NCBI GenBank assembly: GCA_025201375.1
Contig: JAIWZP010000007.1
Location: 372,001 to 436,000, forward strand
Length of the DNA stretch: 64,000 nucleotides
Direction of reading: 5' to 3'
Source of the DNA: Gongronella butleri
Taxonomy: Eukaryota > Mucoromycota > Mucoromycetes > Mucorales > Cunninghamellaceae
Shown: piece after piece, positions 1 to 64,000 of the stretch
Numbering within the stretch: position 1 is the stretch's first letter
How the letters are laid out: every line of letters begins with the position of its first letter
Translations under genes and position numbers: made by a program
Notes under the pieces: model-generated
Told to the model about the DNA's origin: nothing
Database searches by the model: none
The model's input: the letters and a program-made list of their open reading frames with translations, nothing else

Positions 1-3000
1 TGTGCGAGTGTTTCAAAGACACTGAGCAGCTGTACACGATTTTTGCGGAGGACCTCGAGAGTGACCTGGCAAGCTTTTTGGAACTCGCCCTGGTGGTGTG
101 TGACGCCCATGGCGTCGAGGAGGTTCTTTGTGAGTCGGAAGGGCACGATTTCAGGGACGGTGAGATTCAGGCCGCGGTCAAAAATCATGTTGACGTCGAC
201 GTGGACGGTGTCGCCGTTTGTGGCGTCAAAGAGCAAGTTTTCTGCGTGGCGGTCGCCGAGGCCTAGCACGTAGCCGACAATAGACATGACGGCCAGCGAC
301 CGCACGTACCGCGACCGGCTGGCAAACCAATGCGATGGTTCGGGGAAATGCTCCAAGAACCACTTGTAAAACACAGCAGGGCAGCGCGGCAGCACCACGT
401 CGGAAAAGACGCGTGTCTTTTCGTCGGGCTTTTTGCCATCGAGCAGGTGCCGGATTTGCGACATCAATGTGCGGTGCTCAATGCCTTGCGATTGCCACTC
501 GGAAGTCACAATGCTCTTTAGCGCGTTCAAATTGTTGATCCACTCGATTAGGCCCCACCGGTCACCCAGTGGAATCACCGCATACGTGCGAATGTCTAAC
601 AAAAAAAAAAAAAAAAGGAATTAGCCCGGTGACGCGTTTTTTTTTTTTGATTCTTTTTCGATTTTTTTATCATTCTTACACAATTGATGCTGGCGCGAGC
701 TGACGTTTTTCTTCAAAAAGGTGTTGATCATGGTGCTGAATTCCATGGTGCGCGCGTCCTTGCGAAGATCGTCGTTTCTTTTGCACAAAAAGTGGTATTG
801 CTTGCCATTGCTTGCGACAAAGGTGAAGCGCTTGGGTGCCTGGAGCGATTTCATGACAATGACGTCTGGCAGGATGCCCTGTATCGTGGGCAGGTCGGCA
901 GGGTACGGGTCGTGCTTTTTGTACGGCATGGCCTCATGCTCAGGCAACGTTGGCAGCAATGCGGATTCCAAAGGCACGCAAATCTCCAGGTGCTTCATTT
1001 GCAGCAATGCAGGGAATTTGTGCAGCGTCGCATTGGTTGTGTCCGCACCAAAATCTTCCTTGGCCACAGCCGATAATTGTCGCGTCAGCTCGCGCGCTTG
1101 CTGTCACACACGAAAAAAATAAAATAAATAAAAACGCGTCAGTGCCCTATTTTTCCGCCCCCTCTTTTCTTTCTCTTTCTTACCTCAAAAGCCGTCAGCA
1201 CATGAGGGTATGCCATGGCCTACAATCCATAGAGACGAGAAAAATAAGCAAAAATGATAAAAAACGCGCATAAAATAAAATAAAAAGGGACCTTACGTCG
1301 ATATTGCAGATGATTTGAGAAAGCCGGTCGCGGACAAGTCTATCTGTGGAGTTGTAGGATGCCTGGAGTGCCCATGCGGTTGTCTTTGGGTACGAAAGCA
1401 GCACCTTTGTAATGATGATGGCCAAAATGTCGGCCACCTCGTCATCGCCGATGGTCAGCCTGGATACGAGGCGCGGCAGAATGAGGCCAAACTAGATTCA
1501 TACCCGATAAAAAATGAGGATCAGTGTCTCAAGAAGCCAATTGGCACACATTTTTGTTTTATTTTACCTGGTAAGGCTGTGCTGTCTCTGCAAAGCGACG
1601 CATCAGATTGTTCATGTCAGAGTAGCCTTTTTTAATGGCCTCGACCAGTTTTCGGTCCTCTCTATATGGGAGGAAAAACAAATGAGTGTCTCGATATCCC
1701 CCCTTTTTTTTTTTTTTTTTGCATTCTGTATGCCCTACACTCTGCTGATGGTGCGCATTTCTTCTGCAAATTGCATCCAAATGGACAAGAGGCGCGGCAT
1801 GGTGTGATAAAAGTATTTTGATCCCCTGTTGAGGGCCTCGACGTACAATTCGCCCACCGAAGTCAGGATGCGATGGCTGAAAAGAAGCGTGTTAGATGCG
1901 TCATAAACACGAATTGAGTGAAAAAAAAAACCCCCCCTCACATTTGCTTTTGATGCTTTTTGTTGTCTGCCAGGCGGTCGTAAAAGCTGCCCTGCATGAA
2001 ATGGGGCTTCTCGAATCTATAAAAAAAAAAACAAGGTAACGCGTCAGATGGAGCGGGAGGAAGGTCAAGACACACGAAAAAAAAAACGAAAAACGGGCAT
2101 ACGTGGCGCCTTCTTTTCTGGCCTCGAGGTAGATTTGCTGGGTATCCTTTGGTAGTGCGCCGATATTGTCAGTGTACTTTGCACGCAGCAGCGTGGCATT
2201 GACGTTTCCGCGAAGTGCGGGGTCCTCGAGGACCTTGATGGCAGGGCGTGTCTGGCCAATGGCATTGTACCATTTGGCGTGCTCAATAAGTGCGCGCGGG
2301 TCCTCTTTTTCCTTGCCGGTGAGTGCGTGAAGCGTGGCCATGAGCGCGACGTCTGTGTCATTTGCCTTGCGAGCGGTCTTTGCCAGCAAGAGCCACAAAT
2401 CGCGCTCGCCTGGGGCCTGCTGGATGGAAGGTAGTGGCGGTGATGACGGCATTGCCGGCTGGCCATGCTCGTTGTTATTAAAAAGTGGCGCCATGGCATT
2501 GGAAGCGGCATGGATGGCGGCGGACGCGTCGGGTTTCCAAAGCGTGTATTGCGACGCGATTTGAAAGTCTAGCAGCGCGCGTTGATCGCGATAAAGCGGG
2601 GATGTGAAGGCGAATTGGCGGATCCATGCTTTTTGGTACGCGTCGCGCGCGTCGTCGGGCTGGTCGTGGAGCAACACGCTACTTTCGAGGTCGTGGACGC
2701 GCTGCAGCCGCAGCACAGACTCGAGCGCCTGGTGGTATGACTGCGGCCCAGCCTGTGTGAGCCGCTCCACCTCGAGCGCCTTGGCACTCTTCAAATCGCC
2801 ATAAGCCGCCGCCCAGCTGCGCGTCTGCAAATGCGACAGCGCACGCGCAATCAACGCGTCAAACGATGATTCGTCCATCGGCTCCCGTGCAAATTTATGC
2901 AATTGATTCTATGAAATAAAAAAAAGGGCGGTGCGGAAACAAGCGCGTTAAAAGAAACCATGGAAATGCAAAAAAAAAAAAAAAAAAAAAAAAAAAAGCA

Positions 3001-6000
3001 AAAAAAAAAAACAAAAAAACCCCCCCTCGCCCTCTTTTTACCCAATTGCCTGTTTTCCACGCAACCTCGAGGCGATAGCCATTGAGCTGTTTGCGTAGGT
3101 GAGGCATGAGGTCGATGGCACGACTGGTGTAGCTCATCATGCGATCGTAATCGCCCAATTGGCGCAGACAATGGATGTAGCGGGGCATGAGCGTGTGTGT
3201 GGTCTTGTCGTCGGGCATGTTGCGTGGGATGTGGATGGTGGAAGTGACGCTGCGCTGGCGCTTGACGCGGTCATTGTCATATTTGCTGTGTTCTGCGCCG
3301 TCGAGAACGTGTTCATAAAAGAGCTGTGCCTGTTTCCAGTGGCCGAGGGTCTCAAAGTGCAGGATCTGGTGCTCCGTCTTCCAATACTTGACGTACATGG
3401 CCAGGACAGCCGTGACGGCGTCGGTGTTCTCCATGTGGATGTAAATCTGGCACAAATTGTCGAGGTCGTCGGATGTGACGGCACCCGCGCGCTCCAGGGT
3501 CGCCTTGATGCCCAATTCCAGGTGCATGAGCGCCAAGGGGTAATTTTTGGTTCGAAAAGCCGCCTTGGCCATCAAGTCGTGCGGAATCGTGTCCAAAAAT
3601 TGGCGGATGGAGCGAATCTCGTTTTGTTGCGCGACTTTGGCCACCCCTTTTTTCTGCCGCTGTCGAATCCAACTGCGGCAGTATTCGATGATGGCCACCA
3701 CCATCTTTTTTTTTAAAAAAAAAGTCATCAGACTGCCTGCTTCCTTTTTTTCTCTTTTCTTTCCCTCATTTTTTCTCATTTATTTTTTCTCTGCGTCTTT
3801 TTTCTTTTTTTACCGTGAGCGATCCCTCTGTCATCTCGTGGTCGAATCCCTCGCCCTTGACGACGCCAACAACCTCATCGGTCAGGCGTTTGCATCGATT
3901 TGTATCGCCGTAGACGAGGATGGGGGTGATCATGTAAGGAATGAGATGCTGGGTGAGTGCGACGTTGCCTGTTGCGACCGAGGGCCGGCAAGCTTCAAAG
4001 AGGTTGAAGGCGGCGTGCGGCAGCAGGTCCTGAAGGCAATTGCACAGGTAATAGTAGAAATTGACGAGCCATTCGCGGAAAGCATGGCGTGTGGTGGCGT
4101 ACAAAGGGAATTGGAGCGCAGGGACGTCAATGTCGCCAACGGAAAAGTTGGAGACGAGAAAAGGGCTGAGAAAGTCTTGCATGTCGGGGTGGATGGACGA
4201 CCAAAGTGGATTGGTGGGGCTGCGCAGATCAATGGCGCGCAATACCTGCTGGATCGAGTATTGTGTGCAATGGTGGGCGGTTGAATTGTCGGGTGCAAGT
4301 GACAGTGACGCGGACCGAAAGGAAGTGGCATGATAGGTTGGGTACAAATGGCGTTCAATGAGGTCCAGGGCGAAATTTCGGGCTTCCTGGACGTCGTCGT
4401 TTAGATGATTGAGCAAAATCAGGCGATGCAAGCGTGTGTACTGCTTTGTTGCTGCTGCGGTGGACGAGGGGGAGGGCGATTGAAGGTGATTGGGGTCGAT
4501 GGCGCCAAGTTTGCCAAGGCAAGAAGCAGCAAGATCTTTTATGCCGTGGCGATGGGCATTGGTCTTGATCACGTGGAGAAGCAGATCATAGAGGGTGGCG
4601 AGGTGTGGCCATACTTTGTCGGAGAGCGTGTCGTTGCGGCAAAGATAATTGTACAGCGCCGTCAGTGCCTCAAACGAGCCATTGGCCGCGACATGACTCA
4701 TGAGTTGGTCCAGGGGAATGCTATCATTGTACAAGCTCTTTTCATCGGCGATCCATGCGGCCAAGTCGCTCATCTCGTCGTATGGAGGCAGTGCAGGCAG
4801 CTGGTGAAGCGTCGCCGGGAACGCCATCACCGCATTCTTAATGCATACCGTCAAATCTGCGACAACCGCGGACTTGAGCGAGTCTGGCACAAATGGGAAA
4901 TACTGCAGCACGCCACGCGCCACTGCGCACACGTGCCGACATTCCTTGGCCGACGACAGCGTGAGCAGACGTTGCCAGAACGCGTACCCCTCGTTTCCGT
5001 CGTCATTGGTATATTCGTCCATCGCCTGACCGACAGACAGCAGCTAAATCATTTAAAAAGCGTCCATAAGTCCATGGAAAAAAAAAGAAAAAAGCGCGCT
5101 CCCCCATCGAATCCAAAAAAAAGCGCGTTTTCTTTCCCTTTTTTCAATTTTTCTTTCTTTTTACCTGTGTCATAAAGTCCGCGGCACGGTGGCCAATCAG
5201 GTCGAGGACGGCGGTGAGCGAGGCCAAGGCGCGTCGGCGTTTGAGCGTGTAATCGATGGCAAGGGTGTCAAAAATGACGGTGTTGACGCTGCTGATGACG
5301 ACGGCCAAGAAATTCACAATGTACGACGCGAGCGTGTCGAATCGGTACGAGCTCCAGCCCATCACGTGTTCCAGCGCGGCCATCACCTAGTCAAAAAAAA
5401 AAAAAGTGGAGCAATTTTAGCAAATTTGCGTTTTTTTTTTGTGTTTTTTTGACGCGTCGGTGCGATCCCCCCCCTTTTTTTTTTTACCCTTTGCTTATTT
5501 TCGGCCCATAATTGCGAGATCAGATAGACGACGGCCTCTGTGATGTTGCCGCGCAGCATCTCTTGAGGCACGCTGGCGAGTTTGACATGATCGGGAAGGT
5601 TTGCGCCGTCGTGAATAATGTGGAGCAATGTGTCGTCATTATTGGCGTCGTGGATTAGGGACACGAGCAAGATGAGATGACCAAATCTCTGGTAAAATTC
5701 AGGCACGGGCAGGCGGGCGGCGGCAGCGACGGCATTGACCTTTTTGTGCAAAACGGCCAGATCGGCGGGCAGTGGGACAAACAGGTACGTGCAGACGTCG
5801 TGCATGTTGGAAAGCAGAAACGCGGGCAACGTCTTGTCAAACAGGTGTGGAATAATAGCGGCGACGGCCGGGCGCGTCTCCAGGGCGTCAATGGTCGCAT
5901 GAAGAAGCTGTCGTTGCTGATCGCCCGTGATCCTCTCGCTTGGACGCACATGCGACGGCAGCCGTGCAAGCCAAGCTTCCGCTGGTGCATGATCCCCTGC

Positions 6001-6036
6001 TAAAAGTGAAGAGAGAACAGGTAAAAGAGAGTCCAT
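1..6036 (-). CDS. ATR/Rad3/Mec1-type checkpoint kinase (3' end cut by window)
   Basis: PI3K-like protein kinase of the DNA-damage/replication checkpoint (nuclear; partner ATRIP/Ddc2 in the known family). Twelve exons read on the minus strand: 6036-5488, 5386-5165, 5043-3814, 3704-3042, 2908-2103, 2016-1942, 1876-1739, 1661-1568, 1491-1297, 1219-1184, 1100-680, 595-1, all phase-consistent, about 1,670 residues so far. Exons 4-10 are a FAT-type helical region. Exon 11 carries the kinase N-lobe (DDLRKDARTMEF); exon 12 has IRTYAVIPLGDRWG, the catalytic GLGDRHAENLLF and the metal-binding HVDVNMIFDRG, then VPEIVPFRLT, all closest to ATR rather than ATM, TOR or DNA-PK. The FATC end lies beyond base 1. 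Start at 6036 chosen because upstream frame is poly-Phe from a T-tract. Exon 3 could instead begin after the CAG near 5026. The N-terminal HEAT region is much shorter than in known ATR proteins (about 2,400-2,650 residues). Confidence 0.93.
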
Positions 6037-6330
6037 GCACACAAAAGAGGGCCACCACAGATAAAAGCGAAAAAGAGGTGGAAAAGAGTAAGCGAAAGAA
6101 AAAAAAAAAAAAAAAAGATGGCCCATTTTTCCCCGCCCTCTTTTCCTTTTTAAAAGCGCGTCGCGCCTAAAATGGGTTTTTTTTTATTTTTTTGCTCCAC
6201 TTGGTTTTGCCCATCCGTTTGGCCCGCAGCAGAGATCATGGATCAAGTCCCAAAAAAGTGAATCAAGTGTGATGATTGAATGTGATTTTTCATCGTTTCT
6301 GCCCCTCTTTTTTATTTTATTATTATTTTG
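6037..6330. other. Intergenic: ATR upstream region and ZW10-like 3' flank
   Basis: 294 bases between the ATR start and the ZW10-like stop, two genes in the same orientation. It holds an A-run near 6100-6117, T-runs at 6178-6192, and pyrimidine-rich sequence. No ORF of interest; it should contain the ATR promoter and the polyadenylation region of the gene at 15096-6331. Confidence 0.6.
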
Positions 6331-6698
6331 TCATTGGTACGCACTCATATCGATCTCATCATCGTCGCCCCAGCCGTCCTCGTCATCAAGATCGAGGTTT
6401 AAGAGGTCTGTCGCGTTTTTGGGTTGCAATTGCTGCAATTGGGGATTGGCGCTCACAGAGGGCTGTATGGTAGGCTGCGTTGCTTGCGACGCAGGCGCCG
6501 TCGTCGTCGTCGTTGTCGTCGTTGTCGTTGTTGTCGTTGTCGTCGTCCACGTCTGCAACACGTCTTCTTCATCTTCTGCCCAGCCATCTTGTTCCCACGC
6601 ATCCATGACCACAGGCTCATCTTGGTATTCCCATCGATGGTGCTCCACAGGCGGATGCGACCCATGGCCACTCGCAGAAGATGAAACACCTGTTGTAA

Positions 6699-6737
<39 letters not shown>

Positions 6738-7962
6738 TCAATTCGTGCTCAATTCACTCAGTTTCACATTATTTCACGCAAATCCACGTAAATGGTGGAA
6801 TTGGGCGCGTACCTGTCATGGGCGAGAGATCGACCTGGCTTGCATGGATGCCGCTATCGAGGCTGGTGTTGCCATCGGGCGACGTGACGAGCGAATTGGT
6901 GAAATCCAGCACGTCTTCATCATCGGACCAGCCCTCTTGCTCGACATGGAGCACGTGGGGCGGCTGAACGAGTGGCTGTAGCTGCTGATATTGCTGCTGA
7001 ACCTCTTGGTGCTGCGCAGAGGCCAGGTCTTGTTGAAGTGGCTGCAGCACATCCATGGTCACGTCATCATCCATGTCTGACCAGCCGTCGCGCACCTCCG
7101 TCGCATCATCCTCCTCGGGCGCCATGGAAGCCATGGTATCAGCGACAATCTGCAGAGTGGTGCGAATATTCATGAGTTAAAAAATGAAAAAAAGTGGAAG
7201 TGAGGAAAAAAAAAAGGGGCAATCCGATTTCTTCTTTTTCCTTTTTTTTTTTTTTTTTGTTACCTGTGATGCATCAGCCATTGGCTCATCCGTTTGAGCG
7301 GGTGTATCCATCGGCACAGAAGCATCCATTGATGTCGCAGGCTCGGCAATTGTCGCGACTGGCTCAAGCACGTCGTCGGCGGCCGCCATTGGCGCCATTG
7401 GGCCATGCTCAAGCACGAGCGCGTCGCCCTCGTGCATAAAAGACGCCAGCACGTCATCGTCCGCAGCAAATCCGTCGGCAGAATTATCATCATCTTGTTT
7501 TTCAGTGAAAACAGACCATTCTTGCGCGCTTTCATGCGTGCTTTCGCGTTTTGGTGTGCGCAGTGTGTCGTCGTGGGCCATGGCTTCCTCCAGCAATTCT
7601 TGGTCAATCGTGGCTGGCGACAACACCGTGTCAATCGCGGCAATCGCAGACTCAGCCGAATCTTGTGCAGCAACAGGGTCATCCGAGCTAATCTCCGGGG
7701 AAAGCGCGTCGAAAGAAGAGTGTTGTGCCACAACAGGTTCTTCCGGGATGGATACAACGGGCGCCAATGGGTCGGGCAAGCTCTCCGTGGCCGAAGGGGC
7801 AAAGGGACGCGGCGTAGCATCGTCGTCGTCTCGTCCGCCAGACACATCTGCAAGGTCGTGGTCACATGGCGGCGCAAGCATGTCCTGAGAGAAGAGAGAG
7901 TGAGTCGTCAATGTCAGTAATTGGATGCAAAAGACCTTTTTCTTTTTTTTCTCTCTTTTTCT

Positions 7963-7999
<37 letters not shown>

Positions 8000-10900
8000 G
8001 GCCAATTTCACCCCTCCCCTTCCCCCCTTTTTTTTTTAAAAAAAAAGATGTACCTGATCTTGGACGGGTGGTGTGGTGGTGGTGGTATTTTCGTGAGTTT
8101 CTAAGGATTGTTGTACAAAAGCGATCTCTGAGGTGTTTGGCGGTGGGCTAATGGCGTCTGCGGGCCAGCGCGACGTGGTATCAGCGAGGAGGTCGAGCGT
8201 GGCGTCTTGGTCGCCATCCTCTTCATCATCGTCATCGGGCAGTGCATTGATATTGGCGGCGAGGGATGGGGTTTCTGTGGCCATGGCGGGCGATGCCGCG
8301 TCCAATTGGGCCAAATCTTGCAACACATCGTCGTCATCGGCCCAGGCGCTTGCGTCCTGGTTGTCCGAGTCCAAAAATGCCATGGGCGTCTCCAAGACAT
8401 GATCAGCAAGCAGCGCATCAATGTCCGTGGCAAAGGACAGTGCTGCAGTGGCAAGATCTTGCACAGCAGGCTCCTTTTCCAAAAATGCCGCGTCACGAGT
8501 CGCTTGTTGGAGCGCCTCATCGTCGGCCACAGCCCACGACGTGCTCGCCTCTGCATCACCGGCGACCGTCTCCATCATGAAAGGAACCGTGGTTTCGTCG
8601 TAAAACGCATTTTGGTGCATGTTTTTGTCGTCTGTGGCAAAAGCAGCCGTTGCTTGCTGATCGACAGGTTCGGCGGGCGCGATGGGCTCGACGGGCTCGC
8701 TGGGCGCGTCCATGGAAGGGGCAGGTGGCGATGTTTCCGCATGTTGAGCCAAATCGCCAAGAAGATCGTCTTGATCGTCCCAAGCACTCGTGTCTTGCTC
8801 ATCGATGGTCTCAAAGAGAGCCTTGTGTGCGTCGTCGACCGCGTCTGTCGGAGACGCGCTGTTACTTGCTGCGCCACTTGCCGCAGCAACCGTGTCCTGA
8901 GGCAAATGTTGCAAAACATCGTCGTCATTGCCCGCCCAAGCACCTGCTTGCTCCTCGTCAGCACCAATGGATGGCTCCATGGCTGCACCATCCTTATCAG
9001 CAACATCCGCATCATCCAACACATCCAAATCAGCCGCGGAGCCGCTGGTCATCGCATGGACCACGTCTTGCGCGCCATGATGTTGGTTTCCGTCTTGCTT
9101 TTCATCGTACAATGCGCCGCTATCCAATGATGCTTGAGCTGCCTGGTCAGCAATGGGAGAGAAAAGGTCGTTTTGGATTTCAATGGGCGGTGCAGTCTCA
9201 AGGGGCGTGTCGCTGACCGCATTGGATGTAAAATCAGCTTGATGGTGAACCAGTGGTACATCCGTGCCGATGTCATCATCCCAAGCACCTTCTTCTTGCG
9301 CCACCGCTTCTTCCTCTTTAGGCTGCAGGGCCGTTTGAGCCATTGAAACCACAGGCTCCGTGATCTCCGTGGTCGTCATCGTGACCGGCTCATGACCTGC
9401 TGCCTCGCCGGACAATGCCGTATCCACGAATGTCATTGGCTCTGTCACTCCCAGTAAAACATGGTCATTCGTGGCCGTCGCGTCGCCAGAATCTAATTAA
9501 TCGGCGCGGTCAGCCATTTTCTGCTTTTTTTTTCTCATTTTTCTCATCTTTTTTTTTTTTCTTTCTTACCAATGGCCAGGTCCTGGACGTCACCCAATGG
9601 CACATTCACGTCCCACTCAACGGACAGGGCGCCGTGATGGTCTTGAGCATCATCTTGGGGTGCCATTTCCAGGTGGAATGCGGTATCTGCAGCATGCACG
9701 GCCGATGGCGCTGCGGAAACATCGATTTCCGCATCAATGTTGTCGGCGCACGCGCCATGTTCGTCTTGCGTGTCATTGATGGGCTCGACGGCCGAGTCGG
9801 TGGCGGGCGGCGCGCTTGAAAGATCGATTTCCGCGCCAATGTCGTCCGACCACGCACTGTGATCCTCGTTTTCCTGGACATTGCTTTCAGATGGCATGTC
9901 ATGGGCGGGCTCGACAAGATCAATGGCGCGCGGCACGCTCGGTACGTCGATTCCCACGTTATTGTCGTCTGACCAGGCGCTTTGTTCATCGTGGACGTCA
10001 TTTTCGGGCTGCCATTCAAGGTGAGGGGCCGGCACAGGATCATGCGCGGCATTGTCAAGCTCGGCGGCAGCAATGGTCGAGGCGGGAGGCACGCTTGGCA
10101 TGTCAATGCCAATTTCCACCTCCATTTCGTCCGACCACGCGCCATGGTCCTCCTGGACCTCGTTTTCTGGTTGCAATTCAAGGCGCGGGGTAAGAGCATT
10201 GTCGTGCGCGTCACTGGCAGGTTCGGCAGCGGTGTCGGTGTCGGTGGCGGGTGGTATGCTCGGAATGTCGATTTCAACGTCAATGTCATCCGACCACGCG
10301 CCATGATCTTCCTGGACCTCGCTTTCTGGTTGCAATTCAAGGTGAGGGGTAGAACCAGGCTCATGCACATCATGAGCAGGCTCATTTGTGGCGTTCGAGG
10401 CGGGTGGCAAGCTCGGAATGTCGATTTCCACATCCATTTCATCCGACCAGGCGCCATGATCTTCCTGGACCTCGTTTTCTGGTTGCAATTCAAGGCGAGG
10501 AGCACGAGCATTGTCATGCGCGTCACTAGCAGGTTCGGCAGCGGTGTCCGTGGCAGGTGGTAAGCTCGGGATGTCGATTTCCACATCAATATCATCCGAC
10601 CACGCGCCATGATCTTCCTGGACGTCGTTTTCTGATTGCAATTCAAGGTGAGGGGCAGAAACAGGCTCATGCACATCATGAGCAGGCTCATTTGTGGCAC
10701 TCGAGGCGGGTGGCAAGCTCGGAATGTCGATTTCCACGTCCATTTCATCCGACCAGGCGCCATGATCTTCCTGGACCTCGTTTTCTGGTTGCAGTTCAAG
10801 GCGAGGGGTAAGGGCATCATCACGTGCATCATCGGCAGGCTCGGGGACGGTGTCGGTGGCGGGTTGTGCGCTTGACATGTCGATTTCCACATCCAATTCA

Positions 10901-13900
10901 TCCGACCAGGCGCCATGGTCCTCGTGGACGTCGTTATCCGGCTGCAATGCAAGACGAGGGGTGACGGCATCATCATGCGTGTCATTGACGGCTTCAACGG
11001 CAGAGTCTGTGGCGGGCGGTTCGTTTGAAATGTCCATTTCCGCGTCAGCATCCTCCGACCACGCGCCATGATCTTCTTCTGGTTGTAATAAAAGGCGTGA
11101 GGCAGCAGGAGAATGAACATGCGCGTCATTGGCAAGCTCGGCAGCGAAGTTCGAAGCGGGCGGCACGCTTGAAACCGCGTCTATCTCGTTTGACCAGACG
11201 TTTTGATCATCGTGAGCGTCTCTTTCGGGCTGCTGCGATTCAATTGGAGGGATGGGGACGACTTTCTCTTGGGCGTCTTGGTCAAGGTCAAGCGCAGTGG
11301 TCATTTCCAAGGCGATTGGCACGTCCATGTCGTCTGACCAAGCGCCATGATCTTCCTGCACATCGTCTTCCGGTTGCAATGCGAATCGGGAGGCGTGGGT
11401 GTCTGTGACTTTGACGTCGGCCGCATTCATAGCAGCGGGAGGCACAATTGGGATGTCCATGTCATCCGACCAGGCGCCATGATCTTCCTGTTCATCCATT
11501 TCGGGCTGTAGAGCGAGTCGCGACGCGATGTTGGGGCTCTGTGCGTCCATGTGCGGTGGCGATGGCTGCACATCGCGTGCAATTGGCATGGTGGAGACAG
11601 CGGCGTCGATGGTCGCCGTCATGGGCGCAGGCACATCCATCCCAAGGTCCATGTCGTCTGACCACGCGCCGTGATCTTCAAGCGCGTCTTGCACCTCTTC
11701 GGGCTGCAATGCAAACCGTGATTGCACCTCGCGAGACACATGTGCGGGCTGTGGCGGCTCGGGTGGTACGCCTGCAAAAGCCATTTGATCAACTTTTTGC
11801 TCTTATTTCGCTCTTTTTTTCTCTTTTTTTTTTTTTTCTGGGCATGAATTGGATTCCTTACCTGCCGTGTTATCAAAGAGAGGTTCATAGGTCTCGTCGT
11901 CCATGCCAAAGTCGTCTGACCAAGCGCCATGGTCGTCGAGCATTTCTTGCGCTTCTTCCGGTTGCAATGCAAAGCGTGACGCGCTGTACGTGTCGCTTGT
12001 CATGCTGGTGTCACGTGCGAGTGGCGCAGGCTCAGGCGCATGATCCTCCTGCTTGGCAGCAGTTATTGGCTCGGTTGGAACTGGAGCAACTTACGAAATG
12101 ATTAAAAATGACAAAAAATAAAAAAAAAAATTAAGTCAGCGCGCTCTCTCTTTTTTTTCCCCCAATTTTTTTCTTCTTCCTTACCTGAGGTACCAAAGAG
12201 CGGCTCATAGGCATCATCATCATCATCGGACCATGCTCCGTGCTCTTGCGATGCATCTTGATCAGGTTGCAAGGCAAATCGCGAGGTGTTGCCGGCAAAT
12301 GTATCCAAATCGTCACTAGCGTGCCTTGACCGCTCCGCCGGCATGGCTCGCTCTTTGCTCACAGCTGTAATCGCAGGTACTATTATATTCACAGGGAAAA
12401 AAAAAGAAAGGTGAACATCACACGGAAACCACACGAAATCTCGCAAATTCAATAAAAAAAAAGTCCCTACCCGGCTCCATGTCGTCATCATTGGACCAAT
12501 TGTCATCGTTCCAAGCACTGTCAGCCGCCGTGGGTTGCACGTCCCATCGGTCATGGTGATGGGATTCCAAAGTGGACAAAGGTTTTGAGGATGTCAATGG
12601 GGCCAATGGCTCGGATGGTGGTGGTGGGATTGGCGTGCCCTTGAGGTCTGCTGAGCGTATGGCTTGGATGGATTCGTCGCGGCGCGGGGTATCAGCAAAG
12701 AGGGCGATGACGAGGTGAACGAGCTGGTCATGTGTGAACATGTGAAGATCGCCTCGGTACAGGGCGGCGAGGATGTCCTTCATGGTCATGTCCAGAATAT
12801 CCTTGACGGTCCAGAACATTTGCCAATGGGGTAAGTAGGCACGCAGCTGCATCTCGCTCGGGGTGGACGTATCGTCTTTCCAAAAGGCGATATTTGCGAA
12901 TTGCGCGACGCTGTTGAATGCACTGGCCATGTCACGCGACTCGTCGGCTCCAATGTCGCGCATGGCGAGGATGCCGTGGATCAGACGCGACAGGATCGCG
13001 TCCACGAGTGCGGTGATGGTCGCGTGGAAAGTGTCATTGTCGACGGCATCGTGGATGGTGGCTGCCAGCTTGTTGACGTGATCCATGGCCAATTGGATGA
13101 CCTGCTCGAGGGACATGGGTGCCGAGGAATGATTGGGCGAAGCAGAGGAGGCAGAAGAAGACGATGTAGCTCGTTCATGCGATCCCGATGCCGTGTCATG
13201 TTGCTGGATCAGGCCCCCGCTCTGTTGATCAAGCTGCTGCTCCTTTTGGTATTCCCATGCACGGTCGAGAAGGGCACTGATGCTGTTGAGAGGGCGGAAC
13301 AGAACCATGTTGTGCCAGAATTTGGCGAGATCTCGCAATTGCTGGGCAATGGCGTGACTATTTGGCAATTGGAGTGGGCGATCAGCCAGCCAGAGACAAT
13401 CATTGTAGAAAACAACAGCATGTTGTGCCTGGATGAGCTGCGGGCGGTGGATGCTGGGCATGATGGCCATATACATGGCAAGAATCGCTTCGGCTGACGC
13501 ATGCAGCGCGGCAATCGTACAAGGATATCGATTTTCGCCAAATTCGTCCTGCTTTTGCTCTTGTTCTTTTTGTTGCTGTTGTTGTTGCAGCCGCGCCGCC
13601 TCGTCCAAGAGATCCTGCAACATGGCCCAGATCACACGCGGCGTCTGTGTCAATTTGCGTCCATGTTCATCGGGCTCGGCGTCGTAAATCTTGCGAAGCA
13701 GCACCTGGCGCGCCTTGCTGAGCACTTTGGCCTTGCGTCGCGTGGCCATATGTTCATCCACTTGCCCGGCATACCGCGCCATGGACACGTCCAATGTGTT
13801 GCTTGTCCCCGTGTATTGCACCAGCCATTGATGCTCGATATGTTTTGAGAATGCCGCCATTTGTGCCAACGACGCGAATAATGCCGGATCCGCCGCCGCT

Positions 13901-15096
13901 GATGGGATTGCTGGTGACAAGACATCGTCAATCATGTGTTGCAAAAGATCCGGGAGCAGCATGTGTGCGCACAGATGCTTCAATTCGCTGCTTTCATCGA
14001 TTTCACCACTTTTGCCGCTTTCATTGCTTTCGTTGTTGCTTGGAGCAAAGACGCGGTTGAAGAAAAACGCAAGAGAGGCATCCACGTCCTTGAGAACGAG
14101 CAATGCATGGTGCACGGCGGCCTCTTGCTTGCCGCTGATGCTGCCAACCTCTTGCTCCTCGTCGTCCATATTTTCATGCGCAACATCGATGCTAAGCGTG
14201 CCATGGTCATGGTCCATCACTAAGCGGCGTCTTGTCCCCGGCACGAATGGCTGCATGAGCTGATGGAAAAATGGCTTTGCCTGGTGCTGGATGGCGGCGA
14301 TCTGGCTGTGTTGCATGTCAAATGCCTTGGACGCTTGCAGCAGCTCAGCTAATGGCACATGGCAGGCCATGGAAGGACGACGACGAGGAGAAGGATCATT
14401 GTCGTCATCGTCATCGTCGTCGTCGTCAGCAGCAGCAGCAACAGCGGCGCGTGATGTGATGGTGACGGGGGCCACATTGAGCTCGCAAATTGTGTAAACA
14501 TGTAATTGAAGACCGTTATCTTGGTGGATGCACTGCGCAATGCCGTCGGTGATCATGGTGCTGATGTGCGTGTGCAGACTTTGTGCGCGTTGTTCAAGTG
14601 CGTGGTACGCGCGCAGATTGGGCGGATCGTCATGGAATTCGGGTCGTTGGATGGCTTGTAGGCGTGTGGCCGCCTGATGAATCTTTCCCTGGCACACCGC
14701 ATGCTCCACCGCGTCGAGTTGCTTTGAGAAATCGAGCAGCATCGCGCACAAATCCAGCATCGTGCGATTGAACCCCAAATGCTTGTCGTTGGTCGCATGC
14801 GCCGCCATGTCGCCCTCCAGTTGCTTGGAAGCCTTGTTCGCATGCTCCACCACCAGCTGACTCTGCGCCATCGTGTCCTCAATCTGCTCGTGCGTCCGCT
14901 TGCACAGCTGCTCATTGAACTTATACGTCGGGAACACCGACCCGCGTCCATGATGGCGAAGCGACGACCCAAGTTGTGAACGCGACGCTTCCCCGGCTTC
15001 TTTTAGTAACGTCAGCCATTGCTCCAGCGTCCCGCCATCGACAAGGTCTCTGCTGCTGCTGCTGCTACTCGGCAACAGCTCTTGGACAACCTCCAT
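6331..15096 (-). CDS. ZW10/Dsl1-family tethering protein with giant Trp-acidic C-terminal tail
   Basis: Eight exons (15096-12471, 12379-12185, 12089-11862, 11771-9570, 9492-8054, 7884-7264, 7149-6813, 6689-6331) join in phase to 2,668 residues. Residues 1 to ~845 are a ZW10-family protein: an N-terminal helical region (FNEQLCKRTHEQIEDT, then FNRTMLDLCAMLLDFSKQLD) and a C-terminal domain (ILAMRDIGADESRDMAS, VIALFADTPRRDESI). ZW10/Dsl1 tethers Golgi-derived COPI vesicles at the ER; animal ZW10 also serves the kinetochore RZZ complex. Known ZW10 proteins are about 780 residues. Here the last ~1,800 residues are low-complexity and acidic, with about 27 tryptophans each set in D/E residues: EDHGAWSDDMD-type in exons 2-4, SAWDDQDDLL-type in exon 5, DGWSDMDDD and DGWGDDDEID in exons 7-8. 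Exon 1 already ends in a double-Trp acidic motif, so the tail grows out of the ZW10 frame and is not a neighbouring gene. Start chosen at the first ATG after a T-rich leader. Identity high, tail function inferred. Confidence 0.88.
6498..6548 (-). repeat. Trinucleotide tract encoding poly-threonine
   Basis: A GTC/GTT run on the plus strand reads as a tract of about sixteen threonines in exon 8 of the ZW10-like tail, just before the last tryptophan motif. It is an imperfect microsatellite and probably length-variable. Confidence 0.8.
9570..11771 (-). repeat. Coding tandem repeat array, 15 units of about 51-60 codons
   Basis: Exon 4 of the ZW10-like gene is almost wholly made of repeats. Each unit has a basic/hydrophobic lead (SRFALQPE or PRLELQPE), the core EDHGAWSDDMD, a short acidic run (VEIDIPSLPP) and an Ala/Glu/Asp-rich spacer. 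Thirteen of fifteen cores keep the tryptophan; the two nearest the exon's 3' end read HGACADN and HGALSVE. Central units are 51 codons (153 bp) and alternate between a DDID type and a DEMD type, making a 306-bp higher-order period. Confidence 0.9.
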
Positions 15097-15265
15097 TGGC
15101 AACGAAAAAGAATAAATAAAAAAAAAAAAAGGAAGAATAACAGAAACAAGAACAAGAAAGAAAAAAAGGGGGGGTTTGCCCTCTCCGCGCATATTTTCCC
15201 CAAAAGGCACGTGGCACTTTTTTCCTCGCTTCTCTTTCCCGCTTTTTTTTTTTATTTATTTAATC
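15097..15265. promoter_or_regulatory. Bidirectional promoter between ZW10-like and RTF2 genes
   Basis: The two genes are divergent and only 169 bases apart, so both promoters must lie here or in the 5' exons. The stretch has A-tracts on the ZW10 side, a GC-rich centre and a pure T-tract just before the RTF2 start. No classical TATA box is evident. Confidence 0.55.
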
Positions 15266-16274
15266 ATGGGAAACGACGGTGGCTCCATCCCTCGACGCAT
15301 CGAGCTTGTCAAGGAAAAGCAAAAACAAGTCAAACAGAACCCCAATCTCCAGCGTGAGGCTGCATGGTTCCATTGTGCCCTGTCAAAGGTAAAATTTCGT
15401 GGCCTCTTTTATGCGAAAAAAAAAAAAAAAAAAAAGACGGGCAACATTGACGATTCTCTCATTCTTTTGCTTCCAGAGACGCCTGGAGCAGCCTATTGTG
15501 GCCGATCGCATGGGCAAGCTATACAACCAAGAGGTGGTCATTGAATACATTCTCGATCCAACCACGTACGGCGACGCCGACAAAATCTGCCCTTATGTGA
15601 CGTCCACAAAAGACGTCAAAAAGCTCAATCTCACCGTCTCGCCGCAGCGCACCCAAAATACGACCTCCTCCGTCATGGGCAGCCTCGAAAACGAACTAAA
15701 AAGCAAGTTCATCTGCCCCGTTTCCATGAAGGAAATGAATGGCAAGCATCGCTTCGTCTATCTTGCCCAATGCGGCTGCGTCTTTGCTGAACAGACCCTC
15801 AAGGAGGTGTCACAGCACGAGTGCCTGACGGTAAAAGAAGAAAAAAAAAGGGCCCATCGCTTTATCCAAGACCACTTAACTTATTTTTTTTCTCATATTT
15901 ATTAGTGTGGCAAGCCATTTGACCCGAGCGACATCATCACCATCAATCCCACGGACAAGGACGAGATAGAACAGATGAGGATAGCTATGGAAGAGCGCAA
16001 AAAGCACAAAAAGAAAAAGAACAAGCGCCCCGCCAATGGCGACACCAATGGCACAGCCGTCAAAAAGACAAAGGTCGCCGCCGCTGCCCACGGGCCCGCA
16101 TCACAATCCATGGCCTCGGCCGTCCTCGACAAGGTCAACAAAGAGCTCGCCGAACGACACCAAAAGAATGCCGTCTCTTCCAATATCCAATCGCTCTATA
16201 GCAACAAGGAGAAGGACAAACAAAAGCAAAATGGCAATTACCTCACCATGGGCACATTTAATCGCTACAATTGA
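15266..16274 (+). CDS. RTF2: Replication termination factor 2
   Basis: Nuclear RING-like protein that in fission yeast and mammals acts at stalled or programmed-paused replication forks. Three exons (15266-15388, 15477-15830, 15906-16274), both introns phase 0, 281 residues, the usual length. The N-terminus MGNDGGSIPRR is diagnostic of the family. The middle carries a degenerate RING: CPVSMKEMNGKHRFVYL, then QCGCVFAEQ and, across intron 2, HECLT-CGKPFDPSDIITINP. The C-terminus is lysine-rich (HKKKKNKRP) and ends in GTFNRYN. Intron 1 starts with a run of about 17 A. Divergent from the ZW10-like gene. Confidence 0.95.
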
Positions 16275-16430
16275 AAAGCCAAATCTTGGGATCAATAAAG
16301 CATGCTCGATTTTTTTTTTTTAATTCGATAAATGGGGGAAGGGGGGATCTAAAAAGTTTGTACAAGAGAGAGAGAGATAAAGAGAAAGAGGAGGGAGGCA
16401 AGAATCTATTCATAAAAAGAAGCAAAGCTT

Positions 16431-16826
16431 TTAGACAATGCGAGGCGCCAGAGAGGCGGCCTTCATCCAGTTCTTTTGGCGCAATTCGGCAGAGACGACG
16501 CCCAAAATGCGGCTGCCCAGCGGCTCCTTTTTGTTGTTGAGCAAAATGCACGCATTGTCGTCAAAACGGATATAGCGGCCGTCCGGGCGGCGCATCTCCT
16601 TTTTCGTGCGCACAACCAGTGCATGCTTGACGTCGCCCTTTTTGACCTTTTGCGAGGCGGCTTGCGTGCCGGCAATACTGGGATTGATCGGACGGGCTCG
16701 CTTCACAACACACACAATCTCGTCGCCCGCGCGCGCAAACCGCGCACCGCTCATCACGCGGATACACTCGGCAACAATCGCGCCAGAGTTGTCAATCACA
16801 TTCATCGTGCCCTTCAAACCGATCAT
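16431..16826 (-). CDS. Mitochondrial large-subunit ribosomal protein uL14m
   Basis: 131 residues, ribosomal L14 family: MIGLKGTMNVIDNSGAIVAE at the start, GDEIVCVVKRARPINP and KKGDVKHALVVRTKKE in the middle, EPLGSRILGVVSAELR near the end. It resembles yeast mitochondrial Mrpl38 and bacterial L14 more than cytosolic eL23/uL14. It would bind 23S-type rRNA at the subunit interface of the mitoribosome. Start at 16826 matches the yeast protein, which has no long presequence. A TTTTAG acceptor at 16849-16844 and an ATG at 17043 followed by a GT donor at 17028 could add an in-phase upstream exon coding MKPNT, giving MKPNTSSFTMIG. Convergent with RTF2, 156 bases away. Confidence 0.9.
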   Translation of the reverse strand: MIGLKGTMNVIDNSGAIVAECIRVMSGARFARAGDEIVCVVKRARPINPSIAGTQAASQKVKKGDVKHALVVRTKKEMRRPDGRYIRFDDNACILLNNKKEPLGSRILGVVSAELRQKNWMKAASLAPRIV

Positions 16827-17555
16827 CGTAAAACTGGATCTAAAATGGGGGAAAAACAAGCAAAAAGGAGAAAGGAAGAAATAGCAAAAAAATACAAACA
16901 GGCCTGGAAGAATTGTCAACAAAAAAGTCCGCCTGCCGCCGGGGAGAGGGATGCCCAACCGGCCCACCATTTTTGGCAGCTTCCATCCGCCTTTGCATCA
17001 CCGCCCTTTTTTTTTTTTTTTTTTTTTACGTGTTCGGCTTCATTGGACGTGTCCTCCCACCGCCAACATGATTTTGAACGCATCTGTAAAGCAGAAGCCG
17101 CTTTGGCATCAATTTCGCATTGTGAAACTTGGGAAATCGACAAAAGGAAATTTATCATATGGAGCTTTAGCGCAAAAAAAAAAAAAAAACGCATATGAAA
17201 TCATTTATGATGTATCACTATCATATTTTTCGATAATTTGGTATTCTTCTGTATTTGTTCGTCCAACAATATGCTTGGCAATTCAACAAATCGCAATTGC
17301 AATCTTTTATTTTGTCACTTTTCATATGTCGAGGATGGACAGCGCCAGCGCACGAAAAACAGCTGTTAGTCTCGAGAAATCTATGTAATTTTTTTTACGC
17401 ATTTTGCATTTTCGTGGTCTTTTTATCAACCAACCCATCCCGAAGCACACGGCATAACGTCGAGTATATTGAGAGTTACAATGTCGTCAATTGTTTTGAG
17501 GTGCTGGTGCTCAAAAAAAGACTTTAAAAGTGAAAGATAAATTTGCGATTGTACG
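16827..17555. other. Upstream region of uL14m and edge of accessory block
   Basis: Holds the 5' flank (possibly a 5' exon and intron) of the uL14m gene, then increasingly AT-rich DNA with a T-run at 17007-17028, an A-run at 17175-17189 and no convincing gene. TATCATA heptamers occur near 17158 and 17219. Confidence 0.5.
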
Positions 17556-18665
17556 TTGGATGCATCCTGTCAAAAAAGTCAACTTGACCTGCATCGATTC
17601 AATAACTCGCTAATCCAAGACGAAGACTTCTGTGATTCCCTAGAAATCTTCTTGAACCGCTACTTTGAAAGACCACCGGGCAAGCTCCCTCCTCCAAACG
17701 CTGGGATTCGTTCAAGACTACGTAGTGTAGCTTCCTACACCAGACAATTAAGTGCGCAGGTCAAGAAGAACAGACGGAGAGCCTTCATATCCCTTCAACG
17801 CCGACGTGAGGAAATCATTATCATAGAGAAATCACAGACTCGACGGCAAGCTCGAAACCCCCTACTGTATCAGCAGGGCTCTGTTGGAAGTGGAACAGGA
17901 AATACACGAGTATACGCTACAACACACTGAATCCCTATGATATCATACTGTACGAGTTCGCTCGGCGTCGCGATGGCTTGAGTTAGGAGAAAGAATCAGC
18001 AAGTACTTCTACAGGACCTTACAGTCGAGAACGGCGCAGACCACATTGGGTCAACTACGCAATCCTTCTTCAGAAGAGTTACGCACAGATCCCGCCTCCC
18101 TGTGCAACATTACACATCAGTTCTACCAGCAATTATACAAGGCAGAGCCGGTGGATTCCAACGCCGCCGCCATACAACAAATGTGTAAGCACGCCACTCA
18201 TGGTCGCCATGTACGGTACCGTAGACCCTCAATGGTTAGAAAAGATGGCCGACCCCCGTCGTCTCCTGACGAAGTCAAGGACGCCTCCTTGTCATATTTA
18301 TTGCCCCAAGAACCGCTCGCCGGGATTTCCTTCTACAGTAGCTCCTAATAAGCTTCATACAGTATTGAATAATTCGACCGGAGCCAACTCATTATTCATG
18401 CAAGTCTTGGAAGGCATCACGGATGGCAGCATCCCTCCATCTTGGAAAAAGCAAAAAGGCCAAATTGATAATGCTACAGTATTCAAGAAGGGAGACAGGA
18501 CCACGACGCTATCATCCAACTGGTGGTGGCGGCCATTATTGTCGATGCTTAATACCGATTGCAAGATCTACACGAAGATACTAGCCAACAGGATGCAAAG
18601 AGTCCTCGACCGCACAATGATTCATCCAGACCAGAAAGGGGTTTCACGCCGACGACGTCAAATAC
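17556..18665 (+). pseudogene. Decayed Tad-like LINE, linker plus N-terminal reverse transcriptase
   Basis: Fragment of a non-LTR retrotransposon ORF broken by stops and frame changes. Recognisable pieces: LHRFNNSLIQDEDFCDSL near 17585, ISKYFYRTL near 17995, EELRTDPASLCN near 18075, and the RT block NTDCKIYTKILANRM near 18550 with HPDQ after it. NWWWRPLLSML near 18520 corresponds to the usual NWRPLSL-type motif with extra triplets. No catalytic YxDD is present in this fragment. Several breaks coincide with short TA-NNN-TA insertions. Assignment rests on motif recognition; the clade is inference. Confidence 0.75.
17936..17952. repeat. Chain of three TA-flanked triplets (putative transposon footprints)
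   Basis: The 17 bases TATGATATCATACTGTA parse as TA-TGA-TA-TCA-TA-CTG-TA. It sits inside the LINE relic and supplies a TGA stop; without these 15 bases the LINE frame runs on from TES to RVRSASRWLELGE. Confidence 0.6.
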
Positions 18666-18747
18666 TGTAATACAGTAGCCGACCACGACGGCGGATGATG
18701 ATGGATGATGTACTGTAGATGGTAGTAGTATCATACCTCATCACAGG

Positions 18748-19612
18748 CTCACACATTTAAATCCCAAAACCGGGAAATTTCGAACTCCGGGTGATCAATG
18801 CATCCCAAACAGGTAACTCCAACAAATTGCTATTGGCAGACAAAATGGCAGGTCGCCCCAAAGTAAGAAGAAGATTGCCCAAAGAGTGACGCATGAACAG
18901 CGATCGACTGAGAAAATTACCTACTTTGCGCAAGATTTCTTTTGCAAAAATTTAAGGTTTGACACTTCCTAATTAAGTTTCGTGGATTGCATGGAATTTT
19001 TGTTTTTTTATTTTTTTATTTTGCATTTTTTATACGCTGACTCGCTGATGAGTGGACTGCAGGCTAGCGAAATAATGACCAATGCAAAAAGTTAAAACCC
19101 ATGCTAGCACGCCGCAAGTCATCGCATTAGGTGCTTTGCATCCCTGTTTGTTATTAAAACTTCTTCAATAAAAATTGGAGATCGATTAGACCGTTGTCGA
19201 GCAAATCGCGATCAAAGATTTTGATGAAATAGTGGATTTTCTCTGCGAGTTTTGGCCATCCATCGATGAAACTCATCTCATTCGATAGAGATTCAACGGA
19301 TCTGCTTTGACACGTTAAAAGTAGAACCCTTGGTTGTTTTTCCAGTTGTCGAGAAAAAAAGTGATCTTGAGAATGAATCCAATGTTTGATCGACTTTTGC
19401 AAGCGTGCGTCGTGCAAAATTCATTCATCGGGCGAGCAAACAATCCGAAAATAACACCCTAATGGGCCTCTTTCGATCGATGATGCCAGGTTTGCCAGCC
19501 ATTTTCACCGCGATTCACAAGATGATGTTTCGAGACGCCGCCGTGCCTACCGGCGGTACACGGCGGGTACAGTAATTTGTGAAAATAACGGCATTTTGGA
19601 TTCATCTGCCGT
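18748..19612 (+). repeat. Dispersed repeat family A, copy 1
   Basis: Matches 38855-39650 on the same strand over most of its length: shared blocks include GTGATCAATGCATCCCAA, AGAGTGACGCATGAAC, TTGATCGACTTTTGCAAGCG and GCGAGCAAAC. Relative to the second copy it carries several clean 3-bp tandem duplications (GATGATG at 19479 and 19521, GCCGCCG at 19536) and a longer insertion ending in TACAGTA at 19568. No convincing protein; nature of the element unknown. Confidence 0.85.
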
Positions 19613-20330
19613 TGCCAGGATACTACGCATTGCCCTTGGTGGCATGAGCCAATCCAGCTCCGAGTCTGGAGCTTCGATGAGGGCCGCGACTTGCGCTAGC
19701 TACAGTAGGCGCTTAATCATTGGGCGCCCGCGTATCCGCCTCAAGGATATCAGATCATCCACGTTCATCAGTATAAGGGGGTCGGGATCGAGCCTTTGCC
19801 TTGGGAACCATGCATCGCGAATGAACTCTTGCATTCGCGCGCGTTCGCATTTGGTGATTGGTCGATGTGATTGTCAGGAATTCGCCCGATGTATGCGTGG
19901 AGCGTATCCGCCTGTGTCTGGGCTCTGGGGGGCGGGGTTGATGACCCCGAGGCCGCCTTCCACCTTGCTTGGGTATCATAGTTGTAATAGACCATCCTTG
20001 ATGCGAGTCTTGTGTCGGACGAAGTCACAGCAGACCATTCTGTTTGCTTTCCTCAGCGTTTCTTTGGAGAACGGGGTAACTCGATCGAGTGGCGTACCAG
20101 AGGCGGGACAATATTAGCGAGTTTGTCACAAGTGATCTGCCCATAACCGTAAGGTTCCTTTGGCTCAAGATTCGAATCTGACGTTGAATCTTGACTAGCA
20201 TGTTTTCTTCCGCACGCTGTAGTACAGTAGGTGGCTCTTTGTGTGCTGTACAAGGACTAAGCTGATGACTAGTTTTTGTATCATTTTTGTAGACGAACAA
20301 GCCATCCAACAACGAGGCATCATGATTACA
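19600..20330 (-). pseudogene. Decayed LINE, post-RT (C-terminal) region, opposite strand
   Basis: Read from 20330 downwards: QRQIRILSQRNLTVMGRSL, then NSLILSRLWYATR, the conserved helix-rich segment that follows the RT domain in Tad-type LINEs, and farther on ISLRRIRGRPMIK in another frame. Frame is broken repeatedly. It lies head-to-head with the N-terminal fragment at 17556-18665 and could be the other half of one rearranged element. No RNase H or endonuclease motif seen. Confidence 0.65.
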
Positions 20331-20399
20331 CTTTACAACAGTAACTTAGATGTGAGAGTCGTGGCGATCCGAGGACTCAAATACAGTACGTAAAAAAAA

Positions 20400-20660
20400 A
20401 ACAGAGGCCAGGCAGTCAGCCGAGTTGTCGACAATTTTGGAAAAAAATTGGCAATTCTTCAATGATTTCACAAATCTATGATGATAGTCTTAAAAATGAC
20501 CCACAAATCATCATCATGCGTGTGTCGCCTTTCCAAACTTGCTTACCATTACAGTACTACAGTACTGTACAGTATCATAGGTTATTTTCGGGCGTCCATT
20601 TCCTACGAAGAACTCTTAAAAACCAGAGGTCCTAGTCATCTGATTTTGGCAAAAAATGTG
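20400..20660 (-). repeat. Dispersed repeat family A, inverted partial copy
   Basis: Reverse complement of about 39655-39900: shared blocks (read on plus here) are GCCGAGTTGTCGACAATTTT, TTCTTCAATGATTT and TCCATTTCCTACGAAGAACT. Compared with the other copy it contains extra chains of TA-NNN-TA units at about 20477-20488 and 20544-20579. Confidence 0.8.
20544..20579. repeat. Chain of TA-flanked triplets, with an unscarred counterpart
   Basis: Successive TA dinucleotides at 20550, 20555, 20558, 20563, 20568, 20573 and 20578 are separated by CAG, C, CAG, CTG, CAG and TCA. The inverted counterpart at 39716-39735 lacks the chain: there the two flanks (CCAAAC and ATAGGTT when reverse-complemented) lie only seven bases apart. 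Confidence 0.65.
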
Positions 20661-21909
20661 GTGATTTGCTGGATTTTTGTCTGCTGTTTCGACAATACAG
20701 TAAGCAATTTTGTAAAATACTGTAAAAATATATACCTGTATGATAGGGCGAAAAATGCTGTTTTGTTGATGAATGACGCTCGCTGGAAATACCTACCGGT
20801 ATAACAGCGCGGCGCTGCGAGTCATCTCAATACTGTAAATGCTTTGATCCGCCTGCTGTTTGCTAAAACTTCTGCAATAAAGATCATGGGTCAACTATTG
20901 TACATGTACAGTATGATGATAGACCACCATCGTCGAGCAAATCGCGATTACGTAAAGATTTTGTCGAAGAAAAAGTGGATTTTCTCTGCGAGTTTTGGCC
21001 ATCGATCCATAGGTGAAAGCGTGAAACTGGTCTTATTCAATGGTTATCATTTATTTACTGTAACAAGTGCTTTTGACACGTTAAACGCGCCGTGTGCCGT
21101 TGTTCTATCTGTTGCTGTCTTGCTGGGAGCATCGATGTTGAAAATTTATTATGAAGAAATGTTTGAACGGCTGCTTTCACAAGCAAGCAGCGTATTATTG
21201 CACAAAGGCCACGCACCATCAGGCGAACAAACATTCTGAAAATGATGCCCGAGCGTGTCTACAGTAATTTAAACAAATAATGCGAGTTTTATTGCGATCG
21301 AAGAAAAATTTAACCAAGACAACGTTGTTATTATCATATACTGTTTGTACAAAATTTGTAAAAATGTCAATCTGTATTTGGATTTACAGCATCCGCACAA
21401 CGATTCAACTGACCTCTGGTTTTCAACGTCATGTTAATGACGCGACAAAATGGCATTGTCATGATCCCATCTGGACAAATTCTTTTTTTTTCTTCTCACC
21501 TCTCTTTTCGCCCAATCTCAAAACCACCTCCATCACACGCCCAAGGTTGCCAGCTTCTCAACACTCTTTTCCCCATCTCGCTGGCACCTCTGGATCGTGC
21601 GCAATCGCTGTTTTCCTTTTTCTCTCTTTTTACGCGTCGGGGCGCGACGCGACGCGCCCAATCCCGCCTAATTCCGCTCGGCATTGTTGTGCGACCTCGG
21701 TGGCAGACCCCCGTCCGTTGGTCGCCAACGCCGTGGCTCTCCCCCCCTGTTTCCCCCTTTTTTTCTCTTCCTTTTTTTTTTTTCTTTACCTTTCCTGCCT
21801 GTTTCCTTTTTTTTCTTTTCTTTTTCTTCACCGTTCTCAACACCAGCATCGCTCGTCCCCAACTCTCTCCCTAGTGTTGACCAATAAAAGAGGCTTTCAC
21901 CCTCACACC
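20661..21909. other. Accessory DNA with repeat copy 3 and a pyrimidine-rich leader
   Basis: Apart from repeat copy 3 this holds scattered TACAGTA and TACTGTA heptamers (20696, 20718, 20831, 20907, 21056, 21260), no convincing gene, and from about 21490 a CT-rich stretch resembling a promoter/leader for the ORF at 21910. Confidence 0.5.
20865..21265 (+). repeat. Dispersed repeat family A, copy 3 (partial, heavily altered)
   Basis: Aligns with 19155-19450 and 39255-39540 through CTGCAATAAA, CGTCGAGCAAATCGCGAT, GTGGATTTTCTCTGCGAGTT, TTTGACACGTTAAA and GGCGAACAAAC. It carries more insertions than the other copies, including chains of TA-flanked triplets at 20896-20921 and 21056-21062. Confidence 0.75.
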
Positions 21910-22134
21910 ATGACTGACTCGTCGCCTAACACGCCCACAAGCTCACTGCCTCCCGCACCGCGTCGCATACGCGGCTATGCGGCTCGCCAAGAGCGTCGAG
22001 CCGCCCGTCAGGCCGAGCCCATGCCAAGCGTCGCCGCCCAACAAGGTCGCACGCGTCGACGCCGACGAAATCATCATCATGAACCTAGGAGCGAGAGCGG
22101 GTCGGGTCATGACAGGCATATCATAATATCATAA
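21910..22134 (+). CDS. Truncated gene start, Arg/Ala/Pro-rich peptide of unknown function
   Basis: 74-codon ORF starting MTDSSPNTPTSSLPPAP after a long pyrimidine-rich leader and a CCAATAAAAG motif about 25 bases upstream, which looks like a real gene start. The peptide is basic (RRIRGYAARQERRAAR) and resembles no family I recognise. The frame ends inside two TATCATA heptamers and a TACAGTA at 22119-22141, so the rest of the gene may have been lost or displaced. It could equally be a short orphan ORF. Confidence 0.35.
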   Translation: MTDSSPNTPTSSLPPAPRRIRGYAARQERRAARQAEPMPSVAAQQGRTRRRRRNHHHEPRSESGSGHDRHIIIS

Positions 22135-22371
22135 TACAGTAATTGCGCTCCAGTCATGCTTTTGAAGTGTTTTTATTACTGCAAGTGAACTCGATTTGTT
22201 CAATGACTTTTATGGCGTTCTCCTGTCATGATGATGACACAATATAATAATGTCCAAATACTGTACGCAGCGTCAAACCTGCCTCATTAAGTACGTTTCA
22301 TGCTAGCATCAACAATACAGGTTTTTTTTATACGCGTGCCCCATTTTCGAAATTTTATTGCGTCATCCCTT
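22135..22371. other. Short AT-rich gap downstream of ECM33-like gene
   Basis: No gene seen. Contains TACAGTA at 22135 and TACTGTA at 22259, and should hold the 3' end of the ECM33-like transcript. Confidence 0.5.
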
Positions 22372-23834
22372 TTACAAAATCAACATGGCGACGAGTGCGG
22401 GCACTGTCAAGAGTCCGGCGGTGATGATGTGCTTGGCGGCGTCGTTGGTGCCGCTGTTGCCGTTGTTGCCGCCATTTTGGCTGTTTTCGCCCATGCCGGC
22501 GCCAAATTGACCATCCTGGCCAACGGTGGGAGCCATGCGGGTGGGGTCCATGCCTGCGGCGCAGGACCAGGTAATGCCCTTGATGACGTTGCCTCCCTTG
22601 AGTTTCTTCTCAAGCTCACCGCATTGAATCTTGTCGCTGGATGTCTGGATGCGCATGCCGCCGCGAACGTCGTTGAGCACGGGCATAAAGTACGTGTCAA
22701 TGTTGCCGGCAATGTCGACGGTGCCGTCAACTTCCTCGAGCACGGGGAACCCGTCAATGCTCGTCAGCTCCGTGTTGTTGCCCACGGAGAACGCGCCGCC
22801 AACGCGCGTCAATGACTTGAACGACGTATCTTTCAACTTGTCATTGTTCACGACCGTCAGCGACCCCCTGATTGAGTCAAGCTTGTCCAAATTCAGCGCC
22901 GTAAAGTCGTTTTGGTGGAACATGATGTCGCCCATGACCGTGGTCAATGATGGCATCGACACAATGTTCAAATTGCGGAAACTCGCCTTTTCCACGGTCG
23001 TCAGCTTCTGAGCCTGAAAAAAAGGGGAAGGGGGAACAAAACGCGCATGCAAGCGCGACAAATTGCACGTGAGCAACAGGGTTGCCCAATAAAAGCGAGC
23101 CATTCCTCGGGCTTTTTTTTTTTTTTTTTTTTTTTTTTTTTGGGGTCCCACAGCATACCTCAAAATCCAAAGCCTTGCCATTGGAGGCGACCTCGAGCTT
23201 GCCGACCTCCTTGACCGCGTTGAAATCGAGTTTGTTCATGTATTGATTTGAGACGAGTGTGAATGACTTTAGGGTTTCTGGCTGGAAACCGGTGATGGTG
23301 GGGGCGCGCGTGTCCTCGATATGGACGTTTTCGACATTTTTCAATCCCGCGGGGAAGTCAATGTTTTCCAAGCCAGGCAGCACCGACATGGTCAGGCCCT
23401 TAGTGTCGAGCAACGTGGGGAAGAGTAATTTTCCGAGCATCGTCGAATTGCTGATCTTGATGTCGCCGACAACTTTTGTCAATTGCGGCGCCTTGAAGCT
23501 GCGAAGTGCCTGGCTATCGCGCACAATCAGGTTGCCCGTCATCTCCTCAATTCCGTCCATGCTCAGGTCCGTCGCCTTGGCGTACGCCACCGTGATCGTC
23601 CCATTGTACGCGCGGCAGCCCTTAAGCGTCGCCATGTCGTCCTGTGTAAACACGGACAGGTCCTTGTTGCAATCGGCAGCGACTTTTTTTTTCACAAACG
23701 CGTCGTGGAATCACCAAAAAAAAAAAAAAAATAGGGGAACATCAGGTCGCGTTGCGCATCTTTTATGCAATCTTACCTTGTGACACAAGCGCAAAGCCTG
23801 TCAATGTGATGGCGGAAGCAATGGTGAAACGCAT
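22372..23834 (-). CDS. ECM33/Sps2-type GPI-anchored cell-wall protein
   Basis: Three exons (23834-23777, 23682-23159, 23013-22372), 407 residues. An N-terminal signal peptide (MRFTIASAITLTGFALVSQG) is followed by receptor-L-domain repeats of the ECM33 family: repeated LTKVVGDIKI, LTTVMGDI, LDSIRGSLTVVNN and VGGAFSVGNNTELTSIDGFP strings. The C-terminus has a Gly/Asn-rich linker (QNGGNNGNSGTNDAAKH) and a hydrophobic end (TAGLLTVPALVAMLIL), the GPI-attachment layout, with the omega site probably in SGTND. Family members sit in the plasma membrane and wall and are needed for wall integrity. The first intron's acceptor (23684-23683) follows a run of nine A instead of pyrimidines, but phase and homology support it. 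Confidence 0.9.
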
Positions 23835-24419
23835 GTTACTACAGTATCCAGGTATAGAAACGAAGAAAAAAGAACAAAAAAAAAAAAGATGAAGGAAATG
23901 AGCGAGCGGATGGCGTGGTGCCATGACAACAACCTTGGGCATCTCAATGCGATCAAAAAAAGGCGATCGCGTGCACCAATGGCAAACGATCCGTGTTTCT
24001 GGATTCGTACATGAGTGTAGATGCTTTTGAAATTTCAAACGGATGGAATCAGGCAATGAAAATGTTTCAATTCTGACGTGATCTCGGTCCATGGTCTTTC
24101 TCTGGCACGTGCAGGAACAAAGTTGTCGTTCTTTTTTTTATTTCACGCAGCACATGGCGACGGACCGTATCCCGGATCGCTGGTTTAAATCAAAGCGAAA
24201 AGGGCCATGCACGCATCGTTAACGACAAAAAAACGAGAAGCTGGTGAAAATAGGGTTTATTTTTTTTGTCGCCACACGCGTTTTTTTTTTTCGAGAATCT
24301 AAAACACGTTAGCCGAAAGAAAGGGCATCAATGTCACTATGGAGAACGTTTGTCAACATTTAATAGTCGATAATTGACCTAAAGCAACAATTATGTTCCA
24401 ATTACAAAATTCTCGACTA

Positions 24420-24760
24420 CCGTCTGATCAATTTCCATTTTTATGGCACAGCACGCGACTGACAGAACACCAATAATTATCCACAGGCTTAAATTTGAAG
24501 CCATTAGGTCAAGTTCATCCAGAAAAAAAAAACACCAGAAAGATGATTTTGACGCTGACTTGTCCGTAGCGTGTGCCATATCTCACCGAGTAGCCTATTG
24601 CCATTTGGAATTACTGAGTGGCCATGTCTGCCATCACCTTATTTGAATTTGGGACCATTTGGGTGCATTTCAACTGGACGCACAGCAAAAAGGGGTGATT
24701 TATCAACAATTTTAATCGTTTGCTTGTCAACAACACATCATGCCAAGGTGGTGTAAAGCC
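24420..24760 (+). pseudogene. Possible Tc1/mariner transposase relic
   Basis: A short frame near 24620-24690 reads GITEWPCLPSPYLNLGPFG, which resembles the conserved WPxxSPDLNPIENLWG block around the second catalytic Asp of Tc1/mariner transposases, with the Asp replaced by Tyr. No other domain is clear. Weak assignment from a single motif. Confidence 0.35.
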
Positions 24761-25439
24761 CGATATGCAATGGGCGAGAGAGAACGAGTTAAAAGAACAT
24801 GTGTTCGAAGAGAAAATACAGAAATGTCGACGAGTCGGTCACTAAAGAATCGATTTTGCTTTGGTTTCAATTGTCATTTGGCAAAATGTACATCGCACAG
24901 ATCCGAAACGCGCTCAAGCATGAAAAGCAGACTGAAGAACTGCGTGGCGCTTGATTTGCAGCTGCTGTCGCCCATTTTGGTGCCACAGAGCGCGAGATCA
25001 TATTTTGGCGGTTTCAACTCCAAAACAAAAATCGAAAAATGGCTCTCCTGAATTGCTCCAAATTCATACATAAGATAATTGCATGGCGAAACTCAGGAAA
25101 ATGAAAGAAATGAGTCCAGTCGTTCTGCTCAATAACGAGCAAGGATCGATTTAAGATTTAAGATTCAATTTCAATGACGAATTGCACGGAAAAACCGCGT
25201 ATACAATCGCGCTGACGTGTCCACTGGCAAGAGACAGTCCAGGTGCATGGATTTGACAAGGAACAGGCGCGTGTCACTCGACGTCTGGCGCACTTTTTCA
25301 CGCGTGGAGTCCGTAGGCATAATTTGCTGTCGCGTTAATTCTGCCAAAACTTATCTTTTTTTCATAGATCATCAATGTCTGCAAACGATTCAAGTCGCGC
25401 TCTTTCTGATGAGATAACTTTCAAGGCGCTGTACCCAAT

Positions 25440-25700
25440 ACTCATCGAGTTCGCCATAAGACGAAAAATCGCAGCTTTTTGCATCTTTCGCAAAAACGAG
25501 CCAATGGACCCCTGGTTTTTGTTGCATTTTCATCGGTGAATGAGAGTCATCTATCATATGACTGAATGGCATGGCGATCTGAGGACGCAAATTTGTCCAT
25601 TTTCAAGACATCGACTGCACCCCTTGGCGAAATCACAGTTTTTGAAAATGTTGATTGCGTGTCATCCAACGATCGCAATGCCACAAGAATGGGCTCAATT
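25440..25700 (+). repeat. Dispersed repeat family B, copy 1
   Basis: Matches the reverse complement of 53940-54200: both share the order AATCGCAGCTTTT, CAATGGAC, ATCGGTGAATG, GAATGGCATGGCGATCTG and a coding-like stretch whose translations (MAWRSEDANLSIFKTSTAPL here, MAWRSADLGFANFKSSTAPL there) stay alike. Not recognised as a known element. Confidence 0.75.
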
Positions 25701-26446
25701 GAACAAGGCAGTGTGGTGCCGTTGTTGCGCACAGCTAGTCTCTTGGTGCACAGTAATCTCGGTGCCAATACGACCAAAAGCCAATAAAAACATCCCGATC
25801 GCAAATGTCTCGGCAAACCAAGTATTTATCGCCATTTTTACTACCTACACACGCGACACAGAGACGCGTAAAACATCTGTAGCAAGTTCGATTCTCGTCA
25901 GACCAAGCAGGTAATGGGCAATCGAGGCGAGAAAATGCTAAAGTGCGTACTTCAAGATTTGCGGGCGGCCCGGGCACCCGAGCACCCGAGCATCATGGCA
26001 AAGTGGCTCGTGTGGAACGGATAGGTGATCTGCAGAGATCGAAATACGTGCAAACCCTCTGTCAAAGTTGATTCGATACGAATTTTCGCGAAAGCATCTT
26101 TATGTTTTGTTTTACAGCCTATTCCTTGTCTGGGCGCTGCTGCGGCAAATGAGTGACTGCGCCACCACGGCCGTGTATGCTGCTTCCAGTCATTGACGGC
26201 AGCGGGGCTCGCAACAGAGCCCAAATTGCTGCAATAAACGCTGAATATGCGCCAACAGCCACTTTTCCGATACTATTGGTGATTTGCCTTTTTAAAAGCC
26301 TATTTTTTACTCATTCATTTATGTAAAAAAGCCGTATAGTGATAGGGGGATGTCAGAGAACTGGAGAAAAGAGGGCGAAACAAAGCGAGAAAGAGGGAAA
26401 GAAAGAAAAAAAAAGTGAGAAACACAGAGGGAATGGGGATACATTT

Positions 26447-29400
26447 TTAGTCTGAGGGAGCCGGGGAGTTGACGGTGGAGGAGCCGGGGGCTGGTGAGTC
26501 AATATCCATTGGCTCAGGGGCCTTTTTCTTGGGTTTTGCGACGCGCTTGCGCTTTGTGCCGATTTTGGATGGGGCGACGGGGCGAGCAAGACGTGCGAGT
26601 TCGTCGTCCTCCTTGAGAATGTTGTCCCACTCGACAAGGAAGGCATTGAGATCGCGCTTCCAAAAGGTCATTGGTGCGGTGGCAGCGACCTCGTCGAGTT
26701 CGGTCTTTTTCTTGTCGCGTTGGGCGCGGAGCTCGACCAATTTCTCCTTGGTGAAGCCGCGGATGTTGATGGAGAACAAATAGTCGTAGCCTGCATCGGT
26801 GCCACCTTGCTCCTTGGGCCTGCCCCGGCCATCCTGATCCGTGTCGTCGTCGTCAGTGGCAAGCACATTGCGTTTCTTGCGCGAGAAAATCTTTTTCAGG
26901 CCCTTTTCTTCCATGTCGGCAATGACGTCCTGTTCTTTGCGATTATAGTAGATCAAGTCGCCGTTGAGAACGAGCTCGATGAAATTGGCCTTGTTGTGCA
27001 GCCTGTCATAGTCGTCCTGCAGGATAAACACCATGTGTTCTTTGCGCTTGGCGTAGTACTCGATGCGCAAATCGTAGAATTCCTTGAGGATCTGCTCGGG
27101 CGAGTTGTACTTTTGAATCTTGCCCTGGGCGTTGAAACAGACGAGATTGGTGGTGTTGATAGCGTTTTGCAGCTTGAATGCCTTGAGGATGCCCATGGCT
27201 TCGACCTTTTGCAAGTTCTTGTCGTCGAGCTCAATAGTGAAATCGACCGACATGTCCGTGGAGTTGTTGCTGTACTCCTCAATGGTAAATTCGACCTTTT
27301 TCTCCTTTGGCTCGCGCAGCACCTCGAGATTCTCCTTGAACGACTCTGTCCACAGCCTGACGGGCAGCTCGGTGACCTTGATCTTGGACTCGTCGGTGAT
27401 GTCGGCGATACCAGTGACGTCGAATTTGCCAGAGACATTTGGGGTTGGCTCGATGGAGCCACGGAAACCGCGGAACCAGGGTTTCATGGGCTTCATTTCG
27501 TGACCATCCATGAGGAGCAACAGGTTGTCGACAAGATCGCGCGGGTTGTAGTTGGGAATGGACGTGCTCCAGCCCGTGCCGATGCCGTCGGCGCCATTAA
27601 CGAGCACCATGGGCAGGATGGGCATGTACCACTCGGGCTCAATCGACACATTCTCTTCAATCAGGTAATTGAGCACATCGTCGTCGTCGGGGTGGAACAC
27701 AAAGCGAGCAATGCGAGACAAGCGCGTGAAAAGATAACGCGGGCTGGCGGCCGCCTTGCCGCCTTCGTGTCGCGTGCCGAATTGACCCGAGGGAACGAGC
27801 AAATTCACATTGTTGCTGCCGACAAAGTCTTGGGCCATGTTGATCACCGTGGAGGCCACAGACGCTTCGCCGTGGTGATATTGCGTGATGCCAGCCACGT
27901 AATTGGCAAGCTGCGCAACCTTGATTTCCGTGTTGCGGCCACGCTTGATACAACCGAAAAAGACCTTGCGATGACTGGGCTTGAAACCGTCCACGACCGA
28001 TGGAATGGAGCGCAAATTGTCCGCGACCGAGAACAACAGCAGCTCCTGATTGACGAAATCGCTGATTTTGATCTTGTTCACGCTGTGGTCAATGTAAATG
28101 CCCGGCTCGTACGTCGTCAGCCACTCCTTGCGCTCCTGCGCCTTGCTCTTGCTGAACGCCATGTCAATCAGCGCCCGGTCGCCCTCGTCAGGCACGTGGA
28201 ACTCCTTTTGATGCACTTCAAGTTTGCCAAAATACGTGCGCGCGTCCTTTTTGTCAGATGTACCCAGACCCTTGAAGTACTTTGGCTTCCATTCTTTGCG
28301 CTGGTTGTGCTCGCGTGCCCAATTCTCGTACTCGGGGATCGTAAAGAATGACACCTTGGATTGACAAAAAAAATTGAAAAAAAAAACGCGTCAGCAAGCT
28401 CCCTTTTTCCCTCATTTTTTTTTTTACCTGGTCCTTTGTGCGATTGTGCGTGCAGCGGATAATGGGGGTGATGAATTCGAGAAGGAAGCCAGGGATGTCG
28501 AGCAAGCTTGGGAACATTTTGTCAAGAAAGTTGATGACGAGGCCCTTGATGTGGGAGCCGTCGTAATCCTGATCGGTCATGATCATGAGCTTGCCATAGC
28601 GCAATTGGTCGACGTTGGTGTAGGTCATGCCGTGCTTGAGGCCAAGGATTTGCTTGACAAAGGTGATTTCCTTGTTGCTCATGATGGCCTGATTGGTGGC
28701 GTCGCGCACGTTGAGCAGCTTGCCGCGCAAGGGGAACACGCCATACAGGTCACGGCCCACCACCGACAGACCACTGAGCACCAATGTCTTGGCAGAGTCA
28801 CCCTCGGTCAGAATCAGCGTGCATTTTTTGTTGTGTGGCCTCACACCGGCCAAATTGGCGTCGTCCAGCTTGGGAATGTTAAGGCGGCGCGCCATCTTGC
28901 CTGCGTCCGCACGCGACATTTGCGCATTCTCCTTGAACTTGACAAACTTGGCAATGTTGCTAATGATGCCCGACTTTTCGACTAATAAAACAAGGGGGAG
29001 GGGCAAGGTGAGGACCATTTTTGACTTTTTTTTTTTGCTCTCTTTTTACCTTGCGCAATGAACTTTGGGCTGACGTTGTAATTGGAGCCAAAGGCGCCGG
29101 TCCTCAAGGTGAGCGTCTCCTTGGTCTGCGAGTCAAAGGTCGGGTTCTCGATCAGACAATTGACAAACACAACCATGTGTTGCTTGACTTGGAAGGGTTT
29201 GACGGTCTTGCTGCCGCTCTCCTTGAGCACCTTGGGCATGATAGCCTTGACAATCTGGTTGGCAATGTAGTCGACGTGGGTGCCGCCCTTGGATGTACAG
29301 ATGCTATTGACAAAGCTGACCTAAAAGGGAGACAAAAATAGGTTTTTTTTAAAAAAAAAAACGAAAGAGACGCGTCAGACACGCGTGATGCGACGCGACG

Positions 29401-30949
29401 CGACGCGATTTTGTGTTTTTTCTTACCTGGCCGAATTGGCCGTCGCTGACGGCCATGCTCACTTGCCAGCGGTCGGTCTCGCCGTCCTTGTCAAAGAGAA
29501 TGGGTTTCTGGCCGTCGGCGTTGCGGATCTCCATGGACTTTGTGTAGAGCTCCGTGTACTTTTGGTAGCCCTTGACGGGGATCTTGGAGCCGTTGAGCGT
29601 AACGGTGATGCCCGAGACCGTGCCGGCCATGTCGTAAACGCGCTTTTTGATCAAAGCCTCAAAGTCGGCGTCCAGCTCCGTCATGTTGAACTTGGCCAGA
29701 TCAGGCTTGAACGTAATGCGCGTGAATTCTTCGCCCTTTTTGTTGTCGGTGATCTTGGGGTCGCGCTTGATGGACATGTTGTTCTTGAACACCTGCCGAT
29801 ACTTTAGCGCGCGCTCCTTGTCCGCCGTCTCCACGGTGAATTCCGTGCTAAAGATGTTGCACAGCTTGGCACCGTAACCATTGCGGCCACCCGTCACCTT
29901 TTTCTCATTGTCATTGTAGTTTGACGACGTCAGCAGGTGACCAAAGATCAATTCCGGCACATACACCTTTTCTTTTTGATGCATCGTCACGGGAATACCC
30001 TTGCCATTGTTGTAAATCGAAATCGTGTTGCTCGTGCGGTCAATCACCACCTTGATCGCCGTCATGCCTGGATCACGGATCTTTGAGAAATGAAGAAAAA
30101 GAGAAAAAATTAGGAAAAAAGCCAGAAAAAAAGCCAGAAAAAAGTCAGAAAATGGCCAGAAAAAAAAACGCGTCGCGACGCGTCTCCGCTCTCATTTCCC
30201 ACTCCCCCCTTGTTTTTTACCTTGTTGTCGGCGGCATTGACAAGAATTTCATCGACAATCTTGTAGAGACCGGGAACATACTTGATCTTGCGCTTGACAA
30301 TCATGTCTTGCTCCGAATCAAAGACCCACATTTCCTGCTCCTCGGCCTCGGTGGAACCAATGTACGTGTCTGGGCGGAGCAAGATGTGCTCGAGCTGCGT
30401 CTTCTTTTGGTAAATGTCTTCAATGGTCTTTTCTTTCTTGGGCTTTGGGCTGGAGGCCGCCGTGGACGCGGCAGTGCTGGATTCCGCAGATGGCGCGGGC
30501 GAATCGACGTCCATGGCCGTGTCCGTGTCTGCTGCAGCGGGCGATGCGGCTGCCGACGACGATGACGCCGCGCTGGTAGCAAAGAACGAGGCAATTCCCC
30601 CCTTTTCAGCAGCTGACTTTTTGGCCGCCGGCGCCTTTTTCGGTGCGGCAGGCTTCTTGGGCGCGGCCGCCGTCTTTTTGGGTGTGGTCTCGTCCTTTGG
30701 CGCAACCGCCTTCTTGGGTGCCGCCTTTTTCGGCGCGGGGGCAGCCTTTGCCTAGAGGAAAAATCAGCAACATCACGACCACGGTCAGGGCAAACAACAA
30801 AAAAAAAAAACAATGGACAGCGTGTTTTTGTTTACCTTTTTCTTGGGCATATCATCCTCAAAGTCGTCGTCCGAATCAGACGGCACGTCAAAGTCGGAAC
30901 CAGAGTCTTGGAATTCCATTTCTTCGTCTTCGTGGTCCATCTTGGTCAT
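26447..30949 (-). CDS. TOP2: DNA topoisomerase II
   Basis: Type IIA topoisomerase that passes one DNA duplex through another with ATP; nuclear, needed for chromosome segregation. Six exons (30949-30836, 30751-30221, 30080-29427, 29320-29050, 28981-28428, 28354-26447), phases consistent, 1,343 residues versus about 1,430 in yeast. The N-terminus is acidic, then Ala/Lys/Pro-rich. The GHKL ATPase follows (YKIVDEILVNAADNK, NNGKGIPVTMH, GGRNGYGAKLCN), then the TOPRIM domain (LTEGDSAKTLVLSG, DQDYDGSHIKG) and the breakage-reunion domain with the catalytic Tyr in ASPRYLFTRLSRIAR. The C-terminal tail is short and basic (KRKRVAKPKKKAPEP). Introns carry long A/T runs and, in three of five, ACGCGTC motifs. 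The 3' end is 22 bases after a gene-free gap. Confidence 0.98.
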
Positions 30950-31022
30950 TGTAAGAGGTCTGTAAACAGGGAAGAGGGGCGAAACAAAGAAAAAAAACGG
31001 CAAGCGGCCCTTTAATTCGCGC

Positions 31023-31055
<33 letters not shown>

Positions 31056-32222
31056 TTTGGCGTCCCCCAATTTGATTTGATCACCCTGCCTCGCCCGTGT
31101 CACCTAGGATGGTTGGGCATGCATCACAACACAGATCAAAAAAAGAAGCTAGCGCATCCGGCGTGAAAACTGACGTGTTTTTCTTTGTTTTCATCATTTT
31201 TCATCACATCCGGCTGTTGTCCTAATACGCAATAGATCTCAAATGAATGCGCAAAGCGCGTCGCAGCAGCCCCCGTTGCAAGAATTCAAGGAAATAGTGC
31301 TCATTTTGCGCGGTGCATGTGTGATTTTGCTCTTTTCACTGATTTTTGTGCCGCCTTTTGTTGCTCATACTCTTTTTCCGCAATGAGATACCAGCACTCG
31401 ACAAAAGGAACGCATCTTGTTGGATTGATCCAGTGCGCAATACTGTGAAGAGACAAAATTAACCCAATAAAAAAAAAAAAAGGCAAAATTCACACCAACT
31501 GACCCATTCTTGCCGTCTCGGACATCATTACCAAGGGCGCGCGTTAAAACTAGAAGCAGCAACTGCCTTCAAAGCACTCCACTGTGTCGGTGAGTTGGAA
31601 ATTAAGCAAAGCAATCAGGCCTTTTCCACTTTTTTTTCAGGCCTTCTCAATGAAAGAAGCTGTTTGCGTTTACATCTTGTGAAGCTCCCTTTTTTTTATG
31701 GTTTTTATTTGGTGCTGGATGCGCTCACACGGCGAGACAAAGAGCCAAAATGAAATTCAGGTCCGGTGCCTTGTTTTCTTTTTTGTCAAAGTGTGGTTTC
31801 AAGCTTTTAAAATTTAAAAATGTGGCACACGCGGGTCACAGGGGTCACGGTGCCACGCGGGAATGATAGGTCAAGGTCAGGGGGCAGGGCCGAGTCACGG
31901 CGTGCGTCAATGGCATCATGTGATGTCCTTTTTTCAAAGCGGGAAAAAGAGCGGTCGTGCTTCCAAAATCACAAAACCGCACATTTCTATTTTTTTCACT
32001 CTCACACTGAGCGGATTGCAGCTCTTCCCTGCTTTTCAACATACGACAAAAAGGCTTCTTTCGCGTACTCTTTCTCTTGATCCTATTTGACTAGGTACGT
32101 TTTGCACTTTTTATCTTGCTTTTTGTTGCTCACGTTGGGCCAATTCTTTCCGCTATAGGCCGTTTCACTTTTTTATTCTCCCTTTTTGTTTTCTCGCGTC
32201 ACTACCACACCACTTGTTGTCC
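30950..32222. other. Divergent intergenic region between TOP2 and PRRC2-like genes
   Basis: 1.27 kb with T-run at 31025-31054, an A-run at 31469-31482 and no clear gene. A minus-strand two-exon mini-ORF around 31300-31560 (…GKNG-IAHWINPTRCVPF…) can be spliced in frame but lacks a supported start. Confidence 0.5.
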
Positions 32223-35066
32223 ATGAGCTCTGATTTGAATGCTGGCCGTTTCACCAAGAAATATGGAAACACGAGCAACTTTTCTTCGTCGTGTAAGTGC
32301 GCGCCATTTTTCTTTCTTTCTTTCTTTCTCACGTCCTTTTTTTTTTCCTCTCTCTCGCCTCGGATCTGCTGTTTCCCACTTTTTTGTTACTTTTTCTTAT
32401 TTTTAGCGTCGCGTCCTGTAAAGTCCGCGCGGATTCTTGCTTCAGGGAGCAAGGTGTCTGCGCCCAAGCCTGTGAATTTGCCGAGTCTGCGTCACGAGCA
32501 CGCGTCGCACGCGTCGTTTTCGCCGTCGGGGACGCCCGATCCGGGGTCGGCTGGCTCGCCACCACACGCGACGGGATTGTCGACCGCGTCGCCATCTGCG
32601 GCAGGTGCTTCGAGCGCAGCCGCCGCGCTTTCATCCGCGTCGAAATGGCAGACCTTTGCAAAGTGCAGCAGTCCCGGCAAGGACAGTGCCGATGGCGCGT
32701 CCATTGACAGCGCAAAGAGCAGCGGCGATCATCCAGCCTCATCCTCACCACCTTCCGCGTGGGCCAATGCCAAATCTTCCACGTCCTCCTCTTCGACCAC
32801 CACCAACAATACCGATTTCCCCACCGCCGCAGAGTCGTCCAGCACCGCAAAGAGTAAGAAATCCCCCCCTTTTTTTTTATCATATCTGCCATGTTGCCGG
32901 GTGCTCAATGGCTCAATGGCCTCCATTTCTTTTCTTATAGATCCCATCACCGCCACGTCTATCACCACTGTTCCCGCCACAGCCACATCCTGTGCCAAAC
33001 AGGTATCATATGAAAAAAAAAAGTGAAAAGAAAAAAAAACAACCAAGTTCTCAACATTTTCTCTTTTTAGATGATTGTGTCCCATCATGGCAAACCCGCG
33101 GACCTGCCCATGCCATTTTCTGAAGAGAGCAAGCCGTCGAACATGTCGTGGGATGAGGTAGGATAGAAGTGGGTTCAATGACGAGAAAATGTTTCTCAAG
33201 TTTCCATTTTTTTCTTTTTTTTCTTTTTTTTTCCTCTCTAGATGGTGAGCGAGGATTACGATTTTGAGGTGGCCGTTGTTGAATTTGCGGATGGCACCAA
33301 GGTGAATGTGGAGAGCAAGAAAGAGGAGGAGCCCGAGGAGCATATGCCTGCATGGGGTCTTGGCGATGCGCGCAAGATGGCAGGCGATCTTCCTCCTTCG
33401 CGCCATTACGCGCCTATACCACCCTTGGCGCAGCCGCGACGACCGTCGATCACGACAAAGTGGGGACAGACACAACAGCAGCAGCAGCAGCAGCCGCCAG
33501 CGACATCGCCTCGCTCTCCTCCCATGCGCGATCGGCACGGCTCCTTTTTCCGTGGCAATGTTCACGACCGGCGCCCGAGCAATACCGACTCGACGTGGTC
33601 CAATGACTCGTCCTCGTCTCAACAACAGCAACAACGCGCTTATTCTACGCGCTTGAGTAACCCTGCCGTGGCACCACACGCTCCAATGGCCGCAAATGCA
33701 CCTTCCTCCTCCACGTCGACCTCGTCCAATGCTTCAGCACGCCACCCGGATCGCTACCACGCCGCCAATGCCACCGGTGACGAGCGACCTCCCGAGATTG
33801 CCGCCGCACAGCGCGAAGCCATGCATTCCGCCGCCGAACAGGCCCGTCGACGCCGCGAGGCAGATGAAGCAGAGCGCCAGGCTGCCGCAGAGCGTGCGCG
33901 CCAAAAGGCCCTTGCCCTGGCAGCTGCAGCAGCTCCAAAACAACCAACAAACCCGCCCAAACCCACCATCCAAAAACACGAAAAACACGAAAAAGTGGAA
34001 AAATTGGAAAAACACGACGACAGCACCACACCCTTCAAACCAACGTCCAATGTTAAAATCCTCAAGCGACAAGATACCTCCTCCTCCTCCTCTTCTACAG
34101 CACCACCAAAACATGCCTCGTACACCGCAGCCGCAAAGGCATCGACTTCGCCTTCTCCTCCTTCAACAACGCCAAATACCCATCCACCCGCCATCACCAC
34201 CGCCATCGCCACCACCACGACGACCACTCACCCATTGACGACCCCAATGGCATCCGAGGAGAAAACAGAGCCGCCTGCCCCAAAACAGGACAATGCAACA
34301 GACATCCGATCGCGTCGTTTCGTCAAATCTCACTCAAAACTGCATCAATCCCCCGCCCCAATCATCTTTTCCAATGCCGCCGCACAGTCCTCCGCCTCAA
34401 AACCCTCGCGTCTGCAATTCATGATGGACTATAGCGATTCGGACGATGACGTCTTGGTAAGGAAAAAAAATGAGAAGAAAAAAAACCCTGGAAAACAACA
34501 AAGAATGACCCAAATCTCATCATCCCTTGTCCTTTTCACCCCCTTCCCCTCAGGTTGCCCTCAAGAAAAGCAAGGAAAAGACAATTGAACCTGTCAAAGC
34601 GCCATTGGAAGCGTCGCCATCGGTGGTGACACCTCAACATCGCGATTTGAAGCCTCTCCCCGTTTCCAACAAGGCGCCTGCACCTGCAGCTGCTGCCGCA
34701 GCGCCGCCTTTGATGTCTTTGGCGCCAGGCACACCGTTTGTGCCCGAGGTCGCCTCATCTGGCCCGCTTTCAACGCCCGTCCCACCTGCACACACCAATT
34801 TTGCCAATTCGTCCTCTTCCACGCCCATCCCACCACCTTCCTCCATCATGCCGCCTCTCACCAACTTCCATGCCCCCAATTGGTCCTTTAACCCGAACTA
34901 CCCGACGCTATTGTACCCTCTCTCAAAGATGCCATCACAAGGTAAAAAAAAAAAAAAAAAACACTTTTATCGCGAAAATCATGAAAATCTGACAGGGTGG
35001 GTTTTTTTAGCATCTTATGCATTCCTGCTACCTGGTGACCAGAGCACGCCTTCCATGCCCTTGTAG
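32223..35066 (+). CDS. PRRC2/BAT2-N-like, Ser/Pro/Ala-rich low-complexity protein
   Basis: Seven exons (32223-32292, 32407-32853, 32941-33002, 33071-33157, 33242-34456, 34554-34941, 35011-35066), all in phase, 774 residues. Residues ~8-60 read GRFTKKYGNTSNFSSS…PKPVNLPSLRHEH, resembling the N-terminal BAT2 domain of PRRC2 proteins and fungal relatives (KYG…PVNLPSL). A DFPTAAES motif follows; mid-protein EDYDFEVAVVEFADGTKVNV is the only segment that looks folded. There is a poly-Gln run, a charged helix (AEQARRRREADEAERQAAAE), and long Ser/Thr/Pro tracts. Near the end NWSFNPNYPTLLYP is a loose match to the PAM2 motif that binds the PABC domain of poly(A)-binding protein. Together these suggest an mRNA-associated protein; that is inference. 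Family call moderate. Confidence 0.6.
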
Positions 35067-35936
35067 CTGTCCATTGCCTGATTTTTTTTTGTTCTTTTTG
35101 CTTGCATTGCCACGTGACGCATCATAAAAAACCATCTGGACCTCTTGTACATTGACGCCATTTACAAAAAAGGAAACGATCGTGACGATCACAAGCTAGG
35201 TCTGGGCCTTTTAGGGCAACAAGACAACATCAATGAGCTTGAGTTTTACCGACATCCAGGATTTTCACTTGTGCATAAATGACGCGTTGACATGGAGAGA
35301 AGGGGGCCTAGACGATCAATGCCCACATTTAGGCATTCCCGCAGGATTGTTTTATTATTTATTTCCTGCGCAAGATCGCTCTTGCCGGGACCGTTCTCTT
35401 CTTTCTCTTTTCTGCTCTTTTCCTTCCAGCCACTTTTCTTTCCTTTGTTATCGCTTGTTTCGCGCGTCCACAGATGACAGCACGCACCGAACAAGCGATG
35501 ACAAAGAAGTGGAGGGAGAGAGAGAGAGCGACATAGGCGATAGATTACCGGCGCGCCGCGCCCCCGCCCCCCGTTCCCCCGCCAAACAGGGCGCGGCCCG
35601 CAATTATAATGGCTTCCCCTTAAATGCTTAGGGGAAAACTATGCTTTTATATCTCAACGGCCGCCAAGCGGCCTTTATGCTATGCATATGAAATAGACTC
35701 GGTGTTTTTATCTTAGTGTCCCCAGTTAGAAATACTGAATAAAATAAAAAAAATGGCGTTTTATGACGCGTCAAAAACCTAAAAACCTCGTGATATTTGT
35801 AAAACCCCGACGAAAACTGGATTGGCCCGGGGTTTCCATTGTCCTTTTTTGGAGGCAACGTCGGAACGAGGTCCCGCCAGCGCGTCTTGTTTGTTCTTTT
35901 TCCAAACTTTTTTTTTTTTTTTTTGTCCGCTATAGT
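35067..35936. other. Intergenic region holding a GC-rich structured segment
   Basis: 870 bases between the PRRC2-like and ALKBH7-like genes. Nothing protein-coding convinces. The stretch 35555-35673 stands out as GC-rich with three hairpins (separate entry). T-run 35908-35924 precedes the next start codon. Confidence 0.5.
35555..35673 (+). ncRNA. Candidate structured RNA: three consecutive hairpins
   Basis: Inverted repeats visible by eye: GCCGCGCCC at 35555-35563 with GGGCGCGGC at 35589-35597; TTCCCCT at 35614-35620 with AGGGGAA at 35630-35636; GGCCGC at 35659-35664 with GCGGCC at 35668-35673, loop CAA, followed by TTTA. The local GC content is far above the flanks. Strand is not determined by the stems; plus is chosen because a T-run follows the last stem. 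It could instead be a DNA-level element. Confidence 0.35.
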
Positions 35937-36799
35937 ATGCTTCTCAAGACCAGTGCGACGGTGCTTGAGCGATTTTTCCGACCGTCGGTCAAGCTTGCAA
36001 GTGACGCGGCGTTGTACCAGCGTGTCCTGCAAGACTTTGTGCTGCTGCCCGACTTTGTGTCCTCGGACGAGCACACCGCCATCGTCGATATTTGCGAAAA
36101 AAAACTCAAACGCAGCCTGGGGCGCAATGCGCCGTACGAAAAGGGCCATTTTGACGGCGTGATTACCGGATACAGGGAAACAAGCGCAAGCTCATGGAGC
36201 ACAAAGGCAAGCGTCAATGACTGGATGGCCGATTTTGTGCAAAATCGCATCTACAACCTGTTTCCTCCCGCACATCGATGGCTGCCACCCCACATTCTAG
36301 GTAGGCCCTCGCTTTTATGAACCCAATTGGGCGCGCATTGGCTGGCATCGTGACGCACCTTGTTTTTTCTCATTTTTTTTGTCCCGTAGACCTTGCTGCG
36401 CACGGCTACATCAGCCCGCACGTCGACAATTTGCAAGCTTCTGGTACCGTGGTGGCCGGCCTCTGTCTAAAGTCACCAAGCAAGATGATTCTGCAGCGCA
36501 AGGACGACCCAGAGTGTAGCATTGAGATTTTTTTGGATAAGCAATGCTTTTACGCACAAAGGTAAGATCGGACACGCTTCCTTTGCTACTTTTTTCCCCC
36601 TCATTTTTTATGCGCTCTTCTCGGTCTCTCGCTCTTCAGGGACTTTGTTCGTTATGAATTCACACACGCCATTGCCGCACCAGAGGCATCCACATGGGAT
36701 GGTATACCCTTTGAGAAGACCGATCGTATTTCCGTCATGTTTCGAAATGAAAAGGAGGCACCGGACGCGTCGCCCGCGTCTCCACCAGGCACGCCATAA
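35937..36799 (+). CDS. ALKBH7-like 2-oxoglutarate/Fe(II) dioxygenase
   Basis: Three exons (35937-36300, 36390-36561, 36640-36799), 231 residues, about the size of human ALKBH7. The fold motifs are present: the Fe ligands H and D in HGYISPHVDN, the distal His in FVRYEFTHAIAAPE and the 2-oxoglutarate-binding Arg in DRISVMFRNE. The N-terminus MLLKTSATVLERFFRPSVKLA is basic and amphipathic, suiting a mitochondrial targeting signal. Human ALKBH7 is a mitochondrial matrix protein linked to necrosis and RNA modification; the fungal role is not known. Start chosen just after a T-tract and before the first conserved residues. Confidence 0.88.
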
Positions 36800-36893
36800 T
36801 AATAATAAAAAACATTTGTAGATCCTTGAAAATTCGTCAGATTCTGTTTTTTTATTGTTTTTATCTACATAAAAGTCGCCAGCTGGCGGGCGC

Positions 36894-37864
36894 CTAGCCT
36901 TCCCAGTGAGTTGGGAGCTCATTGCCGGGGACAAACAAGCGCTCGACGCCGTCCTTTGTGATGACGGCAAGGCGGATGACGCCGCCGGACGAGCCATCGC
37001 GGGCCATGGCGAGCGACAGGGCATTCTTGGTAAAGGCAATGGCCTGTTCCTGGGTCATGTCATCCTGCCACACCGCATCGCAGTAGCCGTAAATGTACGT
37101 CGAGCCCGAGCCGCCAATGGCGAACGGCTGCTTGTGTAATGAGCCGCCCAGAGGCACATTGTACACGGACGGCCCGTCCTTCTCATCCCAGCCGGCAACA
37201 ATGATGCCCGCCATCAAATTGTCCTTGTTTTGGTAGCACAGTTCCTGGAAGAGCGCACCTGCTGTTCGCACGGAGGGCGCTTGGTTCTCTTGCACGCTAA
37301 TAACAAATAGAAAAAAGGTGAGTGAGCAATGCGCCGCATTCTGCCAAATACAAATTGCATTCCCCCCTCAACCCCAAAGGCGCTACTTGCCTGTACATTT
37401 GCAGGTGGTAATGGACTATGTCGGCAATGGCCTGCGTAAAAGCGAAAAAAAGAAACGAAAATCGAGTCAATATCTTTTTAGTCGATCGTCAATGCCCTTT
37501 TTTTTTTTTTTGTTACCTGCGTGTCGGCCGCGCTGCCGCTTCGGCAGCAGTAGATGCGGTCGTGGACCTTCGTGAGCTTGTCGGTCACACGGTTGGCGAT
37601 GTAAGCGCCGGTGGTCGTTCTTTTGTTCAAAAAGAAAGCAAAACGTGTGAGTGTGTGTGATTTGACGCGGCACCCGCGATGCATCGAGAGAGTGGGTGAG
37701 TCTTTTTGCAAAGCTTACCGGGAATCAGCGCCAACAATCACGCCATCCTTGAAAGCGACGGCCATGATAGACGTCTAAAAAAAAAACAAGCATGAAAACA
37801 CGGTCCACTATGAACATATCACATCACTTACACCGAGATTGACTTCGCCTTTCTTCAAACTCAT
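36894..37864 (-). CDS. PRE3: 20S proteasome subunit beta-1 (caspase-like active subunit)
   Basis: Five exons (37864-37832, 37774-37719, 37619-37517, 37431-37391, 37296-36894), 211 residues. The short propeptide [11 protein letters not shown] is removed to expose the catalytic N-terminal Thr in [20 protein letters not shown]; the beta-1 Lys lies in [35 protein letters not shown] and [13 protein letters not shown] match beta-1 (Pre3/PSMB6), which cleaves after acidic residues. Intron 4 begins GCAAGT, a GC-AG intron, the only clear one in the window. Exons 1 and 2 are very small (33 and 56 nt). Confidence 0.95.
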
Positions 37865-38854
37865 GGTGGAAAACGGGAAAAGAGAAAAAAAAAGTGTGGA
37901 AAAGAAAAAAAGGTGAAAAGTGTACGCGTGTCCGCCCTTTTTCAAAAGGCACACCCGGTGTGACGGCTGTGATTCGTCACCAAATTCCGCTCTGCGACAA
38001 AAGCAGGACCACGCAATCCCCTCCTCCCCTTTCTGCTCATGGTTTCAAATGCCGTAAACGACGCGACGCGACCATTGTTCCTTGACATCTGATCCCCCTA
38101 TCATACCTAATCTTGCACTCGTTTCTTCAAAGTATAACTATGGAGTGCGTGACTATTAAGTTACTAGCATTGAGGATACATGACAGGCTTGCGTGCAAGG
38201 CAAAAAAAAAAAAAAAGATAAAAAAAGACAATTTTTTATTTGTATGCCTCTCTCCTTGAACGATCTTGCTTCAATGCGCGCAGCACTGCGTAGAAAGCAA
38301 CGACGGCTACGCTTTTGTCGCTCTAGTCGTGGACAGAATGCTTTGAATGAAAAATAGGCAAAACAGACCACCAATTTTCGACGTTTTTGTTGCATTTTGC
38401 TTTTTTTGCATCTCTTTCGTAATACTGTATCGTGTTTTACATTTTTATCAGTCCATTTTAATCTCAGTGGACAGAATCGGACGCGCGCAAACACTTTGGT
38501 GCCTGCAGCAATGCGTTACACTGCATAAAAAGCGCAGATATTAACTTTTAAAGCGGCAAGGCGTGTTTTTTCAGACTTTGGCGGACTGCTGTGCCTCCAG
38601 AAATTTCTTTACAGCCCACTTGCCCGCCAACGAAAAACGCGTCTTAACTGCGATCCAGCGCTCAGCACGGGCCCGCCCGATTTTTTGGGCTTGAAAATGC
38701 CAAAAACATTCTACCGGTATTTGTACCATTTTGCATTCATCTCGCCATTTGCATGGTCGACCCGGCTCAAAATTAGCTGCATCGCATTCAGCGCTAAATT
38801 TGCAACAAAAAAGCTTAACTCCCCAAAGCACTACGACCACTTTTTAAAAATTCA

Positions 38855-39905
38855 GGGGTCACACATTCAAATCCCAAAAACGGGCAATTTCGAACTCCGA
38901 GTGATCAATGCATCCCAAGCAGGTAATTCCGACAATTTGCTATTCGCAGACAAAATGGCAACTCGCCTCAAGTTAGAATAAAAAGCCCAAAGAGTGACGC
39001 ATGAACGGCGATCGACTGAGAAAAGTGCCTACTTTGGTCAAGATTTTTTGCAAAAATTTAAGGTTTGAGACTTCCAAATTAAGTTTTATGGCTTGCATGG
39101 AAGTTTTCTTTTTTTATTTTTTTATTTTTTATTTGCACGTTTTTGTGGGCTGAGTGGTGGGCTGCAGCTTGGTGAAATGACCGATGCAAAAAGTTAAAAC
39201 CCAAGCTAGCGCGCCGCAAATTGTCCCATTAGGTACTTTGCCCCCCTATTTGTTAGTAAAACTGCAATAAAAATTGGGGGTCGATTAGACCATTGTCGAG
39301 CAAATAGCGATCAAAAATTTTGATGAAAAAATGGATTTTCTCTGCGAGTTTCAGTCATCCATCGATGAAACTGGTCTCATTCGATAGAGATTCTATCAAC
39401 ATGTGCTTTCGACACGTTAAAAGCACCCTTGTTTTTTCCATTGTCGAGAAACGTGATTTTGAAAATGAATCCAATGTTTGATCGACTTTTGCAAGCGTGC
39501 AAAGTTCGTTCACCGGGCGAGCAAACATCCGAAAATAACACCCGAATGGGCCTCTTTCGATCGATGCCATTTTCACCGCGATCCGCAAGATGTTTCGAGA
39601 CGCCGTGCCAAATTTGTGAAAATAACGACATTTTGCTTGGTTTCATCTGCTGCACATGAAGAACTAAGCTGGCCTCTGGTTATTAAGAGTTTGTAGGAAA
39701 TGGATGCCCGAAAACAACCTATTACACAGGTTTGGAAAGACGATGATACGGAGAAATTCAATTAGCCGTACCTCTACAGTATTTTTTTTGGGGAGATACC
39801 CATGGTTTGTAGTCTTTAAGACTAAATTTGTGAAAATCATTGAAGAAATGCCAATTTCCCAAAATTGTCGACAACTCGGCTGATTAACCTCTGGTTTTTA
39901 ATGAT
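38855..39905 (+). repeat. Dispersed repeat family A, most complete copy
   Basis: The cleanest copy of a repeat also found at 18748-19612 (direct), 20400-20660 (inverted) and 20865-21265 (partial). It contains one TACAGTA-type scar (39775-39781), far fewer than the other copies, and therefore serves as the unscarred reference. No transposase or RT reading frame is seen; a non-autonomous element or a decayed gene segment is possible. Confidence 0.8.
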
Positions 39906-39932
39906 TTTTGAAAACAAGCGCGCGGAAATGAT

Positions 39933-40020
39933 TACAGTAGGACCTCGATACAGTACAGTACAGTACAGTACTGTATAATGTAATTCAGAATTTTTGAGAT
40001 CGAGCAACTACGTTACTGTA
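39933..40020. mobile_element. Possible MITE with CAGTA ends, plus (CAGTA)n chain
   Basis: Begins TA-CAGTAGGACCTCGATA and ends TTACTG-TA; CAGTAGGACCTC-like ends flanked by TA are typical of pogo/Tigger elements. Inside, 39949-39975 is TA followed by four CAG units and one CTG unit, each closed by TA. The inner ends share a TCGAT-type match only weakly, so a true terminal inverted repeat is uncertain; the chain itself is clear. Confidence 0.4.
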
Positions 40021-40458
40021 TAAAAATCACAGCCAAATTACGTTATGGAGGTCGGTCATAATTGGTTGCCTGTGCTTAGTATGATAGATCAACATTTATT
40101 TTATAGGACATCTATGCCTTTAAAGTCTTTTTAATTGCACTGAACATTGTCTCCCGGGAAGACACTGTGGCCTTATACCCGTGTCTTTGCTTCGGTCCCG
40201 ATTACGTAATCAATTGGTTTGCAAATGATTATCTAGACGCGTTTTAAACAATTAGACAAATTTTGAACAAAAAGACTTGCCCGATCGCCTATAGAAGGGC
40301 ATGTCACCACATACAGGGCGGGCGCTGGGTGGTGGTGAGCGCGTGCGACGCTGCGACCACCAATGGTACTGAGTATAAATTGGGTAGCCCATTTTTAGTG
40401 TCGATGCTGCCTGTTGTGGCTCACTCTTTTTTTTTTAAAAAAAAGGATGCATCACTTT

Positions 40459-42303
40459 TTATTGCAAAACAGGCTTGAAAAAAGAGGAAAACGTGGATCG
40501 GATGGCTGTGTCGACAGCTGCTTCCCGATCTTTTGCTGCGATCTTGGCGTCTATGGCGTCGACAATGCCAAAATCTAGCTCATGGTCAAGATCGAGCGCG
40601 TCTTTGACAGCAAGCAAGAACTTCCGTTGCTCGGGCCAGTATTTTTTTATCGGCGGGGTCCACGTAGCCGCCATACAGTAGTCCTCCTCCTCGAGCGACT
40701 CGTCAATCATTTCCGGCTCTACCCCCAGCTTCTCCACAACTGGCATCGTCGGTTCTTGAGCAATCAAATTTGCAACATTGCTGCATGCCTCGGCTGCAGC
40801 TTCCTCGCCATACACGATTGCAATATGCGACTGAATCTCTTGATCCACGACCACTTCATCAGCGTCTGCAGCCGCAGCAGCGCCACCATCATTACTGACT
40901 GTTGTCTGTATGTACAGTACAATAATCATGGTGAATGAGTGTATTGTTGTTCGTTTTTTCGCCTTTTTTCATATTTTACCGAGGACGACGCATCAGAACC
41001 TGGAATGCCCGTGCAAAAATCCACCTAGGTAGTCGTTTTGAAACAATTTGTGATAGTTGTCGACGAGATTTTTTTTGGTGAAAATGAGCTTCGTCCAGTT
41101 CATGGCCATGGACTGGGCAATCTTGAACACGGCAGGCGTTGCACCTTGATCTTCAAAACGCGTGGCAGCGCGAGCATACTGCATTGATCTAATAAATGGA
41201 CAGAAATGAATGAGCCAATGCCAGATGCAACTTTTGCATTGTGCTGATGTGTCGTTTTTATACAGTACGCGCATGCTTTTTTTTTGCACAACAGTTCTAT
41301 GCTCCTCTCACCGATATCGTTTCTTGTAAGCGGCAATGATGCCAGCATCCAAAGGCTGCAGTTTTGAAGTCATGTTCGGCGGCAAATAGATGGGCTCGAC
41401 GACCTTCAAGGGCGGAAGATTGAAATGGCAAGATGCATTGTCCATAAAAAGGTAGCATTTTTTGCCACTGTGATGATAGTCGCACATGGTATCAATCTTG
41501 ACGTTCACAATCGAGGCAAAGCTCTTGTGTCATCCAAGCATTTTGATTGCTGTAATACTGTAACGGTGGCGTCTGTCAGGCGTTCCCACTATCATGCCAA
41601 AAAAAATGCATCAAATTATTATTAAAAAGGATCAAAACCATCAAATCGCGTTGTTTTGCGTTTAATACTGTACCTTTGTTTTTGCCGATAAAAATCGGTG
41701 GATTACGGTGGCTTCCATCACCGTTCACGATTGCAACGACCGTGATTCGAGTCTTGTCCTTGCGTTGGCCAAAAACTTGGCTGCTGTTGCAGTGTTGCTG
41801 GCAATGGTGTACCGTGGTGCTTGCATGTAGCAAAGCCCTGTTTCGTCAATGTTGTACACACGCGACAAGGGCACACCACAGAGTTTCTCCCGAATTTCGT
41901 CGACTTGTTCGCGCACCGACTCGATGTCAGGCGCGCTACCACCTTCGCCGTGCATCACGAGACGAGTCAACTCATATCGTTTGGCAAAATTGGAGTACCA
42001 CCCATTTGAAAAGGTAACTGGCGGCTTTTCCATGTTCAAGTCCTTGCAGATTTCTTGCGCCTAGTGCTTGAGAAATGGGATGTTTATAGGGAAACTGGCG
42101 CTCGTGGCCAACTGGATGGCCTTGTACAATTCCATCTCGATTTTGGCCGTGTCCAGGTCAATTGGCCTGATTTTCTTGAAGTGTCCGCGAGTCTCCGGCA
42201 AGATTTCAATTGAATGCGTTTTCTTCAAGATCCCCTGACTTTTGTCATCGCTAGTGCATGAAATTTGATGTTCAAAACTCAATGATGACACGGGGGGGGG
42301 CAA
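40459..42303 (-). pseudogene. pogo/Tigger-type (DDE) transposase, broken
   Basis: Read from 42303 down: a helix-turn-helix segment (VTFSNGWYSNFAKRYELTR), the first catalytic Asp in VYNIDETGLCY, then GQRKDKTRITVVAIVNGDG, the second in CYLFMDNASCH, LPPNMTSKLQPLDAGI, and a C-terminal tail ending TFSSFFKPVLQ. This order is that of CENP-B-related pogo/Tigger transposases. Lesions: an in-frame TAG at 42061-42063, a one-base frame change in a T5 run near 41777, another near 41530 between QEL and ASIVNVKI, and TACAGTA-type insertions at 41556 and 41666. One probable intron remains (donor near 41314, acceptor near 41190). The element's terminal repeats were not found around the gene. Confidence 0.8.
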
Positions 42304-42671
42304 CGGATAGAATCATCAAAGGTTCAGTTTTGCGGCAGTGGTCGGCAAAAAGTCGCGGAGCCTCGCTCCATCGGGCATTATTCTGGACAATGGGCGGCCT
42401 GAGAGTAGCACCGATGCACCCGTGCGGCAATGGCGGCCATTTTGGTTCAACCGTGCGTGCACGGCGCTCTACCCGACATTTGACTCAAACCACGACGATA
42501 TGATATCATGCGATTGCTTGTGCCCCCTTGATTTCAGACCGATGGCGCCTCCCCCCTTCGACCTGCACCTTTCTGCCTATCATAGTTCGTAGATGCAGCC
42601 AATCTTGTCATGCGGGGGTGCATTGCTTCCTCATATTGCAGCAATCTGTGAGCCTTGTGGCATACAACATG

Positions 42672-42706
<35 letters not shown>

Positions 42707-43539
42707 GGCGTCGGACTGACACGCTCTGCTCTTTTCGGCACATGATCGACGGCACGCAAAATTTTAAGCGAGGCGTTCCGGTCATTCTGTGGGCAGGGCC
42801 ATTTGTGTGACGGCAATTGGCCCACGTCAAAAGCGATTTAGCCTTTTGGGCGGCTTACGCGCCGTGCCTTAAGGACTTGTTACACGGGGGTGGCGTGTGG
42901 CTGTCAACGGCGTTAGGCGCCGTTTGGCGTGACAGGGGCGTGATGGGAAATCAATGGGGGAGGGGGAAAGAACGAGGGTTTTCATTATTTTCCATTCTTG
43001 ATCCAAAGCCAAAGAGAGAGGCTCGATGGATCGCCCCATTGCTAATTAGCACTTTTTCGGACGGCGTCCGTGGCGGTGAAATGGAAGGCATGACAAGGTT
43101 TATACTTTGGCGACAGATCCAGTGCAAGATGTTCGCCATGGGCGGCGATGATTGGGTCCCTTTTTATTTTTGAAAACACCGGTTGCGGCGTTCCATGCCG
43201 CTTTTTCAAATTTTTACTGCTTCCGCCGCAAATCAAAAGCCCTTGGGACTTTCTTTTACCTTTTTTTCTTTTTTCTTTCTGCTTTCTTTTTATTGACTTT
43301 TTGCCTGGTAAGCTTTGGAAATGGATAAAGAGAAATATGGGGAGGTGAATTGGGGCGCGTTGACGCGTGATTGCGCGCACGTGAGCGTCGTGGGGTGAGA
43401 AGTAGATAAAAAAAAAATCGCGCGCGTTTTGGGGCGCGCAAGATGAACAAGATGACAGGGGAGGGTGCGCGTTTTCCATCTGGAACAGATGAAGAGGGTT
43501 CTCATCTCATCTTTTTTTTTTTTTTTTTTCCTTTAGACC
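42304..43539. other. Intergenic: transposon edge to methyltransferase promoter
   Basis: 1.2 kb with a G-run near 42292-42300, a T-run of about 33 at 42673-42705 and no convincing gene. The last 180 bases are CpG-rich with GCGCGC and a CACGTG at 43379-43384, then a T-run just before the start codon at 43540, probably the promoter of the methyltransferase gene. Confidence 0.5.
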
Positions 43540-44940
43540 ATGTCCTTCAAGCCAACGACGTGGGCGAATATCAAGAACGCGCCGTTCCCTGCTGAGGGTG
43601 CGAGCAACCAAGGGTTTGACAACCGTATCTTGTTTGCGTTCATGTTTGGCGTTCCCTTGTACCTGACGCGTCTGTTGCACCTTCCTTGGTGGTTGTATTT
43701 CGTCGTGTTTGTTCCCTGCGCGTTTGCAATCCTTGCGACGGCATTGTTGCTGTACAGCATGTTTGCGCCTGCGTACCGCAACAAGATCAAGCTGCCTGGC
43801 AAGCCCCTGGAGGAGTACATGATCATCCACGACCCTGCTCTCAAGGCGCAATACCACGGACACAAGAAGATCCCCATGGAGACGTTCTTTGAGGCGTACT
43901 TTGCGGGCAAGATTGATATCAAGGGCGATACGCTTGAGGTGTTTGAGCAACGCCACGATTGGGCGGCGTTCCAGTTCACGATGGGCCAATTCAAGTTCTT
44001 CTTGTCCGAGTGGTTGCCCCTGACCTTCTGGCACAGCCGTGATCAAGACAAATCGCAAGTCCGCGAGCATTATGACCGTGGTGATGACTTTTATGAAGCG
44101 TTCCTTGGCCCTCTTATGGTGTACACGTCTGGTATTATCTCGGATCCCACCAAGCGCGAGACTCTTGAGGAATTGCAAACCAACAAGATGCGTTTGATCT
44201 GTGAAAAGATGCACATGAAGGCTGGTGAAGAGCATTTGGACATTGGCTGCGGCTGGGGCACGCTCACGGGCTATGCCGCCAAGGAATATGGCACCAACTC
44301 GACGGGCGTGTCGCTCTCGCGCAACCAGGTCGAATATGGCAACAAAAAGTTCAATGACCAAGGCTTGCAAAACTCGGCGAGCCTCAAATGCATGGATTAC
44401 CGCGATATCCCCTCGGACAAGAAGTACAAAAAGATCACCTGTGTCGAGATGGCCGAGCACGTCGGTGTGCGTCGCTTCAACACGTTCCTGACCGAGGTCC
44501 GCGAGCTGTTGGATGACGATGGTCTCTTTTTCATGCAAGTTGCTGGTCTGCGTGCCTCGTGGCAACCTGAGGACATGATCTGGGGCTTGTTCATGGCCCG
44601 CTACATCTTCCCTGGTGCCGATGCCTCTACCCCTCTCTGGTGGTACACTTACCAATTGGAGAGCGCCGGCTTTGAGGTCAACCACGTTGACACCGTCGGT
44701 GTCCACTACTCGGCCACCCTCGAGCGATGGTACCTTAACTGGGTCCAGAACCGTGACGAGATCCGCGCCAAGTATGGCGACAAGATCACGCGTGTCTGGG
44801 ACATCTTCCTTGCCTGGTCCACCATCATCTCGCGTCAAGGCAGCGCCACTTGCTACCAATTCGTCGCCAACAAGAACCGCAATGGGTTTGACCGTGCCGC
44901 CCTCATCAACCAGCGCACCAACCCCTTGGCCTGGAAATAG
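43540..44940 (+). CDS. Sphingolipid C9-methyltransferase
   Basis: Intronless, 466 residues. Two hydrophobic segments at about residues 25-75 (ILFAFMFGVPLYLT, WLYFVVFVPCAFAILATALLL) anchor it to the ER membrane, then a cyclopropane-fatty-acid-synthase-like SAM domain: VREHYDRGDDFYEAFLG, motif I EEHLDIGCGWGTL near residue 230, GVSLSRNQVEYG, CVEMAEHVGVRRF and LERWYLNWVQNRDEI. This layout matches the fungal enzymes (Mts1 type) that add the C9 methyl to the sphingoid base of glucosylceramides after delta-8 desaturation. No introns, unlike nearly all its neighbours, and its codon use is very regular (CTC, GCC, AAG), consistent with high expression. Confidence 0.95.
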   Translation: MSFKPTTWANIKNAPFPAEGASNQGFDNRILFAFMFGVPLYLTRLLHLPWWLYFVVFVPCAFAILATALLLYSMFAPAYRNKIKLPGKPLEEYMIIHDPALKAQYHGHKKIPMETFFEAYFAGKIDIKGDTLEVFEQRHDWAAFQFTMGQFKFFLSEWLPLTFWHSRDQDKSQVREHYDRGDDFYEAFLGPLMVYTSGIISDPTKRETLEELQTNKMRLICEKMHMKAGEEHLDIGCGWGTLTGYAAKEYGTNSTGVSLSRNQVEYGNKKFNDQGLQNSASLKCMDYRDIPSDKKYKKITCVEMAEHVGVRRFNTFLTEVRELLDDDGLFFMQVAGLRASWQPEDMIWGLFMARYIFPGADASTPLWWYTYQLESAGFEVNHVDTVGVHYSATLERWYLNWVQNRDEIRAKYGDKITRVWDIFLAWSTIISRQGSATCYQFVANKNRNGFDRAALINQRTNPLAWK

Positions 44941-45505
44941 AGTCGCCCACCAAACGCGACGCGTCGCGTCGCAATCTCTCTTTTCCCTCCACTTTTCCCT
45001 CTTTTTCTATATTTTCCGTTTTTCCCATCTCTCTTATCTTCTGTTTTTAGCTTTCCCACCACTGTAAAAAAGTAACCTTGATGATCTTTTGTGTCGATGA
45101 CACTACAATTTCATTAAAAAATGATGTACAAAGTCGTGTGAATACGTCAAAAAAAAAAAAAAGCAAGAGATCATTTCGTTCTGCTGGTGCGGTGGGCCGT
45201 GAAAAAAAAAATGCCCGTATCGGGCAAGTTCGCGCCAGTGGGGCCCGTGATCACATGCGTTTCGCACCGTCGCCTGGCCAATTTCCCCGCTCCCCGCGGG
45301 ACCATGTCGCTTTTTTTTTTTTTTTTTTTTTTTTTTCATGCCTTTGATCCCCTTTAAAAAAGCCGTGCTTATCAATCCCTTTTTGGATAAAAAAGTTGAC
45401 ATCAACTTGATTCTACGTTGATTTTAATGACGAAATGGGCGCGTTTGCAACCCCTCGCAAATTGGAATACAGGAAAAAAGGAAGGAAAAAAAAAGGAAAT
45501 CTATT
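44941..45505. other. Convergent 3' region
   Basis: Between the methyltransferase and peroxidase genes, which converge. CT-rich just after the stop, then A-run 45149-45162 and T-run 45311-45335. No gene seen. Confidence 0.6.
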
Positions 45506-46829
45506 TTACAAGTTGCTGCGCTTGGCGACACCCAATTCAATGAGCTTCAAAAAGGCAGCGGCAAAGTCGTCAAAGAAGCGCTGCTTATCCTTGGCGTACA
45601 GCTCGACGTAGGGGCGGAAGGGCTCCTCCAAGAGGGCCATGTCCGTGGGCAACATCATCAAATCACCATCTTCGTCCTCAAATTGTCTGGGGCCATCCCA
45701 CTTCTTCTCAGTCCACTTGTTGTGCAGCAATTGCTTGTAGAATTGGTTGGAGAAGCGCGTGGGGGTTTCCTAGCAAAATCAAGAAAAACAACGAAAAATG
45801 AGCAAAAAGTGACAAAAACGAGCAAAAAAAAAAAAAAAAATATCAAAACTTACAGTCCAGGGGCCATCAAAGCCAGAGCGGTCCTTGTGGCAGCGGCCGA
45901 CAGTGTGCGCACCGATCAAGCACACGGTCTCTTGAACGCTGAAGCCCATGCGGGTGACAAACACGTCCAAAACGTGGCTCTTGCCCAAGGCACCATCGGG
46001 GAGACGGCCAACAGGGGGGCACTCCGCTTCAGAGTGCTTGTCACGACGGCCACCAGTCCACTACGCGATCAAAAAAAAAAAAAACCAGCAAAGAGTTGTC
46101 AGCCCTCGATGTTTTTCGTCCGTGCGACGCGTTTTGTGTTTTTTTCTTTCTTTTTGGCCCTCGCTGGCCCCCCCTTTTTTTTGTCTTACGTTGATGTGAG
46201 GGCCACCCATGTGCTCAATGGCCACACAGCCGGCAAGACTATTATAAAAAAAAAGGTTTGACATGTTGGTTTTTGCAATCACATGGCGTTCCAAGAGGCC
46301 GGCTGTCAACTTACGTCCACAAATCGGCATAGCTGATCCATTGATGAGCAGCCTTGACGGGCTCAAGCACATTGCGAGCGACGTCCAAGCCAGCATTGGC
46401 AGGATCCTCGGCCTCGGTCTTGAAGCGCATGGTGCCTGGTTTACAAAAAAAAAAAGTAATCAGGTCAGCGACATTTATCTTTAGTCATCCATAACGGGCA
46501 AATCCAACTCTAATTCCCGTCTTTTCCACGCCCGTCAAGCCCGTCAAAATTCAATTGCTTACCACCCTCGGAGCCGCCGTTCTTTTGGTGCTTATCGTAG
46601 GTGCCGGAAGCGTGCCAGGCAAGACGAAGACTATATATTAGTAGAGAAAAAAACAATTCGATCATGAGCCATTGATGCTTGCAACCAAGTTCAGCACCGT
46701 CCTCTCTTTTCTCGCTCCTTACCAGACGGGGGCAAACGAGCCATCATCGTAATCTTCCTTGGGGAACACCTTTTCAATGTCTTTGCGGACAGCAAGGTAT
46801 TTATCGGGCGAGGCTTGCGTGGTGGACAT
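45506..46829 (-). CDS. Class I heme peroxidase (cytochrome c peroxidase/ascorbate peroxidase type)
   Basis: Six exons (46829-46723, 46630-46563, 46435-46315, 46238-46190, 46060-45854, 45769-45506), 271 residues. Distal site Arg/Trp/His in [12 protein letters not shown], proximal His in [12 protein letters not shown], and the FDGPW motif whose Trp in yeast Ccp1 carries the radical. There is no mitochondrial presequence (start [14 protein letters not shown]), so the enzyme is probably cytosolic, like the short fungal CCP/APX hybrids. It reduces hydrogen peroxide; the electron donor (cytochrome c or ascorbate) cannot be settled here. Exon 4 is only 49 nt. Confidence 0.93.
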
Positions 46830-47605
46830 TTTTAAAAGAGTAGGGGAAAAAAAGAGGAGAGAGTGAAGGATAGAAAAGAAAAAAAAAGAAAAAAGAGCAG
46901 GCTGAAATGGACAATGGGCCCTTTCTTTTTAAAACTCAAAAAAAAAGCAAGTGCCACCCAATTTTTTTTAGCGGACGGGACTCGAGCCTGCGTGCTGGGC
47001 TGTGGAGTGGCAAAATGTTGGCTATGCAAGTAAGAGGATTATGAAAGATGAAATGTATTTCACGTGGAGATTTGGAACGTCGCTGCGCTGATTGGCCATT
47101 CGGGGCATATGGAAGGTCACCGGAACGACAATCAGTGGCCAACGAGCTTTGATCTGGTGTTGCCCTACCTCTCGTTGTCTAATTATTGATTGGGTAAGAG
47201 AAAAGAAGAAAAAAAAAATCGAGTCGCCCATCGTGCACGCACAGCACATGCGCGTGCACGCGAGCAAAAAAAAAAAAAAAAAGCACAAATTCATTGTTGG
47301 GCCACGCGCGTATCCCAGGCACGTCATTGTTGGCTTGTTTGCCTCCCTGCTTTTTCTTGCATGTGATCATCATTCTCTGTTTGTGATCAGAAAAACAAAA
47401 ATGGAGGGCAATGGCGGGCATTCAACTGGTTCCCCGGATTTTTTCATGCTGACTGATGCGAATAGGTCATTCTTTCCTTTCCGGTAGGCCACTAGGGTGG
47501 GCCCTGCTATTTATTTTAGGTATTTTTTTCACCCTTCTCTCCATCTTTTCTTTTTTCTTTTTTCTCCACACTCTTCTTGACTCTACACTTCTTTCTCCAC
47601 AAATC
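46830..47605. other. Divergent intergenic region
   Basis: About 780 bases between the peroxidase and carrier genes, with A-runs at 46882-46888, 47208-47218 and 47265-47282. A T-loop-like GGCTCGAGTCC on the minus strand near 46980 did not fold into a tRNA. The carrier's leader (47500-47605) is pyrimidine-rich. Confidence 0.5.
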
Positions 47606-48988
47606 ATGTCTGATAACGTTGCTCACGCTCTTTCCGGTAAGTCACAGGACGAGCCATCCATGGCACCATTGGCTACGTGCACGCGCTAAACACGTCCAAT
47701 TTCTTTTTTTTTTTTTGCGCTTTTTTTTCTTTGCTGCTCCACAGGTGCCGGTGGTGGCATTGTGGCCATGTCGCTCACTTACCCCTTGGTTTCCATCAGC
47801 TCGCGCCTGCAGGTGCAACGTGGTGGAGATGGCAAGGACGAGTACAAGGTAAAAAAAAAACAAATTGTGAAAAAATGAAAAAAAAACAAGAAAAGAGGTG
47901 GCGTGACTTGGATGATAACTGATCGCCCCCTTGTTTTCCCCCCTGATTTTCCGTCGCATCAGAACACGGCCGATGCCTTTTTCAAGATCCTTGCCAAGGA
48001 AGGTCCCAAGGGCCTGTATGCGTAAGTAAAATGGCCATGATCTGCCTAAAAAGGGAGCCATGGACGCGCCTAACGCGTCTTTTTTTCCCTTTATGCGTGG
48101 ATCAGTGGCCTGAGCTCGGGTATTTTTGGTATTGCCATCACCAATGGCGTGTACTACTACTGCTACGAGGCGGTCAAGTCCGTTTTTGAAAAAGCCAAGG
48201 CCAAGGGTAACCCCATGAGCACTGGCGAGTCCATGCTTGCTGGTGCCTTGGCCGGCAGCGCCGTCGTCCTCGCTACCCACCCCATCTGGACTGTCAACGT
48301 AAGAAGAAACGAAGAAAAAAATGAAAATACAGAAAAATAGGCGTCATCGCGTCGCGTTCATGGCGCTCACCTTGCTTTTTTATTTTTTTGCAGACGCGTC
48401 TGACGGTGCGCAAGGGCGTCGAGGGCAAGGGCGAGAACGCGCTGTCCGTTGCTAGCGGTATTCTCAAAAAGGAAGGTCTTGCCGGCCTGTACTCTGGTGT
48501 TGGCGCGGCCTTGGTCCTTGTGATCAACCCCATCATCCAGTACACCGTCTTTGAGCAATTGAAGAACAAGATTGCCAAGATGAAGACCCTCAGCAACCTT
48601 GATTTCTTCTTGTTGGGCGCCGTGTCTAAACTTGCTGCCACTGGCTTGACCTACCCCTACATGTAAGAAAAAAAAAGTCATGGATCAATGGCCCCAAACT
48701 TGACCTCATCCGGTCCCCTATTTTTTTTTTTATAGTGTTGTCAAGTCGCGCATGCAAGTCAGCCAAAAGGATGACGAGCGATACACGTCCATCATGGATG
48801 GTTTCCGAAAGATTCTTGCCAAGGAGGGTGTTGCTGGTCTGTACGGTGGCCTCAAGAGCAAAATCGTCCAGAGCGTCCTGACCGCCGCCTTTTTGTTCAT
48901 GGCCAAGGAGGTCTTGTTCGACTGGGCTGTCTGGGTCCTTGTCGTGATCGGTGCCCGCAAGCGCCTCGCGGCCGCTGGCAAGGCTTAA
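47606..48988 (+). CDS. Peroxisomal-type carrier of the SLC25 family (PMP47/Ant1-like)
   Basis: Six exons (47606-47636, 47745-47848, 47963-48021, 48106-48298, 48394-48662, 48736-48988), 302 residues. Three tandem carrier repeats, each opening with the family signature: [25 protein letters not shown] and [12 protein letters not shown], and [26 protein letters not shown] at the corresponding second-helix positions. This resembles Candida PMP47 and yeast Ant1, which exchange adenine nucleotides across the peroxisomal membrane. Mitochondrial location cannot be ruled out. Introns start with GTAAAA or GTAAGT and several carry A-runs. Confidence 0.9.
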
Positions 48989-49124
48989 AAAGCGTCTCCT
49001 CTCTCCCTCCCTCCCCCTTCCTTGTGTATTTCAATCCCATACCTCCCCGTTTCTTCGTAGATCATTAGAAAAATAAATAAATATCATGTATTTTATTGCC
49101 AATGCTTGATTAGACGCATCAAAT

Positions 49125-49331
49125 GTGAATTTGAGCGCGTCGCGTCTCCATCATGTTGCATCATTCTTGGCCTCCAAGCACGGCACCGTCCATGATTTGC
49201 TTCGTTTCAGCCTACACAGCGATCATCATGTGAACTTATGTGTCCAACTTTACTTGAGTGTAAAAAAAATTGCATTGACGCGTGGAATGCATGTAGAAAG
49301 CGCGTCATTTTCGTCGAGACTGCGTCCATAG
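49125..49331 (+). repeat. Tandem-duplicated short ORF, first unit
   Basis: 68-codon ORF (MNLSASRLHHVASFLASKHG…HVESASFSSRLRP stop) that realigns with 49424-49624. Both units end with a stop at the same aligned point and share ALTRGMHVESASF/TLTRETDVESASF near the end. Confidence 0.5.
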
Positions 49332-49423
49332 CGCGCCATCGTCACTAGGGAACCATGTCACTTCAATTTCATCGCGTCATTCTAGGAGACAGGAAGAAAT
49401 ACGAGCAAAAACATCAAAGAAAT

Positions 49424-49624
49424 TGCAAATTGAGTGCATCTCTCCATGACGTCGCCACATTTTTGGCCCTAGCAAAGCACCGTCTACACTTTATCGTATC
49501 CACCTGTACAGCAATCAGCATCTGGGCTTTATGTGACCAATTTGGTTCAAGGGCACAAAATATGACACTGACGCGTGAAACGGATGTGGAAAGCGCATCA
49601 TTTACTCGAAAGCCGCTTCCATAG
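49424..49624 (+). repeat. Tandem-duplicated short ORF, second unit
   Basis: Second unit of the duplication, about 290 bases downstream of the first: KLSASLHDVATFLALAKH at the start and TDVESASFTRKPLP before the stop. DNA identity is moderate, yet frame and stop position are kept. Confidence 0.5.
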
Positions 49625-50215
49625 CGTCCCCATCGTCACGAATTAAGCGCGCTCTCCCAATTTCTTCGTATCATTCTCATAGAAGAAGAAAAAAACAAAA
49701 CGAAAAAGAATAGATATACTGTAAATCGTAAAAACCAGAATCATAAAACATTTATTTTTCAATATCAAATAATGAGAAGCACGCAAATTAGGCGTGTAGA
49801 GGGGGTGTTGTAGTCAATGTTGCTTTTTTTTTACAAGGCATAGGTGGGGGTTGGTCATAGCTGTTCAGGCAATAATGAGATTTGGCCAGTTTTGTCCACG
49901 GGTGGACATGAAAGAGGGATGCCAGGGTGTGTGTGGGTTGATGGACCCAGCCAACGACAGGTTCGCAAGAAAGATGCCGGGTATCAATTGACACAGGGAA
50001 AGTTGGCAAAAGCAAAAAAAAAAAAAAAAAAAAAAAAAAAGCAATAAAAAACGAAAAAAAAGCAAGGGAGACAACAAAGGGGTGGAGAGAAGGAAGAACG
50101 CCGGTCGGTCCAACAAGAATAAAGAGTTAATTGATCGTCCAGTGGGGGTTTCGTTGTGAGAAAAGAAGATGTGCAGCAAAAAGCGGGCTGATCAAAGCCT
50201 CGACATGGGCTTTTT

Positions 50216-51502
50216 TTAGCCGCCGGCGTGCTTTTGCAGGTGATGGCGGTGCAAAGCGTCGCGTCGCGAGAAGGCGGCTTTGCAGGGCGCGCATCGGAAG
50301 AGTCGCTCGCCCATGTGGACGGTGGAGATGTGGCGTTCGCAATCGTGTTTGCGGTCAAAGGCCTTGTTGCACATGTTGCAGGGGTAAGGCTTGACACGCT
50401 CCCGGTTGTGTGTGCGCAAGTGTGTGCCCAGGTTGTAGCGGCGACGGAAGGTGCGATTGCACAGGGGGCAAAGGTATTGGCCCTTGTCGTCGACGGTGGC
50501 CAGATTGAGATAGTGGTGGACCATCTCATCGCCTTCACGTCGGCGGCGTCGCGACTGCTTGGGCTTGGCAGTGCCATTGGCGGGAGCGGGAGCGGGCGCG
50601 GTGGCCGTGTGGGGTGCCTGGACGTCATTGGAGGGGAAGACGTCGGCAGGGGCGAAAAGATCGTCAAACAGACCGTCAAAGTCGGTGACGTCGTCCTTGA
50701 TCAACATGGACGAGGCGCCGGCAGGCATGGCGGGCGACGCAAATGGCGAGGCATCGTGCAGGAGAGCGCCAGGCTGCTGATGTTGCTGCTGTTGCTGGAG
50801 CAATTGTTGCTGTTGATGCAATTGCTGCTCTTCTTGCGTGAGAGGCGGGAAAAGAGAGTCGTCGCCATTATCCTCTTGGGGAAGCGCAAGTTGCGCGGGA
50901 TCCATGGCGGTCACGTCATTGAGAGTCAACGAGGGCGTCATCATGGGTGTGAAGAATTGGTCAAAAGCGTCGGGCGCATCCAAAAAGGGCGTGGCTGCCG
51001 ACGCATCCATAAAGGGAGTCGCGTATTGGTTCATGAGAGGGTCCATGTAAGGCGTGGACATCATGGGGCTCTCGGTGACAAACCCTGTGGCTGCAGGCGT
51101 AAAAGGCGTGCTAAAGGTGTCCAAGCAAGGGGTGGTCATCACAGGGCTAGGCTCAACAAACGGTGAGCTCATGACAACGTTCTGTTGCTGCTGCTGAGAC
51201 GTGCTATTTTGCTCAATCAGCGACTGAATCAGCCGATTGGTAATGGCGGCGCTAATGCCGGCGTCATTCTTGGTGTTGATCATGGTGTGGGGATTCATGG
51301 TTTGGTCTACAGACATAGAAGTTAGAATCTGTTCAATGATGTCCTGATGGATCTCAATCAACAGATTCAAGCAGGAAACCTGCTCGTCATACTCACCATC
51401 AAAATCTTGGAATAGAGCGTCCAGGTTCACTTGGTTTGAGGGCATACTTTGGCTACGGGCTTGATGGAGGATTTGATCAATAGTGAGAGGGCCAGCACTC
51501 AT
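50216..51502 (-). CDS. C2H2 zinc-finger transcription factor, Crz1-like fingers
   Basis: Start at 51502 (MSAGPLTIDQILHQAR). The long N-terminal half is Gln- and Met/Pro-rich, with repeated SxxFxxP-type strings (TPCLDTFSTPFTP, MDPLMNQYATPFMD) and poly-Gln, typical of an activation domain. A basic cluster (KPKQSRRRRREGDE) precedes three C2H2 fingers near the C-terminus: YLCPLCNRTFRRRYNLGTHLRTH, YPCNMCNKAFDRKHDCERH…H and FRCAPCKAAFSRRDALHRHHLQKH. Finger order and linkers resemble the Crz1/Rsv2 group. 51396-51307 has GTGAGT, a CTAAC branch site and TAG but is 90 nt with no stop, so both spliced (398 residues) and unspliced (428 residues) proteins are possible. Confidence 0.85.
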   Translation of the reverse strand: MSAGPLTIDQILHQARSQSMPSNQVNLDALFQDFDGEYDEQVSCLNLLIEIHQDIIEQILTSMSVDQTMNPHTMINTKNDAGISAAITNRLIQSLIEQNSTSQQQQQNVVMSSPFVEPSPVMTTPCLDTFSTPFTPAATGFVTESPMMSTPYMDPLMNQYATPFMDASAATPFLDAPDAFDQFFTPMMTPSLTLNDVTAMDPAQLALPQEDNGDDSLFPPLTQEEQQLHQQQQLLQQQQQHQQPGALLHDASPFASPAMPAGASSMLIKDDVTDFDGLFDDLFAPADVFPSNDVQAPHTATAPAPAPANGTAKPKQSRRRRREGDEMVHHYLNLATVDDKGQYLCPLCNRTFRRRYNLGTHLRTHNRERVKPYPCNMCNKAFDRKHDCERHISTVHMGERLFRCAPCKAAFSRRDALHRHHLQKHAGG

Positions 51503-54500
51503 ACAAAAGCAAAGGGGGTATAGAGCCTTTGTGGGAAAAAAAAGGGAAAAAGGAAAAAAAGTAGAAAAAAAGAGGTAGAGAGAGAGAAAAAAAAAAGGGG
51601 AGCCAGATGAGTCAGCCTTTCTATCTTTTGTACCAAACTGCCGCAGTTTCCATCCTTGGGCGGAAAGCCACACAGCCTCGAGCGGCCCGCCAACTTTCTG
51701 AGCTGATTGCCTTTTTCAATGTTTCACAGCCTACTGGCCTTTTTTGGAAAGAAAAGAACTCCTGAATGGAAGGCATTGCATGCCTCTCTCATCATGATAG
51801 CCATCACGGACGTCCTGAGCTTGCAAAGGGGATTTTGTTTGTTTTGTATGTACTGTAAATGGATCCTTTTTGTCATTTTTTTTCGTAGCAAGCTCGTGGT
51901 CATTGGGACTGGCTACGCAGGGCTGGAGAGGCGCCTGTGAAAAAAAGAAATGCTGGTCGCACATTGGCGGACGGAACACAATTGCCGCTATCGATGGGGG
52001 GGGGGGCAAGCAATGGCCAAATGCCCAATTGTTGGCCAATGCTGCCAATTTGCCTGTCCAAAGCGCGCGCATTTGCGTAGCGACTGGTCATGATGATGCC
52101 ATGAAGCCGTTGGGACAACATGACCCCCTGTCTTTTTGGATGGATGCGCCAATCAACGGGCAAAATTGGCTAATATCGCACGTTTTAGCTGTTTTAAGAG
52201 CATTTGCATTCACCTTGGGCGGATACCCTGTACTCGCTTTGGTTGCCATGGAAACAAGCCGCGAGATCATCGTCGGGCATTTGAAGGATTGCTTGAAATG
52301 ACAATCCAAATTCGTCTATTTTTGCATCATTCGTGTTCTTGTGACACATCGGCTTGTGTGCGAGTGTGGCCCCCCCCCTGGACCACCAATGGGAGATCAA
52401 CAAGAAGTTGATGCATGAGCAAGGAAAACAAAAGCGAGAGAAAGAGAGCTCAATTGCAATGAAGACTGCAGCCACTGCGCCTCTTCCCATTTTTCCTTGT
52501 TGTCCTTGCCAAATTCCATTTTTAAAATCCTATTACACATTGCAATGGACTTTATGGAAGGCGTGGAAGACAGGGGGAAGCGCGTCAAGTCGTTGGGACG
52601 CAGGGGGCTCAGACATAACTTGGTAACAGTTGCACAAGCCAAGACCTCCCTTTTTCCTGGGCATTGCACAAGGTTGTTTACTGCTTGTAATGTGCAGAGA
52701 GAGAAAAAAAAAAGTGGCACAGTTTTTGCAAATGATTTGATTCCAGGGCGCCACGACCCGTGTTTCTGTTGTTTTTACTCTCTAATGAGTCCACTCTCCA
52801 GGATAAGATCTTTTTGCCTGTCGTGCGCGCATCAAAGGCAAGCAGTCGTGGCGCGTGCTTTTCCTGCCAGTGCTGTTGACCCCCCGGTACGTTCAATTGA
52901 TATGAGACTATGCGTGTCGACGCGTTTTTTTTTTTTGGCGGGTATTGGCGATCAGACGCGTCGTTTCCGCAACGCGGCCGTTGAAATCATGGCGTGACAC
53001 GAAAGGTCTCTGTCCAAATAGTGGGACTGATCGGCAAAAAAAGGGGTTGGCGCGAGGCACAACGGTGACAAATTTGCCGCAGTTTCGAGCAGGCGTTTTC
53101 ATTGGCTCAAACGCGTCCCGCTGGATCTTTCCTGGTGTTTTTTTTTCTTCCCACTTGTCAAAGTGCACCCACCTTTGCGGGTGACAGCTGTCTCCACACT
53201 GCGGGGATGCTGATCCGTGTGTATGATTGACGTCATGGCCCATAGATACGGATTTGTGTGCGCCACGCCCAAAAGCCACAGAAAAACGCGCTACTCGGAC
53301 ATACGTATCGCCATGGATGTTCTCGACGTTTGAATCTGTCCGTCACGATTAAATGACATTGAGAGCACGACAAAGGCGAGATGTTCTTGATTTTACCTGA
53401 TTTTCAATGTTTTTGTGAAGTTTTTTGTTTGTGTTTTCGTTTGGCCCGCCGATCACGATCACGGTGCCTGATCGCGGTGCACTCGGAATGTTCCCGGGCG
53501 TGCGTTACAAAGTTGCCGCAGTTTGGCCCAGCCTCATCCATCTGCAAGGCTCACCTGCATCCCTTGGCCGGCAGATGACTCACTAACATCGCAACAGAGT
53601 CGCCACAAAAGGCACGCGCTTCTGCGTTCCTAGCCCTGATGATCCATTTGCGACAGGGCTGGTCTTGATTGGTCGTGTTCTTCCTCAATAAAACAGTTAA
53701 AACGTGATTTATTTTTCGTGTCTCAAGCCGAAATACCTGGAAACCGGTTCAAATGGTTTCAAACTTACTATGTATATTTTGGACACCTGTGAATCTGTTT
53801 GCTGTGAATTGAAAATGACAGGTACAATAGGTGGATGTCGAGAAAATCAAGATCAGAGTCTTTTTATTGTATTCTGGGTCCTTTGCCTATGAATTCACAA
53901 TCTACAGAGACATTTACACTTTAGACACTCAAATCCATCCTTTCTTGTTTGAATGAGCCTACTCTCGAGGCATTGCCGATCACTGGATGCCGAGCAATCG
54001 CGATTTTCGAAAATGGCGAATTTTCCGAGGGGTGCAGTCGAGGATTTGAAATTCGCAAAACCCAAGTCCGCAGATCGCCACGCCATTCAACCACATGGGT
54101 CGTCGGCCACATTCACCGATAGAAATCGAATAAAAATCGGGAGTCCATTGCCTGGTTATCGTGTAAAACGCGAAAAGCTGCGGATTTTCATGTCAAGGTA
54201 AGCTCAACGAAAAGTGCACGTATCTCGATGAAACACATATCATCAGAAAGAGCATGGCGCGCTGCGTACGTGGACATAAGTGATTAATGAAAAAAAGTGA
54301 TTAGTTGGCGTTTTTGACGCGGTTTAAAAATCACAGGCAAATGGCGACGCATGATAAAGCGCGTCAAATGTCAATAGACACGCTCCGGTTCTTAATCGAA
54401 TTTATGCACCGGGCGTGTCCCTTGCTGATGGACGCGTCAGCGCGTCTTTTTGACGGCGTTTTCCTTGTGCAAATCGCGTGTAAAGTTTGATTGAAAATTG

Positions 54501-55000
54501 CTCGTTGCTCGTCAACCAGCAGAACAATCCCACTCTTTTTTGGCATTTTCCGTGGTTTCTCCATGCAGTGGGTCTTGGGTAGAAGTTTGGTGGCATTCGG
54601 CAGACCCACTTTTTCGATTTTTTCTCGGGTGCTCAAACCCGCTCATTTTTGATTTGCGTGTAGCGTGTCACCAGTGACTTTTTGACAGCAGCTCACCAAG
54701 ACAAACTCGAGGTTTCTAGCTCTCCATTTCACGTTGAGATGTGTTTCGTGGCGCCCCAATGCCTGGTTGACCAGCCGCAGCCAAAATCTTGCCAAAACTA
54801 ACCATTTAAAGGGCATCTCTGGACAAACATGTTCAAATGGTCCCAAAATTGGAACACACGTGAAGAAGGGGTAGAACGCCGGCGGTGACGAATTTTCTCG
54901 GCAATTGAATGACTATTGACTGGATTCGGGGTGTCGAGACGAGAATGAAAGATGATAATGATGATTTATTTATTTCTATGCATACAATTTACAATTTCCT
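51503..55000. other. 3.5-kb gene-free region
   Basis: No intact gene. It holds a G-run at 51996-52005, one copy of repeat family B (53940-54200) and, on the minus strand at 54364-54846, short ORFs (HCMEKPRKMPKKSGIVLLVDE…) that could be a transposon remnant but match no motif I know. The upstream part should include the zinc-finger promoter. Confidence 0.5.
53940..54200 (-). repeat. Dispersed repeat family B, copy 2 (inverted)
   Basis: Counterpart of 25440-25700 on the opposite strand. The similarity persists at peptide level (NFKSSTAPLGKFAIFENRDC versus IFKTSTAPLGEITVFENVDC), which suggests that the ancestor was coding or that the copies are young. Confidence 0.75.
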
Positions 55001-56608
55001 TTACAACTTTTTGGCCGCGGCCTCGACGGAAGCCAGGACGCGCTCCAAGGCCAAGTCGGTCTCCTCCTTGGTGATGTTGAGAGGGGGGATGAGGCGCAGG
55101 GTTTCGTAGATGGAGGTGGTCAAGACGAGGGTGTCCTTGTCGAGAGCCTCGTTGGCGACGGAGGTGGCGAAGCCCTTGGGGGCGTTGAGGAACTCGATAC
55201 CAATCATGAGGCCCAAGCCGCGGACGTCAACCTGGATGTCCTTGGGCAAGAGGCCGGGCAGCTTGGCGCGCAGGGTGGAGAAGAATTGCTCGGAGCGGGC
55301 ATTGGTGTTCTCGAGGAGCTTTTCGTCCTCAAAGATCTTGAGGGTGGCATTGGCGGCAGCGCACGCGACGGCGTTGCCAGAGTAGGTGCCGCCCATGGTG
55401 CCGGGGGGCTGCGAGTCCATCAGCTCCTTGCGCGACACAATGGCCGACAATGGGTAGCCAGACGCAATGCCCTTGGCCATCACCATAATGTCGGGCGTCA
55501 CACCAAAGTGCTCAACGGCAAACATCTTGCCCGTGCGGCCAAAGCCAGATTGCACCTCGTCGGCAATAAGCAAAATGTTGTTCTTGTCGCAAATCTCACG
55601 AAGACCCTTCATAAAGTCTAAAACAAGAAAATAAAAAGAGCGGGGGTTAATCTCGTTTCCATAAAAACGCCAATTCCTCTATTGAGTCCAATTGCCCCGA
55701 ACTCCCCCTTTTTTTTCGGGAGACCAATTCCTCTTTTTTTTGAGGCCAATAACTTACTTTGAGGGGGCACGACGTAGCCACCTTCGCCCTGGACAGGCTC
55801 GATGAGGATGGCGGCGGTGTCCTCGGGGTCGCTGCGCTGCTTGAGGACGAGTTCCAATTGGTGGAGGGCCTCAGCACCGCACCATTCGGCATTGAACTTG
55901 ACAGGATCGGCCTTGTGGGCGGCCCATTGTTGGAAGTAAGGGTAGGCGCACACGTGGACGCCGGGCATCAAGGGGCCAAAGCCCTTGCCATAGATGGTCT
56001 TTGAGGTGGTCAGCGCCATGGTGCCCATGGTGCGGCCGTGGTACGAGCCCTGGAACACAATGATGTTCTGCTTCTTGGTCGCGTGGCGCGCAAGCTTGAC
56101 CGCCGCCTCCACAGCCTCCGATCCGGAGTTCCAGAAAAAGAACGTGTCCAAAGAAGGGTGGGGCATCTTGCTCTGCAGACCCTCAATCAGATCCAACATG
56201 GGCTTTTGGTAGAAAATGTTCACTTGGCCGTGCGTCAGAGTCGCAGCTTGTTCTTGGACAGCCTTGACAACGGTGGGATGGCAGTGGCCTATAAAAAACA
56301 AGATAATAAAAAAAATCAGCACACCCAATTGGCCTCTTTTCTCACACAAAATACACGCGTCTCGTCTTTTTTTGGGCCTTGTGGCACAAAAAGACAGGCA
56401 CCTCCAATGAGCCTCTTCTCTTTCCAACCTTCTCTCCTTTGTCTTTCTTACCAGTGTTGGTGACGCCAATGCCAGTGGTCAAGTCGAGATACTTCTTGCC
56501 CTCGGTGGACCACACATAGGTGCCCTTGGCCTTCTCAATGACGAGCTCCGTGGAGCGGCCAATGCCGCGAGCGATGTGACGTTTACCAAATTGTGCAAGC
56601 TTGGACAT
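55001..56608 (-). CDS. Class III aminotransferase (4-aminobutyrate/acetylornithine type)
   Basis: Three exons (56608-56452, 56288-55758, 55617-55001), 434 residues. PLP-dependent fold type I: LDLTTGIGVTNTGHCHP, FFWNSGSEAVEAAVKLAR, FQGSYHGRTMG, ILIEPVQGEGGYVVPP, LLIADEVQSGFGRTG, and the Schiff-base Lys in MVMAKGIASGYPLSAI. The nearest families are bacterial-type GabT and related omega-aminotransferases; the fungal Uga1-type GABA transaminase is longer and different in sequence. Likely a cytosolic or mitochondrial transaminase passing the omega-amino group to 2-oxoglutarate; the donor is not settled by the sequence. N-terminus MSKLAQFGKRHIARGIGR is basic and could be a targeting signal. Confidence 0.9.
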
Positions 56609-57255
56609 GTTGTGTATAATACAAAAAGATTAAAAGAAAAAGAGAAAAAGAAAAAGAAAAAAAACACAAAAAAATCATCCTTTTTATAATGAACGTGGGT
56701 CGACGACGCACTTTTTTTTTTCTTCTTCTTTCATATTGGCCATTTTCTTGCCTCATTGGACCAAAATTTGTAAGCTCGCCCAATGAGGGGCCACAGCAAT
56801 GCGGGACCATGTCATTTTCGGGAGTCGGATTCCGTGGAGAAGGATTACTATCCTCACCTGGGAACAAACAAGGCCAGATCATTAGTCAAAGCCGTGAGAA
56901 AAAGCCTAATGGCTCTGCACTATGCCCCGAATGCGCTGTCATGCCCTGGCCATGACATGAAATAGTTCTATTTGGAGGGAAAAGGGCGTAAAAGGCTTTG
57001 AAATAAAAGAAACAAGCTGCAAAAAGGGCGCGTGGATGGCATGGGCATCCTAAAATGGCGTGTCTTGGCGAATTCATGTAGGAAAAGGGCCTTGCCGGTT
57101 GCCCAATTCTTAATGGAAATAGGAGACGCGCTGTTTGAAAGCCCAAGCCAAAACAAAAAAAAAAAAAAGAGCGCCGCACCTCGTTTCCAATTTTTTTTTT
57201 TTTTTTTTGGTTTCTTTCCAGCTTTTTTTTTCCTCTTCTTCTTGACTCTTTGACC
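56609..57255. other. Divergent intergenic region
   Basis: 650 bases between the aminotransferase and WDR74-like genes. A-run near 57154-57167 and T-run 57190-57208 precede the start codon at 57256. No gene seen. Confidence 0.5.
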
Positions 57256-59267
57256 ATGTGGTTGTATACAGGCGATGAAAGTGGCTTGATCAAAGGTAAA
57301 AGCAGCAAAAAAGAAGAATAAGAACGTGGTTTCACGCTTTGTTGGTCTTTTGTTTTGCTCTCTTTGCTCATATTTTCTATTCCTCCCCATTTTTCTCGGG
57401 CATGTTGTGTTTGTTACCATAGTGATCGACACGGCGTATGTTGTCCCTCCTGAGGAGCAGGAAAAGCAAATGAAGAAGAAGAAAATGAAGAATATGACCC
57501 AAGAGGAGATTGATGCGGAAAAAGCCAAAATGCCACACCTGACCAAGGCGGAACGACGCCAAGTGGCGGAGCAAAAGCGACATGCCGAGTCGCTCATGAG
57601 CAAAATCCATAAGGTGCAGTCGAGAAATCGCGGTATCTGCGTCATTGGCTCTGGAAACAAGGAGAAGGCCGTGCAAAAGATGACTTGGACCGTCATTGAC
57701 GGCACACCGGTTGTAAGTAACAAAAAAAAAAGTGATGGTGCAAAAATGAAAAAAAGAGGCGCAGCTGGGGCTATTGGGAGGGCGCGGATTTTTCTCATTT
57801 TTTTTTTTCTTTGGTGGATTTAGGTGGTTGTGGCGCGCAAAGACGGCGAGATCGAGGTGATTGATGTTGAAAAGAAGGACGTCATGTTCAAGTATGTCGA
57901 GCAGGAGATCCGCGCGGAGAAGATCAAGAAAGAAAAGCCGTCTGTGGGTGAAATGTCGCGTTTTATTGGTTTGGAGGCGACGCCGACGCATTTGCTGACA
58001 TGCACGTCCAAGGGCCGCCTGACGTGGACGCAATGGGGCACGAAGAAGCTGACGACGCTCGGCAAGGTGTGCCTTGGCAACAATTTGAGCGTGTTGCGCA
58101 TGCATCCCGTGCACAAGCATATTTTTGCAACAGGCGGCAAAGAAATCGACCTTCGCATCTACGACATGAGCAAGATCCTGACCGACATGGTCAACGCCAA
58201 AGTCCCAGATTTTGCGCACGAGCAATTGCCTTCAAATATTGGCCTGATTCACGTGGCAAAGAATGTAAAGCCCAAGATGCCCTTCTTTTATGTTTTTATG
58301 TTTTTTATATTTTTTCTTCCTTCGCATGCCACTGCGCCAACCTGGGATTCAACTCATACTTTTATCTTTTTTTTTCAGGTGCCTCATGATGAATTGGACT
58401 TGCGACAGCCCGTCCATGTGCGCGATATTGAATTTTTGGATAAGGATGATTACACCAAGGTGGCGGTGTCCACGCATTTTGGTCAGGTAAAGCGCGCTTG
58501 GACAGATGAAACAGGATTGCTGCGGTCCCCCTGGCAACGCCACTCACAGCCCCTGACGCGATGGTCGGCTGACTCTTTTTTTTTTATTATTTCAGATCCG
58601 CAAATATGACTTTAAGGCTGGCCGTCGCCCTCAAATCAATCAACAAATTGGCAAGCTTCCGATCCAACGCCTTTTGCTCGGCCCTGACCGCCTCAAGCTG
58701 ATATATTCCAACACTCAGAACGGCATGGGCCTCGTCGATGTGGAAACTATGGACGTCGTTGGCCAATTCAAGGGTAAAAAAAAAAAAACCAAAGCTCGCT
58801 TCCCATTGGCCGCGGCTAAACGTTTCCTTTTTGTATCACGGACTATCGGAACTGACCCCGCTGCTCCATTTTCTTTTTTTTTTTTTCTTTTGCCAGGCAT
58901 TTCTGGCTGTGTCAAGGACATGGTGATTGTGCCTCGCCTTGAAACGCGCCCTGATGAGGACCAATCGACAGGGCCGATGATTGCCGCGGCGTCGATGGAC
59001 CGCCGCTTATACCTCCATCAGTATCCAATGAACGACGAATTGATCAACGTCAAACCAGTGCGAAAGTACGCGCTCATGCAACATTTGACCGCCGTGCTTC
59101 ATAGCGACAAGCTCTTTGTCGAGGATAAAAAGCGCGCGGGCATGGCCGCAACTGACGATGAGGACGATGATGAAGCCCTATGGAACAAGATGCCCACCAT
59201 CCAAAAGACAGTCAAGCGAAAAATGCCCACCAACGACAAGGTTATCAAGAAAGCACGCAAAACGTAA
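57256..59267 (+). CDS. NSA1: WDR74/NSA1 ribosome-biogenesis WD-repeat protein
   Basis: Six exons (57256-57295, 57423-57712, 57824-58264, 58379-58486, 58596-58773, 58897-59267), 475 residues. Starts MWLYTGDESGLIK as in the family. WD-type blades follow; the most diagnostic string is VHVRDIEFL…AVSTHFGQ then IRKYDFKAGRRP. A Lys/Glu-rich insert (EKQMKKKKMKNMTQEEID) lies between blades 1 and 2, and the C-terminal tail is acidic then basic (DDEDDDEALW, KRKMPTNDKVIKKARKT). The known role is in pre-60S assembly in the nucleolus with Rix7/NVL. All introns hold T- or A-runs of 8-13 bases. Confidence 0.9.
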
Positions 59268-59673
59268 AAAAACAACCCGTCATTTTTTCATTCATATCCC
59301 CCTCCCCCCCTCTCCCCACATTTGAAGTGTCATTGAATCACACACACACACTCTCTCTCTCTCTCTCTATCATCTGTTTATATTCTCCCTTTCTGTGTCT
59401 TGACGCAAAAACAACAATAAATGCAATCATCGAGTGTTTTTCCCCCTTTTTTTTTTCCTCGGAAAAAGTCGCAGGGTGCGGCCCTCCAAAAAAGAAGTAT
59501 GTGCGGGGAAGGAAAAAGGATCAGGCCACCCTCGCTCTCACCGTGGACCGCCAAATCCTGGCACCCTGGTGCATGATGCCCATAAAAAGTCAGTCGCTGG
59601 GCTTTTTTTTTTTTTTTTTTTCGGCGTCTCTTTCTTTCTCTTTACCTTTTTTATAAAACTTTTTTTTCCCACT
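59268..59673. other. Intergenic, with CA/CT microsatellite
   Basis: Short same-strand gap. A CA run then a CT run (59340-59370) and a T-run at 59603-59620 precede the Rcf2-like start. No gene seen. Confidence 0.6.
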
Positions 59674-60501
59674 ATGGTCTCCACCAAACAGCTTACGGAA
59701 CAGCAACTCGACGAGAGTGAGCGCCTAGGTCTGTCTGCAGGCACCAAGGGCGCGCTTATTGGTCTTGGTCTTGGCCTGGCTGCCACCGCTTACACTTTTA
59801 AACGGTCGCCCAACTTTCGATCCTTATCCAAGCCCTTGCAGTCTACCTTTGTGGTCGCTGGTAAGCCCGCAAAAACGGCCATTGGAGGCCATGCGGAGGG
59901 TATTTTGTAGAAAAAAAAGACATTCACACACGCTTTTTCCTTTCCCCCCTTTTTTTTCTTCTTCCAGGCGTAGCCACGGGCTTCATGTTTGGCGCGGACC
60001 GTGCCATTACTCGATATACCAACCGTGAGCTTGGCTACATGGACGAGGACATGTATGTTCAGCTGCAGCGCGTCAAAGATGTGGAACATGCACGCCAATT
60101 GACGGGCGTTGACAAGACACTTCACTTTTTGAACTCGAACCGCTGGTCTGTCATTGGTAAGTTGGAAAAAGGAGCCATTGGAGGCGCTGCAAAGGGCATT
60201 GCTCATGGCTAACATACTCATTTTTGCTTTTTTTTTTCGCTTTTTAGGCGCCACGTGGGCAGCGTCCATGGCAGGTGCGCTGGGTTATACATTTACAAAC
60301 AAGTATCTTAGCACGCAGCAAAAGCTGGTGCAGGCGCGTATGTACGCGCAAGCGGCGACCATTGCTGTGCTCATGGCGTCCGCCGCTCTGTCCATTTACA
60401 TGGGCGACGATGGCAAAAAGCATCACAATGCCCCCGATGCGCAGCTGCTTGCCGTGCTCGAAATGCCCGACGACCGTGTGCAGGAGAAAAAGGCTGTCTA
60501 A
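59674..60501 (+). CDS. RCF2: Respiratory supercomplex factor 2-like, HIG1-domain protein
   Basis: Three exons (59674-59860, 59968-60156, 60248-60501), 209 residues. An N-terminal hydrophobic segment (TKGALIGLGLGLAATAYT), a second (FVVAGVATGFMFGADRA) and the C-terminal HIG1 domain: TWAASMAGALGYTFTNKYLS, then QKLVQARMYAQAATIAVLMA with the conserved Gln-Arg-type face. In yeast Rcf2 is an inner mitochondrial membrane protein regulating cytochrome c oxidase and supercomplexes. The intron boundaries all split a glycine codon. Confidence 0.88.
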
Positions 60502-60769
60502 ACAATGAGATCAAGCCAAAAAAAAAATATAGATTTGCAATAAAAAAAAAAAAAACCAAGAAAAGCATCGATTTTTTTTTTTTATCACAAGCAAGGGTTT
60601 GCGTTCGCGTGCGTCAAAAGCGTCTCGAAGCGGACTTTTGACGGATCGCCACGGCGGAGGGTGAATCCCAAAATTGGGCGTGACACAACCTCCTTTTTTT
60701 TATGATTTTCGATGGTTCCTTTTTTTTTTTTTTTCTTTCCACTTCTTTTTTTCCCACTTTTCTTTGTCC

Positions 60770-63271
60770 ATGTCGACCCGACCCAAGCGCCAGTCGATTC
60801 TTTCCGAGCTAGGCATTAAACCTGGCGCGGGGGTGCCTGGAGAAAGTGCGCCTGGCAGCCCGTCGCGCGGCTCGACGCCTTCGCCAACACCCGCTCGGTC
60901 GCCCGCACAGCCAACGCCATCTCGTGCGACGTCCATCAGCCGCCGATCGGCCACACCGACCAACACGGCGACGCCAAAGGCCACAAAGCGGCTGTCAGGC
61001 TCCACAAGGCCCGCATCCATGCATGGCGCGTCTGCTCCGGCATCGCCGTCCACAACCACGAATGCGCGCCGCACATTATCGTCGCAACCCGTGTCGCCCG
61101 CCGCCTCGCCCATGGCCCGACGCGCCTCCACTACACGATCCGCCTCAGGCACGCCAAAACGGCTGTCGTCGCCCATTGAGCCAAGAGTAAAAAGGGAAAA
61201 AATAGCGAAAATCGTGCAAATTTGCTCATTTCTTTTGGATTTTAGGCGCGCAATGACTCGCCCGACATTGTCAAGGATCTGCAGATCAAATTGGCTGCCT
61301 TGGAGGAGCGTGACAGCAAGGTAGGACACGGCCGTTTTGATGAAATGTGCGCCAAATTCACCCTTTTTATAATATAGTCAAACGAGGAATTGGCCGCGTT
61401 GAAGCAAAAAGTGGCAGAGCAACAGAACGAATTGGAGCTGCAAAAGAAAGAACAGCAGGTTTGTTTGTTTGTCCAGGCACCCCATGGCCATTGATGTTTT
61501 TTCCAATGAATTGATTTCTTTTTCCTTTTTTTTTTTTTTTATTCATCTTAGGTCCTTTTGGAAAAGACCGTGCAAGAAAGGATGGATTTGTTCATAGAGG
61601 AGCAAGAGCAGGGCGCTGTCGCCGACCGCGAAGCATTGGAGGCTGAACACAAAGATCAGATGGCCAAAATCGCATTGGCACATGACAAGCAAGTCCATGA
61701 GCTCAAGGTGAGCGAAAAAAAAAAAAGATCGACAAGATAGATGGTCGATGACTGATCTTTTTTTTTTTTTTTTTGTATAGTCACAATTTGCGTCTGTGGA
61801 GGCCAAAGCGCAGCAGCAGCAAATGTCAATGTTGCAACAATTGCAGGCGATGAGCAGCAAGCATGACGACGCGGTATCGGCGCTCCAAAACGTGCAGAAG
61901 GAGCGCGACACGTTGTCTGCACGCGTGCATGAATTGGAGGCTGCAGTGGCGCAGGCCAAGGATGGCAATCGCGTGCATGAGCTCGAGGTGCAATTGGCAG
62001 CCAGCCAGCAGACCAACGAGGTTCTGGAGCGCAGGTTCCGGAGCGAGATGCAGCAGACACGCAAGGATCACGATGACACGGCGCAATCATGGCTTGAAAA
62101 GCATCAAAGATCGCAATTCGAACTCGATCGTCTGCAACAGAGCCTTGCCGAGGCTGAAAACAGGCACAATGAGGAATTCGAAGCCCTGGAGGCAAAATAC
62201 AAGGCAGACGCCGACGCGCAAAAGCAGGAAGCCATGGAACAAGTACGACAATTGACTATTGGGGGGAGGGCTATGGCGTGACATCATTGAAAACTCATTT
62301 TTCATATTTTTTTATATGCACTAGCGCGACTTGCAGCAGCAATTGGTGGATTCGCTTGAGCAGCAAGTGGACGAATTGCACTCACGCCTGGAAGAAGCCA
62401 CTGAGCGCCTGGAGCAACATGCGGCGAATCTCAAGCCATCACTGTCGCTGCATTCGTCGAATTCAGCACGTACGACCACGCCACCGGCCGTCGAGCAGCA
62501 TTTGCAGGATCGTATCAATGACTTGGAGCGTGCCAATGCCGAGTTGCGTGAACGTGAATTGGAAATGCAGCAGAAAATTGACGCACAAGAGCAATTGAAT
62601 CAGCAATTGCGCCAAGAACAACAGCATCAGCTTTCAAAATCGACAGACGCGACACCATCCTCCGAATACACGTCATCGTCGCTGGAAATGGATGCACACA
62701 TGCTGTCGTCGGAATATGAACAGCAGCTCGTCGACATTGCGCGCCAGCATCAGCGCGAGCTGCAGCTTTTGCATGATCAATACCAGCAGCTCCTCGATAC
62801 CAAAGACAAGGACCTTGAGGCTTACGCTTTCCGCGTCACAAGCCTCGGCATCACCAAGCGCAATGACCTCGAAGCCTGCCGTCTCGAATCCACAAACAAG
62901 ATCAATGCATTGGAGCAAAATATCGAAGGCTACGAGGTATGACGCCCCCCCCTGTTTTGATTGCACAAAAAAAATTGGAAAAAAGGAGAGGTGGCGCGTT
63001 GATTTTTTTCTTTTTTACGCTAACGTCGCCCCTCAGTATTACTCGTTGATGATCTGATTGTTCATGCCATCACGTCCTCTTGTGGGATTTTGTACATTTG
63101 TAATTCTAGAGCACCCTGCGCACCTATACCACCAAGTTGAGCGAGCTGGAATCTCAATTGGACCAAGACGGACAACTACGATCTGAGCTCGATGTGCTAC
63201 GCACCGAAAACAAACATCTTGTCCGCTTGGTTGACCAACTTCAAGGCGAACTTCATCCACAGCCTCGCTAA
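60770..63271 (+). CDS. Coiled-coil protein with Ser/Pro-rich basic N-terminus
   Basis: Seven exons (60770-61186, 61246-61320, 61378-61458, 61552-61707, 61781-62242, 62325-62936, 63110-63271), every intron phase 0, 654 residues. Residues 1-140 are Ser/Thr/Pro-rich and basic (MSTRPKRQSILSELGIKPG, PMARRASTTRSASGTPKR), the kind of sequence found in microtubule plus-end binders. From ~145 to the end is nearly continuous heptad coiled coil (LEERDSK, KQKVAEQQNELELQKKEQQ, LEQQVDELHSRLEEATERLE, YEQQLVDIARQHQRELQLL). No CAP-Gly, kinesin or other catalytic domain. A CLIP/TACC-like or spindle/cytoskeletal scaffold is possible but unproven. Confidence 0.75.
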
Positions 63272-63344
63272 TTCCCTCGTTGTGGCTATCACCAATAAAA
63301 AAGTTAAATTTTATGACCCCTTGAGTCGTGTTTTTTACGCGTCA

Positions 63345-63411
<67 letters not shown>

Positions 63412-63611
63412 TGATTTCTTGTTTTTTCTCTCTTTCTTTTAGAGGGCCAATCCTCAACTCGTGGAAAGCCTCATTCTCTTTCTCGCTCTCTCGCGGGCAT
63501 ATATCAAAATGTGTTTTGAACAGGCGAGCAAAAGGGCATTTTGCCGCGACAAGCCGCGCTTTCCAAGATGACGAACGGGGCCATTTGCCGAGATTTTATT
63601 TTGCTTTCCTA
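63272..63611. other. Intergenic with 60-base poly-A run
   Basis: After an AATAAAAAAG signal at 63293, an uninterrupted run of 60 A occupies 63349-63408. The remainder is unremarkable. It separates the coiled-coil gene from the small minus-strand ORF. Confidence 0.7.
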
Positions 63612-63794
63612 TCACGGGCGATATTCAATTTCTGTTTTTGTCACTTCAGACCGCTCGGTCTCGATCACATCGCCATTGGGCCATCGCACCGTCTTGACAA
63701 TGGTCACTGTCTTCTCCTCGAGCACGCAGTCCTTCATGGGGCGTGGGTTCCAAAAAGTGGGCTTGATCACGTACACGGCCTTTTTTTCTGGCAT
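63612..63794 (-). CDS. Small conserved-looking protein of unknown function
   Basis: 60 residues: MPEKKAVYVIKPTFWNPRPM, then KTVTIVKTVRWPNGDVIETE and a Lys/Glu-rich end (VTKTEIEYRP). Composition and regular alternation look protein-like (beta-rich, charged) but I recognise no family. A CATAG acceptor lies directly before the ATG (63801-63797), so this may be the last exon of a gene whose first exon lies to the right, near or beyond the window edge. Confidence 0.5.
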   Translation of the reverse strand: MPEKKAVYVIKPTFWNPRPMKDCVLEEKTVTIVKTVRWPNGDVIETERSEVTKTEIEYRP

Positions 63795-64000
63795 TCTATG
63801 ATTGGACACAAAAAAAAAAAGGTGGGGAAAAGAATTGAGAAGAAAGAGATAAAAACGCAGCACGCGCCCCCTTTTTTCTTCTTAAATTCATTGCTTCATA
63901 GCGATCACTTGATGCGATCATACATCACACACGCACGGCCTTGTCCCCATCTAGCAAATTTCCCCCCGTCGAATTGGCTTCTGCATCGTCAACTGACCAG
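63795..64000. other. Right edge of window
   Basis: About 200 bases upstream of the small minus ORF, with an A-run at 63810-63820 and a T-run near 63872. Could hold its promoter or a first exon; nothing definite seen. Confidence 0.5.

Follow-up and report, generated by a model that had tools for sequence, protein, structure and literature searches.

Tryptophan motifs in Dsl1, ZW10 and COPI ligands

Dsl1 uses tryptophan motifs to bind δ-COP and α-COP, and these motifs lie in an acidic region that is unstructured (PMC4868844, PMC7145657) and, in the yeast protein, central (PMC4206994). Metazoan and plant ZW10 are described as having no acidic COPI region (PMC4868844, PMC4206994), and UVRAG is reported there to be required instead in mammals (PMC4868844). 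The published δ-COP-binding class is double-aromatic and bears the ELM name LIG_deltaCOP1_diTrp_1.

We analyzed a window of 64,000 nucleotides from Gongronella butleri (contig JAIWZP010000007.1, 372,001 to 436,000) that contains a ZW10/Dsl1 gene with a long tryptophan-rich tail. Like the yeast Dsl1 lasso, this tail belongs to a protein of the same family, is an acidic, tryptophan-bearing and presumably unstructured stretch with putative diTrp motifs, and comes from a genome that also encodes the Dsl1-complex partner subunits Sec39 and RINT1/Tip20 (RINT1_TIP1). Unlike the lasso, which sits at the tower tip of Dsl1, it is C-terminal, about 1,850 residues long and equipped with 34 tryptophans, mostly in single-tryptophan, lineage-specific repeats. 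Since it begins past the last conserved residue of the head, we do not classify it as a lasso, only as something that may work like one. The head domains resemble those of metazoan and plant ZW10 (NRZ complex), which differ in being described as without the acidic region. The acidic diTrp motifs of the tail would belong to the same class as the δ-COP motif of ArfGAP1/Gcs1; an ArfGAP of this genome terminates in DDSDDDWSGW and, unlike the tail with its array, has one C-terminal motif. Our literature search returned no paper on such a ZW10/Dsl1 tail among the matches listed, searches pairing Dsl1 with Mucorales or Mucoromycota with coatomer and tethering found none, and the word "lasso" does not occur in the passages of PMC3785458 that were examined.

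Gene structure, head domain and orthologues

The gene lies on the minus strand (15096–6331), where eight phase-consistent GT-AG exons encode 2,668 amino acids, the head part occupying 15096–12472 and the tail part 6331–12471. The joined reading frame is free of internal stops and ends in TGA (6333–6331, minus strand), and all seven introns are GT-AG, measuring 77–169 bp with a GC content of 28–34%. Exon 1 (12471–15096; this and all features below are on the minus strand) encodes the head, residues 1–875, with the first acidic diTrp motif at its end. Exons 2 (12185–12379) and 3 (11862–12089), both phase 1-1, hold one unit each, SRFALQP..HGAWSDD..YEPLF and SRFALQP..DHGAWSDD..YEPLF, respectively; a duplication linking the two is at most suggested, because blastn, with the shared intron set aside, matched them only in short stretches at the exon ends and donors. 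Exon joining and tryptophan counts assign 734 codons, 15 tryptophans and the bulk of the DHGAWSDD repeats to exon 4 (9570–11771), and six tryptophans with the diverged motifs GAWDDD, SAWDDQDD and SAWADDDD to exon 5 (8054–9492). One tryptophan falls in exon 6 (7264–7884; EWSVF), two in exon 7 (6813–7149; DGWSDMDDD and EGWSDDEDV), and five in exon 8 (6331–6689), which carries the stop codon.

The head matched the Pfam models ZW10_C2 (56.9 bits, cut-off 27), Dsl1_C (37.1, cut-off 30) and Zw10_middle (29.8, cut-off 23.6), with ZW10_C slightly under its cut-off (22.8 against 25.8), and the PDB Dsl1 chains 8ftu, 3k8p and 8eki matched it at E values of 1e-5 to 8e-5. Pfam models for the N-terminal domain, by which ZW10 family members pair with RINT1/Tip20, had no match at E 1; residues 97–185 do align with the Hesseltinella protein, to which the head is 45% identical over 638 aligned columns. 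Judged by its conserved middle and C-terminal helical domains, both present, the head is a member of the ZW10/Dsl1 family. On the coat side, the genome contains the α-COP C-terminal family COPI_C and a conserved δ-COP mu-homology domain, which scores 231 bits against PDB 5a1u (mammalian δ-COP) and 93 bits against 5fk0 (yeast δ-COP). Genome searches for Zwilch (kinetochore) and Nbas_N (NAG beta-propeller) gave no match, and since the controls were equally silent, absence does not follow.

With the whole of exon 1 as query, none of the 8,000 proteins scored matched at E 0.001; the candidate list had probably been taken up by low-complexity words. Search words from residues 690–832 retrieved Hesseltinella alone, and those from residues 228–585 of P0002 the remaining orthologues. 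Tryptophan counts in these relatives revealed a tryptophan-acidic C-terminal tail in 15 of the 16 orthologues found, the 15 being from Mucorales and Umbelopsis, with 203–1,116 residues and 3–16 tryptophans, so the tail is anything but absent from every relative. The sole Mortierella orthologue is without one, and its model could be incomplete; the models of A. repens (P0004) and Mycotypha (P0007) also look incomplete. The window protein grouped with that of Hesseltinella with 100/100 support, and its tail was the longest among those compared. Acidic regions in zygomycete Dsl1 may already have been described by Schmitt in 2010.

The acidic tail and its amplified unit

An earlier note on this DNA had proposed eight phase-consistent exons joining a ZW10 head to a tryptophan-acidic tail, which the GT-AG introns, the open frame and the Pfam matches bear out. 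Its count of about 27 tryptophans compares with 31 in exons 2–8, out of 34 that lie beyond residue 822. That every one sits in an Asp/Glu cluster was slightly too strong, as at least four of the 12 flanking residues are acidic at 26 of the 34 and at least three at 30. The two forms it named as predominant fared differently, GAWSDD occurring seven times and SAWDDD not at all in the tail; the wider patterns GAWS[DE][DE] and [GS]AW[SD][DE] occur 12 and 16 times.

The tail is presumably disordered and carries a net charge of −381 across residues 823–2668. Acidic residues around its tryptophans averaged 4.53 of 12, compared with a mean of 2.75 in 2,000 composition-preserving shuffles, all of which fell below the observed value (p = 0.0005), and acid around tryptophan exceeded the shuffles in all 16 tails tested (p = 0.0005–0.021). 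Two other motif types were considered and rejected: the LC3-type LIR motif by an Asp or Glu three positions after the tryptophan in 25 of 34 cases, and the AP-1 ear motif by the HGA ahead of the tryptophan, which does not fit.

DiTrp motifs stand near both ends of the tail. The first, WNDDNW (residues 862–867; 12496–12513), at the head/tail junction, has counterparts in Hesseltinella (WNEDNW), two Absidia (WDEQGW) and Cunninghamella (WNQDSNW), and W867 sits in a nearly invariant column of an alignment that is uncertain in the tail. The second, WEQDGW (residues 2581–2586; 6580–6597), is matched in Hesseltinella by WNQDGW and in Cunninghamella by WDQDSGW. Motifs of the WxW or WxxF type also occur in relatives, namely WEPF and a C-terminal WDW in Umbelopsis and WGW in Mucor. 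The last tryptophan, W2656 (EDGWGDDDEI; 6370–6372), lies 12 residues from the C-terminus; similarly, the final tryptophan is at most 14 residues from the C-terminus in 10 of the 15 tailed relatives (e.g., GGWSDADEELF, SGWSDAEEDIF, GGWDW and GGWEDW).

The DHGAWSDD units of the middle region appear to have multiplied largely through tandem duplication. Tandem Repeats Finder detected a 153-bp (51-codon) array in exon 4 (10105–11076; 6.3 copies, 77% matches), and exon 4 matched only itself and exons 2–3 in the genome (3 of 3 candidates scored). A genome DNA-pattern scan for [GA]-W-S-D-[DE]-[DE] returned 13 places, of which two lie in the ZW10/Dsl1 gene. Inspection of the remaining 11, by eye only, turned up no further protein that clearly carries the motif among acidic residues. 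Each amplified unit holds one tryptophan, unlike the described diTrp class; another element, R(F/L)xLQPE, also recurs in the units. In a comparison that took in 8 of the 16 tailed proteins, the amplified unit differed from lineage to lineage and was most like others of its own protein in 6 of 8; the units of Absidia cylindrospora scored higher with Mucor, and those of U. nana with two other Umbelopsis. Single-tryptophan acidic units, mostly with a small residue ahead of the tryptophan and acids after it, were present in all eight.

Proposed COPI capture and other readings of the tail

The tail is best read, at the level of sequence, as a hugely amplified C-terminal variant of the Dsl1 lasso with few canonical and many single-tryptophan sites, and it probably serves to catch COPI-coated vesicles. 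Dsl1/ZW10 would act as the ER tether subunit that captures these vesicles, its coat-binding element being a disordered, strongly acidic tail leaving the end of the helical head rather than an internal lasso. We infer a division of labor in which docking on the δ-COP mu-homology domain would fall to a small number of canonical acidic motifs of the diTrp or Trp-Phe kind, chiefly WNDDNW and WEQDGW. The DHGAWSDD units that the lineage multiplied between them would most likely contact COPI (δ-COP or α-COP) more weakly, so that avidity and reach would increase and more coat complexes could be held simultaneously. We assign a probability of roughly 0.5 to this reading of Mucorales and Umbelopsis Dsl1/ZW10, in which diTrp docking sites and weaker single-tryptophan units together capture COPI.

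The earlier note's link to COPI thus emerges as likely, given the diTrp motifs near both tail ends, the ArfGAP terminus and the conserved mu-homology domain. Its "dozens" of COPI sites remain unproven, because the amplified units carry one tryptophan each and W-n(1–6)-[WF], a form of the diTrp δ-COP motif, shows no enrichment in the tail of the window protein (4 versus 6.07 by shuffle, p = 0.89; two of the four have counterparts in relatives). Enrichment at p < 0.05 was seen in just 3 of 16 tails (P0002, P0008 and P0016). The note's picture of one fungus turning the lasso into a brush holds for the acidic tryptophan tail, but not for a central lasso or for a feature private to this fungus. Absence of the repeats from every relative, which the note had named among the outcomes that would refute it, is not what the orthologues show, a result in its favor.

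A bolder form of the same reading, which we regard as tentative, makes the tail a selected multivalent coat-capturing polymer: at least 14 weak single-tryptophan sites between two strong diTrp sites would hold many coatomers or vesicles at once, maybe in a condensate localized to the arrival sites on the ER. Such arrays would have arisen in parallel in several lineages of Mucorales and Umbelopsis, with a different unit in each. Less probable than the main reading is that COPI is bound through the few diTrp motifs only and that the DHGAWSDD array serves another partner, such as a trafficking adaptor recognizing single acidic tryptophans, so that one tether would connect COPI with a second system. 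The lack of diTrp enrichment and the R(F/L)xLQPE element favor this possibility, as does the arrangement in which diTrp motifs at the start and near the end are common to the nearest relatives while the single-tryptophan units between them are lineage-specific. However, the occurrence of such units in all eight proteins compared, mostly in similar context, fits one shared partner class.

Drift, with a disordered tail tolerating repeat slippage and copy number being without consequence, would account for the tandem array, the long low-complexity stretches and the wide range of tail lengths among the 15 relatives. Against it, between the 14 [GS]AWS units spanning W925 to W1657 (9850–12233), dN/dS was 0.041 in the DHGAWSDD core compared with 0.48–0.69 in the flanks, so the repeat copies, and the tryptophan core in particular, look selected. 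The seven regular units gave 0.069 in the core, with 0.37–0.69 in the surroundings across both unit sets, and the three lowest of 51 sliding pN/pS windows all fell on the tryptophan core. With distinct tryptophan units arising in distinct lineages as well, we consider drift unlikely.

Acidic tryptophan motifs are also used by ligands of Arp2/3 (the acidic A motif) and kinesin light chain (the W-acidic motif), and a tail serving only such a machine would link the tether to actin or motors; the head family and the ArfGAP terminus point to COPI instead, which makes this very improbable. Least credible is a gene-model error, by which exons 2–8 would be a gene of their own and the head would end near exon 1: read-through of intron 1 does give a short form with a stop 17 codons past exon 1, but the short introns leave scant room for a promoter, the predicted proteins of 15 relatives join the tail to the same head, and the first diTrp motif lies inside exon 1.

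It is an open question in the field by what means a tether retains a coated vesicle and what number of contacts that takes. On the COPI-capture reading, a fungal group with 3 to 34 tail tryptophans in one tether would offer a natural titration series of valency, and the conserved single-tryptophan unit could prove to be a COPI-binding motif that has not been described before. The presence of a C-terminal element of the coat-binding type in Dsl1 of Mucorales and Umbelopsis, and not in the single Mortierella orthologue found, may also bear on when direct COPI binding was gained by fungal Dsl1.

Gene structure and conserved head

The gene was read on the minus strand from 15096 to 6331 as eight GT–AG exons in one stop-free frame of 2,668 residues, in a genome of 33 Mb and 110 contigs. 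Its introns were short (77–169 bp) and AT-rich (GC 28–34%), and third-position GC was 65% in the head versus 57% in the tail. ZW10_C2, Dsl1_C, and Zw10_middle each scored over the Pfam cut-off in the head, which also gave weak matches to solved Dsl1 chains; exons 2–8 contributed 1,793 residues. The intact frame and the head domains thus bear out the earlier note's claim that the acidic, Trp-bearing tail is fused to a ZW10 head. If intron 1 is retained (window 12418–12470, minus strand), the frame gains 17 codons and then stops; this possible alternative product would be a short ZW10 in which the first diTrp motif is the only one.

Downstream on the same strand lay exons of an ATR-like kinase gene (2898–5043, minus strand), in which M-HEAT_ATR scored 59.9 bits in 2898–3779 and 26.9 bits, just under the cut-off of 27, in 3769–5043; a nearby open frame (5386–6183) gave no match. 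Upstream on the opposite strand was an Rtf2 RING-finger gene (15393–15902, plus strand; 122.6 bits); about 300 bp separate the start of its matched exon from that of ZW10.

Tail composition and selection on its units

After residue 822, the end of the conserved head, the protein contains 34 Trp residues, 26 of which have at least four acids among their 12 neighbors, and acids around the tail Trp residues exceeded those in all 2,000 shuffles. Among the tail exons, the Pfam scan covered exons 4–6, where no domain passed the cut-off. A 153-bp repeat forms an array at 10105–11076, and exons 2 and 3 carry one unit apiece in phase 1-1. Motifs of the diTrp class, which bind delta-COP, reportedly follow the consensus W-n(1-6)-[WF] (Suckling, 2015). 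Four such sites occurred in the tail (WNDDNW at the head/tail junction, WSDDF, WSVF, and WEQDGW near the tail end), below the shuffle mean of 6.07, indicating that the array did not arise by amplifying the canonical motif. Trp+4 was Met, Ile, Leu, or Phe in 11 of 14 [GS]AWS units, and these residues might stand in for the second aromatic.

As point values from non-independent units, with small insertions that misalign some flanks and inflate flank dN, the dN/dS across 14 units was 0.041 in the nine codons around Trp, 0.484 in the downstream flank, and 0.694 in the upstream flank. The core value was 0.069 in seven regularly spaced units, against 0.37–0.68 around it, and when five units spaced 51 codons apart were scanned, the three windows of lowest pN/pS, out of 51, lay on the core. 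The likeness of the cores is not accounted for by recent gene conversion, given their high synonymous divergence (dS 0.57 in seven units; 1.9, near saturation, in 14).

Other features were seen toward the C-terminus. The stretch DLLNLDLDDEDGW (6331–6420, minus strand) includes LLNLD, similar to a clathrin-box motif, and in Hesseltinella DVLQLDLD follows the second diTrp motif. Exon 8 contains a run of Thr codons (6499–6547, minus strand) that corresponds to 16.3 copies of a CGT repeat in the plus-strand sequence.

Conserved ends and a lineage-specific middle

Two region-limited searches (candidate lengths of about 718–2,283 and about 597–1,899 residues) yielded 16 ZW10 orthologues; because distant orthologues and longer proteins escape such searches, a longer tail may exist elsewhere. 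A Trp-acidic tail was present in 15 of them (P0002–P0016; 203–1,116 residues, 3–16 Trp), from Hesseltinella, two Absidia, Cunninghamella, Mucor, Mycotypha, five Umbelopsis proteins (two from U. isabellina), and four others grouping with Umbelopsis in the tree. The Mortierella protein (P0017) ended 10 residues past the head. Including the window's own, all 16 tails showed acid enrichment around Trp (p 0.0005–0.021), and all except that of Absidia repens (P0004) showed Gly/Ala enrichment before Trp (p<0.05). A head tree, read with caution for its long branches and the unusual letter make-up of the window row, joined the window protein to Hesseltinella vesiculosa (100/100) in a wider group with Cunninghamella and the two Absidia, a placement most likely within Mucorales and close to Cunninghamellaceae, the family to which Hesseltinella belongs.

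The diTrp at the head end is WNDDNW in the window and reads WNEDNW, WDEQGW, or WNQDSNW in its four closest relatives, and WEQDGW had counterparts in Hesseltinella and Cunninghamella. Ten of the 15 tailed relatives carry their last Trp no more than 14 residues from the C-terminus; the distance is 21–30 residues in P0002 (Hesseltinella), P0009, P0010, and P0013, and 144 in P0004. Between these conserved diTrp and terminal Trp sites, the middle was made of a lineage-specific unit: DHGAWSDD in the window, WEPFDD in Umbelopsis, GWNLSDHEE in one Umbelopsis group, GWEVDEP in U. isabellina, GWGDDDED in Mucor, and DGWDQDEP in Cunninghamella. Units were closest to others of their own protein in six of the eight proteins compared. 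A segment without Trp that may form an amphipathic helix (around NYASNRIAGEFTNVVGSMIGA in P0014) is common to the Umbelopsis tails P0014 and P0011, where it precedes a C-terminal WDW or WEDW. The Umbelopsis nana ZW10 (P0008) was deposited, apparently wrongly, as 'ribosome bioproteinsis protein ytm1'.

Putative COPI capture by the tail

The ZW10/Dsl1 family and the principle are already known. Yeast Dsl1 is described as binding delta- and alpha-COP via tryptophan motifs of an unstructured segment that forms the tip of the complex and stands about 20 nm from the membrane, and the acidic region is said to be missing from the homologues in aquatic fungi, plants, and metazoans (PMC4868844); tryptophan-based delta-COP ligands in acidic context are named diTrp (PMC7145657). 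The yeast acidic region is placed centrally (PMC4206994), whereas that of the window protein is a C-terminal tail. No description of this location, of the lineage-specific amplification, or of the scale of the tail appeared among the open-access matches listed.

The delta-COP mu-homology domain is well conserved in the G. butleri genome, and an ArfGAP, by eye of the ArfGAP1/Gcs1 type, ends in DDSDDDWSGW, indicating that diTrp-class ligands exist in this genome. We consider it most likely (probability about 0.75) that the tail captures COPI in some form, with its putative diTrp sites as the principal docking sites for delta-COP; the chances are roughly even that the single-Trp units would supply extra COPI contacts.
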